Of a stretch of DNA of 64,000 nt, positions 1 to 64,000 are shown in pieces. Made by a program: the position numbers and the translations under genes. The stretch is from Malaciobacter molluscorum LMG 25693 (GTDB taxonomy: Bacteria; Campylobacterota; Campylobacteria; Campylobacterales; Arcobacteraceae). The notes under the pieces are model-generated. The model did not search any database and was not told the DNA's origin. It saw only the letters and a program-made list of their open reading frames with translations. Every line of letters starts with the position of its first letter. Positions within the stretch are counted from its first letter, which is position 1. Location of the stretch: NCBI RefSeq assembly GCF_003544935.1, contig NZ_CP032098.1, forward strand, positions 2,170,001 through 2,234,000, in the 5' to 3' direction.

Positions 1-356
1 CCCCCATCACATAAACTACCTTTAGTCAAAATAGAACCATATTTTGCAAAAAAGCTTTTAAGACTGCTTTGCATAACACCAAGATTTCCACTACCTTTAT
101 AAAATAGTGTATTTTTAGGTTCTATATCTTTTAATTTTGATATTAAAATATCTAATGACTCTTGTAAGGATATTTTTTTATTTTCAAAATATGCATTTTT
201 TAAATAATCTTCTTTATTACAAGAGATAAAGTTTGCACATAAATTACCATTTGTAGGGAAATGCTCCTTATTTCCTCTAATCTTACCATTTACTATTATT
301 GCCTCGCATGCATCATAACAATCAAGAGGACATGCAACTGTTTTATTTAAACTCAA
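1..356 (-). CDS. Molybdopterin oxidoreductase, N-terminal part (runs off the window)
   Basis: About 118 residues are visible; the C-terminal bulk lies beyond position 1. The N-terminus has Cys-x3-Cys-x3-Cys (CPLDCYDAC) followed by a fourth Cys in GNLC, the [4Fe-4S] pattern of the bis-MGD molybdopterin oxidoreductase family, and then a FYKGSGNLG stretch typical of the cofactor-binding fold. There is no twin-arginine leader, so the enzyme may be cytoplasmic. The only plausible start is TTG at 356 because an in-frame stop lies 6 bases upstream; an AAGG sequence precedes it. The start overlaps the end of the HlyD-like gene by 14 bases, so it may be co-transcribed with the flagellar block. The substrate cannot be told from this fragment. 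Confidence 0.8.
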   Translation of the reverse strand, partial: MSLNKTVACPLDCYDACEAIIVNGKIRGNKEHFPTNGNLCANFISCNKEDYLKNAYFENKKISLQESLDILISKLKDIEPKNTLFYKGSGNLGVMQSSLKSFFAKYGSILTKGSLCDG

Positions 357-1050
357 TTTTTACCAACCTTGAAAACTTTTTTACATTTGGAATATAAATT
401 TCAACTTTATATGAAGATATATGTTCACTATCAGCAACTGTATATATTTTTGTAATTTTTAAATTACTTTTTTTATCATTTAAATATATGGTTTTATTTT
501 TAATAGATTCAATATCAGCAATTGGCACAAAAATTGTCAGTTTTCCTTGACTTAAATCTTTTGATTCATAAAGTAAAGTTCCAGGAGTTACATAATCACC
601 ACTTTTTACATTGATATTGTAAATATAGTTATCTTTTTCTAACAACTTTTTATTTTTAATACTATCTTTTAAATTTGCTATTTTTATAAGTGTATCTGCT
701 TTTGTTGTCTGTAAATTTATTACTTTTAATCTTTGTGCATCTTTTTCAAAATCTGATTTTGAAGATACTTTTTTCATTCTATTGTAGTTTTTATTCTCTA
801 TATCTATCATAGTTTGAATATCTTTCAATTTATTTTGAGTCTGTTTTAAATCAATTTCATCAACAAAAGAGTCCAGTTTTATAACTACTGTATTATTAGC
901 TTTTTTACCTTCAATTTCTTCATTTGAATATATTACTTTTCCATTTACAGCAGCTTTTACTTTATAACTTTGTACAGGTTCAAGTTTTGCATAAAAAACA
1001 GAAGCAAACATGAAATTTAAACTTAATAACATAAAAAATAGATATTTCAC
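343..1050 (-). CDS. HlyD-like periplasmic adaptor protein
   Basis: A 235-residue protein with a cleavable-looking signal peptide (hydrophobic residues 1-16, ending FAS). Two half-motifs resembling the split lipoyl domain of membrane fusion proteins flank a helical region: NGKVIY near residue 36, and NVKSGDYVTPGTLLYES near residue 150. The helical part (about 65-140) is Lys/Asp/Glu-rich and fits an adaptor hairpin. A short beta-rich tail follows. No transporter or outer-membrane channel gene lies beside it. It starts with GTG at 1050, overlapping the BatD-like stop (GTGA), with AAGG 5 bases upstream. As the last gene of the flagellar block it probably shares that transcript. The fold is inferred from sequence pattern only; a flagellar role is a guess from position. 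Confidence 0.6.
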   Translation of the reverse strand: MKYLFFMLLSLNFMFASVFYAKLEPVQSYKVKAAVNGKVIYSNEEIEGKKANNTVVIKLDSFVDEIDLKQTQNKLKDIQTMIDIENKNYNRMKKVSSKSDFEKDAQRLKVINLQTTKADTLIKIANLKDSIKNKKLLEKDNYIYNINVKSGDYVTPGTLLYESKDLSQGKLTIFVPIADIESIKNKTIYLNDKKSNLKITKIYTVADSEHISSYKVEIYIPNVKKFSRLVKIEFK

Positions 1051-2525
1051 TTTTTACCTTTTTCTAATTGTTTTATTAAATTTATTATATCTTTTTTTAC
1101 TGTTTTTAAATTAAGATTTTCATCTTCTAATTTAAAAATTAATTTATCTAATTGCCGATCTTTTTTTATATATACTGCAAGAACTCTAATTAACTCTTCT
1201 TTACTATTTGATTTTTTTATTTTTGAGATAATATTACTATCTTTTTTTGAATTTTCTTTATTTTTTAAAATTAATTTATATAAATAAAAAACTATGCAAG
1301 TAAAAAGTATCCCCAAAATAAAAGAAAGTATATTTTCTTTAAATGAAAAAGTTTTTACTTCTTTTATAACTACTTTTTTATTTTCATCTAACTTTTTAGG
1401 TACATATAGTTTTTTTTGCTCTTTTTTTACTTCATTTACTTTTATAAAAAAAGAATCACTTTGTTTTTCAACTATTTGTTTTGTTTTATCATCAAAATAT
1501 TTTAATTTTATTGAACCTATATTTATACTATTAAGAGGAATAATTGAAAAAGTTTTTTCATACTCTCCGTAATATTTAGAATCAACTATCTTTGTAGTTA
1601 TTTTAGGTTTATTTTCAAAAACTTGTGCATTTTTAATATCTAATTTTATATCTTTTATATCATCAATATTACCATAACCATCAATTTTAATTTTATAAGT
1701 AATTGAATCGCCTTGATTTATTATTTTTTTATCAACTGACGCTTTTATATTAAAATCACCTATTAAATTTAAATTTGAAGGAAGTGCTTTTGCATTTATA
1801 ATCAATGCATTTGAATATATCTTTTTAACTTGTGCATTTTGTTGCATAAATCCAAAATTTGAAAATGGATCTGAACTTGGATTTACAATACTCATATTGA
1901 TTCTAAAAGGTTCAATTTTAAGCTTTCCATATTTTTGTGCAAACATCAAATATGTCAATTCATTAACGACAAAATCACCATCTTGATACTGTTTATTATC
2001 TTTTAATTGTTTAAACCAAAAGTTTTTAAAATTAGCATTTGAAATGCTTAAATTATTAATATCTAAAGAAGAAAGATATTTAAACTTTAATTTAACTTTA
2101 AACGCTTCTCCCACATAAACATCTTTTTTAGAAGCAATTATTTCAAAATCTGCATATGAGAGATTTGATTTATTAGCTTTTTGTTTTTTTACTATTAATT
2201 CTTTTGTTTTTTCACTTTTACCATCAACTTCAAAAGTAAAACTAGGAATAACAAAATCTTCTTTTGGGAAAAGTCTATACTTTCTAATTAAACTTTTTGT
2301 CATTACAGAATTAATTATATTTATAGACTTAGATGTTGAAATAGTTTGTACTTTTTGATTTGATATTTTATCAATTTTAGGGAAAGTTATATCAGAACCA
2401 GTTGCTTTTATTGTAAAAATATAAGGTTCATTTTCAACAAATGTCATAGGAGCATTTATCTTTACATCTGCAAATAGTATATTAGAAAAAAATAATATTA
2501 TAAAAAATACTTTTAATAGTTTCAT
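1047..2525 (-). CDS. BatD-like protein
   Basis: A 492-residue protein with a signal peptide (residues 1-19, ending FAD), a long extracytoplasmic region of repeated beta-rich segments (for example VYVGEAFKVKLKFKY and INQGDSITYKIKI), and one C-terminal membrane segment near residue 400 (FILGILFTCIVFYLYKLIL) followed by a charged cytoplasmic tail. This architecture and the repeated 'x-VGE/QGD-x-hydrophobic' strands match the BatD (oxygen tolerance) family. BatD normally sits with BatA, BatB, BatC and an MoxR ATPase; none is present here. The gene ends one base before the flhA stop region begins and overlaps the HlyD-like gene, so it belongs to the flagellar transcription unit. The role in this context is unknown. 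Confidence 0.65.
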   Translation of the reverse strand: MKLLKVFFIILFFSNILFADVKINAPMTFVENEPYIFTIKATGSDITFPKIDKISNQKVQTISTSKSINIINSVMTKSLIRKYRLFPKEDFVIPSFTFEVDGKSEKTKELIVKKQKANKSNLSYADFEIIASKKDVYVGEAFKVKLKFKYLSSLDINNLSISNANFKNFWFKQLKDNKQYQDGDFVVNELTYLMFAQKYGKLKIEPFRINMSIVNPSSDPFSNFGFMQQNAQVKKIYSNALIINAKALPSNLNLIGDFNIKASVDKKIINQGDSITYKIKIDGYGNIDDIKDIKLDIKNAQVFENKPKITTKIVDSKYYGEYEKTFSIIPLNSINIGSIKLKYFDDKTKQIVEKQSDSFFIKVNEVKKEQKKLYVPKKLDENKKVVIKEVKTFSFKENILSFILGILFTCIVFYLYKLILKNKENSKKDSNIISKIKKSNSKEELIRVLAVYIKKDRQLDKLIFKLEDENLNLKTVKKDIINLIKQLEKGKK

Positions 2526-2526
2526 C

Positions 2527-4638
2527 TTAAAATTCTACAGTTCCTTCAATAGAAAAATTAGCTTTAGAATCAAGTTCTGCATGAGATAATACTGCAAGTT
2601 GTAATCCAAATTTCTCGTATATTTCTGAAATTCTTTTTCTTAATAATGGATCGACAACCATTGCAATTTTACCAAAACCTTTAAGTTCAACTTCTTCTAA
2701 TAACTCTTTTGTTTTTGTAACTAAATTATTTATCTCTGAAATAGATAACATTAACTGAGATACACCATGTTGTTCTTGTAGTTTTCCAATAAATTGTTGT
2801 TCTATATCTGGTTTTATGGTAATAATATGTAAAACATTATCAGTATCTTTAAATCTTTGAGTAATTAATCTATATAATTTACTTCTAACATGCTCTAATA
2901 ATACATCAGGTGCTTTAGTAAATTCTGCTATATCTGCAATTGATTCAACAATTGTCAACATATCAACAATTGGCACTTTTTCATGTAATAAATCCCTACA
3001 AACTTTTAATAAAGACCCATAAGAAGTAACTTTCATAGCTTCCTCTACAACAATAGGGAAATCTTTTTTCAATCCATCTACAATATCAACAATATCTTGT
3101 CTAGTAATAATATCTTCTGCATGTTTTTTAATAATTTCAGATATATGAGTCGAAATAATAGTTGGTGCATCAACTACAGTATATCCTTTCATTAAAGCAT
3201 CTTCTTTTAAATCTCTATTAATCCAAGTTGCATCAAGTCCGAATACAGGTTCTTTTACATGTAAACCTTTTAATTTTTCATTTCCAACTCCACCCATTGC
3301 AAGCAGTTTCTCTATTTCAACTTTACCTTTAACTAAAGGAATTCTTTTTAGATATAATTGATATTCATTTTGCATTAAACTTGCATCATCAGAAATCCTA
3401 ATTTGAGGAATAATAAACCCTAATTCTGCTGCGATTGTTTTTCTTATTCCTTTTATTTTATCTAACAATTCAGAATCTCCCTGAACTAATTGAAGCAATC
3501 TAAAACCTAGTTTTAACTCTAAAACTTCAAGTTTCATAATATTTTCGATTGCTTGACCTTCATCAGGAGTTTTTTGTTTTTTCATCTCTTTTAATTCATC
3601 AATATTTTTTGTAGTTTTTGCTACTTTTTCTGGTTGTTGTTTAAAAAATCTTGTTATAGTATTATCTTGATTATTTTCAACCATATAAATAGTATATCCA
3701 ATAAACATCATCAAAATACCCATAACAATCATTATTCCAGTTGGAAATCCAGGGACCAATGAAAATAAAAGCATACCTATACCAACTAAAATAAGAGCTT
3801 TACTATCTTTTACAAGTTGTAGCACTGATTGATTTGCAAATCTATCTTCATCCATATTAGAACGAGTAATAATAATTGCCGTTGCAGTTGATAAAATAAG
3901 CGCTGGTATCTGTGCAACTAATCCATCACCAATAGTCAAAATTGTATATATTTGTCCACTTTCAGATACAGTCATATCATGCTGAAAAAGACCAATTAAT
4001 AGTCCTCCAATTAAATTTACTAAAGTAATAATAATACCAGCAACTGCATCACCTTTTACAAATTTAGAAGAACCGTCCATTGCTCCATAAAAATTTGCGT
4101 CTGAGATTAACTCTTTTCTTCTTACTTGTGCTTCTTTATCATCAATAAAACCTGCATTTAAATCAGCATCAATTGCCATTTGTTTACCGGGCATAGAATC
4201 AAGTGTAAATCTTGCAGTAACTTCTGCAACCCTTGTAGCTCCTTTTGTTACAACCATAAAGTTAATAAGCACTAAAATAATAAATACAATAACACCAATA
4301 ACCATATTTCCACCAACAACAAACTCTCCAAATGCAGAAATTATGGAACTTACTGCTTCTGGTCCATTATGCCCCTCACTTAAGATTGATCTTGTTGTAG
4401 CTATATTTAAAGATAGCCTAAATAAAGCAAGTATTAGGATAATTGTGGGAAATGTTGTTAAATCAGATGGTCTTTGAATATATAAAGATATTAATAAAAT
4501 AAGTAATGATAAAGATAAAGATACCACCAAAAAAAAGTCTAAAATTCCTTTTGATAAAGGAACGATGATAATCATCAATATAGCAACAAAAAGTGCTACA
4601 ACAACTAAGTCTTTTGACAGTATCTTTTTTATATTCAT
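2527..4638 (-). CDS. flhA: Flagellar type III export component FlhA
   Basis: Full-length (703 residues) export-gate protein of the flagellar type III secretion apparatus in the inner membrane. About eight hydrophobic segments fill residues 1-330, including the very conserved loop near residues 145-165 (TARFTLDSMPGKQMAID) that defines the FHIPEP family. The C-terminal half is the cytosolic ring domain that docks export substrates and chaperones, with typical segments such as GFIIPQIRI. It follows flgL by 12 bases and precedes the BatD-like gene by one base. Start ATG at 4638. Identification is certain from the family signature and length. Confidence 0.97.
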   Translation of the reverse strand: MNIKKILSKDLVVVALFVAILMIIIVPLSKGILDFFLVVSLSLSLLILLISLYIQRPSDLTTFPTIILILALFRLSLNIATTRSILSEGHNGPEAVSSIISAFGEFVVGGNMVIGVIVFIILVLINFMVVTKGATRVAEVTARFTLDSMPGKQMAIDADLNAGFIDDKEAQVRRKELISDANFYGAMDGSSKFVKGDAVAGIIITLVNLIGGLLIGLFQHDMTVSESGQIYTILTIGDGLVAQIPALILSTATAIIITRSNMDEDRFANQSVLQLVKDSKALILVGIGMLLFSLVPGFPTGIMIVMGILMMFIGYTIYMVENNQDNTITRFFKQQPEKVAKTTKNIDELKEMKKQKTPDEGQAIENIMKLEVLELKLGFRLLQLVQGDSELLDKIKGIRKTIAAELGFIIPQIRISDDASLMQNEYQLYLKRIPLVKGKVEIEKLLAMGGVGNEKLKGLHVKEPVFGLDATWINRDLKEDALMKGYTVVDAPTIISTHISEIIKKHAEDIITRQDIVDIVDGLKKDFPIVVEEAMKVTSYGSLLKVCRDLLHEKVPIVDMLTIVESIADIAEFTKAPDVLLEHVRSKLYRLITQRFKDTDNVLHIITIKPDIEQQFIGKLQEQHGVSQLMLSISEINNLVTKTKELLEEVELKGFGKIAMVVDPLLRKRISEIYEKFGLQLAVLSHAELDSKANFSIEGTVEF

Positions 4639-4650
4639 TGAAACCTAAAA

Positions 4651-5796
4651 CTAATTAATAAAATTAACTAAAGATAGTTGATTCATTTTATTTATTGTCG
4701 AATATAACGAAGTATATGTTAATTCTAATGCTTTAGATTCCATTGCAACTTTTGCTAAATCTGCACCTGCTGTTTCTGTAAATAATATATTATAATGTGT
4801 TAATTTTGAAGATACTTTCTCATGTGCAACTTCAAAAGTTTTATTTCTAACACCTAAGTCTGAATGTGCTTTATTTACTGTATCAAAAGCCTTATTTACT
4901 TTAGATAATCCCTCTTTTAATATAGCATCTGCTTCATCTTTAGTAATTGATGCACCTGTATCATCAACTTGATTTAAAGCATTCATAATATCATCTACAA
5001 TATCAAAAATATTCTCTTTTGCAGATAATGTTTGACCTTGAGTACTTATAGGATTTGTTGTCTCATAAGTTTTTGGTGTTGTTGAAGGAAGAACTTCAGT
5101 CAATGGCATTTTTTCATTCGTAGGACCATTTTCATTATTTTTAACAAGTTCTGGAACACTAGAATCCAATGTCCACTCATTTCCTTGATTATCTATTACT
5201 CTTTGACCTTCTGTAAAAGTAAGTTTCTCTCCAAATAAAGCTTTTTGAGTTGTATTCATCATCAAATCAAAGCCTGAAACACCCCTTTGACTATAAGAAC
5301 CTTCATCAATTGCAAGTCTTTTTAAATACCCACTACCAGTATATGTTACTTCACCTGTAACTGGATCTTGTTCAAAAGGAGGTTTTGAACTATCTGTACC
5401 TGCAAAAAGATATTCACCATTTGATCGTTCATTTGCAAATAATAATAAACTCTTTTTTATACCTGCTACATTAATTGCAATAGTTTCCCTAGAAGTTTCT
5501 TGTTCAGTACCATTTAATGCTTTTGATATTTCATTTTTTAAAAGAGTGATTTTATCTTTAATTGAACCAACTGCAGTATCTGCAGTATCATTTTGAGAAC
5601 TTGTAATTTCAATTTGACTTTTTAATCCCTCATATCTACTTATTTTATCTTCTAAGTAAATTTGTCTTGTAAAAACAAAAGAATCGTCACTACCATTATC
5701 TATCTTTCTTTTTGAACTAGATTGATAAGTTAGTCTATCTTGCATCCTGTTTAATATATCTAGCCTATATAAAGACTCACTTAATGTATTAATCAT
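4651..5796 (-). CDS. flgL: Flagellar hook-filament junction protein FlgL (HAP3)
   Basis: A 381-residue flagellin-like axial protein forming the junction between hook and filament. The N-terminal coil has the SSSKRKIDNGSDDSF segment, comparable to the flagellin N-terminal motif, and the C-terminal coil ends in LELTYTSLYSTINKMNQLSLVNFIN. The variable central region contains a Gly/Ser-rich stretch. No flgK lies next to it, which is unusual because flgK and flgL are normally paired. The ATG at 5796 is preceded by a strong GGAGGTG and overlaps the fliI stop (ATGA), indicating translational coupling. Confidence 0.9.
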   Translation of the reverse strand: MINTLSESLYRLDILNRMQDRLTYQSSSKRKIDNGSDDSFVFTRQIYLEDKISRYEGLKSQIEITSSQNDTADTAVGSIKDKITLLKNEISKALNGTEQETSRETIAINVAGIKKSLLLFANERSNGEYLFAGTDSSKPPFEQDPVTGEVTYTGSGYLKRLAIDEGSYSQRGVSGFDLMMNTTQKALFGEKLTFTEGQRVIDNQGNEWTLDSSVPELVKNNENGPTNEKMPLTEVLPSTTPKTYETTNPISTQGQTLSAKENIFDIVDDIMNALNQVDDTGASITKDEADAILKEGLSKVNKAFDTVNKAHSDLGVRNKTFEVAHEKVSSKLTHYNILFTETAGADLAKVAMESKALELTYTSLYSTINKMNQLSLVNFIN

Positions 5797-7100
5797 TGTA
5801 GCACCTCCTTAAATTTTTGAACAATATTTTCAAATGTATATTGCTCTTTAGTGCCTTGAGTTAAGAATTCTCTAATCTTCTCTTTTTTTGCAAGAGCGCT
5901 ATCAAGTTCTGGATCCATACCTTGTTTATAAGCACCCACTCTAACCAATACTTCATTCTCTTTTATAAGAGATAATACCCTTTTTAACTTTAAAAAATAA
6001 TTATAATGCTCATCATCAACTACTTTATCCATAACTCTTGAAGCAGATTTAAGTAAGTTGATAGGAGGATAAAAACCTTGTTCTGTTAAATCCCTTGTCA
6101 ATACAATATGACCATCCAAAATAGATCTACTTTGATCTGCAATTGGATCATTCATATCATCACCATCAACTAAAACAGTAAAAAAGGCTGTAATTGAGCC
6201 TTTTGAATTACTACCTGCTCTTTCCATTAATTGAGGCAATAATGCAAATACTGAAGGTGGATAACCTCTACTTACAGGAGGTTCTCCTGTACTTAATCCA
6301 ATCTCTCTTTGAGCCATTGCAAATCTTGTAACAGAATCCATCATTAAAAGAACATCATGGCCTTTATCTCTAAAAAACTCTGCAATTGCCATTGCTGTAA
6401 AAGCACCATATTTCCTCATTAAAGCTGATTCATCAGATGTAGCTGCAACAATAATTGTGTTTTCTAAATTATCACCTAAATTAAAGTGAATAAATTCAGG
6501 TATTTCTCTTCCTCTTTCTCCAATTAATGCAACAACTTTAATTTGTGCTTCACATCCTTTTACAATCATACCCATTAAAGTAGATTTTCCTACACCACTT
6601 CCTGCAAAAATACCAACTTTTTGACCTTTACCTGATGTAAGCATAGAATCTATTGCCTTAACTCCTGTTGAAAATCTTTGATTAATTATGGCTCGTTGGA
6701 GTGCTGGCATTGAGACTTTATTTATAGCAGAACTTTCATTTATATCTTTTATTTTACCTTTATCATCAATTGGTTCACCCAAAGCATTTACAACTCTTCC
6801 TAATAAACCATATCCTGTTTTAACATTAAGTCCCTCTTTTTGTAAATATACTTTATCATTTATTCTAAAACCTTCAATAAAAGAAAAAGGAACTATTGTA
6901 AAATCTAATTTATCAATTGAAGCAACCATACCTAAAACAGTATAAAGATTTTGAGTAGATTCTATTTTTACTATATCACCAACTGCAACTTCAATTCCAG
7001 TTGCAACTATTGTTGTACTACTTATATGTTTTATTCTTCCAAAAGGAATAGATAAACTACTTTCATCAATATTATTTAAAAAAGCATCAATATCTATCAT
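5793..7100 (-). CDS. fliI: Flagellum-specific ATPase FliI
   Basis: A 435-residue F1-type ATPase that energises and unfolds flagellar export cargo at the base of the export gate. Walker A AGSGVGKST lies at about residues 166-174, the catalytic GERGRE segment near 194-199, and the Walker B LLMMDSVTRFAMAQRE region near 252-266. The length is normal for the family. The ATG overlaps the stop of the upstream TPR gene by one base (TAATG). The regulator FliH is encoded about 20 kb upstream in the same block; no obvious FliJ stalk gene is seen next to fliI. Confidence 0.97.
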   Translation of the reverse strand: MIDIDAFLNNIDESSLSIPFGRIKHISSTTIVATGIEVAVGDIVKIESTQNLYTVLGMVASIDKLDFTIVPFSFIEGFRINDKVYLQKEGLNVKTGYGLLGRVVNALGEPIDDKGKIKDINESSAINKVSMPALQRAIINQRFSTGVKAIDSMLTSGKGQKVGIFAGSGVGKSTLMGMIVKGCEAQIKVVALIGERGREIPEFIHFNLGDNLENTIIVAATSDESALMRKYGAFTAMAIAEFFRDKGHDVLLMMDSVTRFAMAQREIGLSTGEPPVSRGYPPSVFALLPQLMERAGSNSKGSITAFFTVLVDGDDMNDPIADQSRSILDGHIVLTRDLTEQGFYPPINLLKSASRVMDKVVDDEHYNYFLKLKRVLSLIKENEVLVRVGAYKQGMDPELDSALAKKEKIREFLTQGTKEQYTFENIVQKFKEVLQ

Positions 7101-9094
7101 TACATTCCATCACACATTTTTTTATATAAACTATCAGTTGCTCCTGTAATCTCTTTACATTTTTTAATATATTCATTTTGTTTTTGTTTATTTCCTAATT
7201 TCTCATAAGATTTAATTATGTCATAATATGACCTTGCAAGGTCTGAAGGTTTTATTTTTCTATTTAAACTTAAACCTTCAAGCAAATAATCAAGGGCTTT
7301 TTGAGTTTCATCATCTTCTTTTGCATATTTTGCAAGTTCTTGTTCTACAAAAGGAGAATAAACTCTTGCTTTAAAGTCTATTTGTTTTTTATACAATTTA
7401 TTTAATATATCTTTAGCTTCTGTTATCTCATTTTGAGCTAACAAATATAAATAATATTGATAATAAAAATCTATAATAATAGGATTATTTTCATTTGCAG
7501 TTATATAATCTTTATTCTCCTGTGCATATTTATAAAATCTTTTCATTGCAGCAGGTTCATTAATTGCATTTAAAATTAAAAATCTATATAAAAACTCTTT
7601 TTTTAGAACCTCTTCATTGTTTACCATTTCAACTTTTGCTGAAAAAGTATTTGCATCCTCTAATTTATTAAGTTTATAAGCCATTTGCTCTAAATATAAA
7701 TAAAGTTGAGCATCTCTACTTCTATTAAATGCATCTTTTGCTAAAAGATATGCTCTTTCATAAGGTTCTTCTATCATACATTTAAAGAATTTATCTTTTG
7801 TATCTTCATCTTCGATTAATTTTTGTAAAGTCTCTCTTCTTGAAGTTTTTAATGTCTCATGCAATAAAGAACATTGACCTTTTTGTAAATATTCTTTAAT
7901 CATCTCAATACTTACAACATCAAAAATATCATTCATACTATCATATCCAAATCGTCTAACTATACTATTTGATATTTTTTTATATACACGTTTCTTTTTT
8001 AATATAGTTTCATAATCTTTATTTTTCTTTTCATTTAAAAGTTCTTGTAATAAAACTTTTTGCTGCATTGATTCAGATGTAATATATTTATTTGAGATAA
8101 TACTAGGTTTTATTTTACCTTCTCTCATAAATATCTCATCAATATACATTTTTGCTTTATCTACATATTTGCCTTCTGGATATTTTGCAAGTAATTCTTC
8201 ATATAATTTTTTTGCTTTTAATAAATATTTTGGAGTTCCTTCATACATAAGCATATAAGTATTAGCTAATTTAAAAATGAAACTCTCAACTGCATTTTTA
8301 TCTTTTGTTCTTTTTATTAATTCTGTTAATATTTTTACACCAAATTCTGGCATTTTTGCTTTTACTAATTTATCAACTTGTTCTAATGCAATATATGAAT
8401 CAGTAGCATAATAATTAATATTTTTATCTAAAACTTTTTTTATTAACTCATATGCTCTGTCATATTTATTATCAGAAATATAAACATCAAATAATTCATC
8501 TGCAACTATAGTTGCTACAAGCATATTTGTAGTTTTAGTAAGAACTTCATATAAAATTCTTTCTGCTCTATCATATTTAAATTGATATTTATAAACTTTT
8601 GCTAAATGGATTTTTCCATACGCTTTTGTTACACTATCATTAAAATTATTAATAATAATATCAGCAAAATATTTTGCTTCTGTTGTTTTATTTAATCTTA
8701 ATTTTAAATCTACTAAAAGCATATATGCTTTTGCTAGTTGGTCTTCTCTAATTTTTGAACTATTAATTGCTGCTTCAAGTTCTTGTGTTGCAGAAGTTAT
8801 AAATCTTCTTGATTTCTTTTTCAATGATAATTCTGCATATAAAATATAAATATCTGATTCTAATAGTTTTATTTTATTTTTATTTTTAAAAGCTTCAATT
8901 TGAGTATAAGCTTCATCTATTTTACCTTCTCTTGCTAATTTTCTTGCATTATTTATAATATCAAATCCATCAGCAATTGCTTGTTTTTGTTCTTGAGAAA
9001 TTTGCTCATTTGCAGAATTAATAAAACTATAATAAAAATCTTTTTTTGCAAAGGAAAAAATAGTAAAAAAACATAATAAAATAATAACTCTCAA
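7100..9094 (-). CDS. Periplasmic TPR protein in the flagellar block
   Basis: A 664-residue protein with a signal peptide (hydrophobic residues 2-16, ending FSFAK) and almost entirely helical TPR-like repeats, for example AYMLLVDLKLRLNKTTEAKYFA and AKVYKYQFKYDRAERIL. A probable TTG start at 9094 lies 6 bases after AAAGG; the upstream gene flhB ends 3 bases away. It sits between flhB and fliI in the operon. Periplasmic TPR proteins PflA and PflB scaffold the stator ring in Campylobacter, and this could be a functional counterpart, but I see no diagnostic motif and do not assign the name. Its six cysteines could matter if exported. Confidence 0.7.
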   Translation of the reverse strand: MRVIILLCFFTIFSFAKKDFYYSFINSANEQISQEQKQAIADGFDIINNARKLAREGKIDEAYTQIEAFKNKNKIKLLESDIYILYAELSLKKKSRRFITSATQELEAAINSSKIREDQLAKAYMLLVDLKLRLNKTTEAKYFADIIINNFNDSVTKAYGKIHLAKVYKYQFKYDRAERILYEVLTKTTNMLVATIVADELFDVYISDNKYDRAYELIKKVLDKNINYYATDSYIALEQVDKLVKAKMPEFGVKILTELIKRTKDKNAVESFIFKLANTYMLMYEGTPKYLLKAKKLYEELLAKYPEGKYVDKAKMYIDEIFMREGKIKPSIISNKYITSESMQQKVLLQELLNEKKNKDYETILKKKRVYKKISNSIVRRFGYDSMNDIFDVVSIEMIKEYLQKGQCSLLHETLKTSRRETLQKLIEDEDTKDKFFKCMIEEPYERAYLLAKDAFNRSRDAQLYLYLEQMAYKLNKLEDANTFSAKVEMVNNEEVLKKEFLYRFLILNAINEPAAMKRFYKYAQENKDYITANENNPIIIDFYYQYYLYLLAQNEITEAKDILNKLYKKQIDFKARVYSPFVEQELAKYAKEDDETQKALDYLLEGLSLNRKIKPSDLARSYYDIIKSYEKLGNKQKQNEYIKKCKEITGATDSLYKKMCDGM

Positions 9095-9097
9095 CTC

Positions 9098-10150
9098 TTA
9101 CCTTTTATTCTTTTTTAATTCAAATACATAAGAAAATATCTCTGCAATAGCTTTATAAAATTCTCCTGGGATTTCTTGAGAAATTTCTATTTGGTCATGC
9201 AAAGACCTTGCCAATGCAGGGTTTTCAATAATTGGAATATCATTATCTTTTGCAATGTCTTTTATTCTTAATGCAATAAAATCAATACCTTTTGCAATTA
9301 CTTTTGGAGCTTGATCAACTTGATTATCATATTTTAAAGCAACTGCATAATGTGTGGGATTTGTAATAACAACATCTGCATCAGGAACATCAGACATCAT
9401 ACGCTTCATTGACATTTGCATTTGAATTTTACGAATTCTTGCTTTTACTTGTGGATCTCCATCCATATTTTTAAATTCATCTTTAATATCTTGTTTACTC
9501 ATTCTTAAAGACTTCATATAATAAAATCTAGTAAAATAAAAATCAATTATAGCAAAAATTATTATAATTAAAAGTATTGCTCCTAAATAATAAATAATTA
9601 AATTTACCATATTACTTAATGCTGTTTGTAAACCCATATTCATCATTCGTAAAAAGTCTTCACCAGTTAAAAGCATCACAATAACCATAACTGACATAAT
9701 AATTATAAGTTTTATTGTGAGTTTTAAAGATTCAACTGCTTTTTTTAATCCAAAAATATTTCCAAAACCTTTTATTGGGTCTAATTTTTGCAAATCAAAT
9801 TTTAAAGGTGTAGCAACAAAACCAAATTGAGTCCAATTTGTTACAAATGTTAAGAGCACAACAAGTGCAAAAAGTGGAGCTAATGCTAAAATAACAGTCA
9901 TTACTACAGTATATGATATTGTATAATATACAGTTGAATTTAGTTCTTGACCTATAAAACTATAGATATATAACATCATTTTTTTTATCTCTAACCAAAA
10001 ATATCCAGAGAAAAAAAGTAAATAAATACTACCAAAAAATAAAATTGCAGCTCCAGTAACTTCCATTGATTTATTGACATTACCTTCCTTTTTTGCATCT
10101 TCTATTTTCTTGGGCGTGGGTTCTTCTGTTTTGTCATCATCATCTGCCAT
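9098..10150 (-). CDS. flhB: Flagellar export switch protein FlhB
   Basis: A 350-residue inner-membrane export component that switches substrate specificity from rod/hook to filament proteins. The N-terminal DKTEEPTPKK is the family hallmark. Four hydrophobic segments span roughly residues 30-205, and the self-cleaving NPTH motif lies at 264-267 in VVITNPTHYAVAL. The C-terminal domain is complete. It is adjacent to fliR, as is common. FlhB is expected to act together with the large FliK-like protein encoded two genes upstream. Confidence 0.97.
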   Translation of the reverse strand: MADDDDKTEEPTPKKIEDAKKEGNVNKSMEVTGAAILFFGSIYLLFFSGYFWLEIKKMMLYIYSFIGQELNSTVYYTISYTVVMTVILALAPLFALVVLLTFVTNWTQFGFVATPLKFDLQKLDPIKGFGNIFGLKKAVESLKLTIKLIIIMSVMVIVMLLTGEDFLRMMNMGLQTALSNMVNLIIYYLGAILLIIIIFAIIDFYFTRFYYMKSLRMSKQDIKDEFKNMDGDPQVKARIRKIQMQMSMKRMMSDVPDADVVITNPTHYAVALKYDNQVDQAPKVIAKGIDFIALRIKDIAKDNDIPIIENPALARSLHDQIEISQEIPGEFYKAIAEIFSYVFELKKNKR

Positions 10151-10159
10151 AAATCACCT

Positions 10160-10909
10160 CTATTGAAATTTATCAATAAAAAAATTAGTAAAAGATTCTG
10201 CAAAAATTTGCATACCAAACATTAAAAACAAAAATATAATTGCAAACTTCAATTGAAAAGTAATAACAAATGGTGAGAATGCAGGCATTGACCTAGTTCC
10301 ATATCCATAATATACATCAAGAATAAATGATATAAAAAATAAAGGAAGTGCAAAGGAAAAGGCAAAAGCAAATAATCTATTTATCTCATCAATTACAATT
10401 TGTATTCCATCATATGAAAAAATATTAAATTGTCCCAAATGAATCATAGAAAAACTTTTTACTAAAATAGTAAATGTCATTTCATACATTCCTGTTTCAA
10501 AAAATAACACAAGTGCAATTAAATACAATAATCTATTTACAACCCCCTCTTGTTTACCAGTAGAAGGGTCAAACATATTTGCCATAGATAATGCAGTAGA
10601 ATACTCTACAAGTTCACCCATAATTCTAACTGCAGAAAATATAAGCTGTATAAAAAATGATGCAACCAATCCCAAAGTTATTTCAGTAATTAAAGATAAT
10701 GCAAACATATCTTGTGTAATTTTATTTTGAACATCAACAATAGGGAATAAAAAAGTTGTTATAAAAAAAGCAAATGCAACTCTCACAGTTGGATTTATCG
10801 AAGAATGGCCAAAAACTGGCATAAAAGCAACAAATGCTAATATTCTTGCAAAAAGAAGAGAAAACTTTAAAACAACATCTTGATCTAATAAGGATAAAAA
10901 AGCTTCCAT
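10160..10909 (-). CDS. fliR: Flagellar export protein FliR
   Basis: A 249-residue integral membrane protein of the export gate with about six hydrophobic segments. The conserved ITEITLGLVASFFIQLIFSA and GELVEYSTALSMANMFDPS regions identify FliR. Its start ATG at 10909 overlaps the FliK stop (TAATG). Its usual partners fliP and fliQ are not in this window and must be encoded elsewhere for a working gate. Confidence 0.95.
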   Translation of the reverse strand: MEAFLSLLDQDVVLKFSLLFARILAFVAFMPVFGHSSINPTVRVAFAFFITTFLFPIVDVQNKITQDMFALSLITEITLGLVASFFIQLIFSAVRIMGELVEYSTALSMANMFDPSTGKQEGVVNRLLYLIALVLFFETGMYEMTFTILVKSFSMIHLGQFNIFSYDGIQIVIDEINRLFAFAFSFALPLFFISFILDVYYGYGTRSMPAFSPFVITFQLKFAIIFLFLMFGMQIFAESFTNFFIDKFQ

Positions 10910-13449
10910 TACATGTAATTTGAGATTTCTTCTTCTTGAGATTTATTTTTATTCATATTTACAATAGAATTTAAAATCTCATTTGAAGGTGTACCTCTTT
11001 GAGAACCTTGGTCTTGCTCTTGATTATATCCTCCACCACTATTGTTACTATCATCAGAATTAAAATCTAAATTAAATTCACTATCAGAATCAAATGTTTT
11101 TAATAGTGCATTTCGTAATCCTGATTCATTATTTGTAAAAGCATCAAGAGTAGAAGAATTAGATATATTTAAACTAATATTTAAACTATTATTAGAATCT
11201 CTATCACCTTTTCTCATCATAATTGCAATATGACCTAATTGTGCAGGTACTAAGTTTATTCTAAAAGCAGTAACAGGAGGTTTATAATTTTCATACATTT
11301 TTCTTGCAATATCTGACATCATAGAAGACATTTGTTGTTGAGCACCTATAATTCTGCTTTGAATACTCATGGCAAGAGTTGTAGGAACATTAACAGTAAC
11401 AGCTGGAATATCTGTTTGTGATTGCTGTGTAGATGCTGTTGTTGTTTGTTGAGTTTGAGCATTTTGAATAGCTTGAGTAGTTAATTTACTCTTAGTCAAA
11501 TCATTCATCAAATCTTTATTTAATGTCATTTTTTCAATAAAATCATCTTTAGTAATCTCTTTTACTGCAGCTTTTTCTAACACTTCAACTTTAGCATCAG
11601 TTAAATTTAAATCAAGTTTTTTTGCACCTTTTTTAATATCAGATACATTATTTCCTTCTTTTACTATTTTTACACCTTCATATTTTGCAACCAAAGATTG
11701 ATTTTCTATACTACTTTTTTGAGAGCTCAAATATATATTTGTTAATAAATCATTTTTTTGAGTTGTTTTATCCTGAACTTGTATTTGTTGAACTAATACA
11801 ATTTTTTCATTTTTTATTTTATTATCTTCAACTATTTTATTTTCTAAAGTTTTTTCAACAGATACTTTATTATTAGAATTTATTTTAGAAGAATCAGAAT
11901 TTTCTTCTTTTGTTGATATTTTACTATCAGAAGAAATATTAGAAGATAAATTAACTGTTTCATCTTTTGTATTTGTATTCAATTTTGATAATTCAGTAGC
12001 AACTTTTTCATTTTTCATATTTGTATTATCATTTGAAATATTAGAATTATTATTAATTTTATTATCTTTTAAATTATTTTGTTCATCATTTAAATTATTT
12101 TGATTATTTAACTTTATTGTTTCTTGATGAGTTTTTGAAAGATTAGACTCTTTAGAGTCTAAAGTATTAGATTTTACAGTATTAGTTGTTTGTTCTTTTG
12201 TTGAAGTTTCATTTTTATTATCTTCTGGTATTGATATACTTTTATTTGATACATTTTCATTTTTATTACTTATTTCTTTATTTACTTTAACTTCAATATC
12301 TTTTTTATTATCTAAGTTTTTTTCTTTAATAACTGTTTCATCTGTTGAAATATCTTCATTTAATATAATCTTACTATTATTTAAAGATTTATTACCAACT
12401 ATAACTTTTTCATCTGTTTTCAAAGAAGATTTTATACTTTCATTTTCTTTAATATTTTTTGTTAAACTTTCATTTATATTAACATTTTCAGCAGAAATAT
12501 TTGAAGATTTAACATTATTAGAATTATTTTGATTACTTAATTCTTTTATATTTTCACTATTATTTGTATTTTGTATAATCGATGAATTATTTAATGTTTG
12601 ATTTTGATTAGATAATTCACTTTTTACTTGTTCTGATTTATTTTTAATATTAGCATCTAAAGAGTCATTTGAATTATTATTTAGAAACCCTTCACTATTT
12701 TTTATATCATTTAACTCTGTTTTATTAGTTTGCAATTTAGGATCATCATTTGATTTTATATCTATAGTATCTTTATTATTTTCTATTTTTGTTTTATTTT
12801 CATCTTTTGTTATTAAGTCAATATTCTTTTTTTCTATATCAGTTAAATCTTTTTTATTATCACTGTTTATATCTTCAGAAGTTATATTTGAACTTTTATT
12901 TTCAGCATTAGCTTCTTTTGAAGTAGTGGCATTTTTATCTTTATTTTCTATATTTAAATCATCAGTTTCAACAGAAGACTCAGAAGAAGTTAATTTATCA
13001 ATTGCATCTACATTTTTTGTATTACCATTTAAATTAGATTGATCTTCTACATTTATAGTTTTTTGTGTATTGATATTTTTTTTAGCTTCCAAAACTAACC
13101 TATCTAACATAGATAAAGAATTTCCATTATTTTTAGAATTATCTATTTGTGACGTTTCAGTTTCCAAAGAAGAACTACTATTATTAACTTTTTGATTTAT
13201 TTTTGATGTTTCAGGTGTTTTTGTATCAATATTTTTTGTAGCATTTACATTAGTGTCTTTTTGACTTTCAGTTGATTTATTATCACTATTTTTATCTTCA
13301 TTTTTAGAAATAGACACTTTTTCACTACTCTCTTTCAATAAAGAATCAAAAAGTGAACTACCTTCTTTTTTAGAAGAACTATTATCGTTAGAAGATGAAT
13401 TTACATCAGATTTTGTTTTTGATGTTGATAATAAATCAATTTGTGCCAT
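10909..13449 (-). CDS. fliK: Very large FliK-like hook-length control protein
   Basis: An 846-residue protein. Residues 1 to about 600 are low-complexity and dominated by Asn, Ser, Lys, Glu, Asp and Thr with no cysteine or tryptophan that I can see. The C-terminal part (about 690-800) contains the Flg_hook domain with PVTAFRINLVPAQLGHIAIMM, matching the 'L.P..LG.v.v.' core of FliK, followed by an LR-ALLKTF-like segment. FliK measures hook length while being secreted and triggers the FlhB switch; about twice the length of well-studied FliK proteins suggests a long ruler. It lies between flgC (3-base gap) and fliR. The disordered part is expected to evolve fast. Confidence 0.85.
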   Translation of the reverse strand: MAQIDLLSTSKTKSDVNSSSNDNSSSKKEGSSLFDSLLKESSEKVSISKNEDKNSDNKSTESQKDTNVNATKNIDTKTPETSKINQKVNNSSSSLETETSQIDNSKNNGNSLSMLDRLVLEAKKNINTQKTINVEDQSNLNGNTKNVDAIDKLTSSESSVETDDLNIENKDKNATTSKEANAENKSSNITSEDINSDNKKDLTDIEKKNIDLITKDENKTKIENNKDTIDIKSNDDPKLQTNKTELNDIKNSEGFLNNNSNDSLDANIKNKSEQVKSELSNQNQTLNNSSIIQNTNNSENIKELSNQNNSNNVKSSNISAENVNINESLTKNIKENESIKSSLKTDEKVIVGNKSLNNSKIILNEDISTDETVIKEKNLDNKKDIEVKVNKEISNKNENVSNKSISIPEDNKNETSTKEQTTNTVKSNTLDSKESNLSKTHQETIKLNNQNNLNDEQNNLKDNKINNNSNISNDNTNMKNEKVATELSKLNTNTKDETVNLSSNISSDSKISTKEENSDSSKINSNNKVSVEKTLENKIVEDNKIKNEKIVLVQQIQVQDKTTQKNDLLTNIYLSSQKSSIENQSLVAKYEGVKIVKEGNNVSDIKKGAKKLDLNLTDAKVEVLEKAAVKEITKDDFIEKMTLNKDLMNDLTKSKLTTQAIQNAQTQQTTTASTQQSQTDIPAVTVNVPTTLAMSIQSRIIGAQQQMSSMMSDIARKMYENYKPPVTAFRINLVPAQLGHIAIMMRKGDRDSNNSLNISLNISNSSTLDAFTNNESGLRNALLKTFDSDSEFNLDFNSDDSNNSGGGYNQEQDQGSQRGTPSNEILNSIVNMNKNKSQEEEISNYM

Positions 13450-13452
13450 AAC

Positions 13453-13917
13453 TTAGCCTTTTAATATATCCAATGTTTTTGTATCAATACTTTTATTTGT
13501 ATTAAAAGAAGCAATATTTGCTTCATAAGATCTTTGTGCTTCTATTAAATTTACCATCTCAATTACAGGATTAATATTTGGATAAGCAACATATCCATCT
13601 TTATTTGCATCTGGATGTGCTGGTTCATATCTCATTATTGGTTCTGCATCATTTTGAACAATAGACTTAACACCTACACCTCTTAATTTTGCATCATTTA
13701 TATCTTTTTGTGATTCTTCAATAAAATCATCATTGTTTGCTTCTTTTGATTTATGCATCAAAACTTCTTCAAATACTACATCTTGTTTTTTATATGGACC
13801 ACCATCAGCAGTATGTGTAGTTTGTGCATTAGCAATATTAGCACTTACGATATTTATTCTTGTTCTTTGTGCACTCATTCCTGAAGTTGCAACATCATAA
13901 CCATCAAAAAATCCCAT
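13453..13917 (-). CDS. flgC: Flagellar proximal rod protein FlgC
   Basis: A 154-residue rod protein. The N-terminal SGMSAQRTRINIVSANIANA and the C-terminal EMVNLIEAQRSYEANIASF are the paired coils of the rod/hook family; the short length and internal VKSIVQNDAEP are FlgC-specific. It assembles on top of FliE and FlgB at the base of the rod. fliE lies immediately upstream (18-base gap), but flgB is about 18 kb away in the same block rather than beside it, splitting the usual flgBC-fliE trio. Confidence 0.95.
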   Translation of the reverse strand: MGFFDGYDVATSGMSAQRTRINIVSANIANAQTTHTADGGPYKKQDVVFEEVLMHKSKEANNDDFIEESQKDINDAKLRGVGVKSIVQNDAEPIMRYEPAHPDANKDGYVAYPNINPVIEMVNLIEAQRSYEANIASFNTNKSIDTKTLDILKG

Positions 13918-13935
13918 AACTATCCCTTATAAAAA

Positions 13936-14238
13936 TTAAGCTTGCATTCTTGTAATTTCTTTAAATGCTGCTATTGCTTTATTTTTAACTTCAAGACCTA
14001 ATCTTAAAGATAAATCAGCTTCTTCAATTCTTTGTGCAGCCTCTTGTAAATTTGTAACTTTACCTGTTGCAATATCATTCATTGCATTATATCCATCAAT
14101 TTGTCTATTATTAACATCTTCAACTGCACCTTTTAGTAAGTCAGAAAAAGAACCATGTTCATTATTTTGATCTTTTTTAATGTTATTATTTGAAACACCT
14201 AAAGCACTTATTGTATCATTAATAGAAGAAATATTCAT
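13936..14238 (-). CDS. fliE: Hook-basal body complex protein FliE
   Basis: About 100 residues. FliE forms the adaptor between the MS ring/export gate and the rod. The C-terminal LSLRLGLEVKNKAIAAFKEITRMQ is the family signature. I chose ATG at 14238 rather than an in-frame upstream ATG at 14265, because AAGGTAGG sits 4-5 bases before it and the longer form would overlap the preceding gene. It is followed by flgC. Confidence 0.93.
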   Translation of the reverse strand: MNISSINDTISALGVSNNNIKKDQNNEHGSFSDLLKGAVEDVNNRQIDGYNAMNDIATGKVTNLQEAAQRIEEADLSLRLGLEVKNKAIAAFKEITRMQA

Positions 14239-14248
14239 ATTACCTACC

Positions 14249-14572
14249 TTATTCTTTATTTTCACCTAAATTTGCAGCATCTTGGATACTTAACTCAGCC
14301 AACATAGCATCAATTTTTTCAGAATTATATTTAAAATCTAATTCTTTTCTTTTATTATCTAAGTTAAATAACAAAATTATTAAAGAAAGCATCATATTAG
14401 AGACCCCTTTTAAAACTACAGTAACTCCTATTATACCAAAAAGCATTTCTAAAGGAGTAAATAAATCAGCATTAATTACAAAAAATATTAGCGTTGCAAA
14501 AAAGCCAGTAGCAATATATAATTTAAATATACCACTATTTACTACGTTTTGCGAAAATCTTTCTACTATCAT
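14249..14572 (-). CDS. Small two-TM protein of the flagellar block, unknown
   Basis: 107 residues with two hydrophobic segments (about 18-36 and 42-70), a short charged linker and an acidic cytosolic tail. The tail contains SEKIDAMLAELSIQDAA, which resembles the 'EIDALL' helix at the start of FliM. It does not look like FliO, FliQ or FliL. It lies between flhG (79-base gap) and fliE in the same direction. No family recognised; context suggests a basal-body or export accessory factor, which is inference only. Confidence 0.6.
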   Translation of the reverse strand: MIVERFSQNVVNSGIFKLYIATGFFATLIFFVINADLFTPLEMLFGIIGVTVVLKGVSNMMLSLIILLFNLDNKRKELDFKYNSEKIDAMLAELSIQDAANLGENKE

Positions 14573-14651
14573 TTTATTTTAGATCTTTGCATTTAAAACA
14601 CTAATAAAAAATTTAATACTTCTGTAATTAACAGACACCCTATCTACCTTA

Positions 14652-15467
14652 TTATTTAATATTTCTCAGTAATGCATCTATTATTAATTGCAGTTGTCTA
14701 GTTGAGTCATCATCTCGAAACTCAAAACTAAATAATTTTCTTAACCGGCCAGTTGTTGAAATATTTGCAGATGTCGATACATTACCTATATATTTTACCA
14801 TAAAATTTTTATTTAATCTATTTTTTTTTGCTAAATTTATTAAAGAATTTGAAATTGTATCGCCTATTTGGTAATTTTTTGTGTGATTAAAACATAACAT
14901 AAGCTGTTCTTTATCTTTGGATAACATTTTCATTAATGCATAAAGGTCAGTAAGCGCACTTGGGTCAGTGGTTGTTACTGCTAAAATATTATTTGAAATT
15001 GATAAAAATTCTTTTACATAATCATTTAATCCTGCACCTGTATCAACTAAAACAATATCAAATTTATTTAAACTAATAATATCTTGAACAATCCTTGCAA
15101 ATACAAAAGAATTAGAATAATTTGAATATCGATAACCACTCTTTCCTGCAACTAAAAATACATCTTTGTATGCTGTTTGAAGTAATACATCTTCAACTGT
15201 ACCTTTTCCATCAATATAATCAAATAATGTATATTTAGGTTTAATATCAAAAAGTACCTGCATATTGGCTAATCCAATATCTGCATCAATAACTGCAACT
15301 TTAAATCCTCTAGAAGATAATAAGTAAGCAATATTCCCTGCAAAAGTAGATTTACCTACTCCACCTTTGCCTGAAGTAATTGTTATTAATTTTGTTTTTG
15401 ATTTTTGAGAGTTTCTTTTTGTTAAGCTAATTAGCTTACTTGCTTGATTTGATATAGAATTAAACAC
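14652..15467 (-). CDS. flhG: Flagellar number regulator FlhG (MinD-like ATPase)
   Basis: A MinD/ParA-family ATPase that controls flagellar number, acting on FlhF. The deviant Walker A KGGVGKST is followed by the IDADIGLANMQVLFD segment. Near the N-terminus NQASKLI resembles the DQAxxLR motif by which FlhG activates the FlhF GTPase. A C-terminal amphipathic membrane-targeting stretch is plausible (LRKLFSFEF..). I chose GTG at 15467, giving 271 residues, because AAGGAG lies exactly 6 bases upstream; an in-frame TTG at 15485 would put this ribosome site inside the gene. flhF ends 2 bases before this start. Confidence 0.93.
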   Translation of the reverse strand: MFNSISNQASKLISLTKRNSQKSKTKLITITSGKGGVGKSTFAGNIAYLLSSRGFKVAVIDADIGLANMQVLFDIKPKYTLFDYIDGKGTVEDVLLQTAYKDVFLVAGKSGYRYSNYSNSFVFARIVQDIISLNKFDIVLVDTGAGLNDYVKEFLSISNNILAVTTTDPSALTDLYALMKMLSKDKEQLMLCFNHTKNYQIGDTISNSLINLAKKNRLNKNFMVKYIGNVSTSANISTTGRLRKLFSFEFRDDDSTRQLQLIIDALLRNIK

Positions 15468-15469
15468 TC

Positions 15470-16624
15470 TTATCTCCTTGGACAAGAGTTATTCATAAAA
15501 CAATCTATTAAAAAACTTGCATCAGAAACAATTAAATCATCAGGAACATTTTGTCCTATTGAAAAATATGTAATTGATTTTTTTGTTTTATGAGCAAAGG
15601 ATATTAAATTACCAAAACTTTTTGTTTCATCTAATTTTGTAAAAGTAAGATAATCAATATTTAACCTTGAATAGTTTGTATAAATATCCGTTAAGTCACT
15701 TTGCTTTACATTTGCTGGTAATACTAAAATTTTTTCAATTGGCAAGTCTTCTACCCTATTTTGATATTCATTTATTAATTCTATTTTATCAACATCATAT
15801 TGGCTAGAGCCAGCTGTATCAATAAATATATAATTACAATCTTTTAATCTTAATAATGCTTCTATTAGATCTTCTGGATTTTTCACCACTTCTAATGGTA
15901 ATCGCATAATATTAGTATATGCTTGGAGTTGCTCAATTGCACCAACTCGAAAGGAATCTAATGTAACAATTCCTACTTTATAATTTTGACCTAATTTATA
16001 AGCATATCTTGCAGCTAACTTTGCAATTGTTGTGGTTTTACCAACTCCGGTAGGCCCTACCATCATTGTTATCTTTCTTTGATGTTTTCTTAAAGGTATC
16101 TCATGTTTAATAGGAAGAATTCTTCTTAAAATTAATTTGAAAAAATCATTGACTTTTTTAGGATTTGCTTTTAAAGCAACAGGTAATTGCTTTATTGTTT
16201 TTTTCATAATTGTATAAGTCATTTCTTGATCAAATTCATTTTTTTCAAAAAGATTATACATATCTGCAAATTCAGGAGGAATTGTCAAATCATAAAGTTG
16301 ACTTTTTGGATCCCACAAAGTCTTTTGTACTTGTCCAATCGCATCTTGCATCTTTAAAATTTCTGCTCTAAAATCATATACAGATGCTTGAAACTTTTCA
16401 TCCTTTCTAGGATCTTTAGTTATTATCTTTTTTGTATATGCTTTCTTTGCAGGTGTAGAATTTTCATCTTCTAAAGCCACTACAACTTCATACATATCTT
16501 TATTGCCATCTTTAGCACTTGATATTTTTTTTGTAGAAATTACAATTGCTTCTTCTCCGCACTGCTCTTGTGCCTTCTTTAAAGCAATTGTTGGTGTCTC
16601 ACCAAGAAATGATAGCATATTCAT
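15470..16624 (-). CDS. flhF: Flagellar placement GTPase FlhF
   Basis: A 384-residue SRP-type GTPase that sets where flagella are built. G1 GPTGVGKT lies at 190-197, TLDSFRVGAIEQL follows near 221, and IDTAG near 268. The N-terminal 150 residues hold the basic B domain and the helical N domain. Its ATG at 16624 overlaps the flgA stop (ATGA). It is followed by flhG, the usual arrangement in polarly flagellated bacteria, so polar flagella are likely. Confidence 0.96.
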   Translation of the reverse strand: MNMLSFLGETPTIALKKAQEQCGEEAIVISTKKISSAKDGNKDMYEVVVALEDENSTPAKKAYTKKIITKDPRKDEKFQASVYDFRAEILKMQDAIGQVQKTLWDPKSQLYDLTIPPEFADMYNLFEKNEFDQEMTYTIMKKTIKQLPVALKANPKKVNDFFKLILRRILPIKHEIPLRKHQRKITMMVGPTGVGKTTTIAKLAARYAYKLGQNYKVGIVTLDSFRVGAIEQLQAYTNIMRLPLEVVKNPEDLIEALLRLKDCNYIFIDTAGSSQYDVDKIELINEYQNRVEDLPIEKILVLPANVKQSDLTDIYTNYSRLNIDYLTFTKLDETKSFGNLISFAHKTKKSITYFSIGQNVPDDLIVSDASFLIDCFMNNSCPRR

Positions 16625-17016
16625 TCAACTCGTCCATCTTTATATATTTTTTCAACTTTTCCATCTCTTTTTCTTATTCGAATATACTCGTCATTTTGAT
16701 ATATAATCTCCCCATTTGTTTCAATCTCTAATGCACCAAATTTAAATACAACAGATTTCTTTTGAAATTCTTTTATATCTTTTGTACATAAAATAGAGCC
16801 TTTTTTGATATAATGAGTAGCTTGATAAATAGTACCATTTAGATCTGATAACTTAACAGGTGTACAATAACCTTCTTTAAAACTATCTACTCTTCGAAGC
16901 ATTAAATCTTTTACGTTAATTTTAGCTTTATAATTTATAACTTTTTTTGTAACAATTAAATCAATTGCATTGGCATTGATAAAAAATAATGCAATTATTA
17001 GGCTAAGCCTTAACAT
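16621..17016 (-). CDS. flgA: FlgA-like P-ring assembly chaperone, short
   Basis: About 131 residues. A signal peptide (LRLSLIIALFFINANA) is followed by one domain ending in the SAF-like FlgA pattern: YIKKGSILCTKDI, then VVFKFGALEIETNGE and IRIRKRDGKVEKIYKDGRV. Most FlgA proteins are longer, so only the SAF half appears to be kept. FlgA helps FlgI polymerise into the P ring in the periplasm; flgI is not in this window. I chose ATG at 17016 with GGAGG 11 bases upstream over an in-frame ATG at 17034 that overlaps that ribosome site. Confidence 0.8.
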   Translation of the reverse strand: MLRLSLIIALFFINANAIDLIVTKKVINYKAKINVKDLMLRRVDSFKEGYCTPVKLSDLNGTIYQATHYIKKGSILCTKDIKEFQKKSVVFKFGALEIETNGEIIYQNDEYIRIRKRDGKVEKIYKDGRVE

Positions 17017-17383
17017 CAAGTAAATTTCCTCCATTTTCTCTAGCTATTTCTTCAACAATATCTTTATACATTTGTTGTATAGGTAGTACAATAGAAGCTA
17101 ATTGTTTATTCAATTTATATAGATTTTTTAACTCTTCTTCTAAATTATCAACTTTTTGTCTATAAAGATTTATATCTTCACCATTTTGCATTGCTTCTAC
17201 TAACTTTTCATTTAAACTTGATTTTAAATTAGTGATTTCAACTATTGCTTCTTCTTTTTTTTCATTTCTTTCTAATAAATTTTCATGTTTTGCTTTTTTA
17301 ATATCTTCAATATCTAATAAAAGAAGATCTTGCATATCTTTTGATAGTTCCAACATTTTATTAATAATTTCATCTAAATTCAT
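17003..17383 (-). CDS. FlgN-like export chaperone
   Basis: A 126-residue, almost fully helical, acidic protein with heptad-like Leu spacing and no signal peptide. Size, composition and position between flgJ and flgA fit FlgN, the cytosolic chaperone for hook-associated proteins FlgK and FlgL. Family similarity is weak by eye, so this rests partly on context. It overlaps the start of flgA by 14 bases. Confidence 0.65.
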   Translation of the reverse strand: MNLDEIINKMLELSKDMQDLLLLDIEDIKKAKHENLLERNEKKEEAIVEITNLKSSLNEKLVEAMQNGEDINLYRQKVDNLEEELKNLYKLNKQLASIVLPIQQMYKDIVEEIARENGGNLLDVKA

Positions 17384-17390
17384 AATTAAC

Positions 17391-17687
17391 CTACTTATTA
17401 TTTCTACTTAAAAAATCATATAAAAGTTGGCTAATACCAAGATTACCTTGTGTACTTTGAGATAAGGTTTCAGTATACATACTTTTTATAATATCAGCAC
17501 CTGCACCTTCACCTGCAACATTTGTACTTTTTAATGAAATATCCATTAATTGTTGTGCAAAAAAAGATTCAAAATCATCACTTACTTTTTTTAAGTTCTC
17601 ATCTTGTAATTTATTCACATCAATATTTTTTAATTTATCGTCATCATATTTATTATATGTAACTATTGGTTTGCTTAGCTCTATCAT
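17391..17687 (-). CDS. flgJ: Rod assembly protein FlgJ, rod-binding domain only
   Basis: 98 residues. The segment FESFFAQQLMDISLKST followed by GADIIKSMYTETLSQS matches the FlgJ N-terminal rod-capping domain. The peptidoglycan hydrolase domain seen in enterobacterial FlgJ is absent, as is usual in Campylobacterota, so a separate enzyme must open the cell wall. Its start at 17687 shares one base with the motB stop. Confidence 0.85.
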   Translation of the reverse strand: MIELSKPIVTYNKYDDDKLKNIDVNKLQDENLKKVSDDFESFFAQQLMDISLKSTNVAGEGAGADIIKSMYTETLSQSTQGNLGISQLLYDFLSRNNK

Positions 17688-18463
17688 TATTCCAACCTAT
17701 CGAAAAAATTTTCTTCATTTAGAATATTAGATTGATCATTTTCAGAAAAAAATCTAATTTCAACTCTTCTATTGTCAGAAGCCACTTCACTCTTTGGATG
17801 ATATGAAGCATACGCAGATGCTTTCAATTGCCCTGGATCTATTCTATTTTTTATTAACTCTTTAACAACTTCAATTGCACGTAAAGCTGATAAATCCCAA
17901 TCATCTCTTGGTATATCATTGTTTTTATATGCACCATTGTCTGTATAACCTATAACTTCTATAGAAAAAGTTCTAGGAATTGATCTTATAACTCTTGCTA
18001 TTTTAGCAATAAATCTCTTAGAAGCAGCATCATTAATCTTATATTCTGCTGGTTTAAACATAATAGTAGATGGAATATCTAAAACAAATTCATTTTTACC
18101 TTTTGTAATTTGCATTACTTGAGTTTGATCCGCAGCATTATTATTTTGACTTTGAACTAATTCTTGAATCTGTTCACTTGCTTGTTCAATCCCTTCTTCT
18201 GCAGCTGTCATATTATCATCACTGTCATTATTGCTATTATTATTTGAATACTCATCTGTTTGTTCTCTAACATCAGAACTTTGATCTAAAAATCCCATTG
18301 CTTTTTTCATAATATCAAAGTATTCTTCAACCTTTTTTTTATCCATAACAGCCATAGATAATAAAAGAATAAAAAAAGTTAATAAAAGTGACATAAGGTC
18401 ACCAAATTGAACAAGCCAACCTGGTAAACACTTAGGGCATTCTGGACATTTTTTCTTTGTCAT
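17687..18463 (-). CDS. motB: Flagellar stator protein MotB (PomB-like)
   Basis: A 258-residue stator B subunit. The N-terminal CPECPKCLPGW precedes one membrane helix starting FGDLMSLLLTFFILLLS; Asp22 is the ion-binding aspartate. A low-complexity, Asn/Gln-rich plug/linker (about 65-125) leads to the C-terminal OmpA-like peptidoglycan-binding domain with VIGYTDN and ALRAIEVVKEL, ending in NRRVEIRFF. The GDLMSLLLTFF segment resembles PomB/LafU-type stators more than the ADFLSLLL form I remember from Helicobacter MotB. It follows motA by 6 bases. Confidence 0.92.
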   Translation of the reverse strand: MTKKKCPECPKCLPGWLVQFGDLMSLLLTFFILLLSMAVMDKKKVEEYFDIMKKAMGFLDQSSDVREQTDEYSNNNSNNDSDDNMTAAEEGIEQASEQIQELVQSQNNNAADQTQVMQITKGKNEFVLDIPSTIMFKPAEYKINDAASKRFIAKIARVIRSIPRTFSIEVIGYTDNGAYKNNDIPRDDWDLSALRAIEVVKELIKNRIDPGQLKASAYASYHPKSEVASDNRRVEIRFFSENDQSNILNEENFFDRLE

Positions 18464-18469
18464 ATAATT

Positions 18470-19225
18470 TTACTCTGGAATTTCCACTAAAATTGAATTT
18501 AGTTTCATTTTTATATTACCAATTGATTCTTCTGCTGCAATCATTGAAGCACCAGAAATAATAACTTCACATGCTGTCATTTCAATATCATGTTTTCTTG
18601 TTAATTTATTTTCAATAACTCCTGCAAATAATGTACCAATAAGTGCACCATAAAGTGTAGTAATTAATGCAACAGCCATAGCTGGACCAACAGCTGAAGG
18701 GTCAGAAAGATTTGCAAGCATGGCTACTAATCCTACAAGAGTACCAATCATTCCCATTGAACCAGCAGTACCACCAATATTACCAAACATACTAATCATA
18801 ACATTATGTCTTTTATCAATATGTTCTTGTTTTAGCTCTAACATTGGTTCTAAAACTTCTGGTTTTGTACCATCTACAATTAATTGAAATGCTTCTTTTA
18901 AAAATGGATTTTGTTCTTCAAGAACTTTTTGTTCAATATGCATCACTCCATGCTTTTTAACCTCTGTTGCATAAAAAATAACTTTTTCAACAAGCTCAGG
19001 TAAAGGTTCAGTTTTTACTTCATTAAAAGCAACTTTTATAGCTGGTGACATTCTTTTTAATTCAGATATTTCAAACTGACCTGCAGTTACAGATAATGTT
19101 CCACCCACAACGATAATAACAGAGGGAACATCAATATATGCTCCAAAACCTGCACCACCTAATACAATAGCAAGACAAACAAGTGCCCAAGCACTTACTA
19201 TTCCACCTAAGGTACTTTTATCCAT
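18470..19225 (-). CDS. motA: Flagellar stator protein MotA (PomA-like)
   Basis: A 251-residue stator A subunit with four membrane segments: about 9-28, 31-50, 150-172 and 182-203. The opening VLGGAGFGAYIDVPSVIIVVGGT closely follows the PomA pattern. The cytoplasmic loop carries the charged residues that contact FliG. MotA and MotB convert ion flow into torque; whether the ion is H+ or Na+ cannot be settled from sequence alone. The gene lies directly after fliY. Confidence 0.94.
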   Translation of the reverse strand: MDKSTLGGIVSAWALVCLAIVLGGAGFGAYIDVPSVIIVVGGTLSVTAGQFEISELKRMSPAIKVAFNEVKTEPLPELVEKVIFYATEVKKHGVMHIEQKVLEEQNPFLKEAFQLIVDGTKPEVLEPMLELKQEHIDKRHNVMISMFGNIGGTAGSMGMIGTLVGLVAMLANLSDPSAVGPAMAVALITTLYGALIGTLFAGVIENKLTRKHDIEMTACEVIISGASMIAAEESIGNIKMKLNSILVEIPE

Positions 19226-19226
19226 A

Positions 19227-20132
19227 TTACTCTAATCCTAACTGGTTAAGTCTTAATGACTCATTTCCAATACTTTTAACTTTTAATCCAAATTTTCCTT
19301 CAACTATTACAGCTTCACCTTCACCAATTTTAACGCCATTTACTAAAATTTCTAAAGGTTCATTTACCATTTGGTCAAGCTCAATAATTTCACCAATATC
19401 CCATCTTAAAATATCTTTCAAAAGAAAATGTTTTGTACCTAATCTTACACTAAGTTTTAATTTTATATTAAATAAAAGCTGTAGATTATATGCTGAGTTT
19501 TCTGAAAGAAGTGAACTAATACTTAATTCATCACCCTTTGGATTAGATTGTTGTTTTTGAACAGGAGCATTTTGAGCTGGAGCTAATTGTACTTCACCAT
19601 TAGAGTTTTCGTTAGCTCCAGTAATAGAGTTCATGTAAGGCAATATAACTTCATCAAAACTAATTATTACAGGTAATCTTTCAGAATCCATTGTTAATTC
19701 AAATTCATAAGAATTTTTCTTTGATATAATAACACTCGATTCAACTATAGAAGAATTTAAAATCTCAAACTTTAAAGAACCAATATCAGGGAAATTTTGA
19801 GCATTTGTTGATGTAGAAATACTTCCACAAATATTTGATATTATTTCATTTACTGCATCTGCAATTTCATCATCAATATGCTCTTTTAAATCTCCCATAC
19901 CACCTAACATAAAATATTCAAATTTTGTAGCAGATATAGTAGGAATAAAAAAAGACCAATTTGAAGTACCAGCAGCAAAGTCAAACTTTACATCAACTTC
20001 AATACATTGAGTTCGTTCAATTGAGTCTTCTGATAATAAATTTACATTATCAATAGATGCATTTTTTGATAATAGTTGTTCTAAAGTATTTGATAACTCT
20101 TCTTTTAATATATTTGATAAATCTGATGCCAA
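19227..20132 (-). CDS. fliY: Flagellar switch protein FliY (CheC-like plus FliN domain)
   Basis: A 301-residue C-ring protein. The N-terminal part has a CheC-like segment, IADAVNEIISNICGSIS, then a Pro/Gln-rich linker at about 185-200, then a C-terminal SpoA/FliN domain with LLFNIKLKLSVRLG and LVNGVKIGEGEAVIVEGKFGLKV. The spacing of the CheC catalytic Glu and Asn is not cleanly conserved (E-x3-N rather than E-x2-N), so phosphatase activity is doubtful. There is no N-terminal EIDALL CheY-docking helix. It starts at TTG 20132 with AAAGG upstream. With FliG and FliN it would form the switch; no fliM is seen in the window. Confidence 0.85.
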   Translation of the reverse strand: MASDLSNILKEELSNTLEQLLSKNASIDNVNLLSEDSIERTQCIEVDVKFDFAAGTSNWSFFIPTISATKFEYFMLGGMGDLKEHIDDEIADAVNEIISNICGSISTSTNAQNFPDIGSLKFEILNSSIVESSVIISKKNSYEFELTMDSERLPVIISFDEVILPYMNSITGANENSNGEVQLAPAQNAPVQKQQSNPKGDELSISSLLSENSAYNLQLLFNIKLKLSVRLGTKHFLLKDILRWDIGEIIELDQMVNEPLEILVNGVKIGEGEAVIVEGKFGLKVKSIGNESLRLNQLGLE

Positions 20133-20146
20133 TTAAAATACCTTTA

Positions 20147-20461
20147 TTAAGATTCTTGTATTTGTTTTTCTATTTCTTTAAGTAATTGAGCTTTTATTCT
20201 CATCATATCCTCTGTTGGATATTTATACTCAGCATCACCTTTTATAATTTTTACAAAGAAATCTTTAGAACTCCTGTTATATCCAAACTTAACATTATCT
20301 AAAATAACTTCTTTTTTTTCACCACTATTAGGACTAGAAGCATTTTTATATTTATCATCAGCAACAATTTTTTCCTTATTATCTACTTCTGATACTTTTT
20401 TTACTTTTTCTGTATGATTTAACTTTGCATTATCAATTTCTGCAACTCTTCCTAGTTCCAT
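20147..20461 (-). CDS. flaG: FlaG-like protein
   Basis: 104 residues: a charged, disordered N-terminal half followed by a compact FlaG-type domain (LDNVKFGYNRSSKDFFVKII, then EYKYPTEDMMRIKAQLL) matching the pattern 'F.yd...k.fvV.v.d...g.vi.qiP.e.ml'. FlaG influences filament length in other bacteria. It is preceded by a clear GGAG ribosome site, and a TATAAT lies 33 bases upstream, so it may have its own promoter inside the block. Confidence 0.75.
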   Translation of the reverse strand: MELGRVAEIDNAKLNHTEKVKKVSEVDNKEKIVADDKYKNASSPNSGEKKEVILDNVKFGYNRSSKDFFVKIIKGDAEYKYPTEDMMRIKAQLLKEIEKQIQES

Positions 20462-20492
20462 GATATTCTCCTAGAAGTTTGTGTATTAATAG

Positions 20493-20498
20493 ATTATA
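20493..20498 (-). promoter_or_regulatory. Putative sigma-70 -10 box before flaG/fliY/motAB
   Basis: TATAAT on the minus strand, preceded by a run of ten T and GA, which is the usual Campylobacterota promoter style (periodic T-rich DNA, no clear -35). It lies 33 bases before the flaG ATG in a 64-base gap, one of the few gaps in the block. It would give an internal start for flaG, fliY, motA, motB and genes beyond. Confidence 0.5.
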
Positions 20499-20525
20499 TC
20501 AAAAAAAAAATAAATTTTAACTCTT

Positions 20526-22523
20526 TTATAAAGATTCTAAGAATTCATCTAATCCGTCTAATTTAAAATCTATTTTATTATCAATATATTTTGCTCTAAA
20601 ATATTGTTTTACACTTGAAAATTTCAGATCTTCTAAAAGTTGAACACCAGTTAAGAAATCTGCATCATCATCATCTAATAAAGCCTTAATTAAGGACAAT
20701 TGAACTGAAGCTTCATTATATTTATTTTGATCAAGAAGTGCTGCTACTTGTAAATACATTGTATATTTATCTTCTAATTTATACTTACTTTGTATTTCAT
20801 CTAATATTTTTAGTGTTTGATTAGAATCACCTTTGTACAATTGAACAACTGCTTTTGTTCTTAAATAAGATGGATTATTATCATTTTCAATAATTAAATT
20901 TGCTTTATCAAAGAGTCCAATTGCTCTTAAAACATCAAAATAATACTCTGTGACAATTAGTGGCCCTTCTAAAAAATTATCATTTAGATATAAAGGAACA
21001 CTTCTTTGTAATCTTGAAAAATATTCAAAATCATTTTCATTTTTTTCTCTTTTTACCAAAGACATTAAATAAACAAAGGGATCTCTTATATTTTCTTCCA
21101 ATAAATCATGATGAGAAGTATCTTTATTCTCCTGTTTTTCTTTCATATAATCTATTGCTTTATAAAATATACTATCTTTATAATATATAGTTTTATCTTT
21201 TACTTTATATGTTTTATCGATAAATAAATTATATAAAGATAATGCAAAATATTTATATAATCCATTAGCAGATTTAATATTTGATTTTATATATTCAATA
21301 TCAGAAACTTTTTTATTAACTCTTTGTGCACTAATCAAAGTCATTACAGCATAAAGTTTATTTCCAGGATTTAACTTATAAGCTTTTCTAAAAAATTTAT
21401 ATGCATTATTAAAATCAAAAATTTGTGCATAGGAAAGAGCTAAATTATAATAAACATAAGATTTTGTGTCATTTGTTATCAATTTTTTTAAACTATCCAC
21501 TCTAATAATAGGATCTTTTTTTATTATTTCTATAAACTTTGCATTATATTCAACCATACTTTCTAAGCTTTTAATATTTTGTTTACTTTTAAAAATAAAA
21601 CCTTTTGACATATCATAAATAATTTCTTGCCTATCAGAAAAAATAAATGGCGCAAAATAAAAAATATAGTCTATCTTTCTTTTCATTGAAAAATTTGTTA
21701 TAAAATCTAGATACTCTTTTGAACTATATTTATCTTTATTAAAATATATTTTCAAAGGTAATTCTAGATTTACTTTAAAGTTTGATTTTCTTTTATTTAA
21801 AAGATCAATATTATCTCTTAATTTTTCCAAATCATTTGCTTTTAAATCTCTATATGTCATTATCCAAATAATTTTATTTAATAATTCTTGATTAACAGCT
21901 TTTTCTTTTGCTAAAAGTAAAAACTTATTAGCTTCATCATAATTTCTTAATTTTAAATGCAATAATGCCTTTTTTAAATTTAAAGGAAATTTCATACTAT
22001 TTAAAACTTTTAATGCATTAGGATAATCTTTTAATAAAATCAAAGTATCAGCTAGCATTCTTTTTGAGTGTTCAGTTAAGTTTTTATGTTTTTTTGCAAT
22101 ATCTATAATAATATCTAAATATCTTGTATCTTTTGATATTTGATATAAATAATAACAAGCTGACATATATGAATATGTATTTTTATAAATTGCTTTTTTA
22201 TAATTATATATATTATTTAAATATAACTTTGCATTATCAATTTCACCTAGTTTATAATAGGCAATTGCAATATTTAAAAAAGATGGTATTTTAATGGCAG
22301 TTGCTGTTTGTTTAAAAAGTTCAATTGCTTTTTTATACTCTTTTTTTTCCATCATAAGTACAGCTTTGTTAAAATCAAACTGTAAAGAAAAACTATTTTG
22401 TTTCTCTTTTATTTTATCATAATTAAATATTATCTCTGGTTGTGATTCTATTTGTTCTTTTTGAGCGTAAGAGACTGTACAATAAAAAAATATAAAGAAA
22501 AAATTAAACAATTTTTTTTTCAA
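20526..22523 (-). CDS. TPR protein with signal peptide, possibly a PflA/PflB-type motor scaffold
   Basis: 665 residues: a signal peptide (FNFFFIFFYCTVSYAQ) followed by helical repeats throughout. A clear TPR pair lies at about 360-395 (YYNLALSYAQIFDFNNAYKF, then FRKAYKLNPGNKLYA) and others near 65-100. Starts at TTG 22523. The family, location and export fit the paralysed-flagellum TPR proteins that form periplasmic disks around the Campylobacter motor, but this is inference. It follows the small coiled-coil membrane gene by 12 bases and is separated from flaG by a promoter-containing gap. Confidence 0.7.
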   Translation of the reverse strand: MKKKLFNFFFIFFYCTVSYAQKEQIESQPEIIFNYDKIKEKQNSFSLQFDFNKAVLMMEKKEYKKAIELFKQTATAIKIPSFLNIAIAYYKLGEIDNAKLYLNNIYNYKKAIYKNTYSYMSACYYLYQISKDTRYLDIIIDIAKKHKNLTEHSKRMLADTLILLKDYPNALKVLNSMKFPLNLKKALLHLKLRNYDEANKFLLLAKEKAVNQELLNKIIWIMTYRDLKANDLEKLRDNIDLLNKRKSNFKVNLELPLKIYFNKDKYSSKEYLDFITNFSMKRKIDYIFYFAPFIFSDRQEIIYDMSKGFIFKSKQNIKSLESMVEYNAKFIEIIKKDPIIRVDSLKKLITNDTKSYVYYNLALSYAQIFDFNNAYKFFRKAYKLNPGNKLYAVMTLISAQRVNKKVSDIEYIKSNIKSANGLYKYFALSLYNLFIDKTYKVKDKTIYYKDSIFYKAIDYMKEKQENKDTSHHDLLEENIRDPFVYLMSLVKREKNENDFEYFSRLQRSVPLYLNDNFLEGPLIVTEYYFDVLRAIGLFDKANLIIENDNNPSYLRTKAVVQLYKGDSNQTLKILDEIQSKYKLEDKYTMYLQVAALLDQNKYNEASVQLSLIKALLDDDDADFLTGVQLLEDLKFSSVKQYFRAKYIDNKIDFKLDGLDEFLESL

Positions 22524-22535
22524 AGCATTATGCCC

Positions 22536-22865
22536 TTATACCATAGTATTAACTTGAGCATATAATTCTTCTGCTCTCTCTTCTAAAACATCGATTTTAT
22601 GTTTTAATTCTGCATTCTCTAATTTTACATGTTGTAAATCATTTCTTGCAACTTGAAGAGTATCTTGATTATTTTTAAGTGTAGATGTACTTACTTTTAA
22701 CTGTTTTTCATATCTTTCAATAATTTTTTCAAGTTTTTTATATTCATCTTCCATTAAATTCTTTTCTTCATTTACTTTTCTATATAAAGATTTATAAACA
22801 TTCATACTTGAGAAAAAATATAATAAAAGAACTCCAGCTAAAACCAATAATAAAAAATTTTCCAA
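22536..22865 (-). CDS. Small bitopic coiled-coil protein of the flagellar block
   Basis: 109 residues: one N-terminal membrane helix (about 4-19, LLLVLAGVLLLYFFSS) and a long charged coiled coil from about 27 to the end with regular Leu/Val spacing. TTG start at 22865 with AAAGG upstream. Not recognised; topology (short periplasmic N-terminus or reverse anchor, long cytosolic coil) recalls FliJ- or ZapB-like rods but there is no family match by eye. It lies between flgE and the TPR gene. Confidence 0.6.
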   Translation of the reverse strand: MENFLLLVLAGVLLLYFFSSMNVYKSLYRKVNEEKNLMEDEYKKLEKIIERYEKQLKVSTSTLKNNQDTLQVARNDLQHVKLENAELKHKIDVLEERAEELYAQVNTMV

Positions 22866-22883
22866 CTTTTACCTTTTTATAAA

Positions 22884-22910
22884 TAAAATAGGATTAAAAA
22901 TCCTATTTTA
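22884..22910 (-). terminator. Hairpin terminator after flgE
   Basis: Perfect 11-bp inverted repeat (TAAAATAGGAT / ATCCTATTTTA) with a 5-base loop in the 49-base gap after the flgE stop. Read on the minus strand, the 3' arm continues into TTTAT. It could be an intrinsic terminator or attenuator that lowers expression of genes beyond flgE. Confidence 0.6.
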
Positions 22911-22914
22911 TTAT

Positions 22915-25176
22915 CTATCTTTTTAAGTTAATTAGTGTATTTAATAACTCATCAGATGTAGTAATTGATTTAGCATTTGCTTCAAATGCCCTTTGAAATA
23001 CCATTAGATTAACTAAACTTTCACTTAAATCTGCAGTACTTAGTTCTAAAGTTTTTGATTCAATTTTAGCAGTTTTTTCATTATTTACATTATAAATTGG
23101 ATCACCAGATTCAGTTGTTTTTGCAAGTAAGTTATCTCCTGAAGGTAATAATCCTCTATTATTATTAAATAAAGCAATTGAAACTTGACCAATTGCAAAA
23201 TCAACACCATCTTGTCTCATTGTAATAAGACCAGTATTATCAATAAAGATTTCACCAAATGCAGAATCACTTAACCCTAAAGCATCAAGTTTTAATTGTA
23301 ATGAATCTTGTGTTGATGTTTGTTCAATTTTATTAGTAACTTGTAAAAATTCTGCTCCCGCACCTTTTCTACCACTATAATCTGCATTTTTATCAATTAC
23401 TTTTCCATTATTTGGTCCACCAGATGCATCAGTAATTGTTGTACTAAATTTTGCATCATAAAGTGAATCTTTAGTAGAGATAACTAAATTACCATTTACA
23501 TTTTCAGCAACTAAATATTTTGCAAAATCTGGATTTTGATTTAATGTATCTACAGCTGAATCTAAATCACCCCCTGGTATATTTATTGGAGGTACCCCAT
23601 TTAATGTATCTGGAATTTCAATATTTCTTTTTAGTTCTTTATCATAAATAGAAAAACCTAAAGTATAATTTTGAGAAAAATCTAAATCATTTGGAGTATA
23701 AACATTTCTTTGAGTTCCAGTTAATGCTCTTGCTAATGCTTCTTGAACACTTTGAACTGCACCAACTCCAGAACCAGCTAATGCTTCCGTTTGACTTAAT
23801 GTTTCATTAATTTCACCACTTACAACTACACTATTACTTGTTTCTTGTGCAGAATTAATAACAAAGTCTTTTCCAGGAATTAATGATTTAATTTCTATCA
23901 TTCCCTTTAGAACTTCTAAATTTGTTGTAGTAGATTCAAATACATCCGAATCTTCAAATTGTGCATCACCATCTTTATCAATAATATTATATGCAACTAA
24001 TCCTGGTACAGTTGCAGATATTTTATCAGCTAATGCTTTATATGTTGCAACTTTACTTGCTGCAAGATTAAAATCAGCTGCTATATCTGGATCATAAGAA
24101 CCTGCTGTTAACGAAGTTGTAGGACCAGCTAAAGTTATAGTACCACCAGCATTTGATGCTGTTATACCTGCTCCTGCAAGAGTAGTATCTGCATTAATTG
24201 CATTAACTAATCCTACAGCAATATCAGTTTGAGAATCAGTTGCACTTGCAGTGTATCTAACTTCAGTTCCATTAATAGTTGCAATATATGTATCTTCACC
24301 TGCTGAAGTAATATTAATAGTATTTGTACCAGTAGTAGAAGTTCTTCCTGTATCTACAGTTGCTTTAAATGCCGCATTTGCAGTAGTACTTACAAAAAGT
24401 TGAGATACAGTTGTTCCATTAATTGAAACTGAAAGTTGATCATTCTCACCTTTAATTGTTTTACCTTCAAATGATATTTGACTTCTTTGAGCAACAGAGG
24501 TAGCAGATGGACCATCTGGATTATTTTTTAAATCTTGAAGTTTTTGTATATATTCTTTTTTTAATGCTTCTATATCATTTAATTTTGCAGCTTTAGTTTT
24601 TAATCCCGTACCACTAAATACATCTGAAGCATCAGCTGCTACAGTTTTTTGATAATCAGTTGCTTTTGCAGTAATTGTTTCAACATAAGTATCATGTCTA
24701 ATAATTCTAGTACCCAAAAGTTCAGAATAATCTTTAGTAAACATAGTTGCATTTGGATTAGTTGATATTACATCTGCACTTGTGTCAATGACACTCATTG
24801 CCCATCCCTGAACTTCATTTCCTGCAGCATCTTGTAATGTACCATTATCTCCCATTCTAAAGTTACCAGCTCTAGTATAATAAGATTCGGCACTACCTCC
24901 TTGTGAAGTATTCTTTACAGTAAAAAAACCATCTCCACTAAGAGCAAGGTCATAATTAACACCAGTTAGTTTTAAGTTACCTTGCACATACAATTTTTCT
25001 GCATCTAAGATTTTAGAACCTTTACCAATTCTATCTTGATACATTTGATCAGCAAATGAGATCCTTGATGCTTTATACCCAATTGTATTTACATTAGCTA
25101 TATTATTAGATTCATTATCTAATGCTGTTTGTTGCGATGATAACCCTGAAATACCAGTCCAAAGTGCTCCAATCAT
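22915..25176 (-). CDS. flgE: Flagellar hook protein FlgE, long form
   Basis: 753 residues. N-terminal coil GISGLSSQQTALDNESNNIA and NTIGYKAS, and C-terminal NLMVFQRAFEANAKSITTSDE, are the hook-family ends. Hook-type TRAGNFRMGDNG lies near 101-112. Between about residues 285 and 370 is an inserted Thr/Ala/Gly-rich module (NTINIT, VRYTASATDSQTDIAVGLVN, AINAD, GGTITLAG) that resembles a repeat unit common in phage tail proteins. C. jejuni FlgE is also long, so this is the likelier structural hook subunit. It has a good AAAGGA ribosome site and a 106-base upstream gap. Confidence 0.93.
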   Translation of the reverse strand: MIGALWTGISGLSSQQTALDNESNNIANVNTIGYKASRISFADQMYQDRIGKGSKILDAEKLYVQGNLKLTGVNYDLALSGDGFFTVKNTSQGGSAESYYTRAGNFRMGDNGTLQDAAGNEVQGWAMSVIDTSADVISTNPNATMFTKDYSELLGTRIIRHDTYVETITAKATDYQKTVAADASDVFSGTGLKTKAAKLNDIEALKKEYIQKLQDLKNNPDGPSATSVAQRSQISFEGKTIKGENDQLSVSINGTTVSQLFVSTTANAAFKATVDTGRTSTTGTNTINITSAGEDTYIATINGTEVRYTASATDSQTDIAVGLVNAINADTTLAGAGITASNAGGTITLAGPTTSLTAGSYDPDIAADFNLAASKVATYKALADKISATVPGLVAYNIIDKDGDAQFEDSDVFESTTTNLEVLKGMIEIKSLIPGKDFVINSAQETSNSVVVSGEINETLSQTEALAGSGVGAVQSVQEALARALTGTQRNVYTPNDLDFSQNYTLGFSIYDKELKRNIEIPDTLNGVPPINIPGGDLDSAVDTLNQNPDFAKYLVAENVNGNLVISTKDSLYDAKFSTTITDASGGPNNGKVIDKNADYSGRKGAGAEFLQVTNKIEQTSTQDSLQLKLDALGLSDSAFGEIFIDNTGLITMRQDGVDFAIGQVSIALFNNNRGLLPSGDNLLAKTTESGDPIYNVNNEKTAKIESKTLELSTADLSESLVNLMVFQRAFEANAKSITTSDELLNTLINLKR

Positions 25177-25274
25177 GATTTATCCTTTTAATATAAATCT
25201 CGAACATATAATATAATAAGTACATGTCCAAATAAAAATACTTAACAAAGTACTTTTATTTAAACATTCTATGA

Positions 25275-25302
25275 CAATAGAGTTATTTTTTTAACTCTAT
25301 TG
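25275..25302 (-). other. Perfect hairpin across the stop codon of the second hook gene
   Basis: 11-bp perfect inverted repeat CAATAGAGTTA / TAACTCTATTG with a 6-base loop; the stop codon (25283-25285) is inside it. No U-run follows on the minus strand, so it is more likely an mRNA stability or processing element, or a weak terminator, between the two hook genes. Confidence 0.6.
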
Positions 25303-26740
25303 CTGTTCTTAAAAATTCATCCGAAGTTGTAATTGCTTTTGAATTTGCTTCAAATCCTCTTTGAAATACCATCAAATTAGTTAATTCTTCACCTAAGGTT
25401 GAATTACTCAATTCTAAAGTTTTTTCTGCAAGAGTATTATATCTACTTGCATCTTGAGGATCACCAGACTCTTTTGTTTTAGAATAAAGATTATCTCCTT
25501 CTGGTCTTAATCCTAATTCATCATTAAAAAATGCAGTTGATATACTTCCAATAATAAATCTATTATCACCATCTTTTGCATAAATTTTTCCATCAATAAT
25601 TTCAATTTCACCAGATGCATTATCTGATAAATTTAAATTATCAAGTTTCATTTGTAATTCATCAGTTGTTAAACTATTTTCATTTGATAAATCTAAATTT
25701 GTTGTTATTTCTATAAACTTTCCACCTGCTGCTTCAATTGCATTTTTTAAAGCTTCTCTTGCACTTCTCACTAAACCTTGACCAGTACCTAAAGATGCTT
25801 CAGTTACAGTTGTAATTGAAGGTGCATCATTATTAACTGCAGCATCTGTTACTTTCATTTCTTTACCAGGAACTAATGATTTTATAGTAACAACTCCTGA
25901 ATTATTAACAGTGGCACTTATACCTTGTATTTCAGAAATTTTATCTGCAAATTTATTCATTGTTGTTTGAATATCTGTATCAAATTTTTGTTTAACAGTT
26001 ACATTATTAATAGTCACTTTTATAACATCATTTTCATCTTTTAATTCATTTTGAAATGAACCATATTCAATTTGAGATACAGCAGCTTTTGATTCTGTTG
26101 AAGGTGCATCTGGAGTAGAGCTATAAAGTTCCAAACTTCTTTTATAATTAGCAATTAAAGCTTGAATATCATTAATTTTTGAGGTAGCAGTTTTATATCC
26201 TTGACCTGAAACACCACTATCAGTTGCAGTTTTAGTAAAATCTGTACTTCTTGCATTTATTGTTTGAATTGAATTATTTCTAGTAATTGTACCCGTTCCT
26301 AAAAAATTAATATAGTTTTTATCAAATTTTGTATCTGCAGGATCAGTACCTATAACAGTTGAACCTTGACTTTGAATACCATGAACTCTCATTCCATTAG
26401 CACTCTGTAATGTTCCATCTGCTCCCATTCTAAAATTTCCAGCTCTTGTATAATAAATATTATTAGTTTTTGGATCTTCTACTAAGAAAAAACCTTTTCC
26501 ATTAATTGCTACATCATAAGAATTTCCAGTTAATTTAAGATTTCCTTGAGAAAAATCTTTTTCTACACTTTGAACATGAGTACCTTTTCCATATCCATTT
26601 TGATACATTAAGTCTGCAAAAGAAGCTCTATCTGATTTATGTCCAATAGTATTAACATTCGCAATATTATTTGATCCTACACCTAATGCTTTCTCAAAAG
26701 AGTTTATTCCAGATATTCCATTCCACATTCCACTAATCAT
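25283..26740 (-). CDS. Second FlgE-type hook protein, short form
   Basis: 485 residues with complete hook-family ends: GISGINSFEKALGVGSNNIA and NTIGHKSDRASFADLMYQ at the N-terminus, NLMVFQRGFEANSKAITTSDE at the C-terminus. It shares the TRAGNFRMGADGTLQ core with the longer FlgE but lacks its phage-tail-like insertion. It could be the hook subunit, a hook-like minor component, or a paralogue used in a different state. It sits between flgD (cap) and the long flgE, so both hooks follow the hook-cap gene. Confidence 0.88.
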   Translation of the reverse strand: MISGMWNGISGINSFEKALGVGSNNIANVNTIGHKSDRASFADLMYQNGYGKGTHVQSVEKDFSQGNLKLTGNSYDVAINGKGFFLVEDPKTNNIYYTRAGNFRMGADGTLQSANGMRVHGIQSQGSTVIGTDPADTKFDKNYINFLGTGTITRNNSIQTINARSTDFTKTATDSGVSGQGYKTATSKINDIQALIANYKRSLELYSSTPDAPSTESKAAVSQIEYGSFQNELKDENDVIKVTINNVTVKQKFDTDIQTTMNKFADKISEIQGISATVNNSGVVTIKSLVPGKEMKVTDAAVNNDAPSITTVTEASLGTGQGLVRSAREALKNAIEAAGGKFIEITTNLDLSNENSLTTDELQMKLDNLNLSDNASGEIEIIDGKIYAKDGDNRFIIGSISTAFFNDELGLRPEGDNLYSKTKESGDPQDASRYNTLAEKTLELSNSTLGEELTNLMVFQRGFEANSKAITTSDEFLRTAIELKK

Positions 26741-26757
26741 AAGTTATCCTTTAATTT

Positions 26758-27555
26758 TTAAGAAAATATTTTACCTACATTACTCATTGGAATTGTAGTT
26801 AACTCATCAGAATATACTCTTGCAGCCTGCCCAGTATATTCATATGTATGATCTTTTACTTCTTCATTATTTTCATCTAAAATCACAGGTTTTCCATCTT
26901 TATCAAGAGCTACTTGTCCTTTATCTTTAAGAACAATTTTTTGTCCTGTTTTTTTACCATCTTCACCATAAATATATCCATTTTCATCATAAGCTAAAAC
27001 CTTATCATCTTTATCTTTGATAATATCTTGCATATATAAAATTTGTCTACCTTTTAATACAATTTCTCCATCTATAGTTTCAACAGAAGTAACAGTATAT
27101 GCTTTAGTTATACCTCTATCATCAACATCATATGTTTCAACATTTCTACCAATTAATGAAGTTGCATTAGATAAAGAAGATTGACTATATGACGCAACTA
27201 GTTTTTCCATTGATTTTGCTAAAGTCATATTAGTTTGCATAGTTGACATTTGCATTTGTGTATTCATCATATTTTGAGAATCCATAGGTTTAGTAGGATC
27301 TTGAAGTTTTAATTCTTGTAACATTAACAATAAAAAATCACTTGTATCCATTTGCTTAGCACTAACTGCTGATGTATATGCATTTCCAAATGCATCAGTT
27401 TTTGTTGTAACATCTACATTTGATGTTGTATATCCATTTGCATCTCTTTTTTTTATTCTATTATACTTACCTTGATCAAAAGTCATAGTATCTTGATCTG
27501 CTGTATATGAACCTGTGTACATTCCACCTTTTGTTTGACTACTTCCTAATGGCAT
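26758..27555 (-). CDS. flgD: Hook cap protein FlgD
   Basis: 265 residues. The segment DTSDFLLLMLQELKLQDPTKPM followed by a Met/Gln-rich NMMNTQMQMSTMQ stretch is the FlgD scaffolding domain (about 90-140). The C-terminal part is beta-rich with a KDKDDKVLAYDENGYIYGEDG repeat-like region. FlgD caps the growing hook and is not kept in the mature structure. It directly precedes both hook genes in transcription. Confidence 0.92.
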   Translation of the reverse strand: MPLGSSQTKGGMYTGSYTADQDTMTFDQGKYNRIKKRDANGYTTSNVDVTTKTDAFGNAYTSAVSAKQMDTSDFLLLMLQELKLQDPTKPMDSQNMMNTQMQMSTMQTNMTLAKSMEKLVASYSQSSLSNATSLIGRNVETYDVDDRGITKAYTVTSVETIDGEIVLKGRQILYMQDIIKDKDDKVLAYDENGYIYGEDGKKTGQKIVLKDKGQVALDKDGKPVILDENNEEVKDHTYEYTGQAARVYSDELTTIPMSNVGKIFS

Positions 27556-27565
27556 AGTTTATCCT

Positions 27566-27886
27566 TTATAATAAGTTTTCTTCAAAGAAATATCTAACTA
27601 CATTATCTGAATCCATTGCATCTTGAACTCTTACTGCAAGTTTTTCATCAATAACAATAATATCTCCTGTTCCTATGATTCTTGAGTTAACATAAATATC
27701 CCCACCAGTCCCAGCTAACTTATCCAAAGACAAGATATCACCTTCTGTTAAGTCTAAAAACTCTTTTATTGTAATACTAGCATTTCCTAAAATTACATCA
27801 ACAACAATTTCAGTATCTACTAATAAATCATAGTCTCGCTCACTGATTTCTACCATTATATCACTTTTATAAGATTTTGCAAACAT
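27566..27886 (-). CDS. fliN: Flagellar switch protein FliN
   Basis: 106 residues, essentially a single SpoA domain: VVDVILGNASITIKEFLDLTEGDILSLDKLAGTGGDIYVNSRIIGTGDIIVIDEKLAVRV carries all the FliN landmarks. It forms the base of the C-ring and binds FliH. A second Met at residue 11 could be the true start; neither has a convincing ribosome site. It is downstream of fliH with a 55-base gap. Confidence 0.93.
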   Translation of the reverse strand: MFAKSYKSDIMVEISERDYDLLVDTEIVVDVILGNASITIKEFLDLTEGDILSLDKLAGTGGDIYVNSRIIGTGDIIVIDEKLAVRVQDAMDSDNVVRYFFEENLL

Positions 27887-27941
27887 TATAACATAAAGTT
27901 TTATATATTAAAATAATATGAAGTTTATTAAAAGAAATTTA

Positions 27942-28613
27942 TCAAATAACTGTATCTAATGTTTCAAGCATTGAAGCAACTTTTGCTTCTATATTCCCAT
28001 CAAAGTTTCCTAAATCACTAGCAATTACTACTCCACCTGGAGCAACATTTATATCTTGTTGAAGTTCAATAAAAGATTCTAAATTTAATTCATGTCTTAA
28101 TATTTCGTAATCTCTTGGATTTAGATGTATTTTTACTCTTGAAGCAGTTTTTATTTTTGATAAAAGATGTGAAATTGTCTCTTTTGCTATTTTTGAAGAA
28201 TTCTCTCCCACTTCAATAGAGATAATTTTTTGAGCAATTGAGACTGCAGTTTTAAGTAGTTTTGTTTCCATTTGAAAAGTTGCTTGTTCAAAAAAAGTTG
28301 CATAATGTTTTAAATCTTTAATGGCTTCTACAACTTGTCTATCAATATCTCTAGAAGCAACTCCACCTTGTTCTAAAACATCTACCTTTTGAGAAAGTGT
28401 AGAAATTTGACCTGAAATTTTTTTCATCTCCTCAACTAAAGGATCAACAGATAAGGGAATCTCTCTGTCACTTAATGTAGCAACATTTTGCATTTGCTCA
28501 TTTTGTGTTGCAGTTTCTAGTTTTTTATGTAAAAAAGTACCTAATTTATAATCTTGTACTTCATCATTAGAACTTATAACTTTTGCTGTTGAATATACAT
28601 TACTATTTGCCAT
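27942..28613 (-). CDS. fliH: Flagellar export regulator FliH
   Basis: 223 residues. The charged N-terminus, helical middle (about 60-125) and C-terminal V-ATPase E-subunit-like domain (VSIAQKIISIEVGEN ... RDYEILRHEL ... PGGVVIASDLGNFDGNIEAKVASML) are typical of FliH. FliH dimerises, binds the FliI ATPase and links it to FliN. Its ATG overlaps the fliG stop by one base. Confidence 0.92.
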   Translation of the reverse strand: MANSNVYSTAKVISSNDEVQDYKLGTFLHKKLETATQNEQMQNVATLSDREIPLSVDPLVEEMKKISGQISTLSQKVDVLEQGGVASRDIDRQVVEAIKDLKHYATFFEQATFQMETKLLKTAVSIAQKIISIEVGENSSKIAKETISHLLSKIKTASRVKIHLNPRDYEILRHELNLESFIELQQDINVAPGGVVIASDLGNFDGNIEAKVASMLETLDTVI

Positions 28614-29623
28614 TATTCTTCATCCATATCTCTATCAATTACACCCTCTTCTATCATTTTTTGGGCAACATCTAACATTTTTCTTTGAGCAGCTTCAATA
28701 TCTTTAATTTTTACTTTATTTAACATCTCATATTCCTCTTTAAATCTATCACTTGCTCTTTGAGACATTGCACTTGTGATTTTTTCTAAATCTTCATCTG
28801 TAGAATTTTTCATTGCTACTGCCACGTCTGCTGTATCAACATTTTGTAAGATTTTCATCACATATTCTGTATCCAAATTTAATAAATCTTCAAATACAAA
28901 CATATTCTCTTTAATCTTAGTTGCTAATGAAGTATCTACACCATTAATATTTTTAAGAATATCTTGAGATTTTGGTCCAACTCTATTTAACATATCTGCA
29001 ACAACTTTAACACCACCAACATCTACAATAGAAGATAACAAAGATTCTAATTTTTTTTCTAAAATAACTGAAATTGTTCTAACAACATCAGGAGAAACAT
29101 CTTTAATTGTAGCCATTTGCATTGTAACTTTTACTCTTACATCTTCTTCTAGTGACATAAGAACATCTGCAGCCCTTGGTGCTTCCATATGAGATAAAAT
29201 TACCGCAATTGTTTGGGGAGATTCATCTTTAATAAAGTCTGAGAGTTGCTTTGGATTAATAGCATCTAAATATGCAAATGATTGGGCAGCTAGTTTCATT
29301 CTTGAAAGTTTAGCTAATACATCATCTGCTTCACCTTTTCCTAAAGATTTATATAAAATATCTTTAGCATAATCAAATCCACCAGAACTAATAAAACCTT
29401 TAGAACGAGTATATAAATGAAATTCATCTAAAACTGCTAAAGAAATATCTTTATCAATAGAGTTTATTTGAGTAATTGCTGTTGAAATATCTTCAACAAC
29501 ATTTTTTGGCAAGTGTTGGAAAATCTTTACAGTTGCATCTTCTCCAATTAAAACACAAAAATGCGCAACTTTTTCAAGCATTGACATTCCTTTTAGTATT
29601 TCTCTGTCGATATCTTCCATCAT
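28613..29623 (-). CDS. fliG: Flagellar motor switch protein FliG
   Basis: 336 residues in three armadillo-like domains. The middle domain has DFIKDESPQTIAVILSHM (the EHPQTIA-type motif), and the C-terminal domain carries the charged torque helix MFVFEDLLNLD. FliG links the MS ring to the C-ring and contacts MotA. Two adjacent ATGs (29623 and 29620) overlap the fliF stop; the second has better spacing to AAGG. Confidence 0.96.
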   Translation of the reverse strand: MMEDIDREILKGMSMLEKVAHFCVLIGEDATVKIFQHLPKNVVEDISTAITQINSIDKDISLAVLDEFHLYTRSKGFISSGGFDYAKDILYKSLGKGEADDVLAKLSRMKLAAQSFAYLDAINPKQLSDFIKDESPQTIAVILSHMEAPRAADVLMSLEEDVRVKVTMQMATIKDVSPDVVRTISVILEKKLESLLSSIVDVGGVKVVADMLNRVGPKSQDILKNINGVDTSLATKIKENMFVFEDLLNLDTEYVMKILQNVDTADVAVAMKNSTDEDLEKITSAMSQRASDRFKEEYEMLNKVKIKDIEAAQRKMLDVAQKMIEEGVIDRDMDEE

Positions 29624-31359
29624 CTACCTTCTTTTTTCTTCTTACTCGTAAATTTAGAATCACCTTCTGATAATAATAATTCAATCATCCTTGCCATTTC
29701 ATTAGGATTTGTATTTATTTCTTTATCAAGTTCTTCTATTAAAATTTCATATTTAGCAGCACCCTCTTCATCAAGTCCAGAAAGATTATTCATTATTTGA
29801 CTTTTTACTTTTGCTTTAAGTCTTCCTTTTGCACTTTGCATATCAAACTCATCTTCAAAGCCATGAAGCATATCATCAATTAATCCATCATCACTTCCAT
29901 CTTCTGATCTTTTTGCACTATTTTTATCGCCTAAAATCACAACTTCATGATTTACTATAAATTTTCTATAAAAAACAAATAATAAAATTGCAGCAATAAT
30001 ATATTGTATATATTCACTAAAATCTTTTAAAATAGATTTAATCATTGATAAAGTATCTGTATTACTACCTATTATATTACCATTTTCATCAACTGCTTGT
30101 CCAGATGCATCACCTAAAGATTTTAAGCCAACAAATTTAAAACTTCGTACACTAACTTGATCACCTCTTTTAGGATCATATCCAATTGAATCTTGAACAA
30201 TATCTTGTATTGAAGTAATAAATTCTTCTTTATTTTCAACATCTTTTAACACAGTAGAATCAAAAGTCACAGCAGCACTGATTTTTTTTATAGTAGAATA
30301 GTTATTATCTTTTTGATCGATTACTTTTTTTGAAATTTCATAATTTGTTAATGTTTTGGTAGATTCATTATTTGATTGAATTCCTTGATTTGTTGCAGTT
30401 TCTTGGGGTTGTTCAATATTACTATCAACTCCTGCAACTGCTCCTGAACCAGCTCCTCCTTGAGAAGAGGCAGTTTTTTCAGTAGATTCTTGACTTCTAA
30501 TTGTACCTTCAGGATCATATATCTCTTGTTGAATATGTTTTTTTATAAAATCTAAATTCACAGTTACTCTTGCAACTACTCTATTAGGTCCAACTATTGG
30601 TTCAAGTAGTGATACAATTTTCTTCTCATATCCTGATTCTAATTTAGTTTTATATTTATTTTGAGTCATTGACTTTACATTATCCATCTCATCTTTAGAA
30701 TGTTCAAGTAAAGAGCCATCTTGATCAATTAATTTAATATTTTCACTATTTAAATCAGAAACAGCTGAAGCAATAAAATTTCTAATTCCATCAATTTGTT
30801 TTTGAGTTAAATAAACTCCTGGTTTCAAAGTAAGAACAGCAGAGGCTGTTGGTTCAGTTTTTCTTTCAGTAAATATTGTTTGTTTGGGAATAGCAATTTT
30901 TACACTTGCTCTTAATATTCCAGATAATGATTCTAAAGAACGAGAGAGTTCTCCTTCTAATGCCCTTAAATATTTAACTTTATTTTCAAAATTTGTTGAA
31001 CCCAAAGATGATTTTTCAAATATTTCCCATCCCACATGTTTACTAGTAGAAGCTTCACTAGTAACAAGTTTAATTTTTGCAATATTAATAAATTCTTTTG
31101 ATGTTTTTAATGTTAAATCATTTCCATTACCAATAACAGTAAAAGGAACTCCAGAACTTTCAAGTTCACTACTTGCTAACATTACTTGATTTTTTGTAAG
31201 ATTTGAGGCAATTGTATAGTTAAATTTTTTATCTTCAGCTTTTATGTTTGAATAAATTAGTAATCCCACTAATAACACAAAGAGTATAGAGAAACCTCCT
31301 ATAATAACTGCTCTTTGTGCAGCATTTAAATTATTTACAAACTTAAAAAGTTGATCCAT
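29620..31359 (-). CDS. fliF: MS-ring protein FliF
   Basis: 579 residues with two membrane helices (about 18-38 and 455-473). The ring-building motifs include VRYLRALEGELSRSLESL-like (here VKYLRALEGELSRSLE) and the SVRSFKF near 405. The C-terminal tail EEL-containing segment NPNEMARMIELLLSEGD is the FliG-binding region. FliF forms the first membrane platform of the flagellum. Coupled to fliG by overlapping codons. Confidence 0.96.
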   Translation of the reverse strand: MDQLFKFVNNLNAAQRAVIIGGFSILFVLLVGLLIYSNIKAEDKKFNYTIASNLTKNQVMLASSELESSGVPFTVIGNGNDLTLKTSKEFINIAKIKLVTSEASTSKHVGWEIFEKSSLGSTNFENKVKYLRALEGELSRSLESLSGILRASVKIAIPKQTIFTERKTEPTASAVLTLKPGVYLTQKQIDGIRNFIASAVSDLNSENIKLIDQDGSLLEHSKDEMDNVKSMTQNKYKTKLESGYEKKIVSLLEPIVGPNRVVARVTVNLDFIKKHIQQEIYDPEGTIRSQESTEKTASSQGGAGSGAVAGVDSNIEQPQETATNQGIQSNNESTKTLTNYEISKKVIDQKDNNYSTIKKISAAVTFDSTVLKDVENKEEFITSIQDIVQDSIGYDPKRGDQVSVRSFKFVGLKSLGDASGQAVDENGNIIGSNTDTLSMIKSILKDFSEYIQYIIAAILLFVFYRKFIVNHEVVILGDKNSAKRSEDGSDDGLIDDMLHGFEDEFDMQSAKGRLKAKVKSQIMNNLSGLDEEGAAKYEILIEELDKEINTNPNEMARMIELLLSEGDSKFTSKKKKEGR

Positions 31360-31375
31360 ATATTATATATCCTAA

Positions 31376-31780
31376 TTAATTTTTCGAAGAGGCTTCAATA
31401 ACAGATTTAAAAAGACTTGAATCTTTTCTAATACTTGCTTGTATTGCATCAAATAAAACTTTATTTTTAGCCATCTCACTCATTTGTGTATCTAAATTTA
31501 CATTATTTCCATCATTTTGTTCTTCTAATCCTTTTACATCTACAACTCTTTTTTTTATAGGACTATTTTCTTCAGAAAAAGATGATAAATGCTTTTTATC
31601 TGTAGTATATAATTTAAGCCTGCTTTCATCAGCTTTTTTTAGTTCACCTTCAAAAACTAAATCTTTTGTTTTATATCCAGGAGTATTTATATTAGCAATA
31701 TTACTTGATATTACTTTTTGTCTATCACCTCTAAAATTTAATTGGCTAAATAATGTTTGAGTTACGCTACTTGGTTTCAT
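31376..31780 (-). CDS. flgB: Proximal rod protein FlgB
   Basis: 134 residues. N-terminal VISSNIANINTPGYKTKDLVFE is the rod-family signature and the C-terminal helix (NKVLFDAIQASIRKDSSLFKSVI) is the FlgB type. It assembles early in the rod with FliE and FlgC. Its ATG overlaps the flgF stop by 4 bases (ATGA). Confidence 0.93.
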   Translation of the reverse strand: MKPSSVTQTLFSQLNFRGDRQKVISSNIANINTPGYKTKDLVFEGELKKADESRLKLYTTDKKHLSSFSEENSPIKKRVVDVKGLEEQNDGNNVNLDTQMSEMAKNKVLFDAIQASIRKDSSLFKSVIEASSKN

Positions 31781-32496
31781 TGAATATTATTTCCTATTTT
31801 ATCTATAACTTTTGAATTTAATTCATCAATGGTAGTTATACCTTTTTGTGTCTGCTGAAATCTTCTTTGTGCATCTATTAATGAAACCATTGTTGATACT
31901 GTGTTTATATTTGATTTTTCAAGTGCACCTTGAACCATTTCACCATCATTTAATTCTAATTGTTCAACTTGTGCACCCTGTTTTGTTTTATAATTGTTAT
32001 AACCAACTTTTTCTAAATCTTTAAAATCAATTTTTACAACTGAAATCTGATCTAAAAAATTATCTTCTGTAACTATTGGTTCATTATCATTATTTAAAAT
32101 ATTTCTACCCTTAGAATCAACTAAAAAATCATCCATTTTTTTAAAAGAACCATCTCTTGTATATTCTACTTGACCATTTTCATTCATAACTTTAAAAAAA
32201 GTATTTGGACTTTTTAATGCAAAATCTAATTCATTACCTGTTTCAACTACAGGACCTACTTCCTCATTTATATATTTTCCATCAAGTTTTGGAATAGTGT
32301 TAGTTATAGTATTTATTTTTGTAGGATTAAATCCCGCTTTTTGTGCTTTATTTAGATAGTTATTAAATGAACCTTCCGTCATACCTTCTTGTTTAAATCC
32401 AACTGTATTTGCATTTGCTAAATTGTTTGAAATCATATCAACTCTATTTAGTTGGTTAACCATTGCTGCTGCTAAAGGGTATGTTCCTTGATTCAT
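31777..32496 (-). CDS. flgF: Flagellar rod protein FlgF-like
   Basis: 239 residues, a rod-family protein with MVNQLNRVDMISNNLANANT and VGFKQEG at the N-terminus and MVSLIDAQRRFQQTQKGITTIDE at the C-terminus. The hook-family TRDGSFKKMDDFL core is present near residue 115. Since the classical FlgG is encoded divergently at 34171, this is most likely FlgF, the proximal rod protein. It precedes flgB in the operon. Confidence 0.85.
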   Translation of the reverse strand: MNQGTYPLAAAMVNQLNRVDMISNNLANANTVGFKQEGMTEGSFNNYLNKAQKAGFNPTKINTITNTIPKLDGKYINEEVGPVVETGNELDFALKSPNTFFKVMNENGQVEYTRDGSFKKMDDFLVDSKGRNILNNDNEPIVTEDNFLDQISVVKIDFKDLEKVGYNNYKTKQGAQVEQLELNDGEMVQGALEKSNINTVSTMVSLIDAQRRFQQTQKGITTIDELNSKVIDKIGNNIQ

Positions 32497-32510
32497 AATA
32501 TCTTCTCCTT

Positions 32511-33614
32511 TTAGTTTCCAAATTCTGCTATTAGTGATTCTAAATCATCATCATCTAAAACATCTGCCGTATTATCACCATGAATATGTTTTGCAACTAC
32601 TATTTCTTGATGAGAACCTTCATCTTCAAATAAATTATTTAGATAAATAGAAAGTTTTCTAATTACAGCCATAACTCTTTCTATTTTTTGTCTATTAATA
32701 TCATGGAATTGCATTAATTCCATTGCTTCAAATATTTGCATATTTTCAGCTTCTATTTTTGAATTAATAGAATTTAAGTCTTTTTTAATATCATTAACTT
32801 TTGATAAATGATCATTAAAAATATTAATATTAGGAAATTTTTTATTTAAAGATTCTAATAAAGCATTCTGTTTAACTAAAAATTCATCAGCATTTTTTAT
32901 TGTTTTTTGAATATCATTATTATCATCTAATACATAACTTAAAACATCAAAGATTTTAGATGCTTTCTCTTCAGAATCATTTGCAACTTGACTCAATTGA
33001 TTTACAACTTTAGTATCATTTTCAGCAGGCAATGGAAAAATTCCACTATCAATTTTACTCAAAAGCTCTTCTTCTTCATCTATATCTTGATTTTTTTCTT
33101 TAACTGTTTTAGCAGGTTCACTTTTGGGTGCACTATCAGTAATCCCACTTATACTTGATAAGATATCATCAAAATTTTCTTCATCTTCATTCGTACTTGA
33201 TTCATTTGATTTATCATCATTATCTATATCTTTTAAAAGATCATCTATATCATCATTTGATACAGGTTTAGATTCCTTACTATCTACATCATTTATATCT
33301 GATAAAATATCATCTAATTCATTATTATTTGTTTCTATTGTAGTAGATTCAGATGTTTCTTCTTTTATATCTTCAACTTCTTCTTTAGGTATTTCGACAT
33401 CTTCTTCTTTAGGTATTTCTATCTCTTCAGAAGTAATAACATCTTCTTTATCATCTTCAATATTAGTTTCTGCTAATAGTTTATCTATATCATCATTTGA
33501 AATTGTTTCAGCAGGGGAAGAATCTTCTTCCATAACCACTTCTTCTGAATTTTCATTTTCATCTAAATCTAAACCATTCATCAATGATTCTATTTCTTCT
33601 TGACTCATACTCAT
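32511..33614 (-). CDS. cheZ: CheZ-type CheY-P phosphatase with repeated docking motifs
   Basis: 367 residues. The catalytic helix lies at about 298-316 (MELMQFHDINRQKIERVM); Asp305 and Gln309 match the D-x3-Q catalytic pair of CheZ. The C-terminus (354-366, DDDDLESLIAEFG) matches the CheZ CheY-binding tail. The N-terminal 190 residues are very acidic and disordered and begin with SQEEIESLMNG (4-14), nearly the FliM CheY-docking sequence; similar units recur near 39-48, 98-107, 119-129 and 147-155. CheZ dephosphorylates CheY-P to reset the motor. It is next to cheY (32-base gap). Assignment is strong; the role of the extra motifs is inference. Confidence 0.88.
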   Translation of the reverse strand: MSMSQEEIESLMNGLDLDENENSEEVVMEEDSSPAETISNDDIDKLLAETNIEDDKEDVITSEEIEIPKEEDVEIPKEEVEDIKEETSESTTIETNNNELDDILSDINDVDSKESKPVSNDDIDDLLKDIDNDDKSNESSTNEDEENFDDILSSISGITDSAPKSEPAKTVKEKNQDIDEEEELLSKIDSGIFPLPAENDTKVVNQLSQVANDSEEKASKIFDVLSYVLDDNNDIQKTIKNADEFLVKQNALLESLNKKFPNINIFNDHLSKVNDIKKDLNSINSKIEAENMQIFEAMELMQFHDINRQKIERVMAVIRKLSIYLNNLFEDEGSHQEIVVAKHIHGDNTADVLDDDDLESLIAEFGN

Positions 33615-33646
33615 TTCATAACCTTTTTATTTGAAGTCACTAAAAT

Positions 33647-34021
33647 TTAGTTTTTTAATACCCCATCAAGTTTCTCTTTTAAAATATCAGCACTAAATGG
33701 TTTAACAATATAATTATTAACTCCTGCTTTTAACGCTGTGATAACTTCTGACTTACCACCTTCTGTTGTAATCATAATAATTGGAGTTTTTTGATGATTA
33801 CCTTCTGATCTTACTTTTTTAACTAATTCTAAACCATTCATATTTGGCATATTCCAATCAGTTAAAATAATATCATAAGCACTTTCAGTAAGTAATTTCC
33901 AAGCTTTTACACCATCTTCTGCTTCATCAAAGTCTTCTTTGGAAAAACCCAATTGCATAACAACATTACCGATAATTCTTCTCATTGTAGAGCTATCATC
34001 AACTATCAAAATTTTCATCAT
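33647..34021 (-). CDS. cheY: Chemotaxis response regulator CheY
   Basis: A 124-residue single receiver domain. Acidic pair Asp8-Asp9, phospho-acceptor Asp55 (LTDWNMPNMNG), Thr85/86 in IIMITT, and Lys107 in VKPF are all present, as is the aromatic Tyr104. CheY-P binds the motor switch to change rotation. It is the first gene of the minus-strand flagellar block, directly followed by its phosphatase gene. No CheA or CheW lies in the window. Confidence 0.95.
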   Translation of the reverse strand: MMKILIVDDSSTMRRIIGNVVMQLGFSKEDFDEAEDGVKAWKLLTESAYDIILTDWNMPNMNGLELVKKVRSEGNHQKTPIIMITTEGGKSEVITALKAGVNNYIVKPFSADILKEKLDGVLKN

Positions 34022-34060
34022 TCCTGCCTTTAAAACATTTTATTTTAAAAATTATTAACT

Positions 34061-34066
34061 ATTATA
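34061..34066 (-). promoter_or_regulatory. Putative sigma-70 -10 box for the cheY-led flagellar operon
   Basis: TATAAT on the minus strand 40 bases before the cheY ATG, in an AT-rich 149-base divergent region. No GG-N10-GC sigma-54 pattern and no sigma-28-like CGATAT box is visible there. It is the best candidate for the main promoter of the 34-gene block. Confidence 0.55.
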
Positions 34067-34134
34067 TTTAATTTGTTTTAAATTTACACTTAATATTTTA
34101 ATAAAATTTTATCTAACTTTAAAAATTCTTTAAA

Positions 34135-34140
34135 TATAAT
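34135..34140 (+). promoter_or_regulatory. Putative sigma-70 -10 box for flgG
   Basis: TATAAT 30 bases before the flgG ATG, with T/A-rich DNA upstream and no good -35. It faces away from the cheY promoter, so both flagellar units could be controlled from one 150-base region. Confidence 0.55.
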
Positions 34141-34170
34141 TTATTACTATGATAAAAGAAAGGATTGCAT

Positions 34171-34956
34171 ATGATTAGAGGCTTATATACTGCTGCAACA
34201 GGAATGGATGCTCAACAAAATCAAATTGGTGTAACTTCAAATAATATTTCGAATGTAAATACTATTGGATTTAAAAAAGACAGAGCTGAATTTCAAGATT
34301 TAATGTATGAACAACTTAATTATACTGCTGGTCAAACTTCTCAAACAACAAGAAATCCTACTGGAATTGATGTAGGGATGGGTGTTAAAATTTCTGGTGT
34401 ACAAAAAAGCTTCTTACAAGGTGATTTAAAAGAAACTGGTAATACTTTTGATATTGCAATTGAAGGGAAAGGTTTTTTCCGAATTACTATGCCTGATGGA
34501 GAAATAGCTTATACAAGAAATGGTGCATTTAAATTAGATGATGAAGGGGCTATTGTTAATTCTTCAGGTTATAGATTAGATCCAGAAATAGTTATTCCAG
34601 AAAATGTAAAAGAAGTAACAATTGCAAAAGATGGAACAGTTACTGCAACCGATGAAAATGATGCAACAGTAGATTTAGGACGTATAACGACTACTAGTTT
34701 TGTTAATTCTGCGGGACTTTCTCCATTAGGAGATTCTTTATACAAAGAGACTGATGCTTCAGGAGCACCTATTGAAGGAAATCCTTCAGAAAATACTTTT
34801 GGTAGCCTAAGACAAGGAATAATTGAATTATCAAATGTAAAACTTGTAAATGAAATGGTTGATTTAATTACAGCACAAAGAGCATATGAAGCTAACTCAA
34901 AAGCAATTACTACTACAGATCAAATGCTTGATACTGTTAATTCACTTAAGAGATAG
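34171..34956 (+). CDS. flgG: Distal rod protein FlgG
   Basis: About 261 residues. MIRGLYTAATGMDAQQNQI, NNISNVNTIGFKKDRAEFQDLMYE and the C-terminal VDLITAQRAYEANSKAITTTD are textbook FlgG. FlgG forms the distal rod that passes through the P and L rings. I chose ATG at 34171 (AAAGGA 5 bases upstream) rather than an in-frame TTG at 34165. It is transcribed away from the main block. Confidence 0.96.
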   Translation: MIRGLYTAATGMDAQQNQIGVTSNNISNVNTIGFKKDRAEFQDLMYEQLNYTAGQTSQTTRNPTGIDVGMGVKISGVQKSFLQGDLKETGNTFDIAIEGKGFFRITMPDGEIAYTRNGAFKLDDEGAIVNSSGYRLDPEIVIPENVKEVTIAKDGTVTATDENDATVDLGRITTTSFVNSAGLSPLGDSLYKETDASGAPIEGNPSENTFGSLRQGIIELSNVKLVNEMVDLITAQRAYEANSKAITTTDQMLDTVNSLKR

Positions 34957-34979
34957 TAATTAGGTAATTTGAATAAATT

Positions 34980-35420
34980 ATGGATTTAGAAGAATTAAAA
35001 AGAATTAGAAAAGAAAATTTCTTATCTCATAAAAAGAAAAAAAGAGAGTATTATCTAAAAAATAAATTAGAAAAAAAGCTTTCAACAAAAATAAAGAAAA
35101 GAGAAATAATTGATTATGAAAAAGAGTTAAATGAATTAAACTTTGAAGAAAAAATCAAATCAATTATTAAACAACAAAAAACACATGTAGATAATAGAAA
35201 AGATAGAATAATTGCAAAAATAAGAGAATACAAAGATAAAAAAAGAGAATACTACTTAGAGCATAAAGACGAAAGATTAGAATATGACAAAGAGTATAGA
35301 GAAGAGAAAAAAGAAGAGCTTAGAGAATATAGAAAGCAATACTATGAAAAAAATAAAGAAAGAATTCTAAAGAAACAAAGAGAAAGAAGAAAAAAACAAA
35401 AAATTAAAGATAAAGAGTAA
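34980..35420 (+). CDS. Highly charged helical protein, unknown
   Basis: 146 residues with 53 Lys/Arg and 34 Asp/Glu and no hydrophobic core, signal peptide or membrane segment. Internal repeats of the type KREYYLKNK, KREYYLEHKDER and YRKQYYEKNKER suggest a long single charged helix. It lies 23 bases after flgG and 3 bases before the SPOR-like gene, so the three are probably one operon. No function can be assigned; a filamentous or nucleic-acid-contacting role is conceivable. Confidence 0.6.
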   Translation: MDLEELKRIRKENFLSHKKKKREYYLKNKLEKKLSTKIKKREIIDYEKELNELNFEEKIKSIIKQQKTHVDNRKDRIIAKIREYKDKKREYYLEHKDERLEYDKEYREEKKEELREYRKQYYEKNKERILKKQRERRKKQKIKDKE

Positions 35421-35423
35421 AAT

Positions 35424-36581
35424 ATGGCAGAAAAAATTAATCTTGATGAAAATCAAAATGAGATTGTTGATGAAATAAAACTTGATTCAGACATTAATGA
35501 CAATGATACTTTATCACTTGATAATGAAATAAAAATAGAAGAAGAACCATTAAGCGAGAGCTTAGAAACAACGCAAGAAGCGGATGAACTAGAAGAAGAA
35601 AATTTTCAAAATAATGAAGAAAAAGACATTAGTGAATATGCTACGGATGAAGAAGAACTTAAAGATTACAAACTTCAAAAAAAACAAACAAAACTCCAAA
35701 AAATATTAACTGCGGTTGCTGCCATATTATTAGTTTTTTTAACAATTGGTCTAATTCTTTATTTTACAGGTTTTTTTGATGAAAAAAAGCCTAAAAAAGA
35801 AGAACCTAAAATAGAAAAAGTAGTCGAAAAGAAAAAATTTGATTTTAAATCAAGAGATATTGATTCTAATGAATTAAATAAAAAATTTAATAATTTAACA
35901 AAATATGATCCAAGCTTAGAAACAAAAAGAATGAAAGAAGAAGCAAAAAGAAAAGCTGAGGAAGAAGAAAAGAAAAGACAAGCGGCAGAAGAAAAAAGAA
36001 TTCAAGATATTGAAAATCTAAAAAAAGAGCTAGAAGAACAAAAAAAAGCCTTAGAAGATAGAAAAAATGAATTAATCACTCAAAAAGAAGAACTATTAAA
36101 AATAAAACAAGAATTACTAAATGATGTAGAAAAGAAAAAAGAAGAATTAAAAACTTTAGTAAATAATAAAGAAGAAAATCAAAAAGATACTACTAACAAA
36201 CAAGATCAAGAAAAAGTAGCAACAAATAATACTAATCAAAAAGAAGATAAAACAGAACAAAATATTACTACACCAATTAATATAGTACAAGAGCAAACAA
36301 ATCAACTTATAACAAATAATTCAAATAGTTTTTTACCATTAATTAATGTAACAGTTTTAACTGGTGAATTAACAAAAGATTATTTAGAAAAAATCGAAAA
36401 AATAGATAAAAAAATACTTCTATGTAGAGATAACAAAAATCATATAGAGATTTATGTTGGTCCTTATGAAATGCAAAGTTCTAGAAAAGAGTTATTAGAT
36501 AAATTTTTACAAAATGGTTTTAATAAAGCAATGTTAGTGGATTTAACACAAGAAGAATTTAATAAAAGATGTAATTATTAG
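35424..36581 (+). CDS. Bitopic protein with coiled coil and SPOR-like domain
   Basis: 385 residues: an acidic cytosolic tail (1-90), one membrane helix (about 95-116, ILTAVAAILLVFLTIGLILYF), a Lys/Glu-rich coiled coil (about 165-250), an Asn/Gln/Thr-rich linker, and a C-terminal domain (about 305-375) whose IEIYVGPYEM followed by LLDKFLQNGFNKAMLV follows the SPOR pattern. A SPOR domain would bind denuded peptidoglycan in the periplasm. Co-transcribed with flgG by position, so it may be a polar or motor-associated wall anchor. The family call is by pattern only. Confidence 0.6.
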   Translation: MAEKINLDENQNEIVDEIKLDSDINDNDTLSLDNEIKIEEEPLSESLETTQEADELEEENFQNNEEKDISEYATDEEELKDYKLQKKQTKLQKILTAVAAILLVFLTIGLILYFTGFFDEKKPKKEEPKIEKVVEKKKFDFKSRDIDSNELNKKFNNLTKYDPSLETKRMKEEAKRKAEEEEKKRQAAEEKRIQDIENLKKELEEQKKALEDRKNELITQKEELLKIKQELLNDVEKKKEELKTLVNNKEENQKDTTNKQDQEKVATNNTNQKEDKTEQNITTPINIVQEQTNQLITNNSNSFLPLINVTVLTGELTKDYLEKIEKIDKKILLCRDNKNHIEIYVGPYEMQSSRKELLDKFLQNGFNKAMLVDLTQEEFNKRCNY

Positions 36582-36606
36582 AAAACTTTTTTATGAGTTT
36601 TCTAAT
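36577..36606. terminator. Bidirectional terminator between the SPOR-like gene and rimM
   Basis: Perfect 11-bp inverted repeat (ATTAGAAAACT / AGTTTTCTAAT) with an 8-base T-rich loop. It spans the stop codons of both convergent genes, which are only 9 bases apart, and can serve either strand. It marks the edge between the flagellar region and the housekeeping genes. Confidence 0.75.
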
Positions 36607-37124
36607 ATTTCAAAACATGATTTTGTAAAAATCTTTTTATTATCTATTTCAACCTTAAGTATATAAACTTCAGGTAAATAAGGTATTAAAAAGTTCTTTG
36701 GAAGTTTCTTTTCAATTAACTTTTCATCTGTTGCTATTTCTAAATAGTCACTTACTGGATATCTATGAATATCTTTTATTTTACCCAATACTATATCATC
36801 TTCAATTACATCACAATTTATAATATCAAACCAGAAATATTCATTATTTTCTAAACTACAATTTTCTTTAGTAAAATCTTCATTTGTAAATAATTCTTGA
36901 TTTGTTAATTTTTTTGCAACATCGACATCTTCATAAGATTCAAATTTAATAACACTTTTTGATTTGTTAAAAGAAATAACTTTTAATTGTAGGCTTTTAT
37001 TTGTAGTAAATGTAGCACCTTTTTTAAACTGTTCAGGAAAGTCAGTATCTAAATAGATTTTCAAATCACCTTTTAGTCCTACTGTCTTACCTAATTTTGC
37101 TACGTAAATCTTATCTTTAGACAT
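36591..37124 (-). CDS. rimM: Ribosome maturation factor RimM
   Basis: 177 residues with the N-terminal beta barrel starting VAKLGKTVGLKGDLKIYLDTD (glycine-rich RimM opening) and the C-terminal PRC-like domain with EYFWFDIINCDVI, LGKIKDIHRYPVSDYLEI and LIPYLPEVYI. RimM helps assemble the 30S head around S19. trmD and rplS, which follow rimM in many bacteria including Campylobacter, are absent; the flagellar region begins instead. Confidence 0.93.
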   Translation of the reverse strand: MSKDKIYVAKLGKTVGLKGDLKIYLDTDFPEQFKKGATFTTNKSLQLKVISFNKSKSVIKFESYEDVDVAKKLTNQELFTNEDFTKENCSLENNEYFWFDIINCDVIEDDIVLGKIKDIHRYPVSDYLEIATDEKLIEKKLPKNFLIPYLPEVYILKVEIDNKKIFTKSCFEILENS

Positions 37125-37135
37125 TTGTTTTGTTA

Positions 37136-37375
37136 TTAGTTCGATAACACTTGTATCTTATAAGATACACCATCTTTTGCTTTGCAACCATTTGCCATAA
37201 CTTTAAGAGCATTAATCATATTACCATTTTTACCAATTAGTTTACCAATATCTGCACTATTAGCTTTAATTGTTATTTCAGTAAATGTATCATCTACTTT
37301 CTCTTCTGATACATTTACCTCTTCTGGTTTACTTACAATTAATTTGGCATAGTTTTCTATAAAATTTACTATCAT
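37136..37375 (-). CDS. khpA: KH-domain RNA-binding protein KhpA
   Basis: 79 residues, a single KH domain with the GxxG loop in IGKLIGKNGNMINAL. It lies between rpsP and rimM, the standard place for KhpA. It binds RNA; in other bacteria it pairs with KhpB to affect cell shape and translation. Confidence 0.9.
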   Translation of the reverse strand: MIVNFIENYAKLIVSKPEEVNVSEEKVDDTFTEITIKANSADIGKLIGKNGNMINALKVMANGCKAKDGVSYKIQVLSN

Positions 37376-37390
37376 GTGAATAAGCTAAAA

Positions 37391-37618
37391 TTATTTAGTA
37401 GCTAATTTTTTAACTTTTTCAGAAGGTTTAGCTCCAACACTTAGCCAATAATTATATCTTTCTTCATCAATTTTTAGAACTTTTGGTTCAGATACTGGAT
37501 TATAGTATCCAATTGATTCAATCCAACCTGAATCTCTTCTTTTTCTTGAGTCTGTTACAACAATTCTATAAAATGGTTTTTTATTTCTACCCATTCTTGT
37601 TAATCTAATTACTGTCAT
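37391..37618 (-). CDS. rpsP: 30S ribosomal protein S16
   Basis: 75 residues, complete S16: [38 protein letters not shown] and the C-terminal [11 protein letters not shown]. First of the rpsP-khpA-rimM group. AAAGGAAAAAT precedes the ATG. Confidence 0.97.
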
Positions 37619-37645
37619 TTATTTTTCCTTTTATTTTTTGTTTAT

Positions 37646-37690
37646 AGTATTGAATTCTAAACTCAAGAGTTAAGTTTACAATTCAATACT
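37646..37690 (-). other. Long hairpin in the rpsP leader
   Basis: Outer 11-bp perfect stem AGTATTGAATT / AATTCAATACT with a nested 6-bp stem TAAACT / AGTTTA, separated by a single C.C mismatch. It lies between ffh and rpsP, 28 bases before the rpsP ATG. No U-run follows, so a leader or processing structure is as likely as a terminator. Confidence 0.5.
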
Positions 37691-37694
37691 ACAA

Positions 37695-37717
37695 CTAGAT
37701 AAATTTTTATTATCTAG
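37695..37717 (-). other. Hairpin at the ffh stop codon
   Basis: 8-bp perfect stem CTAGATAA / TTATCTAG with a 7-base loop; the ffh stop lies in it. No U-tract follows directly. It may stabilise the 3' end of ffh or work with the larger hairpin next to it. Confidence 0.45.
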
Positions 37718-39062
37718 GTATTTTTGGCATTCCACCAGGTCCCATTTGAGACAACATATTTTGTAAACCTTTCATTCCACCTTTTGAAGAAAGTTTTTTA
37801 GCCATTTTTGATGCATTTTTAAATTGTTTTAATATTTTATTAACTTGAACCTCTGATAATCCAGAACCATTTGCAATTCTTCTTTTTCTACTAGGATTAA
37901 TTAAGCTAGGTTGTTCTCTCTCTTTTTTTGTCATAGAACTAATCATAGCTTTTATTCTTTTTATTTCATCAGAGTTTTCAAAATCCATATCTTTTAACGG
38001 ACCTGCCATTTGAGAAAGTCCAGGAATCATTCCAATTATTGATTTCATTGAACCTAATTTACTCATCATTGCAAGTTGCTCTAAAAAATCATTAAAGTTA
38101 AATTCACCCTTTTTAATCTTTTTAGTAACTTCTTTAGCTTTCTTTTCATCAATAATAGCTGAAGTTTTTTCAGCAAGTCCTTCAATATCACCTAAACCTA
38201 GAAGTCTAGATACAATTCTATCTGGAATAAAAACTTCTAAATCTGGCATTTTTTCACCAATACCAATAAATCTTAAAGGAACTCCAACTTGATGGGCGAT
38301 AGAAAGAGCAACACCACCTTTTGTATCACCATCATATTTAGATAAAATAACTCCATCTATTCCGATTTTTTCTTTAAATGTTTGGGCTGTTTTAGTTGCA
38401 TCATGACCTGTTAAAGAATCAGCAACATAGAATATTTCATCAGGATTAATTGAATCTTTTATATTTGAAAGTTGAAGCATCAACTCTTCATCAATTGCTA
38501 ATCGACCTGCTGTATCTATTAATAACACATCATAAAGTTCTTTTTGTGCTTTTTCTTGTGCAGCCTTTGCAATTTTTACAGGATCATTTTCATTATCATC
38601 AAAATATATATCAACTTCAACTTGTGCTGCAATTTGTTTTAATTGTTCTACTGCTGCTAATCTTTGTAAATCACAAGCTGCAACTAATACTTTTTTCTTT
38701 CTAGTTTTTAAATAATTAGCTAATTTACCTGTTGTTGTTGTTTTACCAGAACCTTGAAGTCCTGTCATTAATATTGTTGTTGGAGGAGTATTTGAAAAAA
38801 CAAAACCTTGGTTACCCTCAGTTGTAAGAACTTTTGTAAATTGATTTTTAAGAGCATTTACAAAAGAGTCTTGACCTATTCCATTCTTTTTTGTTTCTAA
38901 TTCAACTTCAGTAACTAACTCTTTTGTTGTTTTATGATGAATATCTGCTTTTAATAAAGACTTTTTTAATTCTGTAGTTGCTTTTTTTAATGCTGCTGCA
39001 TCATCTTTGTGTCTAATTTTATTAATTGCGTTTTTCAGTGAGCCTGTTATTGAATCAAACAA
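37710..39062 (-). CDS. ffh: Signal recognition particle protein Ffh
   Basis: 450 residues. NG GTPase domain with GLQGSGKTTTTGKL, DLQRLAAVEQL, DTAGRL and SKYDGDTKGG; C-terminal Met-rich M domain (MSKLGSMKSIIGMIPGLSQMAG, RKRRIANGSGLSEVQVN) that binds SRP RNA and signal sequences. Full length. It targets membrane proteins to FtsY and SecYEG. The preceding 152-base region contains possible alternative RNA structures. Confidence 0.97.
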   Translation of the reverse strand: MFDSITGSLKNAINKIRHKDDAAALKKATTELKKSLLKADIHHKTTKELVTEVELETKKNGIGQDSFVNALKNQFTKVLTTEGNQGFVFSNTPPTTILMTGLQGSGKTTTTGKLANYLKTRKKKVLVAACDLQRLAAVEQLKQIAAQVEVDIYFDDNENDPVKIAKAAQEKAQKELYDVLLIDTAGRLAIDEELMLQLSNIKDSINPDEIFYVADSLTGHDATKTAQTFKEKIGIDGVILSKYDGDTKGGVALSIAHQVGVPLRFIGIGEKMPDLEVFIPDRIVSRLLGLGDIEGLAEKTSAIIDEKKAKEVTKKIKKGEFNFNDFLEQLAMMSKLGSMKSIIGMIPGLSQMAGPLKDMDFENSDEIKRIKAMISSMTKKEREQPSLINPSRKRRIANGSGLSEVQVNKILKQFKNASKMAKKLSSKGGMKGLQNMLSQMGPGGMPKIPR

Positions 39063-39128
39063 AATAAATCTCCAAACTTTTTTAAATTTTGTGGATTTTA
39101 CTGTTTGTTAACTTTAAAGTAGTTTAAA

Positions 39129-39193
39129 TAGGGGTATATTTAAGTTTTATTTAATATTTAATATTTTACAAACCCCTAAATAATGGGATTTGT
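39129..39193 (-). other. Possible alternative RNA structures upstream of ffh
   Basis: A hairpin at 39168-39193 pairs ACAAATCCC with GGGGTTTGT (one G.U on the minus-strand RNA, a mismatch on the plus strand). The same GGGG (39173-39176) could instead pair with CCCC at 39131-39134 through the 7-base repeat TAGGGGT / ACCCCTA. The region lies in the 152-base gap between the RluA-type gene and ffh. Two mutually exclusive pairings are visible; function is unknown. Confidence 0.3.
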
Positions 39194-39214
39194 ATTTTCA
39201 AATAAACTTAATAT

Positions 39215-39958
39215 TTAATTAAAGTCAAATACTCTAAATTCTTTTGGTTCTGGTGCTTCAAAAACATAATCAAAAATTTTAGTAATTTTTGAATGTAGTA
39301 ATACTCTATTTACATTAGGATTTGTTTTTCCATAAATTTTATCTCCAATTATTGGAAATCCTAAGTGATTTAAATGTACTCTAATTTGGTGAGTTCTTCC
39401 TGTATCAATTACTACTTTTATTTTTGATTTATGTCCTTCAACAAACATTGGATAAATTGTTGTAGTTGCAGGTTTACCTTTTTTATCAATTTTTGATTTT
39501 GCTACACCTTTATTTTTTATTGTCAAAATTGGTTTATCTACAACAATTTCATCAATTACTTTACCTTCAACTATAGCAACATACTCTTTGTAAACTCTAT
39601 TTTCTTTAAACTCTTTAATAGCTTTTTTTTGGAATTCTTCATTTTTTGCAAAAAGCATAACTCCACTAGTTTCTTTATCTAATCTATTTAATAAAAAATA
39701 ATCTTCATATTTTTTTTGTATTTCATCTGTAGTCATATAAGCAGGCTTATTAATTGCTAATATATCATCATCCTGAAATATTATATCTATATTTGCAAGT
39801 TTTTTTACAGTGAATTTTGTATTTTCTTTAATTTCACCTCTTGCAATTAAAATCTTTTTTCCATTAGCTCTTACTAAACCTCTATCAATTAACTCTTTTG
39901 CTTTTGAATTTGAGATTTTTTCTTGTTTTGCTAAAAGTTTGTACGCTTTATCATACAT
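39215..39958 (-). CDS. RluA-family RNA pseudouridine synthase
   Basis: 247 residues. An S4-like N-terminal segment (ISNSKAKELIDRGLVRANGK) is followed by the catalytic domain with NRLDKETSGVMLFAK; Asp94 is the catalytic aspartate. TGRTHQIRVHLNHLGFPIIGD is the family's second landmark. It isomerises uridine in rRNA or tRNA; the exact site cannot be told. It overlaps the end of waaA by 8 bases. Confidence 0.9.
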   Translation of the reverse strand: MYDKAYKLLAKQEKISNSKAKELIDRGLVRANGKKILIARGEIKENTKFTVKKLANIDIIFQDDDILAINKPAYMTTDEIQKKYEDYFLLNRLDKETSGVMLFAKNEEFQKKAIKEFKENRVYKEYVAIVEGKVIDEIVVDKPILTIKNKGVAKSKIDKKGKPATTTIYPMFVEGHKSKIKVVIDTGRTHQIRVHLNHLGFPIIGDKIYGKTNPNVNRVLLHSKITKIFDYVFEAPEPKEFRVFDFN

Positions 39959-41096
39959 TTTTTAATTCCTTTATAATAGGTTCTATTGAACCAGCTTTCG
40001 CTAATTTTGGTTTTTCTAATTCATCACATTTAGATAAATATTGTTTTAACTGACTATTTTCAATTATATAATAATTATCAATACATTCAAAAAGTGATTT
40101 TTGGTTAAAAATCTCTTTACCACTTATAATTTTACATCCAAAAAATGCAGGTTCCACAGGATTATGTCCACCAATCTTTTCAAATGCACCACCTAATATT
40201 ACAACATCAGAAATTGCATAAATATTATTTAATTCACCCATTTTATCTACAAGAATTATATCAGAATTAAAATCCTCTTGTTGAGAAAACCTATGATATG
40301 TAAGAATATTTTTATGACAATAATCGTTTATTAATTCATTTACTTTTTCAAATCTTTCAGGGTGTCTTGGAACGATCACTAACTTACCAAATTTTCTATC
40401 ATAAGAATTTAGTATTAACTCTTCTTCATTTTCATGAGTACTTCCAGCAGTAATTAAAGTTTCACTAATTTTTTCAAACTTTTTTGTAATTTTTGGAAGT
40501 TGAGCAAGTTTAATATTTCCAATCACTTCAATATTCTTTGCACCTAAATATGAAAGTCTTTGTTTATCAATTTCACTTTGAGCAAAAACCTTATCAATAT
40601 TTTTAAATATAAATTTATAAAACCATCTCATTTTTTTATATGAGTTATATGATTTATCTGATATTCTTGCATTAATCAAAAAGGTTTTTGCTCCTTTTCT
40701 TTTTGCGCATAAAAAAAGCATAAACCAAAGTTCTGCTTCCATAACAACTAAAGCTTTTTGTCTATTTATCCAAAAAGGTAAAAATATCTCATAAGGTAAA
40801 TATCGTACATTATTTGTATGTTTTGATGCTTCTTCAAATCCAGTATTTGTAATTACAGAAAGATTACAATCAGCAAACTCTTCAATTAAAGGTTTAAGAG
40901 CAACTGTTTCTCCCATAGAACAACTATGAAACCATACTTTATTTTTATTATCAAATTTTGGATTATTTTTTAAGAAAAACTTTGCAGGAATTGCAACTTG
41001 ATATTTTTTATTTTTTAATTTAAATAAAATAAGAGGCAAAGCAATTATATAAACAATAATTGCTAAAATATAATAAAAAAATGAAAAGAGGCTCAA
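39951..41096 (-). CDS. waaA: Kdo transferase WaaA (KdtA)
   Basis: 381 residues. One N-terminal membrane anchor (about 4-24) and a GT-B glycosyltransferase with VWFHSCSMGETVALKPL, in which the Glu is catalytic, and ILGGAFEKIGGHNPVEPAFFG for the donor site. WaaA adds Kdo from CMP-Kdo to lipid A at the inner membrane. It lies in a conserved housekeeping string, just after the zinc-ribbon gene. Confidence 0.94.
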   Translation of the reverse strand: MSLFSFFYYILAIIVYIIALPLILFKLKNKKYQVAIPAKFFLKNNPKFDNKNKVWFHSCSMGETVALKPLIEEFADCNLSVITNTGFEEASKHTNNVRYLPYEIFLPFWINRQKALVVMEAELWFMLFLCAKRKGAKTFLINARISDKSYNSYKKMRWFYKFIFKNIDKVFAQSEIDKQRLSYLGAKNIEVIGNIKLAQLPKITKKFEKISETLITAGSTHENEEELILNSYDRKFGKLVIVPRHPERFEKVNELINDYCHKNILTYHRFSQQEDFNSDIILVDKMGELNNIYAISDVVILGGAFEKIGGHNPVEPAFFGCKIISGKEIFNQKSLFECIDNYYIIENSQLKQYLSKCDELEKPKLAKAGSIEPIIKELKNV

Positions 41097-41098
41097 GA

Positions 41099-41818
41099 TT
41101 AAGCCTCTACAGTTTCATCTTCTTTATAAAGGATTCTTCCACAATGAGGACAATTTATTATCTCATCTGATTTAATAACTTCTGCATAAGTTTTGTCATT
41201 AATTTTCATAAAACATCCATAACAAGCTTGTTTTTTAACTGGAACAACAGCTGTGTCTTTTGCCCATCTTTTAATTTTTTCATAGAAAGTTAAAATTTTA
41301 TTATCAAATTTTTCTAAAAGTTCACTTCTTTCTTGATAAACAGAATTTCTCTCTTTATTAATATTTTCAATTTTTTCATCAACTGAAACTTGAATCTCTT
41401 TAATTGAGTCTTCTTCTTCTGCTAATTTTTCTTGGAACTCTTTTAGTTGAGACTCTTTCTCTTCTGTAATTTCATCAAGTCTTGCAATCTCTTCATTTGC
41501 AAAAGAAATTTGCTCTTTTGTAATTTCTTCTTCTAACTGTAATGCTTTTAACTCTTTTTCATTTTGAACTTCATTATGTTTTCTTGAAATATCATCTAAT
41601 TTAGTTTTTAATTCTGCTAAATGAATGTTATTTTTAGTTCTTTTTGATTTAACATCATCAATTTGTGCGTAAGTATCATTTATTGATGTTTTAATAGCTT
41701 CTGCTGTTTCTACAAAAGTAGCTAATTTTGCTTTTTCATTCTCAATTTGAGGTTCAAACATACTAATTTTAGTATCAAACTTAGATAATTTAACTAGATC
41801 CTCTAAATATTTATTCAA
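41099..41818 (-). CDS. Coiled-coil protein with C4 zinc ribbon
   Basis: 239 residues: a long charged coiled coil (about 20-180) followed by a zinc ribbon with Cys pairs CYGC and CPHC. This is the CT398/HP0958 (FlgZ)-type family. In Helicobacter pylori HP0958 stabilises RpoN and binds flagellin mRNA, but here the gene sits in a housekeeping string and no RpoN is in the window. It overlaps the Nif3-like start region by 8 bases. Confidence 0.8.
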   Translation of the reverse strand: MNKYLEDLVKLSKFDTKISMFEPQIENEKAKLATFVETAEAIKTSINDTYAQIDDVKSKRTKNNIHLAELKTKLDDISRKHNEVQNEKELKALQLEEEITKEQISFANEEIARLDEITEEKESQLKEFQEKLAEEEDSIKEIQVSVDEKIENINKERNSVYQERSELLEKFDNKILTFYEKIKRWAKDTAVVPVKKQACYGCFMKINDKTYAEVIKSDEIINCPHCGRILYKEDETVEA

Positions 41819-42587
41819 CTGTTTCTCCTTGTATACAAAACTTAAATGGATTTTTCGAAGCTGATATTATAGCTTTTAATTTATTTTTTTTCAAATTTTT
41901 TTCTAATAGTCCCATTAAAAGGGTATTAAAATACTTTTCACTTTCATAATGTCTTATATCAATTAAAGATATTCCTCTAGATTTTGCATCCATTGCTTCA
42001 TGATACTTAATATCACCAGTTAAAAAACAATCCGCATCTACTTCACTTAATAAAGACATTCCAGCACCAGTAACTATTCCTACTTTTTTTACTACTTGAT
42101 TACACTTTACAACATTTGTTGATTTAATTGCTAATTTAGATGTAATATCTTTTGCAAAAGTATCAAAATCCTTATTCACATTTGCATAAAGTATAAAATC
42201 ATTTATATCATCTTTTTTTATTACATCTAATTTTAAAATCTCTTTTGCAACATATTCATTTAAATGAGTTTTATCAATATTCGTATGCATTGAGATTAAA
42301 GATATATTCTTTTTAATCAGTACTCTTAATAATTTTGTACAATAATCATCAAAATTTATCTTTTTAAGAGGAGAAAATATTAAAGGATGATGAGTGATGA
42401 TAAGAGAATTTTCTTCCACTTCATCTAAAAACTCTTCATCCAAATCAATACTTATATATACTTTTTCTACTTCATTTTCCTTATTACCAACTAAAAGACC
42501 ACTATTATCCCATTTTTCTTGTAAATAAAAAGGTGAAATTTTATCTAAAATATTATAAATATCAATTACTTTCAATTTATCTTCCAA
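41811..42587 (-). CDS. Nif3-like dinuclear metal-centre protein (DUF34)
   Basis: 258 residues. Metal-binding landmarks include [11 protein letters not shown] near residue 62, SMHTNIDKT near 98, and a C-terminal DIRHYESE. Nif3-like proteins form hexameric toroids with two metal ions; the biochemical function is not settled (a GTP cyclohydrolase-like role has been proposed for some). Its position between glyQ and the zinc-ribbon gene is conserved in related genomes. Confidence 0.88.
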
Positions 42588-43458
42588 CTCTTTTTAATCT
42601 ATCTTGTTCTTGTTCTTTATATAAAACTGCACAACCTTGCGCTAGTTCTCTTACTTTTAAAATATAATTTTGTCTTTCAGTAACAGAGATTGCTTTTCTT
42701 GCATCTAAAGTATTAAATGCATGAGAAGCCAACATACACTGGTCATATGCAGGTAAAGGAAGTCCTGCTTCAAGACAAGATTTACATTCATTAAAAGCAT
42801 CATCAAAATGTTTAAATAACATTTGAGTATTTGCTACTTCAAAGTTGTATTTAGAGAATTCATACTCTCCTTCTTTATGAACATCTGCATATGTTGTTTT
42901 TCCATGTTTATTTTCATTCCAAACAATATCAAATACAGAATCAACACCTTGTAAATACATTGCAAGTCTTTCAGTACCATAAGTAATTTCAACTGCAACA
43001 GGGTCACAAGCTAATCCACCTACCTGTTGAAAATATGTAAATTGAGTAACTTCCATACCATCTAACCATACTTCCCAACCAAGTCCCCAAGCTCCAAGAG
43101 TTGGAGATTCCCAGTTGTCTTCTACAAATCTAATATCATGTTTTGAAATATCTAAACCTAAATACTCTAATGATTGTAAATATAAATCTTGAATATTTTC
43201 TGGACTTGGTTTTATTAATACTTGAAATTGATAATAAGCTCCCAATCTATTTGGATTTTCTCCATATCTTCCATCTGTTGGTCTTCTACTTGGTGCAACA
43301 TAAGCTGTACTCCAAGGAGTTGAATCTAAACTTCTTAATATTGTAGCTGGATGGAAAGTACCAGCACCTGCAGGAATATCATAAGGTTGAACAATATTAC
43401 AACCTTGTTCAGCCCAAAATTGTTGAAGTTTTAATAACATATTTGAAAATGTAATCAT
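42577..43458 (-). CDS. glyQ: Glycyl-tRNA synthetase alpha subunit GlyQ
   Basis: 293 residues with the class II catalytic landmarks [38 protein letters not shown] and [16 protein letters not shown], all characteristic of the alpha chain of the (alpha-beta)2 enzyme that charges tRNA-Gly. glyS is not in the window, as is common in Campylobacterota. It follows the glutaredoxin-like gene with no gap. Confidence 0.97.
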
Positions 43459-43692
43459 TTATTTAATTCCTAATTCTTTATTTATTTTTTCTTTATCAAA
43501 ACCACAGATCCAACAATTTCCTATTAAAACTACAGGAGCGCCATTACATCCATGCTTTTGACAATCTTTTAATGCTTGTTTGTTTCTTGATACGTCAATT
43601 TGATTGTATCTTATATTTTTAGATTTAAAGTAAGCTTTAGCCTTCTCGCACCATTTACAATTAGGAATAGTAAACAATGCGATAGGTTTCAT
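43459..43692 (-). CDS. Glutaredoxin-like protein
   Basis: 77 residues with the thioredoxin fold. A CKWC redox motif lies at 12-15 and the cis-Pro at GAPVVLIG. Two further cysteine pairs (CQKHGC and CWIC) are unusual for a small glutaredoxin and might bind metal. Encoded between purE and glyQ with gaps of one base or none. Confidence 0.8.
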   Translation of the reverse strand: MKPIALFTIPNCKWCEKAKAYFKSKNIRYNQIDVSRNKQALKDCQKHGCNGAPVVLIGNCWICGFDKEKINKELGIK

Positions 43693-43693
43693 A

Positions 43694-44188
43694 TTATAAA
43701 ATAACTTCTATTTCTTTAGAATCAGCTTCAACAGCTTTTGATTTAACAATTCTGTCTTCTTTAAGTTTAACTGACAATTCTTTATCAGAAATCGCTAGAA
43801 TTTGCATTGCTAAATATGCAGCATTTATAGCACCTGTTCTTCCTAAAGCAACTGTAGCTACAGGCATACCAGAAGGCATTTGAACAGTAGAAAGCATTGC
43901 ATCCATCCCATCCATTGCTCCACCTTTCATTGGAACACCAATAACAGGTTTAGTTGTAGTTGCAGCTAATGCACCAGCTAAATGAGCAGCCATTCCTGCA
44001 GCAGCAATAAATGCAATTGCACCTTTTTCCTCTGCATTTTTAACATACTCTTTAGTTCTTTCTGGACTTCTGTGAGCTGAAGAGATAATCATCTCATAAT
44101 TTACATTGAATTTTTCAAATGTATCAGCACAGTTTTTCATAACTTCATAATCTGACTTACTTCCCATTATTATAGAAACAAAGCTCAT
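43694..44188 (-). CDS. purE: N5-carboxyaminoimidazole ribonucleotide mutase PurE
   Basis: 164 residues. IMGSKSDYEVM near the N-terminus, SAHRSPERT and VGVPM(K)GGAMDGMDAMLSTVQMP (here IGVPMKGGAMDGMDAML) are the PurE active-site segments. It converts N5-CAIR to CAIR in purine synthesis. A TATTAT-containing AT-rich gap precedes it, so it may have its own promoter. Confidence 0.95.
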   Translation of the reverse strand: MSFVSIIMGSKSDYEVMKNCADTFEKFNVNYEMIISSAHRSPERTKEYVKNAEEKGAIAFIAAAGMAAHLAGALAATTTKPVIGVPMKGGAMDGMDAMLSTVQMPSGMPVATVALGRTGAINAAYLAMQILAISDKELSVKLKEDRIVKSKAVEADSKEIEVIL

Positions 44189-44231
44189 TTTTTCCCTTAT
44201 AATTTTTTTTTGGTATAATATTTTATCTAAT

Positions 44232-45530
44232 TTAATCTAATAGTTTTATAATCTTATCTATTTTAATATTTTGCCAACTTTCAAATCTATTAAGTACAAG
44301 GGAATTTTCATCAAATTTAAAAAATGATAAATTCTTAGACTTATCATTAACTACAACTGCTTTTACATAATTATAGTTTTTTATTCTTTTTAATGGATTC
44401 TCATTTGTAAATAAAACAATAGTTGGAATAAAAAATACATCACTTATATGATACGTTGAAGTATCTACTGTAATAATATTATTTACATTTGAAACAATAT
44501 AAGCAAAATCTAGAAAACTTTTAGAATAGTTCGACACACTAACGAAGGCATCATCATTTATTCCATCTATATTTAAAGCACTTACAATAACATAATCATT
44601 TAACTTATTTAAAAGTTCTTTAACTATTTTGGATGCAATTTCTTTTGGAATAGATCTCTTTACATCTGCTGAATAAGGATGAAATAAAAGGATTTTACCC
44701 TTTAATTTTAACTCTTCAAACTTTTCAACAAGTGATTTACTAGGTTTATATTTACTTAAATCTAATGTATTGTATTTTCTATGTTCTGTTATTTTTGTAA
44801 AATCTATTCCAAATTTATAAAGCCATGCATCAACATAGTTTAATTCTTTATAATAAGCCTGTTTTGTTACTAGACTTGTATCAATAAAATAATCATAATT
44901 AAACAATTTTTTTACACTTATTGATAAAGCTGAAACATTTGATATAAAATACTGATTTGAGAATATTTGTCTATCTCTTGTAAATTGTTTATTATCTGAA
45001 GAGTTTAAAAAGAGTTCTATTTTTACAGTTTTAAACTTCTTTTTAAGCTCTTCATAAAGAATCCTTATAGCAGTACATGAAGCAATCATCTCTCCAATAT
45101 CAAAACCAACATTACCAATAATTGCCAGTTTTATATCTTGCTTCAAACTATTTTTAATTTCATCTTCCAAGAAGACTTGATTATTATCTAAAAATAAAGA
45201 TACATAATCTAAATTATCACTATAATCTTTAATCTTTGTATTAAGTAATTTCTTACTATTGGTTATATTTAAAAATTCATTTTTATTTTGTATTCCTAAC
45301 TCTTTGGGAAAATATTCAAGAGTTCTAACTCTTTTTTCAACAATAACTTTGGCTTGATATTTTTCAGATATTTGAGTAAAAACTTGTTTTAAATTTTGGA
45401 AATCTTCATAAGTAGTTATATAAAGAGTATCATTAAGTAAATTTGATGGATTTTTTAGTTTAACATACGAAACTAAAGTTCCATCAGTAGTTTTAATATT
45501 TATATTTTCAGTAACTCTAAATATTACCAT
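44232..45530 (-). CDS. GT-B (heptosyltransferase-like) protein, unassigned
   Basis: 432 residues. The C-terminal half has a GT9-like pattern: GKILLFHPYSADVKRSIPKEIASKIV followed by ITVDTSTYHISDVFFIPTIVLFTNENP, resembling the ADP-heptose:LPS transferase nucleotide-sugar domain. The N-terminal 140 residues are not recognised. No signal peptide or membrane segment. It lies between the U32 gene and purE, neighbours that I remember as adjacent in Campylobacter jejuni, so this gene looks like an insertion. It might modify LPS, flagellin or another glycan. Confidence 0.55.
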   Translation of the reverse strand: MVIFRVTENINIKTTDGTLVSYVKLKNPSNLLNDTLYITTYEDFQNLKQVFTQISEKYQAKVIVEKRVRTLEYFPKELGIQNKNEFLNITNSKKLLNTKIKDYSDNLDYVSLFLDNNQVFLEDEIKNSLKQDIKLAIIGNVGFDIGEMIASCTAIRILYEELKKKFKTVKIELFLNSSDNKQFTRDRQIFSNQYFISNVSALSISVKKLFNYDYFIDTSLVTKQAYYKELNYVDAWLYKFGIDFTKITEHRKYNTLDLSKYKPSKSLVEKFEELKLKGKILLFHPYSADVKRSIPKEIASKIVKELLNKLNDYVIVSALNIDGINDDAFVSVSNYSKSFLDFAYIVSNVNNIITVDTSTYHISDVFFIPTIVLFTNENPLKRIKNYNYVKAVVVNDKSKNLSFFKFDENSLVLNRFESWQNIKIDKIIKLLD

Positions 45531-46822
45531 TAGTTATTTACAGTTTCCTCTTCATTTTCAATACGTAACATCGTTAAATATGGAAGTTTTGAAGGTAATT
45601 GTATTTTATTAGTATTTCCACTATGAACTGATTCTAACTCTTTATTTGTATCAGTTAAAATCTTATTAAACACTATATAAAATTTATCATCATCTTTTTT
45701 ATATATTTTTCCAATTTCGTTATCACATTCTTCAATTTGTGCACCTATTGGAGCAAATATTTCGATTTCATCGCCAGGATATGTTTTATACTTACAATAA
45801 AAATGTTCTTCATCTTCAGCCACAAGTCCACTAACTTCATAACTTCCTTTACTTAAGGCATATTCATGATTTTGTGTATCATTTTTATCAAAAGGTCTAT
45901 GGATTAAATATGCATCTGTAAAACCTCTATTTTTTGTAGTATATAACTCTTTTTGATACTTATTTGCATCAAATTTATTATCAAAATAATCATCAATTGC
46001 TTCTCTATATGCATGTGCTGTAACTGCTGCATAATAAGGAGATTTTGTTCTTCCTTCAATTTTTACAGAATCAACAGCACCTGAATCTAAAATCTCTTGC
46101 ATATGTGAGGCTAAATTCATATCTTTTGAATTAAAAATATATGTTCCAACACCTGGTTCTTCCTCAAGTCTAAATAGTGTACTATGATCTTCATTTGCAG
46201 CATAAAGAGTATATTCAAATCTACAATCATTTGCGCAGCTTCCTCTATTTGGAACTCTACCCATTTGAACTGCACTTACTAAACATCTGCCAGAATATGC
46301 AAAACACATAGATCCATGTACAAAAATTTCTATTTCCATATCAGGAAGATGTTTTTTTATCTCTTTTACATCTTTTAATGAAATCTCACGTGCAGCGATA
46401 ATTCTTCTTACACCCATATCCCAAAAAACTTGTGCATCAAGATAATTTAATACATTTGCTTGTGTAGATAAATGTATTGGAATTTGTGGAGCTATTTCTC
46501 TACAAAGTCTAACAACACCAGGTGCAGCTACAATAAAAGCATCTGGTTCAAGCTCTGCCATTTTAATAATATGTTTTTTTAATAATTCTATTTGTGAATT
46601 AAAAGGGAAACCATTAATAGTTGCATATACTTTTTTATCTCTTGCATGAGCATAATCAATACCTTCTTTAAAAGATTCAAAAGTAAACTCTTTTCCTGCT
46701 CTAATTCTTAAACTAAAATGACTAACCCCACCATAAACTGCATCAGCTCCATAAGCAAATGCTATTTTTAATTTTTCTAAGTTACCAGCAGGAGATAGTA
46801 ATTCTATATCTTTTTTATTCAT
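45530..46822 (-). CDS. U32-family (TrhP/YegQ-like) protein
   Basis: About 430 residues. ELLSPAGNLEKLKIAFAYGADAVYGG at the N-terminus, the conserved cysteines in HGSMCFAYSGRCL and GSCANDCRFEY, and SVKIEGRTKSPYYAA define the U32 group now known for tRNA or rRNA hydroxylation with an iron-sulphur centre. I chose ATG at 46822 with AGGGA upstream; an in-frame ATG at 46864 falls inside the predicted -10 box, so it would not be in the mRNA. It overlaps the glycosyltransferase start by one base (TAATG). Confidence 0.88.
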   Translation of the reverse strand: MNKKDIELLSPAGNLEKLKIAFAYGADAVYGGVSHFSLRIRAGKEFTFESFKEGIDYAHARDKKVYATINGFPFNSQIELLKKHIIKMAELEPDAFIVAAPGVVRLCREIAPQIPIHLSTQANVLNYLDAQVFWDMGVRRIIAAREISLKDVKEIKKHLPDMEIEIFVHGSMCFAYSGRCLVSAVQMGRVPNRGSCANDCRFEYTLYAANEDHSTLFRLEEEPGVGTYIFNSKDMNLASHMQEILDSGAVDSVKIEGRTKSPYYAAVTAHAYREAIDDYFDNKFDANKYQKELYTTKNRGFTDAYLIHRPFDKNDTQNHEYALSKGSYEVSGLVAEDEEHFYCKYKTYPGDEIEIFAPIGAQIEECDNEIGKIYKKDDDKFYIVFNKILTDTNKELESVHSGNTNKIQLPSKLPYLTMLRIENEEETVNN

Positions 46823-46863
46823 ATTAATCCCTTGTGCAGCCTTTGCACATATTTTTTCACGCA

Positions 46864-46869
46864 ATTATA
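46864..46869 (-). promoter_or_regulatory. Putative -10 box of the U32 gene
   Basis: TATAAT on the minus strand in TTTTTGATATAATTG, 42 bases before the chosen ATG. It supports the shorter U32 protein because the upstream ATG (46864) overlaps this box. Confidence 0.6.
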
Positions 46870-46944
46870 TCAAAAATTCTTATAAAAAAGATTTTACTAA
46901 AAAGTTAAAAATATTATATAAATAAAAAGAAAGCTAAAAGAAGA

Positions 46945-46960
46945 AGAGCTTAAAAGCTCT
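46945..46960 (-). terminator. Intrinsic terminator of the chemoreceptor gene
   Basis: Stem AGAGCTT / AAGCTCT overlapping the end of the MCP gene, with the stop codon in the loop and TCTTCTTTT following on the minus strand. It separates the chemoreceptor from the U32 gene. Confidence 0.7.
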
Positions 46961-49835
46961 CCCACTCATCTTCATCATTGTTATTAGAAGTAATAACGTT
47001 AGGTTCTTGTTTTTTTAAAATAGGTTTTTTATCTTCTTTTTGTACAATAATTTTTTCTTCTTTTTTAATACTATTTTTTGCTTCAACTTTACTATTATCA
47101 ACAGAAGAACAATACTCTATCTTAATTTTATCAAGACATTCAAATAATTTAGTTGTACAAGTATCCACATCAGCAGATATTTTAGCAAGTAATTCATTTG
47201 GTGCTTTATTTGCATTTTCGTCGATATATTCTTGTACTTTTTTATGTACACAACTATGATACTCTTTTAAAGAAATCCAATTTGAACTTTTTGTAAATAT
47301 ACTACCTTTTGATTCTTCTTGTGCAATCCATTTACCAAAGTCACACTCAGCACATTTAGTTACACTCCAAGATTTTACATCTTTTTGCCCTACTTTTGCA
47401 AAGTTGTTATCTTTAAATAATATGTGATCATTTTTTATTTTTGAAATTTTGAAAACTAAATCAATATCACAAATTTGTTTTTCTTTTGATTTATCAAAAT
47501 TTGCTCTTTGTGAAATTTCATTTAAATTAGAAGAAAGTAAATTAACTCCTTCAGATAAAGAACTTATTTCACTTGCTGAGTTTGCATTAACTTGTGTTGC
47601 TCTATCAAGATTATTAATAGCATCATTAATCTGTACAATTCCTTGTTCTTGTTCTTTACTTGCAGTAGATACAGAATCAATTAAACCAATAGTTTGTTCT
47701 ATTTTTTCATTTAATTCATTATATCCGCCAATCATTTTATTTGAAATAACTTTACCTTCATTTGCTTTTGAAGTTGCTGTTTCAACAAGCTCTTTAATCT
47801 CTTTTGCTGCTTCTGCACTTCTTGAAGCTAGATTCCGCACTTCAGCTGCAACTACAGCAAATCCTTTTCCTGCTTCTCCTGCTGTTGCTGCTTCTACTGC
47901 TGCATTTAAACTTAAAATATTTGTTTGGAATGCTATTTGATCAATTACCGTTATTGCCTCATTTATTGCAGATACTTTGGCATCAATATCCTCCATGGCT
48001 TGAGTAGTTTCTGTTGCCAAAGTTTTACCAACTGTTGAAGAATTATTTAAATCATTTGCTAATGTTGACATTTCATCTACTTTTGCTGTACTAGATTTAA
48101 TAATTGAAGTTATTTCTTCAATTGCAGCTGCTGTTTCTTCTAAACTTGCTGCTTGTTCATTTGCAGATTTTGCTAGTTTTGTAACTTCTTCAGATAAAAT
48201 TTCTGTATCTTGATTTAATTTTTTACCACTAGTTGTAATCATTGCTAAAAATTCTGATACTGTATTTCCTATAAATGTTGTACTTGTAGAAATAGAACCA
48301 ACAATACCATTTGCTGTATGATGTTCATCTTTATTTGTTTTATAATCAAAGTTTGAATTTCCATATTCAACTAATATATTATTAATCTCTTCTAATTTTT
48401 CATTTGTTTTATCTATCATAGAATTAATAGAATGTTTAAGCTTTTGAATAAGTGGATTTGAAGAATCACCATGTACTTTATAAACATAAAATCCATTATT
48501 TACTTTTTGAATTACATCTTCAACCTCTTCAATAACTTTTTCATCTTTTTTATATCCCTCTTTTAAATTATTTATATACCCATTAAAACTATCAACAACT
48601 TTTCCTATTTCATCATCTGAATCTTTTTTGATTGTTTTACTACTTGAATCAGAAGATAATTCTTTAATAGCAATATCTAAATTATTAAGAGGTTTAATAA
48701 TTGCTTTTTTGATTAAATATGTATAAATAAGATAAATCAATACGACTACAATTATTGAATATATTAATATATTTGTAATTATTTCATTAATCTCTGTATG
48801 CGTTTCACCTTCCATTTTAGCAATTTCATTTTGAATATCAGTTACATAAGCTCCTGTACCAATTATCCAATCCCATGGCCCAAACTTTTGAACATATGAA
48901 AATTTTTCTTGTGGTTTATCAAACCCTGGCTTTGGCCATAAATATTTTACAAGTCCACCCTCACTATTTTTATTTGCAACTTTTGACATCTCTTTAAATA
49001 GATATTTATTTTTTGGATCTTTTACATTTGATAAATCTTTTCCATCTAATTGAGGTTTAAAAGGATGCATAATCATATTAGGATGAGAATCGTTTATCCA
49101 AAAATATCCATCTTTGCCATATCTCATTTTTGAAATCGCGTTTAAAGCTTCTAGTTGAATTTTTTTAGTAACATCAGAAACATAAGAACCAGTTCCTATT
49201 ACCCAATTAAAAGGTTTAAATAATTTAACATAAGATACTTTTGCTTGGGGTTTATCAAAGCCTGGTTTTGGCCATACATAATCAACAAACCCTGACTCAT
49301 TTTCTTTTGCAATTTTTGCAAATACCGAGAATATTTTCTTCCCATTTTTATCTTTAAATTCAGATAAATCTTTACCATCAAGTTGTGGTTTAATAGGATG
49401 CATAACAATTACCGCATTTGTATCATTTATCCAAAAATATCCATCTTTGCCGTATTTAGACTCTTTTACAATATTTCTTAAATGTTCTTTTAGTTCATTA
49501 AAAGACATTTTGTTTTTTTGTTTTTTATATTCTGATTGTAAAATAGAAAAAATAAAATTAGTTTGTTCTTCTAAATAATCTTGTACTTCTAATTTTATTT
49601 TATCTATAGAAGTTCTTTCATTGTATGAACTAACTGTTTTTATTGCTAATGAAACATAATTTTTTAATTCCTCCTCTTTTTTTGCATATGCTTCTTTTTT
49701 ATAGTTTTCTATACTTTTATTAGAAAATTTATTTATTGATAATATTGATTCCATTGAAATAATAAAAGCAATAACAACAATTGTAAGAAAAGCTAATACA
49801 AGTAGCTTTGTCTTAATAGATATTTTAGCTAACAT
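46950..49835 (-). CDS. Methyl-accepting chemoreceptor: two Cache modules, CZB domain, C-terminal pentapeptide
   Basis: 961 residues. Membrane helix about 11-33; two near-identical small Cache modules (about 127-222 and 238-335), each with GKDGYFWIND, MHP.KPQLDGKDLS and WPKPGFDKPQ; second membrane helix about 353-375; HAMP; MCP signalling tip IDQIAFQTNILSLNAAVEAA at 631-650; then a CZB zinc-binding domain (His804, Cys831 in CDFGKW, His860, His864). The last residues, DEWESF, resemble the NWETF docking site for CheR and CheB. Small Cache_2 domains often bind organic acids; the ligand here is unknown. A strong -35/-10 promoter precedes it. Confidence 0.95.
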   Translation of the reverse strand: MLAKISIKTKLLVLAFLTIVVIAFIISMESILSINKFSNKSIENYKKEAYAKKEEELKNYVSLAIKTVSSYNERTSIDKIKLEVQDYLEEQTNFIFSILQSEYKKQKNKMSFNELKEHLRNIVKESKYGKDGYFWINDTNAVIVMHPIKPQLDGKDLSEFKDKNGKKIFSVFAKIAKENESGFVDYVWPKPGFDKPQAKVSYVKLFKPFNWVIGTGSYVSDVTKKIQLEALNAISKMRYGKDGYFWINDSHPNMIMHPFKPQLDGKDLSNVKDPKNKYLFKEMSKVANKNSEGGLVKYLWPKPGFDKPQEKFSYVQKFGPWDWIIGTGAYVTDIQNEIAKMEGETHTEINEIITNILIYSIIVVVLIYLIYTYLIKKAIIKPLNNLDIAIKELSSDSSSKTIKKDSDDEIGKVVDSFNGYINNLKEGYKKDEKVIEEVEDVIQKVNNGFYVYKVHGDSSNPLIQKLKHSINSMIDKTNEKLEEINNILVEYGNSNFDYKTNKDEHHTANGIVGSISTSTTFIGNTVSEFLAMITTSGKKLNQDTEILSEEVTKLAKSANEQAASLEETAAAIEEITSIIKSSTAKVDEMSTLANDLNNSSTVGKTLATETTQAMEDIDAKVSAINEAITVIDQIAFQTNILSLNAAVEAATAGEAGKGFAVVAAEVRNLASRSAEAAKEIKELVETATSKANEGKVISNKMIGGYNELNEKIEQTIGLIDSVSTASKEQEQGIVQINDAINNLDRATQVNANSASEISSLSEGVNLLSSNLNEISQRANFDKSKEKQICDIDLVFKISKIKNDHILFKDNNFAKVGQKDVKSWSVTKCAECDFGKWIAQEESKGSIFTKSSNWISLKEYHSCVHKKVQEYIDENANKAPNELLAKISADVDTCTTKLFECLDKIKIEYCSSVDNSKVEAKNSIKKEEKIIVQKEDKKPILKKQEPNVITSNNNDEDEWESF

Positions 49836-49862
49836 ACATATACTCCTTATTAATAATATATG

Positions 49863-49892
49863 ATTTTATCTATAAAGGAATAAAAATGTCAA
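49863..49892 (-). promoter_or_regulatory. Sigma-70 promoter of the chemoreceptor
   Basis: Minus strand TTGACA (49887-49892) and TAAAAT (49863-49868) with 18 bases between them, about 28 bases before the MCP ATG. This is the best -35/-10 pair in the window and indicates sigma-70 rather than sigma-28 control of this chemotaxis gene. The rest of the 237-base divergent gap is AT-rich with no other clear element. Confidence 0.65.
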
Positions 49893-50072
49893 TATTATAA
49901 GGTTTTTATGTATTAAAAAACTTTTTTTGTTTATTTTCGTTTCATTTAAAATTAATTTATTTTTTAATATATTAACTAAAAATATAACACTTTACAAAAT
50001 TATTTTTTATTTTAATACAATGAAAACTTTAATTATGTTATTATAAATAAACTTTCTAGACAGGTATGATAC

Positions 50073-51965
50073 ATGTTAAATAAACTTTTTAAAAAATATA
50101 CCAGAGAAGATTTACTTGAAGCACTAAAAAGTTCTACTTTCAATGATACAAAAGCAGATGCAATGCTTAAAGATGTTGATGTTAATTATAGAGATGAAAC
50201 TAACAAAACTTATTTACATATTATTGCTGAAGCAAATTTAGTTGAATCTTTAAAATGGCTAATATCAAAAAAAGTAGATATTAATGCATTAGACACAGAA
50301 AATAATACTCCTTTGATATATGCATCAAGATATGGATGCACACAAGCGGTTAGAACACTATTGCAATTACATGCAGACCCAAATATTGTTAATGCAAAAG
50401 GAAGAACAGCAATTCAAGAAGCATTAAAAAACAATAAAAAAGATGTATATGTATTATTGAAAAATGTTACTAAAAATCTTGATAATGTTGATGAAGATGG
50501 ACATACAATTATTTTTGATGCAATTGATAGTCAAAATGTTGACTTAGTAAAAGATGTAATAAAATTGCAAGGTAATGCTTTAAATAAAAAAATATTATTT
50601 TATCCAAATACTTATGCTAATACTGCAATTATAAAATTTTTATCAGAATTTATAGATTTAAATACACCTGATGAAAGAGGAAGAACTCCATTATTTTATT
50701 TAGTTAAAAATGGTGCTTTAAACATAGATTCTTTTACATTTGCAATGGAAAAAGGTGCAGATATAAACCATGTAGATGAAGATGGAAATACTGTACTAAT
50801 GGCACTTATAGAAGAAATTATAGAAACAGATCCAAGTGAAAAAGAAAAAATAAAAAATCTTATCGGAATGATTCCATGGTTGATTGATGAAAATGTTGAT
50901 TATAACTTATGTAACAAAAATGGTGACAATGCACTTATGTTAGCAACAAAAAACAACAATCTAAAAGTAGTAGAAACATTACTTGATTATGAAGTTGATC
51001 CAAATTATATAAATGATAGAAATGAAACTGCTCTTGCATTTGCAGCAGTAAAAGGAAAATCAAATATAGATTTAGTATCTCTTCTTTTAGATTATGGTGC
51101 AAGACCAAATATTAGTGATGAAAATGGTAAAACTATTATTGAAAAACTAATTGAAATAGAGCTATATTTAAGAAATAAGAAAAAGCTTAAAATGAAAGCT
51201 CGTCAACAAATTAATGAAAATGAAAACTACAAATCTGTTCTTGAAGAAATATTGCTAAATGGAGAAGTAAATCTAACAATGCTAAATTCAGAAGGTAACC
51301 CTTATTTCTTTGATGCAGTGGAACATGGAAATATTGATTTAGTAAAAATGTTAGTAAAATATGGTGCAGATATTAACTTAAAAAATAAAGATGGATATAA
51401 TATCATTTATTATTATATGTCTAAAAATATATCCTTTAGGAAAATTGCCGACCAACAAAATTATTTAATAATGCTAAGAAATATAATTAGTTTAGGAGCT
51501 GATCCAAACTCAAGGGATGATTTTGGTGGAATCACTTTGCATAAAGCAATTTTAGATAATGATATACAAACTATAAAAGTTCTAATTAATGCAGGTGCAG
51601 ATATTAATGCTGTTGATAATAAAGGTAGAAATATGGTACATAATGCAATGTGGCAAAATAAAGTTAAAGTATTTAGACTTTTATATTCATACAATAAGCA
51701 ATTAATCAACAAACCTGATAAATTTGGAGTATTACCTATAAATTATGCTGCATTTTTAGGATATAATGAACTAGTTATTGAACTTATTGATTCAGGATCT
51801 TATGTAAATAATCCATATAAAAAGACACATTATATATTTAACTTTTTGAAAAAATTTCATAAAAATTTAAGACCACTTCTTGAAAATACAAGAAACCCTG
51901 CTGATCACTTAAAAATGAAAACTTTAGTAGAAAATATGATTAAAGAGTTTAATGTAAAGCTATAA
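50073..51965 (+). CDS. Ankyrin-repeat protein
   Basis: 630 residues with about a dozen ankyrin repeats, for example NTPLIYASRYGCTQAVRTLL, DNALMLATKNNNLKVVETLL and GITLHKAILDNDIQTIKVLI. No signal peptide or membrane helix, so cytosolic. No enzymatic domain is attached. It is divergent from the chemoreceptor across a 237-base gap and convergent with recN. Ankyrin proteins mediate protein contacts; the partner is unknown. Confidence 0.88.
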   Translation: MLNKLFKKYTREDLLEALKSSTFNDTKADAMLKDVDVNYRDETNKTYLHIIAEANLVESLKWLISKKVDINALDTENNTPLIYASRYGCTQAVRTLLQLHADPNIVNAKGRTAIQEALKNNKKDVYVLLKNVTKNLDNVDEDGHTIIFDAIDSQNVDLVKDVIKLQGNALNKKILFYPNTYANTAIIKFLSEFIDLNTPDERGRTPLFYLVKNGALNIDSFTFAMEKGADINHVDEDGNTVLMALIEEIIETDPSEKEKIKNLIGMIPWLIDENVDYNLCNKNGDNALMLATKNNNLKVVETLLDYEVDPNYINDRNETALAFAAVKGKSNIDLVSLLLDYGARPNISDENGKTIIEKLIEIELYLRNKKKLKMKARQQINENENYKSVLEEILLNGEVNLTMLNSEGNPYFFDAVEHGNIDLVKMLVKYGADINLKNKDGYNIIYYYMSKNISFRKIADQQNYLIMLRNIISLGADPNSRDDFGGITLHKAILDNDIQTIKVLINAGADINAVDNKGRNMVHNAMWQNKVKVFRLLYSYNKQLINKPDKFGVLPINYAAFLGYNELVIELIDSGSYVNNPYKKTHYIFNFLKKFHKNLRPLLENTRNPADHLKMKTLVENMIKEFNVKL

Positions 51966-51980
51966 AAATATAGCTTTACA
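51953..51980. terminator. Bidirectional terminator between the ankyrin gene and recN
   Basis: Perfect 12-bp inverted repeat TGTAAAGCTATA / TATAGCTTTACA with an AAAA loop between two convergent genes whose ends are 18 bases apart. Confidence 0.75.
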
Positions 51981-51983
51981 AAA

Positions 51984-53510
51984 TTATTTTAAAAGATTTG
52001 TTGCAAATTGTAGCGCTTCATCTGTTATATTCTCACCACTTATCATTCTTGATATTTCATATATTCTTTGCTTTTTATTTAATAATTTGACACTTGATTT
52101 TCCATCTTTTTTATCAACTAAGAAATGTTGATTTGCAGTTGAAGTTAATTGAGGTTGATGAGAAATCGCAAATATTTGATAAGATTTTGATAATTCACTA
52201 AGAACTGTAGCAATTGCAGAACTTTCTTTACCACTTAAATTTGCATCTATTTCATCTAAAAATAAAACTCCATTTTCAACAATTTGAAACTCACTAATAG
52301 AAGTCAATAATGCAAGTCTTAATCTATTGAACTCACCACTACTTATAGTATCTAAATCAACTCCATTTAATTCAAAAATAACTTCATCAAAACCAGTAGA
52401 ATCTAATGTTTTTTTCTCTATTAAAATTTTTGCATTTGATAAATATAAAAATTTTAAATAATGGTTTATTCTTTTTTCTAAAGTAATAACTGATTTTTTT
52501 CTTTCATTACTAATATTTAAAGCTAATTCTTCTACTTTTATTTTAAGAGATTTTATATCTTTTTCTAACTTACTTTTTTCAAAAGTTATATTTTCATATT
52601 TTTCCAATTCTATTTTTTTTTGCTCTTTATATTCTAAAGCCTCTTTTATAGAACCAAATCTTTTTTGTAACGAAGATAATTTTTCTATTCGATTTAACAC
52701 ATCTTCTATATCTAAGTCTTCTAATTCATATAAAGTATCATTAAATTTCTCAAAATGATTATTAAGCTCATTTATTGCATCATCAAAAAAAGAACCATCT
52801 ACTTCTAATAATTCTAAAGCATTAGATACATAATGTGAATTTTCAAATATTGGAGCAACACTTTTTATTGCATCTTCAATTTTATCTTTTTTAGATAATT
52901 TTCTTTTAATTTCAATTAAATTTTCATACTCTTCAACTTTAGGATCAAGTGCCTCAATCTTTTCTATTTCGAATTTTGCAAACTCTTTTAATTCTTCTAC
53001 TTTATTTTCATCTTCAACAAGCTTATTTAACTCTTTTTGTAATAAGGATAACTTTTTATACTCTTCTTGAAAACTATTTCTTAAACTAATAAAGTTTTTA
53101 TTAGTTTTTGAAGATAATAAATCTAAAGAATCAATTAATTTAGCACTTTCAAAATCACTTTTATCTTTTAAACTTAAATGTTTTATTAATAAAGAAGAAA
53201 ATCTATGTAATCTTTTTTTTGATATTGTCTGATTATTTAAAAGATATCTCGTTTTATCTTTTCTTATCTCTTTTATAACAATTTCATCATTTTTACTAAT
53301 ATCAAAATCTTCATCATTTATAGAACTATATAAAACAACTTCTGCTAATTTTGCTTTTGCTTCTTTTATAGCAAACAAAGATAATATAGATTCCATTAAA
53401 ATAGATTTACCAGCACCACTTGGACCAGTAAAAACAACTAATCCCTTATCAAACTCTAAATCAACTTCGTCAAAAGATAAAAAATCTTTTATAAAAATTC
53501 TATTTATCAT
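51984..53510 (-). CDS. recN: DNA repair ATPase RecN
   Basis: 508 residues, an SMC-like ATPase. Walker A GPSGAGKS at 29-36; coiled-coil arms (about 150-370); ABC signature ISSGEFNRLRLAL and Walker B VLFLDEIDANLSG near the C-terminus. Slightly shorter than the enterobacterial protein. It acts in double-strand break repair. It follows nadK by 6 bases, a common pairing. Confidence 0.95.
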   Translation of the reverse strand: MINRIFIKDFLSFDEVDLEFDKGLVVFTGPSGAGKSILMESILSLFAIKEAKAKLAEVVLYSSINDEDFDISKNDEIVIKEIRKDKTRYLLNNQTISKKRLHRFSSLLIKHLSLKDKSDFESAKLIDSLDLLSSKTNKNFISLRNSFQEEYKKLSLLQKELNKLVEDENKVEELKEFAKFEIEKIEALDPKVEEYENLIEIKRKLSKKDKIEDAIKSVAPIFENSHYVSNALELLEVDGSFFDDAINELNNHFEKFNDTLYELEDLDIEDVLNRIEKLSSLQKRFGSIKEALEYKEQKKIELEKYENITFEKSKLEKDIKSLKIKVEELALNISNERKKSVITLEKRINHYLKFLYLSNAKILIEKKTLDSTGFDEVIFELNGVDLDTISSGEFNRLRLALLTSISEFQIVENGVLFLDEIDANLSGKESSAIATVLSELSKSYQIFAISHQPQLTSTANQHFLVDKKDGKSSVKLLNKKQRIYEISRMISGENITDEALQFATNLLK

Positions 53511-53516
53511 GTCAGA

Positions 53517-54380
53517 TCATTTTCCCCATTGTAATTTTTCATTTAAAACTTGAAAATAATTTCTTGTTTTTCTATGAATCAGTTTTCCTTTTTTAGATGC
53601 AATTTGGATTTTAACTGATTGATTATGTTCTACTTCATAAATATCTTGGCCATCCACAATAACTACTGCTCCTTGATTATCACTAACTGTGAATTCTATT
53701 TCAAAATCTGCTGGTAATACTAAAGGTCTTTGAGTTAAACTATGTGGAGCAACAGGAGTTACTATAAAAACATCAGTTAATGGATAAACAAGTGGACCAC
53801 CAACAGATAAGTTATAAGCTGTTGAACCATTTGGAGTTGAGATAATAACACCATCCCCAAAATAAGAGTTAAAAGGTTTGCCATCTATTTTTGCATCTAT
53901 TTTTATCATTGAAGATAAAGATTTTCTTGATATTACAATATCATTAAATGCAAAAAACTTTTTAATATTTGTACTACCTTTTATTATCATTCTACTATCA
54001 ATTCTATAGTTATCAGTTTCAAGATTATCTAAAAAATTATCCAAATCTGCAATTTTCAAATCAGTTAAAAAGCCTAAATTCCCTAGGTTTATTCCAAGAA
54101 CTGGTTTGTTTGATTTAAATGTTCTTCTTACCACTGATATTAATGTTCCATCACCACCAATTGAAGCAAAAAAATCTACTGTATCACAAATCATATCTAA
54201 ATCATATCCATCTTCATCTATCATAGAAGCACTACTTCTTTCTAAAAAAACTTCTATATTATGCTTTTCAAAACAATGTTTGATTATAAAATAATTTTCT
54301 TTTATTTCTGGAGTTGATGGTCTTAGTATTATTCCAACTTTTGATTTTGATTGTAGTTTTTCTTTAGATATTTTGTGCAA
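53517..54380 (-). CDS. nadK: NAD kinase
   Basis: 287 residues. GGDGT at about 75-79 with LGINLGNLGFLTDL, and the substrate loop NGSTAYNLSVGGPLVYP, identify the ATP-NAD kinase that makes NADP. The start is TTG at 54380 with AAGG 7 bases upstream; no in-frame ATG is better placed. Transcribed together with recN. Confidence 0.95.
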   Translation of the reverse strand: MHKISKEKLQSKSKVGIILRPSTPEIKENYFIIKHCFEKHNIEVFLERSSASMIDEDGYDLDMICDTVDFFASIGGDGTLISVVRRTFKSNKPVLGINLGNLGFLTDLKIADLDNFLDNLETDNYRIDSRMIIKGSTNIKKFFAFNDIVISRKSLSSMIKIDAKIDGKPFNSYFGDGVIISTPNGSTAYNLSVGGPLVYPLTDVFIVTPVAPHSLTQRPLVLPADFEIEFTVSDNQGAVVIVDGQDIYEVEHNQSVKIQIASKKGKLIHRKTRNYFQVLNEKLQWGK

Positions 54381-54465
54381 AGTTTTACCTTCTTATTATA
54401 AATTACACTATTTTATCTAATTTGAGAATAAAGATGCTTTAAATTAACAAATTGTAATATTTTTA

Positions 54466-54499
54466 CAAAAAAAAAGGCCCAGTAAAAAACTGAGCCTTT
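54466..54499 (-). terminator. Intrinsic terminator of the str operon
   Basis: Strong GC-rich stem AAAGGCTCAGT / ACTGGGCCTTT (54473-54499, one G.U pair) with a 5-base loop, followed on the minus strand by a run of T. The most classical terminator in the window, ending rpsL-rpsG-fusA. Confidence 0.88.
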
Positions 54500-54531
54500 A
54501 AAATAAATAGATTAATTATTTGAAGTTTTAA

Positions 54532-56637
54532 TTATCCATTTCTTTTTTTGATGATTTCATCAGATACATTTTTTGGTACTTCTAAATAAGAATCAAATAA
54601 CATAGAGTATGTTGCTCTACCTTGAGACATTGATCTTAAGTCAGTTGAGTAACCGAACATTTCAGATAATGGAATCATTGCAGTAACTAGTTTAACACCA
54701 GCTCTATCATCCATAGATTGAACTTGTCCTCTTCTTTTATTACAATCACCAATAACATCTCCCATATATTCTTCAGGAGTTTCAATTTCAACTTTCATAA
54801 TTGGTTCTAAAATAACAGCTTGCGCAGCAGCACTTCTACAACCTTGTTTGAATCCCATAGAAGCAGCAAGTTTAAATGCCATTTCAGATGAGTCAACGTC
54901 GTGGTAAGAACCATCATATAATGTAACTTCAATATCTACCATTGGATAACCAGCTAAGATACCACCAGCCATTGCTTCTTCACAACCTTTTTGAACTGCA
55001 GGAATATACTCTTTTGGTACAACCCCACCTTTAATTTCATTGTTGAATTTAAAGTTTTCTTCTGAACCAACTAATGGTTTAATGTCTAAATAAACATGAC
55101 CATATTGACCTTTACCACCTGATTGTTTAGCATATTTATATTCTTGCTTAACAGGGTTTTTAATAGTCTCTCTATATGCAACTTGAGGAGCACCAACTTC
55201 AGCTTCAACTTTGAATTCTCTTTTCATTCTATCTACAAGAATTTCAAGGTGTAATTCACCCATTCCTGAAATAATAGTTTGACCAGATTCTTCATCAGTT
55301 GCAACTCTAAATGATGGATCTTCTTCAGCAAGTTTACCTAATGCAATACCCATTTTTTCTTGGTCAGCTTTTGTTTTTGGTTCAACCGCAACAGAAATAA
55401 CTGGTTCTGGGAATTCCATTCTTTCTAAAATAACAGGATCTTTTTCAGATGCTAATGTATCACCAGTAATAGTTGATTTAAGACCAACTACAGCACCGAT
55501 TTCACCAGCATATAATTCTGAAACTTCTTCTCTATTATTTGCATGCATTTTAAGTAATCTTCCGATTCTTTCTTTTTTCATTTTTGTTGAGTTCATAACA
55601 TAAGTACCAGATTGTAACTGTCCTCTATAAACTCTTGTAAATGTTAATTGTCCAACAAATGGATCAGTCATAATTTTAAATGCTAATGCTGCAACTTCAC
55701 CTTCATCAGAAGAAGGAACGATAACAGCTTCACCATCTTGAGTTTCACCTCTAATATCAGCAACTTCTGTTGGAGCAGGTAAATACATTGCAACAGCGTC
55801 AAGTAAAGTTTGAACACCTTTATTTTTAAATGCAGTACCACAAGTCATTGGAGTAATAGTCATTGCTAAACAACCAGCTTTAAGACCTGCAACGATTTCT
55901 TCTTCTGATAATTCACCTTCTTCAAAGTATTTTTCCATTAACTCTTCTGAAGATTCAGCAGCAGCTTCAATCATTCTTTCTCTATACTCTTCTGCTTTAT
56001 CCATCATATCTGCTGGAATTTCTTCTACATGGTAATGAGAACCCATTGCTGCATCATCATCCCATACAATAGCTTTCATTTGAACTAAATCAATAACACC
56101 TTTGAAATTCTCTTCAGCACCAATTGGTAATTGAATTGGAACAGGATTAGCTTTTAATCTCTCTTTTACTTGTTTTTCAACATTATAAAAATCTGCACCA
56201 GTTCTATCCATTTTATTAACGAATATCATTCTTGGTACTCTATATTTGTTTGCTTGTCTCCAAACAGTTTCAGATTGTGGTTGAACCCCACCTACTGAAC
56301 AAAATACTGCAACAGCACCATCAAGAACTCTCATAGATCTTTCAACTTCAATTGTAAAGTCAACGTGACCTGGAGTGTCAATAATGTTTACTTGTAGTCT
56401 TTCGTTAGTTTTTGGGTGTGGCCAGAAACAAGTTGTTGCAGCAGAAGTAATTGTAATACCTCTTTCTTGCTCTTGTTCCATCCAGTCCATAGTTGCAGCA
56501 CCTTCATGTACCTCACCAATTTTGTGAGATACACCAGTATAGAATAAAATTCTTTCTGTAGTAGTTGTCTTACCTGCATCAATATGTGCTGCAATACCAA
56601 TATTTCTAACTCTGTTAAGTGGTGTTTTTCTAGCCAT
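54532..56637 (-). CDS. fusA: Elongation factor G
   Basis: 701 residues. G1 [17 protein letters not shown]3 [10 protein letters not shown]4 NKMDR are intact, followed by domains II-V with the usual [18 protein letters not shown] and [17 protein letters not shown]. Catalyses ribosome translocation. Nine bases after rpsG, in the usual str order. Confidence 0.98.
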
Positions 56638-56646
56638 AAATAATTC

Positions 56647-57126
<480 letters not shown>

Positions 57127-57130
57127 CTAC

Positions 57131-57505
57131 TTATTTCTTAGGTCTTTTAGTACCATATTTAGATCTTGCAACAGTTCTGTTTGCAACACCAGCTGTATCT
57201 AAAGCACCTCTAACGATGTGATACTTAACCCCAGGTAAATCCTTAACTCTTCCCCCTCTAACTAATACGATAGAGTGTTCTTGCAAGTTGTGACCCTCAC
57301 CACCGATATATGAAATAACTTCAAATCCAGTTGTTAATCTAACTTTTGCAACTTTTCTTAAAGCCGAGTTAGGTTTTTTTGGAGTTGTTGTATATACTCT
57401 TGTACATACTCCTCTTCTTTGTGGACATTTGTCTAATGCTGGTGATTTAGATTTTTTAATCACCTTTTTTCGCTCTTTTCTAATAAGCTGATTAATAGTA
57501 GGCAT
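57131..57505 (-). CDS. rpsL: 30S ribosomal protein S12
   Basis: 124 residues, complete S12 with QLIRKERKK, the [17 protein letters not shown] loop (unmodified lysine in PKKPNS, the wild-type form for streptomycin) and [18 protein letters not shown]. First gene of the str operon. A TATAAT lies about 130 bases upstream, leaving a long leader. Confidence 0.98.
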
Positions 57506-57632
57506 TCTTTCCCTTTATTTAAATTGGTTTGAGCAATTAAAGCAATGCTCATGCTTCTCGCTTGTCTTCAACACAAAGTTGAAACGATACTACCATTCTA
57601 GGAAACATGTAAGTTTTCTAAAAAAGTTCGTG
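57506..57632 (-). promoter_or_regulatory. Structured leader of the str operon
   Basis: About 120 bases between the predicted start of transcription and the rpsL ATG, and not coding. It contains two small hairpins: GAGCA / TGCTC (around 57530-57550) and TTCAAC / GTTGAA (around 57578-57594). Such leaders can bind S7 or other ribosomal proteins in other bacteria; here this is inference. An AAAGGGAAAGA ribosome site follows. Confidence 0.4.
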
Positions 57633-57638
57633 ATTATA
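57633..57638 (-). promoter_or_regulatory. Putative -10 box of the str operon
   Basis: TATAAT on the minus strand within AAGTATAATCACG, the best -10 match upstream of rpsL. A second T/A-rich box lies just upstream. Confidence 0.55.
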
Positions 57639-57743
57639 CTTAATATAATCTTAAATATGACTTATCTTAAGTACAAATAATATAAGAAGTAAAAAGACGC
57701 AATATGCATACTATATTTTAAGTTAGTAATAAACTATTATTAC

Positions 57744-57767
57744 TATAATTCCCAAAAAATTTATAAT
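57744..57767 (+). promoter_or_regulatory. Putative promoter boxes of the MFS gene
   Basis: Two TATAAT copies, at 57744-57749 and 57762-57767, precede the MFS ATG by 32 and 14 bases. The first is better placed. No strong -35 and no clear ribosome site are visible. Confidence 0.4.
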
Positions 57768-57781
57768 AAAGTAGTTTTAGA

Positions 57782-58948
57782 ATGATGACAAAACAGTTAT
57801 TTCCTTTAGCCTTAGGAGGTTTAGGAATTGGTACAACAGAATTTGTAATAATGGGTCTTTTACCAGATGTAGCAAATGATATAGGTGTTAGTATTCCAAT
57901 TGCAGGACACCTCATATCAGCATATGCATTTGGAGTAGTTATTGGGGCTCCAATTTTAGTAGCACTTAGTGCAAAATTTCCTCCAAAAAATGTTTTAATT
58001 GCTTTTATGCTTTTATTTACATTTTTTAATTTTTTATCAACTATTGCACCTGATTATAATACACTTATGATGACTAGATTTTTGAGTGGTTTACCCCATG
58101 GTGCTTTTTTTGGAGTTGGAACTGTTGTTGCTTCAAAACTAGCAAAAGAAGGAAAATCAGCCCAAGCAATTGCTTCAATGTTTACTGGTCTAACTGTTGC
58201 AAACTTAGCAATGGTTCCATTTGTTACTTATATAGGGCATCATTATCATTGGCGATATGCATTTGCAATTGTTTCTTTAATTGGATTATTTACAATATTA
58301 TTTTTATATAGAAATTTGCCTAAACAAAAAGTTTTAAGAACAGTTACACTTAAAGAAGAATTAGAATTTTTCAAAACAATAAAAGCTTGGCATATACTAT
58401 TAATCGTATCTATTGGTTTTGGAGGATTATTTGCATGGTTTAGTTATATAGCTCCTTTATTAATTAATGTATCAAACTTTGAAGAAGGGAGTATTTCTTA
58501 TATTATGGTTATTGCAGGTGCAGGGATGGTTGTTGGTAATATTTTAGGTGGAGCACTTGCAGATAAGAGAGATCCAATGAAAGTATGTATATTTTTATTA
58601 TCATGCTTAGTTATTGCACTTATTTTAGTATTTTTATTCTCTTCTTCAAAAATTATATCAATTATATTAGTATTTGTTTGTGGAACACTTGCCATATCAA
58701 TGGGTGCACCAATTAACATGGTTATGTTAAATAATGCAAAACACTCAGCAATGTTGGGAGCTGCATTTTTACAAGCTGCATTTAATGTTTCAAACTCTTT
58801 GGGAGCATTTTTTGGAGGACTTCCATTATTTTTTGATTTAGATTATAATTACCCATCATTAGTAGGTGCATTTATGGCTATTATTGGAGTAATTCTATGC
58901 TTATTATTTATCAAAAACTATCAAGAAAAGGATAAATCATTAAACTAA
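57782..58948 (+). CDS. MFS exporter (DHA1/AraJ-like)
   Basis: 388 residues with 12 predicted membrane segments. LALGGLGIGTTEFVIMGLLPDVANDIG and GAPILVALSAKFPPKNVL are the helix 1 and loop 2-3 landmarks of the AraJ/YdhP-type drug:H+ antiporters; SGLPHGAFFGVGTVVASKLA marks helices 4-5. The substrate is unknown. The last codons overlap the proposed start of the following hydrolase by 10 bases, suggesting they are made together. Confidence 0.88.
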   Translation: MMTKQLFPLALGGLGIGTTEFVIMGLLPDVANDIGVSIPIAGHLISAYAFGVVIGAPILVALSAKFPPKNVLIAFMLLFTFFNFLSTIAPDYNTLMMTRFLSGLPHGAFFGVGTVVASKLAKEGKSAQAIASMFTGLTVANLAMVPFVTYIGHHYHWRYAFAIVSLIGLFTILFLYRNLPKQKVLRTVTLKEELEFFKTIKAWHILLIVSIGFGGLFAWFSYIAPLLINVSNFEEGSISYIMVIAGAGMVVGNILGGALADKRDPMKVCIFLLSCLVIALILVFLFSSSKIISIILVFVCGTLAISMGAPINMVMLNNAKHSAMLGAAFLQAAFNVSNSLGAFFGGLPLFFDLDYNYPSLVGAFMAIIGVILCLLFIKNYQEKDKSLN

Positions 58949-59691
58949 AATATAAACAATTAGGAGAAGGTGAAAATATAGTTTTTATTTTACATGAACT
59001 TATGGGAGATTGCAGAAATTATGAACCTTGTATTTCCTATTTAAATACAAAAGAATATAAATATTTTTTTATAGATTTAAGAGGATATGGACTTTCAAAA
59101 GATATTTTAGGTGAGTATAACTGCAAAGAAGCAGTTAATGATATTTTAAATCTTATAAAACAAAAAGAATTAAAAAAAATCACTTTATTAGGTCACTCTA
59201 TGTCTTCTTTAATTGTTCAAAAATTTGCAATAGATTACCAAGAATACCTAAAGAAAATAATTTTAATTACTCCTGTTTTAGCAAGTGGAGTTAAAATAAA
59301 AGAAGAGGATAAACAAAATCTTCTTAATGATATGCAAAATGATAATAAAATAGAAGATATAGTAAAAGCTGCAAATAAAAGATATAACCAAACGTGGAAT
59401 GATTATAGAATAAAATTAGCCTATAGTTCATCAACACTTGAAGCAAGAGTTAATTATATGAAAATGTATCTAGAAGAAGATTTTTCAAATGAAGCTTCAA
59501 ATATAAAAATACCTGTAAAAGTGATAGTTGGAAAATATGATTTTCCAGTTTTTTCTAAAATTGTTATAAAAAAAGAGTTTCAAAAATGGTATAAAGATTT
59601 AGAAATATTTGAAATAGAAGATGCAGGACATTATCCTATGGTTGAAACACCAGTATTATTTGCTTCAAAAATAGAAGAGTTTTGTAAATAA
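58939..59691 (+). CDS. Alpha/beta hydrolase, probable ATT start
   Basis: About 250 residues. Nucleophile elbow GHSMSS (Ser in G-x-S; the usual final Gly is Ser), acid Asp in GKYDFP and His in EDAGHYPM complete the triad. The first in-frame ATG is 59002, but translation upstream to 58939 gives KLKYKQLGEGENIVFILHEL, the natural first strands plus the HGxxG-like oxyanion region of this fold, directly before MGD. The only codons available there are ATT (58939) or ATC (58936), with AAGGA 7 bases upstream. I therefore place the start at ATT; a mutated ATG cannot be excluded. Substrate unknown. Confidence 0.75.
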   Translation: MKLKYKQLGEGENIVFILHELMGDCRNYEPCISYLNTKEYKYFFIDLRGYGLSKDILGEYNCKEAVNDILNLIKQKELKKITLLGHSMSSLIVQKFAIDYQEYLKKIILITPVLASGVKIKEEDKQNLLNDMQNDNKIEDIVKAANKRYNQTWNDYRIKLAYSSSTLEARVNYMKMYLEEDFSNEASNIKIPVKVIVGKYDFPVFSKIVIKKEFQKWYKDLEIFEIEDAGHYPMVETPVLFASKIEEFCK

Positions 59692-59699
59692 CTCTTCTA
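59672..59699. terminator. Terminator between the hydrolase and the DUF234 gene
   Basis: Perfect 10-bp inverted repeat TAGAAGAGTT / AACTCTTCTA with an 8-base loop spanning both convergent gene ends. On the minus strand it is followed by TTTTT, so it ends the DUF234 transcript well. Confidence 0.7.
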
Positions 59700-60575
59700 T
59701 AAAATTAAAGCTTTTAAACTCTTAACAGTAAATAGTCTTAATTGTTCTGATTTTTGAGCTTTTAACTCAGTTGAAAAACCCTCTTTTGAAAAAAGTACAA
59801 CAATATCTGGATTTACATTTAAAGATTCACAACTATCTAAAAATGAATGCAATTGTTTTGTTTTTATTTTTTGATTATTATATTTACATAAAGTAACTAT
59901 TGTTTTATCATCTTTTGTTTTAGCAACTATTTGAATTTCATCATTTGATTCATTCCAAAAGCTTCCAATAGATTTAATATCATCTTTATAAAATTCTTTA
60001 ATATACTCTTGGCAAAGTTGTTCAAAAATCAAATCCATAAATTGCATTTGATGATTACCAAACTTTTCAAAAAATTCATCATAACTATTTTTAGAAATAC
60101 CTCTATATAAAGGTGAAATAAAAGCAAACCAAAATCTTAAAAAAGCAGTTGTAAAAATAAATTTATTATTCTTCTCACTCAATTTTTCTTGTCCAGTAAA
60201 AAGAACAATTGGTTCTATTTTTTTTATTAATCCCATTTCTTCTAAATCAAGCATCGAATTATAATCAAAATCAAACTCCAAATCTGCTCTTTTAAATGTA
60301 GTAGAAACTCTTCCATCCCCCAAAGCAATACCTGATAATAACTTATGATAAATAGAGTCATTATTTGTTATGTTTTCTATATCTTTTTGTATCTTGTCAT
60401 ACTCTTTTAAAATATGCCTTGTTATTAATGTTCCTAGTGGTTTTGTTGTATCAACCTTTATATCAAGTCCACCAAATACTGCAAAATAATTTACTGCTGT
60501 TTGCATATCCTTTGGAGTATTTTTTTCACAAAAGATTTGAAACTGTTCTTTTAATGTTTTTGTTTTTAGTATAAT
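59697..60575 (-). CDS. DUF234-type protein without the ATPase domain
   Basis: 269 residues from ATG 60506, or about 292 from the likely true start. FIFTTAFLRFWFAFISP and the C-terminal restriction-enzyme-like segment (FWNESNDEIQIVAK, then DDKTIVTLCKY) match DUF234, usually the tail of archaeal-type AAA ATPases; the ATPase part is missing here, leaving winged-helix and nuclease-like portions. Upstream of 60506 the frame stays open and reads TLKEQFQIFCEKNTPKDM, which fits the family. AAGGG lies 6 bases before ATT at 60575 (ATA at 60572 is next), while ATG 60506 has its AGGA too close. Function unknown. Confidence 0.7.
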   Translation of the reverse strand: MILKTKTLKEQFQIFCEKNTPKDMQTAVNYFAVFGGLDIKVDTTKPLGTLITRHILKEYDKIQKDIENITNNDSIYHKLLSGIALGDGRVSTTFKRADLEFDFDYNSMLDLEEMGLIKKIEPIVLFTGQEKLSEKNNKFIFTTAFLRFWFAFISPLYRGISKNSYDEFFEKFGNHQMQFMDLIFEQLCQEYIKEFYKDDIKSIGSFWNESNDEIQIVAKTKDDKTIVTLCKYNNQKIKTKQLHSFLDSCESLNVNPDIVVLFSKEGFSTELKAQKSEQLRLFTVKSLKALIL

Positions 60576-60587
60576 TTTAAACCCTTT

Positions 60588-61046
60588 TTATATATTTGCA
60601 CGATATTTTTGAAAAAACATATTTAACTGATTTGCAAAACTTTGTGCATCTTTTTGTGTAAATGGTGCTGGTCCTTTTGTAACTTCACCACTATCTCTTA
60701 TGTCTTGCATTAGATTTCTAATTGCAAGATATTGTTTTATATTATCTTCAGTATATAACTCTCCTCTATGATCAATTGCATGTGCTTTTTTCTCTATTAC
60801 CCTATTTGCTAGTGGAATATCAGCTGTTATTACTAAATCATCACATTTTAATAATTCGACAATTTTATTATCAGCCTCATCTGCACCTTGATTCACTACT
60901 AAGTAGCTAATCAATGAAGATTTACCTATATCTATTTTTTTATTAGCAATAACACAAGTTTTAATTTTTAATTTATTTATTGCTTTAAAAACAATTGGTT
61001 TTAATAAATTAGGAAAAGCATCGCCATCAATATATAAAGTCATCAT
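60588..61046 (-). CDS. DUF188 (YaiI/YqxD) family protein
   Basis: 152 residues. LYIDGDAFPNLLKPIVFKA at the N-terminus, DEADNKIVELLKCDDLVITADIPLA and the C-terminal GPAPFTQKDAQSFANQLN are the UPF0178 signatures; a PIN-like fold is likely. Function not established. Two adjacent ATGs (61046, 61043); it overlaps the YwbE stop by 4 bases. Confidence 0.9.
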   Translation of the reverse strand: MMTLYIDGDAFPNLLKPIVFKAINKLKIKTCVIANKKIDIGKSSLISYLVVNQGADEADNKIVELLKCDDLVITADIPLANRVIEKKAHAIDHRGELYTEDNIKQYLAIRNLMQDIRDSGEVTKGPAPFTQKDAQSFANQLNMFFQKYRANI

Positions 61047-61234
61047 AAAATTTCCTGAACTCTACCTACTTGACCATCTTGCAATCTTACTTTTATTCCA
61101 TGAGGATGAAAAGCTGAATTAGTTAAAATATCTTTAACTACACCTTTTGTAAGTTTTCCACTTCTTTGGTCTTTTTTTAAAACAATATTTACAATTTGTC
61201 CTTGTTTAATATCAAATCTTTTTTTATTATCCAT
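61043..61234 (-). CDS. YwbE-like protein
   Basis: 63 residues, a complete YwbE (DUF2196) protein: IKQGQIVNIVLKKDQRSGKLTKGVVKDIL, then HPHGIKVRLQDGQVGRVQ. Small KOW-like beta fold; function unknown. Sits between the DUF188 gene and an unknown gene, each overlapping or touching. Confidence 0.85.
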   Translation of the reverse strand: MDNKKRFDIKQGQIVNIVLKKDQRSGKLTKGVVKDILTNSAFHPHGIKVRLQDGQVGRVQEIL

Positions 61235-61729
61235 TTATATACTTTTTTTATAAGATATAACTTCTTTTGCAAATGAAATGTTATAAAAAAATACAATTTT
61301 AAATAAAAGTGATATTTTAATATCCTCTTCATTTCTAGAATCAATGATATTTAAAGAAAAACCTTGACCTTCTAGTTCATTTTTTGGTTTTATGTCAATT
61401 AAAACAGGTTTTAATGTCTTCATCATATTGATAGTATTTTTCTTCGCTTTTGGTTTTAATGTCTGTAAAAAATCACTATCTTTTTCTTCTAATTTCATAG
61501 TTTCATATAATAAAACTAAAGTATCTTTATATATTTTTTTATTCCAAGATATTCTACCTTTTGAATAAGGATAAGCAGAACTTTTATTTAATAATGGATT
61601 TTCTTTCTCTTTTTTTATATCTTCTATTAGTTGTAAAAAAAAGTTAATACCACCAAGACTATTTGCAAAATCTATTAGTGTAGTATTTAAATACTCTTTT
61701 GTTTGTTCATCTAAATCTTTAAATTTCAT
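61235..61729 (-). CDS. Unknown protein
   Basis: 164 residues, no signal peptide or clear membrane helix, helical N-terminal half and a beta-containing C-terminus (PVLIDIKPKN, FSLNIIDSRNEEDIKISLLFKIVFFY). No family recognised. It ends one base before the YwbE gene and probably shares its transcript. Confidence 0.6.
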   Translation of the reverse strand: MKFKDLDEQTKEYLNTTLIDFANSLGGINFFLQLIEDIKKEKENPLLNKSSAYPYSKGRISWNKKIYKDTLVLLYETMKLEEKDSDFLQTLKPKAKKNTINMMKTLKPVLIDIKPKNELEGQGFSLNIIDSRNEEDIKISLLFKIVFFYNISFAKEVISYKKSI

Positions 61730-61777
61730 TTTACTCCAATTGTTTTTTAATGAAAGTATATCTAAATGTTTATTGTT

Positions 61778-62704
61778 TTACTTTCTAATTGATGTAGCCG
61801 TTAAAAATATATAGTTTTTACCAGTTAAAGTAACTCTAAATTTTTTTTGTTGGAGATACTTTTTACAAAAAATTGCATCTTTGTATAAAATAGACATTTC
61901 AGGATATGAATAATTTTTTGGTATTGCACCATAAGCCATTACACCATCATACCATCTACAATTGGGAAATCCAAGAATCATTGCTGCATCTTTTTTTAAA
62001 TATTTTTGAACAATATTCATCAAAGTTTCATTAAAATTCAAATTTGAACTTTGTAAAGTTCCAATAGAAATAATTAAATCAAATTGACCTAAATTTAGTT
62101 CATCCAAGTTATTTATATCCCATGCATAAAAACTTACATTACTATTATTATCAAATCTTTTTTTAGCATACTTTATTGCTGTTTTACTATAATCAATTCC
62201 TACAAGTTCTAAATCTTCAAAATTTTCACATAAGTTTTTGATTACTTCAAATTCACTACCACTATTTACCCCAAGATTTAAAACTCTTTTTCTTTTTCCT
62301 ATTTTCACATTTTTCAAACAACTTATATAATTTAATAAAAAATCAGGTTCTTCATTCTTATTAATTCTTGAAAAAGAAGACGTAACTCCATATTTTTCAT
62401 TACTATTTTCGTCTTCATGAAAAGATTTTTGTTTATTTAATTTCTTAAAAGTTATTTCTATTAGCTTTTCATCTATACATTTTGGTAATAACATTTTACA
62501 ATTAAGAATTGAAGCTAAATCTATAAAAGAATACAAACTTCTGTATGTAAACTCCTGATTATCTAAAATAAGTTTTTCTCCTGCATAAACTCCATCTTTT
62601 ATATCTGGATTTAGTGCCAAAAAACTTATTTGTTTTTTTTGTTCTAATTGAGTAAGTAAGGTATTATATATTTCAAACATAGGTTTATTTGAAAAGTCGT
62701 GCAT
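61778..62704 (-). CDS. SAM-dependent methyltransferase
   Basis: 308 residues. The Rossmann methyltransferase core lies at about 140-235: VLNLGVNSGSEFEVI (motif I), LVGIDYSKTAIKYAKKRF (II) and FDLIISIGTLQSS (IV). The N-terminal 130 residues are a variable cap region. Class I methyltransferase; substrate unknown (small molecule, lipid or protein are possible). Confidence 0.78.
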   Translation of the reverse strand: MHDFSNKPMFEIYNTLLTQLEQKKQISFLALNPDIKDGVYAGEKLILDNQEFTYRSLYSFIDLASILNCKMLLPKCIDEKLIEITFKKLNKQKSFHEDENSNEKYGVTSSFSRINKNEEPDFLLNYISCLKNVKIGKRKRVLNLGVNSGSEFEVIKNLCENFEDLELVGIDYSKTAIKYAKKRFDNNSNVSFYAWDINNLDELNLGQFDLIISIGTLQSSNLNFNETLMNIVQKYLKKDAAMILGFPNCRWYDGVMAYGAIPKNYSYPEMSILYKDAIFCKKYLQQKKFRVTLTGKNYIFLTATSIRK

Positions 62705-62744
62705 TTGTTCTCTTTATTTTTTATAGAAATTATATAAAACTTAT

Positions 62745-63503
62745 CTATATTTCAATATTAAAATAATCTCTTAACACCTCTGCTCTATTTTCTAAACTAA
62801 TTTCCCAGACTCTCTTATGATCATCTTTTTTATAAGTCATAGTATCATCAGTTAAAGTTACTCTTCCATTTTCTAAAGCTTTAGTAACTAATAAAGGAGC
62901 ATAATTTGAGAACTGTTTATAATTTTTAGTATTTTCAAATATACCAGAAAAATCACTAACACTTTTTTTCTCTTTTGTAAAAATATATCTTGTTTGCCAA
63001 CCTTTATACTTATGATTAAACATAAGAGCAAACTCTTCTTCATTTATCTTTTTCAATTTATATTCAATATCTTCACTTTTTACAATTTTATCTTCATTTA
63101 AACAAAGAGGAACTCTAACATTTTGTCCGTTTGCTACATCAACTAAATATTGTTTATTATCAATAGTAACTAAAAGTGCTAAATGTGGATAATCTGCACC
63201 AATATAAGTAATATCTTCTACTTTTGCAAATATCATTTGTACATCAAAACCTAAGTTTTTTAATAAATACATAAATAAAGTATTTGATTCATAACAGATT
63301 CCACCACGATAATTACAAACAATTTTTTCATAAATTTTTAGAATATTTACAGAAAATTCTTTTTTAAAAACAAAATCAAGATTTTCATATGGTACATTTA
63401 ATATATAAGCTTCTTGTAGTTTTGTTAGATTATCTAAACTAATATTTATTTTTGAAGGTTTATCAAAAATTTCTATTCTTTTTAATATTTTTTCTATTTC
63501 CAT
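62745..63503 (-). CDS. Arylamine N-acetyltransferase
   Basis: 252 residues. The Cys-His-Asp triad is Cys70 in RGGICYESN, His107 in YPHLALLV and Asp122 in YLVDVANG. VPYENLDFVF near residue 38 is the N-terminal family signature. It transfers acetyl from acetyl-CoA to arylamines or hydrazines. A TATAAT lies 25 bases before the ATG. Rare in this phylum as far as I recall, so possibly acquired. Confidence 0.88.
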   Translation of the reverse strand: MEIEKILKRIEIFDKPSKINISLDNLTKLQEAYILNVPYENLDFVFKKEFSVNILKIYEKIVCNYRGGICYESNTLFMYLLKNLGFDVQMIFAKVEDITYIGADYPHLALLVTIDNKQYLVDVANGQNVRVPLCLNEDKIVKSEDIEYKLKKINEEEFALMFNHKYKGWQTRYIFTKEKKSVSDFSGIFENTKNYKQFSNYAPLLVTKALENGRVTLTDDTMTYKKDDHKRVWEISLENRAEVLRDYFNIEI

Positions 63504-63527
63504 AAAACAACCTTTATTAAAAGTTCT

Positions 63528-63533
63528 ATTATA
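63528..63533 (-). promoter_or_regulatory. Putative -10 box of the N-acetyltransferase gene
   Basis: TATAAT on the minus strand in TTTATATAATAG, 25 bases before the start, with AAAGGTT as the ribosome site. Confidence 0.45.
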
Positions 63534-63580
63534 TAAAGTTGAATAAAAACAAAACTTAAATAAATAAAAATTAAAATTTC

Positions 63581-64000
63581 TTAAATTTTTTCTAAACCAC
63601 TTTTTTCTAATTTATAAACAGTGGGTGCTAATTTTTCTATAAAGCTTTTATGGTGAGAGACAATAATCATTGATTTCTTTATCGAATTTAATATATCTAT
63701 AATTCTTTTTTCAGTATTAAAATCAAGTGCATTTGTAGGTTCATCTAATAATAAAATTTTAGGTTGAGTAATTAAAATACCAGCTAATGCAACAATTTTT
63801 TGTTCTCCTCCGCTTAATTCAAGAATAACTCTACTTTTTAAATGAGATATACCTAGATTTTCTAATATTAATATTGCTTTATGATATGCTTCTTCTTTAT
63901 TCATACCTTTTGCTCTTAAATTAAACATTACATCTTCGATAACAATTGGGCATAAAAAATAATCATTTACATCTTGAGGTAAATAACCAACATCACTTCT
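63581..64000 (-). CDS. ABC transporter ATPase, C-terminal part (runs off the window)
   Basis: About 140 residues are visible. A Q-loop (GYLPQD) lies just inside the window edge, then LSGGEQK signature, Walker B ILLLDEPTNALD and H-loop IVSHH. The pattern and the C-terminal brevity fit the cobalt/nickel or ECF-type importer ATPases (CbiO/EcfA-like). The N-terminus with Walker A lies beyond position 64000. The internal ATG at 63928 is not the start because the reading frame and the Q-loop continue upstream. Confidence 0.85.
   Translation of the reverse strand, partial: RSDVGYLPQDVNDYFLCPIVIEDVMFNLRAKGMNKEEAYHKAILILENLGISHLKSRVILELSGGEQKIVALAGILITQPKILLLDEPTNALDFNTEKRIIDILNSIKKSMIIVSHHKSFIEKLAPTVYKLEKSGLEKI

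Follow-up and report, generated by a model that had tools for sequence, protein, structure and literature searches.

Descriptions of CheZ usually give it a single CheY-binding tail, and FliY of the Bacillus subtilis type has a role as a CheY-P phosphatase. The C-terminus of Escherichia coli CheZ is a CheY-binding peptide (PMC12270135), and EIDALL is the reported CheY-P site in FliM and FliY; the E. coli FliM N-terminus binds activated CheY (PMC9126983), with a key salt bridge from FliM D12 to CheY K119 (PMC7012829). Several described proteins can be set beside the CheZ considered here, that of Malaciobacter molluscorum, a marine bacterium related to Campylobacter, which combines such motifs in greater number. 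E. coli CheZ shares with it the D-x3-Q catalytic helix and a C-terminal tail of the same class (ASQDQVDDLLDSLGF) but is without an N-terminal motif or internal copies. The CheZ of Helicobacter pylori and Campylobacter (NF041271) is orthologous, with an N-terminal MTQEELDALM and a C-terminal DIEALI, but its linker of ~40 residues is without an internal unit and the whole protein measures ~220-270 aa. FliM (N-terminal motif SQ[DE]EIDALL) shares the contact pattern, and the CheZ N-terminal motif is a close match to it, whereas FliM bears a single copy in all family members examined and has no enzyme attached. FliY of the B. subtilis type is another CheY-removing protein bearing an N-terminal CheY-binding motif (for the motif, PMC8809382), but has a CheC-family fold and one motif.

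The cheZ locus and its motifs

The window analysed is a stretch of 64,000 nucleotides from M. molluscorum LMG 25693 (contig NZ_CP032098.1, positions 2,170,001 to 2,234,000), whose genome here is one 2.8 Mb contig. Its cheZ lies directly downstream of cheY, in a cluster of flagellar genes that includes fliG; the opposite (plus) strand at 32511-33614 has stop codons throughout when translated. The features are as follows.

33647..34021, minus strand: cheY (CheYz), just upstream of cheZ; closest solved structure H. pylori CheY1 (3gwg, 158.6 bits)
32511..33614, minus strand: whole cheZ gene, 367 aa; NF041271 Phos_CheZ, E 2.7e-34
33573..33605, minus strand: N-terminal FliM-type motif SQEEIESLMNG, aa 4-14; near-invariant in ~90 Arcobacteraceae CheZ; AlphaFold helix 5-12
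33465..33500, minus strand: internal unit 1, SNDDIDKLLAET, aa 39-50; kept in 5/6 genus members; AlphaFold helix 40-51
33291..33326, minus strand: internal unit 2, NNELDDILSDIN, aa 97-108; orthologous xLDDILxxI in 6/6 genus members; AlphaFold helix 98-111
33225..33260, minus strand: internal unit 3, SNDDIDDLLKDI, aa 119-130; kept in 6/6 genus members; AlphaFold helix 121-128
33147..33182, minus strand: internal unit 4, EENFDDILSSIS, aa 145-156; EN[FY]DDIL or DNFDDIL in 6/6 genus members; AlphaFold helix 148-156
32622..33026, minus strand: long hairpin of two helices, predicted to be the CheZ catalytic bundle, aa 197-331; AlphaFold helices 197-259 and 265-331, pLDDT mostly >80
32688..32702, minus strand: catalytic D-x3-Q (D305, Q309); invariant in alignment A1; position equivalent to E. 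coli QDLTGQ
32520..32558, minus strand: C-terminal putative CheY-binding tail, LDDDDLESLIAEF, aa 353-365; AlphaFold helix 355-366

The protein matches NCBIfam NF041271 (Phos_CheZ) with 118.8 bits, under the curated cut-off of 350, and Pfam PF04344 (CheZ) weakly (E 0.0036, 17.6 bits, under the cut-off of 30.7). The catalytic signature is present as HDINRQ within the predicted second long helix, and the original prediction of a CheZ with D305 and Q309 named the right residues; judged by its sequence, the protein is a Campylobacterota CheZ with predicted phosphatase activity. All other residues quoted in that prediction were likewise found in the translation at the positions given. Thus six motif copies do occur on one CheZ, two terminal and four internal: the N-terminal one reads as quoted, and the internal cores run SNDDIDKLLAE from 39, NELDDILSDI from 98, SNDDIDDLLKD from 119, and NFDDILSSI from 147, all four in the acidic disordered linker between the N-terminal motif and the core.

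AlphaFold gives one helix per motif with low-confidence coil between them, an extra helix at 180-189 just before the core, and low-confidence coil at 332-351 ahead of the tail helix; the input alignment comprised five sequences, the unit helices are of low-to-moderate confidence (block pLDDT ~50-73), and the pTM is 0.33. Of the dimeric four-helix bundle that two CheZ hairpins form, the model shows the one long hairpin. In the Foldseek search E. coli CheZ (1kmi) came at rank 31 amid generic coiled coils, and VIA-align matches are likewise generic. Such searches say little about a long hairpin, and absence from these fold lists does not exclude a family.

Across the same genome, the pattern Q[DE][DE]I[DE]xL picks out the N-termini of CheZ and FliM, its other two matches lying in unrelated proteins, and [DE]I[DE]xL(L/F) matches at background level (65 genome-wide vs 71 in a backwards control). 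No other acidic motif array was found at the loci examined, and the FliY-like switch protein of the window (19227-20132, minus strand) has no recognisable N-terminal CheY-binding motif. The genome also encodes a mini-CheZ of 120 residues (L192:474-836, plus strand; G000:C1:829473-829835), with a D-x3-Q (HQDMHRQKIE) and a tail NDDELEALIKQ, and without the N-terminal motif or array; short matches resembling it occur in many Arcobacteraceae. Beside the flagellar genes, at 34980-36581 (plus strand), lie a basic KKREYYL-rich protein (146 aa) and then an acidic membrane protein (385 aa) without a profile match above cut-off.

Distribution, origin and conservation of the units

The CheZ query was matched in 95/104 Arcobacteraceae genomes, with Malaciobacter halophilus among the relatives returned by the genome-collection search; in four members of the family (G038, G039, G045 and G071), which are probably non-motile, neither CheZ nor FliM was matched. 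Linkers, counted from residue ~19 up to a point 20 residues short of the core, were taken from 90 distinct Arcobacteraceae orthologues and scanned with an untrained pattern, [DENSQ][ILVF][DEN]x[LI][LIMV], with composition-matched shuffles (n=500) as the control. The 90 linkers hold 212 units vs 16.2 ± 4.0 in the shuffles (maximum 30), with at least one internal unit in 86 of them; the M. molluscorum linker alone gives 4 internal matches vs 0.29 expected. An iterated 13-residue PWM returned 244 units, at least one in 89/90 linkers and usually two to four in each, most often spaced 22-26 residues apart; because it was trained on the same 90 sequences that it counts, it served for mapping, and the untrained pattern is the cleaner test. 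The number of units per CheZ ranges from 0 to 7 across the family. When conservation was checked across Arcobacteraceae, the internal units proved common to close relatives, and the predicted array stands because they are kept there.

Outside the family the situation is simpler. In other Campylobacterota families, the 59 CheZ examined all begin with MTQEELDA[LM][MIL] (one with MTQEELETLM), and all 59, from Helicobacter, Campylobacter and other lineages, end in a DIEALI-like C-terminus; the tail motif is thus recovered in Arcobacteraceae CheZ and in 59/59 outgroup orthologues alike. Within the ~40-residue linkers of these 59, no internal unit was found (0.7 expected). The original prediction is right in giving Helicobacter CheZ a single N-terminal motif, and the same holds for every Campylobacterota CheZ examined. 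Since the outgroup proteins have the two motifs and no internal unit, the sequences place the bivalent CheZ as the ancestral state in Campylobacterota and the array as a family-specific expansion in Arcobacteraceae, with one to about five copies added.

The internal units had been presented as relatives of the FliM motif, and here the prediction holds for their presence but not for their closest likeness. Mean BLOSUM scores are 21.9 against the E. coli CheZ tail SQDQVDDLLDSL, 19.3 against the outgroup C-tail and 14-15 against FliM; by such scoring the units are nearer the CheZ C-terminal tail than FliM, most strongly so for E. coli CheZ. Against the family's own N-terminal motif and C-tail they divide about evenly (108 v 98). 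The largest family CheZ examined, the 427-aa protein of L094 (G034), carries three similar DIDELLN units ~34 residues apart, which suggests, from the sequence, that its array grew by repeat duplication. A DNA repeat search in the window and in L094 showed no clean repeat across units, and present-day tandem duplication of DNA was rejected; the origin of the repeats at the DNA level is old or blurred.

Within the genus, internal units 2-4 are orthologous in 6/6 species and unit 1 in 5/6. Codon comparisons within five genus-level groups of Arcobacteraceae gave a pN/pS of 0.27 at unit positions, 0.88 in the six flanking residues on each side and 0.85 in the remaining linker, with values of 0.15-0.33 in the catalytic core and 0-0.18 in the N-terminal motif; these figures are rough because the linker alignment is gappy (gap fraction 0.15-0.32) and synonymous sites are near saturation. 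Synonymous divergence is alike in units, flanks and remaining linker, and the contrast between units and flanks is large, with sharp boundaries. Purifying selection maintains the internal units.

Probable CheY-P docking and its alternatives

The neighbouring CheY keeps D57, W58, T87, Y106, K109 and K119 (E. coli numbering, by alignment). At K91 the alignment has G, unlike the published account, in which K91 is conserved in CheYz; the same study argues that in Arcobacter the CheY that binds the motor is CheYz, a remnant of F3 that works under an F7 kinase acquired from elsewhere (PMC9321776). On the side of CheZ, the phi-[D/E]-x-L-L contact pattern of the FliM and CheZ-tail class is kept by the internal units: at the equivalents of FliM I11-D12-x-L14-L15, the 244 units are hydrophobic in ~98%, D/E in 212/244, and then mostly L/I.

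The most likely function of the array, which we hold probable, would be to bind CheY-P multivalently on a flexible arm and so to feed the phosphatase. The acidic disordered N-terminal arm of CheZ would have grown, by expansion, into a row of helices that dock CheY, and each of these (phi-[D/E]-x-[L/I]-[L/I/M] in an acidic helix) may dock the alpha4-beta5-alpha5 face of CheY with a preference for CheY-P, on the model of the E. coli FliM N-terminus and CheZ C-terminal tail. With six motifs per chain and probably two chains, as in E. coli CheZ, up to ~12 CheY-P could be gathered around two catalytic sites; such docking would concentrate substrate locally in competition with FliM, so that dephosphorylation became faster or responded more steeply to CheY-P. 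We infer multivalent docking because the units keep the docking pattern, the adjacent CheY keeps the face residues and CheYz has been argued to face the motor; the CheY-P preference, the stoichiometry, the dimer and the kinetic effect belong to the same proposal. The analysis itself shows the sequence and its conservation, the selection on the units, the predicted helices and the CheY face residues. Because H. pylori CheZ without residues 1-39, and so without its N-terminal motif, retains phosphatase function and an intact biofilm phenotype (PMC11237671), docking elsewhere than at the tail probably serves for tuning and not for catalysis; and since unit number runs from 0 to 7 in the family, no fixed stoichiometry would be required. 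With so short a pattern as phi-D-x-LL, the partner bound could also be a protein different from CheY.

Such a partner is at the heart of an unlikely alternative, that the unit helices anchor CheZ at the pole by docking a polar or motor component or a ChePep-like protein. ChePep does recruit H. pylori CheZ to the pole (PMC11237671), and this genome, like those of two other Arcobacteraceae, has a ChePep-like gene upstream of gmk. Against such a tether, the residues that the units have at the contact positions are those of the known CheY-docking class. The localisation signal of H. pylori CheZ, moreover, reportedly lies in its central domain and not at the N-terminus. The ChePep-like gene (L220:2909-3700, plus strand) encodes an acidic protein with an N-terminal pseudo-receiver (KPFLP-type motif), marginally matched in BLASTP (E 0.029) to the Helicobacter protein, which we take to be ChePep from the gmk neighbour of its gene. 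It is shorter in Arcobacteraceae, at 263 aa vs 380-442, with a shorter acidic middle than in Helicobacter and Campylobacter, a trend opposite to that of the CheZ linker. As the gene appears to be still present, the array is no obvious replacement for ChePep, and loss of ChePep as its driver was rejected.

It is quite unlikely that the array mainly sequesters CheY-P from FliM, setting the threshold of motor switching with little catalytic effect, as the prediction had in part proposed. The units resemble motifs that bind the CheY face used by FliM, with up to six sites per chain; however, CheY-P docked on a phosphatase that looks active should lose its phosphate, and the closer likeness of the units to the CheZ tail than to FliM fits a role in feeding the enzyme. 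That the helices instead pack against one another or against the CheZ bundle, and regulate the enzyme through autoinhibition or oligomerisation, is improbable: they are amphipathic acidic helices on a flexible linker in the AlphaFold model, but their number varies freely between species. Drift in an acidic low-complexity linker rich in D, E, I, L, S and N, whose length changes quickly (gap fraction as above), has a negligible chance of explaining the matches, given 16 in shuffles of the same linkers vs 212 observed, units conserved while flanks evolve near-neutrally, and outgroup linkers without units; chance or composition as their source is ruled out by the shuffles and the selection contrast.

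Returning to multivalent capture of CheY-P, a more specific version may be ventured, if tentatively: the helices would draw CheY-P from FliM and gather it near the active site, so that the motor responds steeply or with a threshold, which perhaps matches an inherited F3 CheY/CheZ to a horizontally acquired F7 kinase.

A multi-motif CheZ in Arcobacteraceae

A literature search, in which coverage of two key H. pylori CheZ papers was incomplete, returned no description of tandem CheY-docking motifs in CheZ. What is new is a multi-motif CheZ in Arcobacteraceae, inside a phylum of two-motif CheZ. Species whose CheZ has anything from one to several units offer a ready-made gradation for comparing docking valency with phosphatase cooperativity and motor response, and the array may also be relevant to how, in Arcobacter, the inherited CheY and CheZ came to work with a kinase system gained by lateral transfer.
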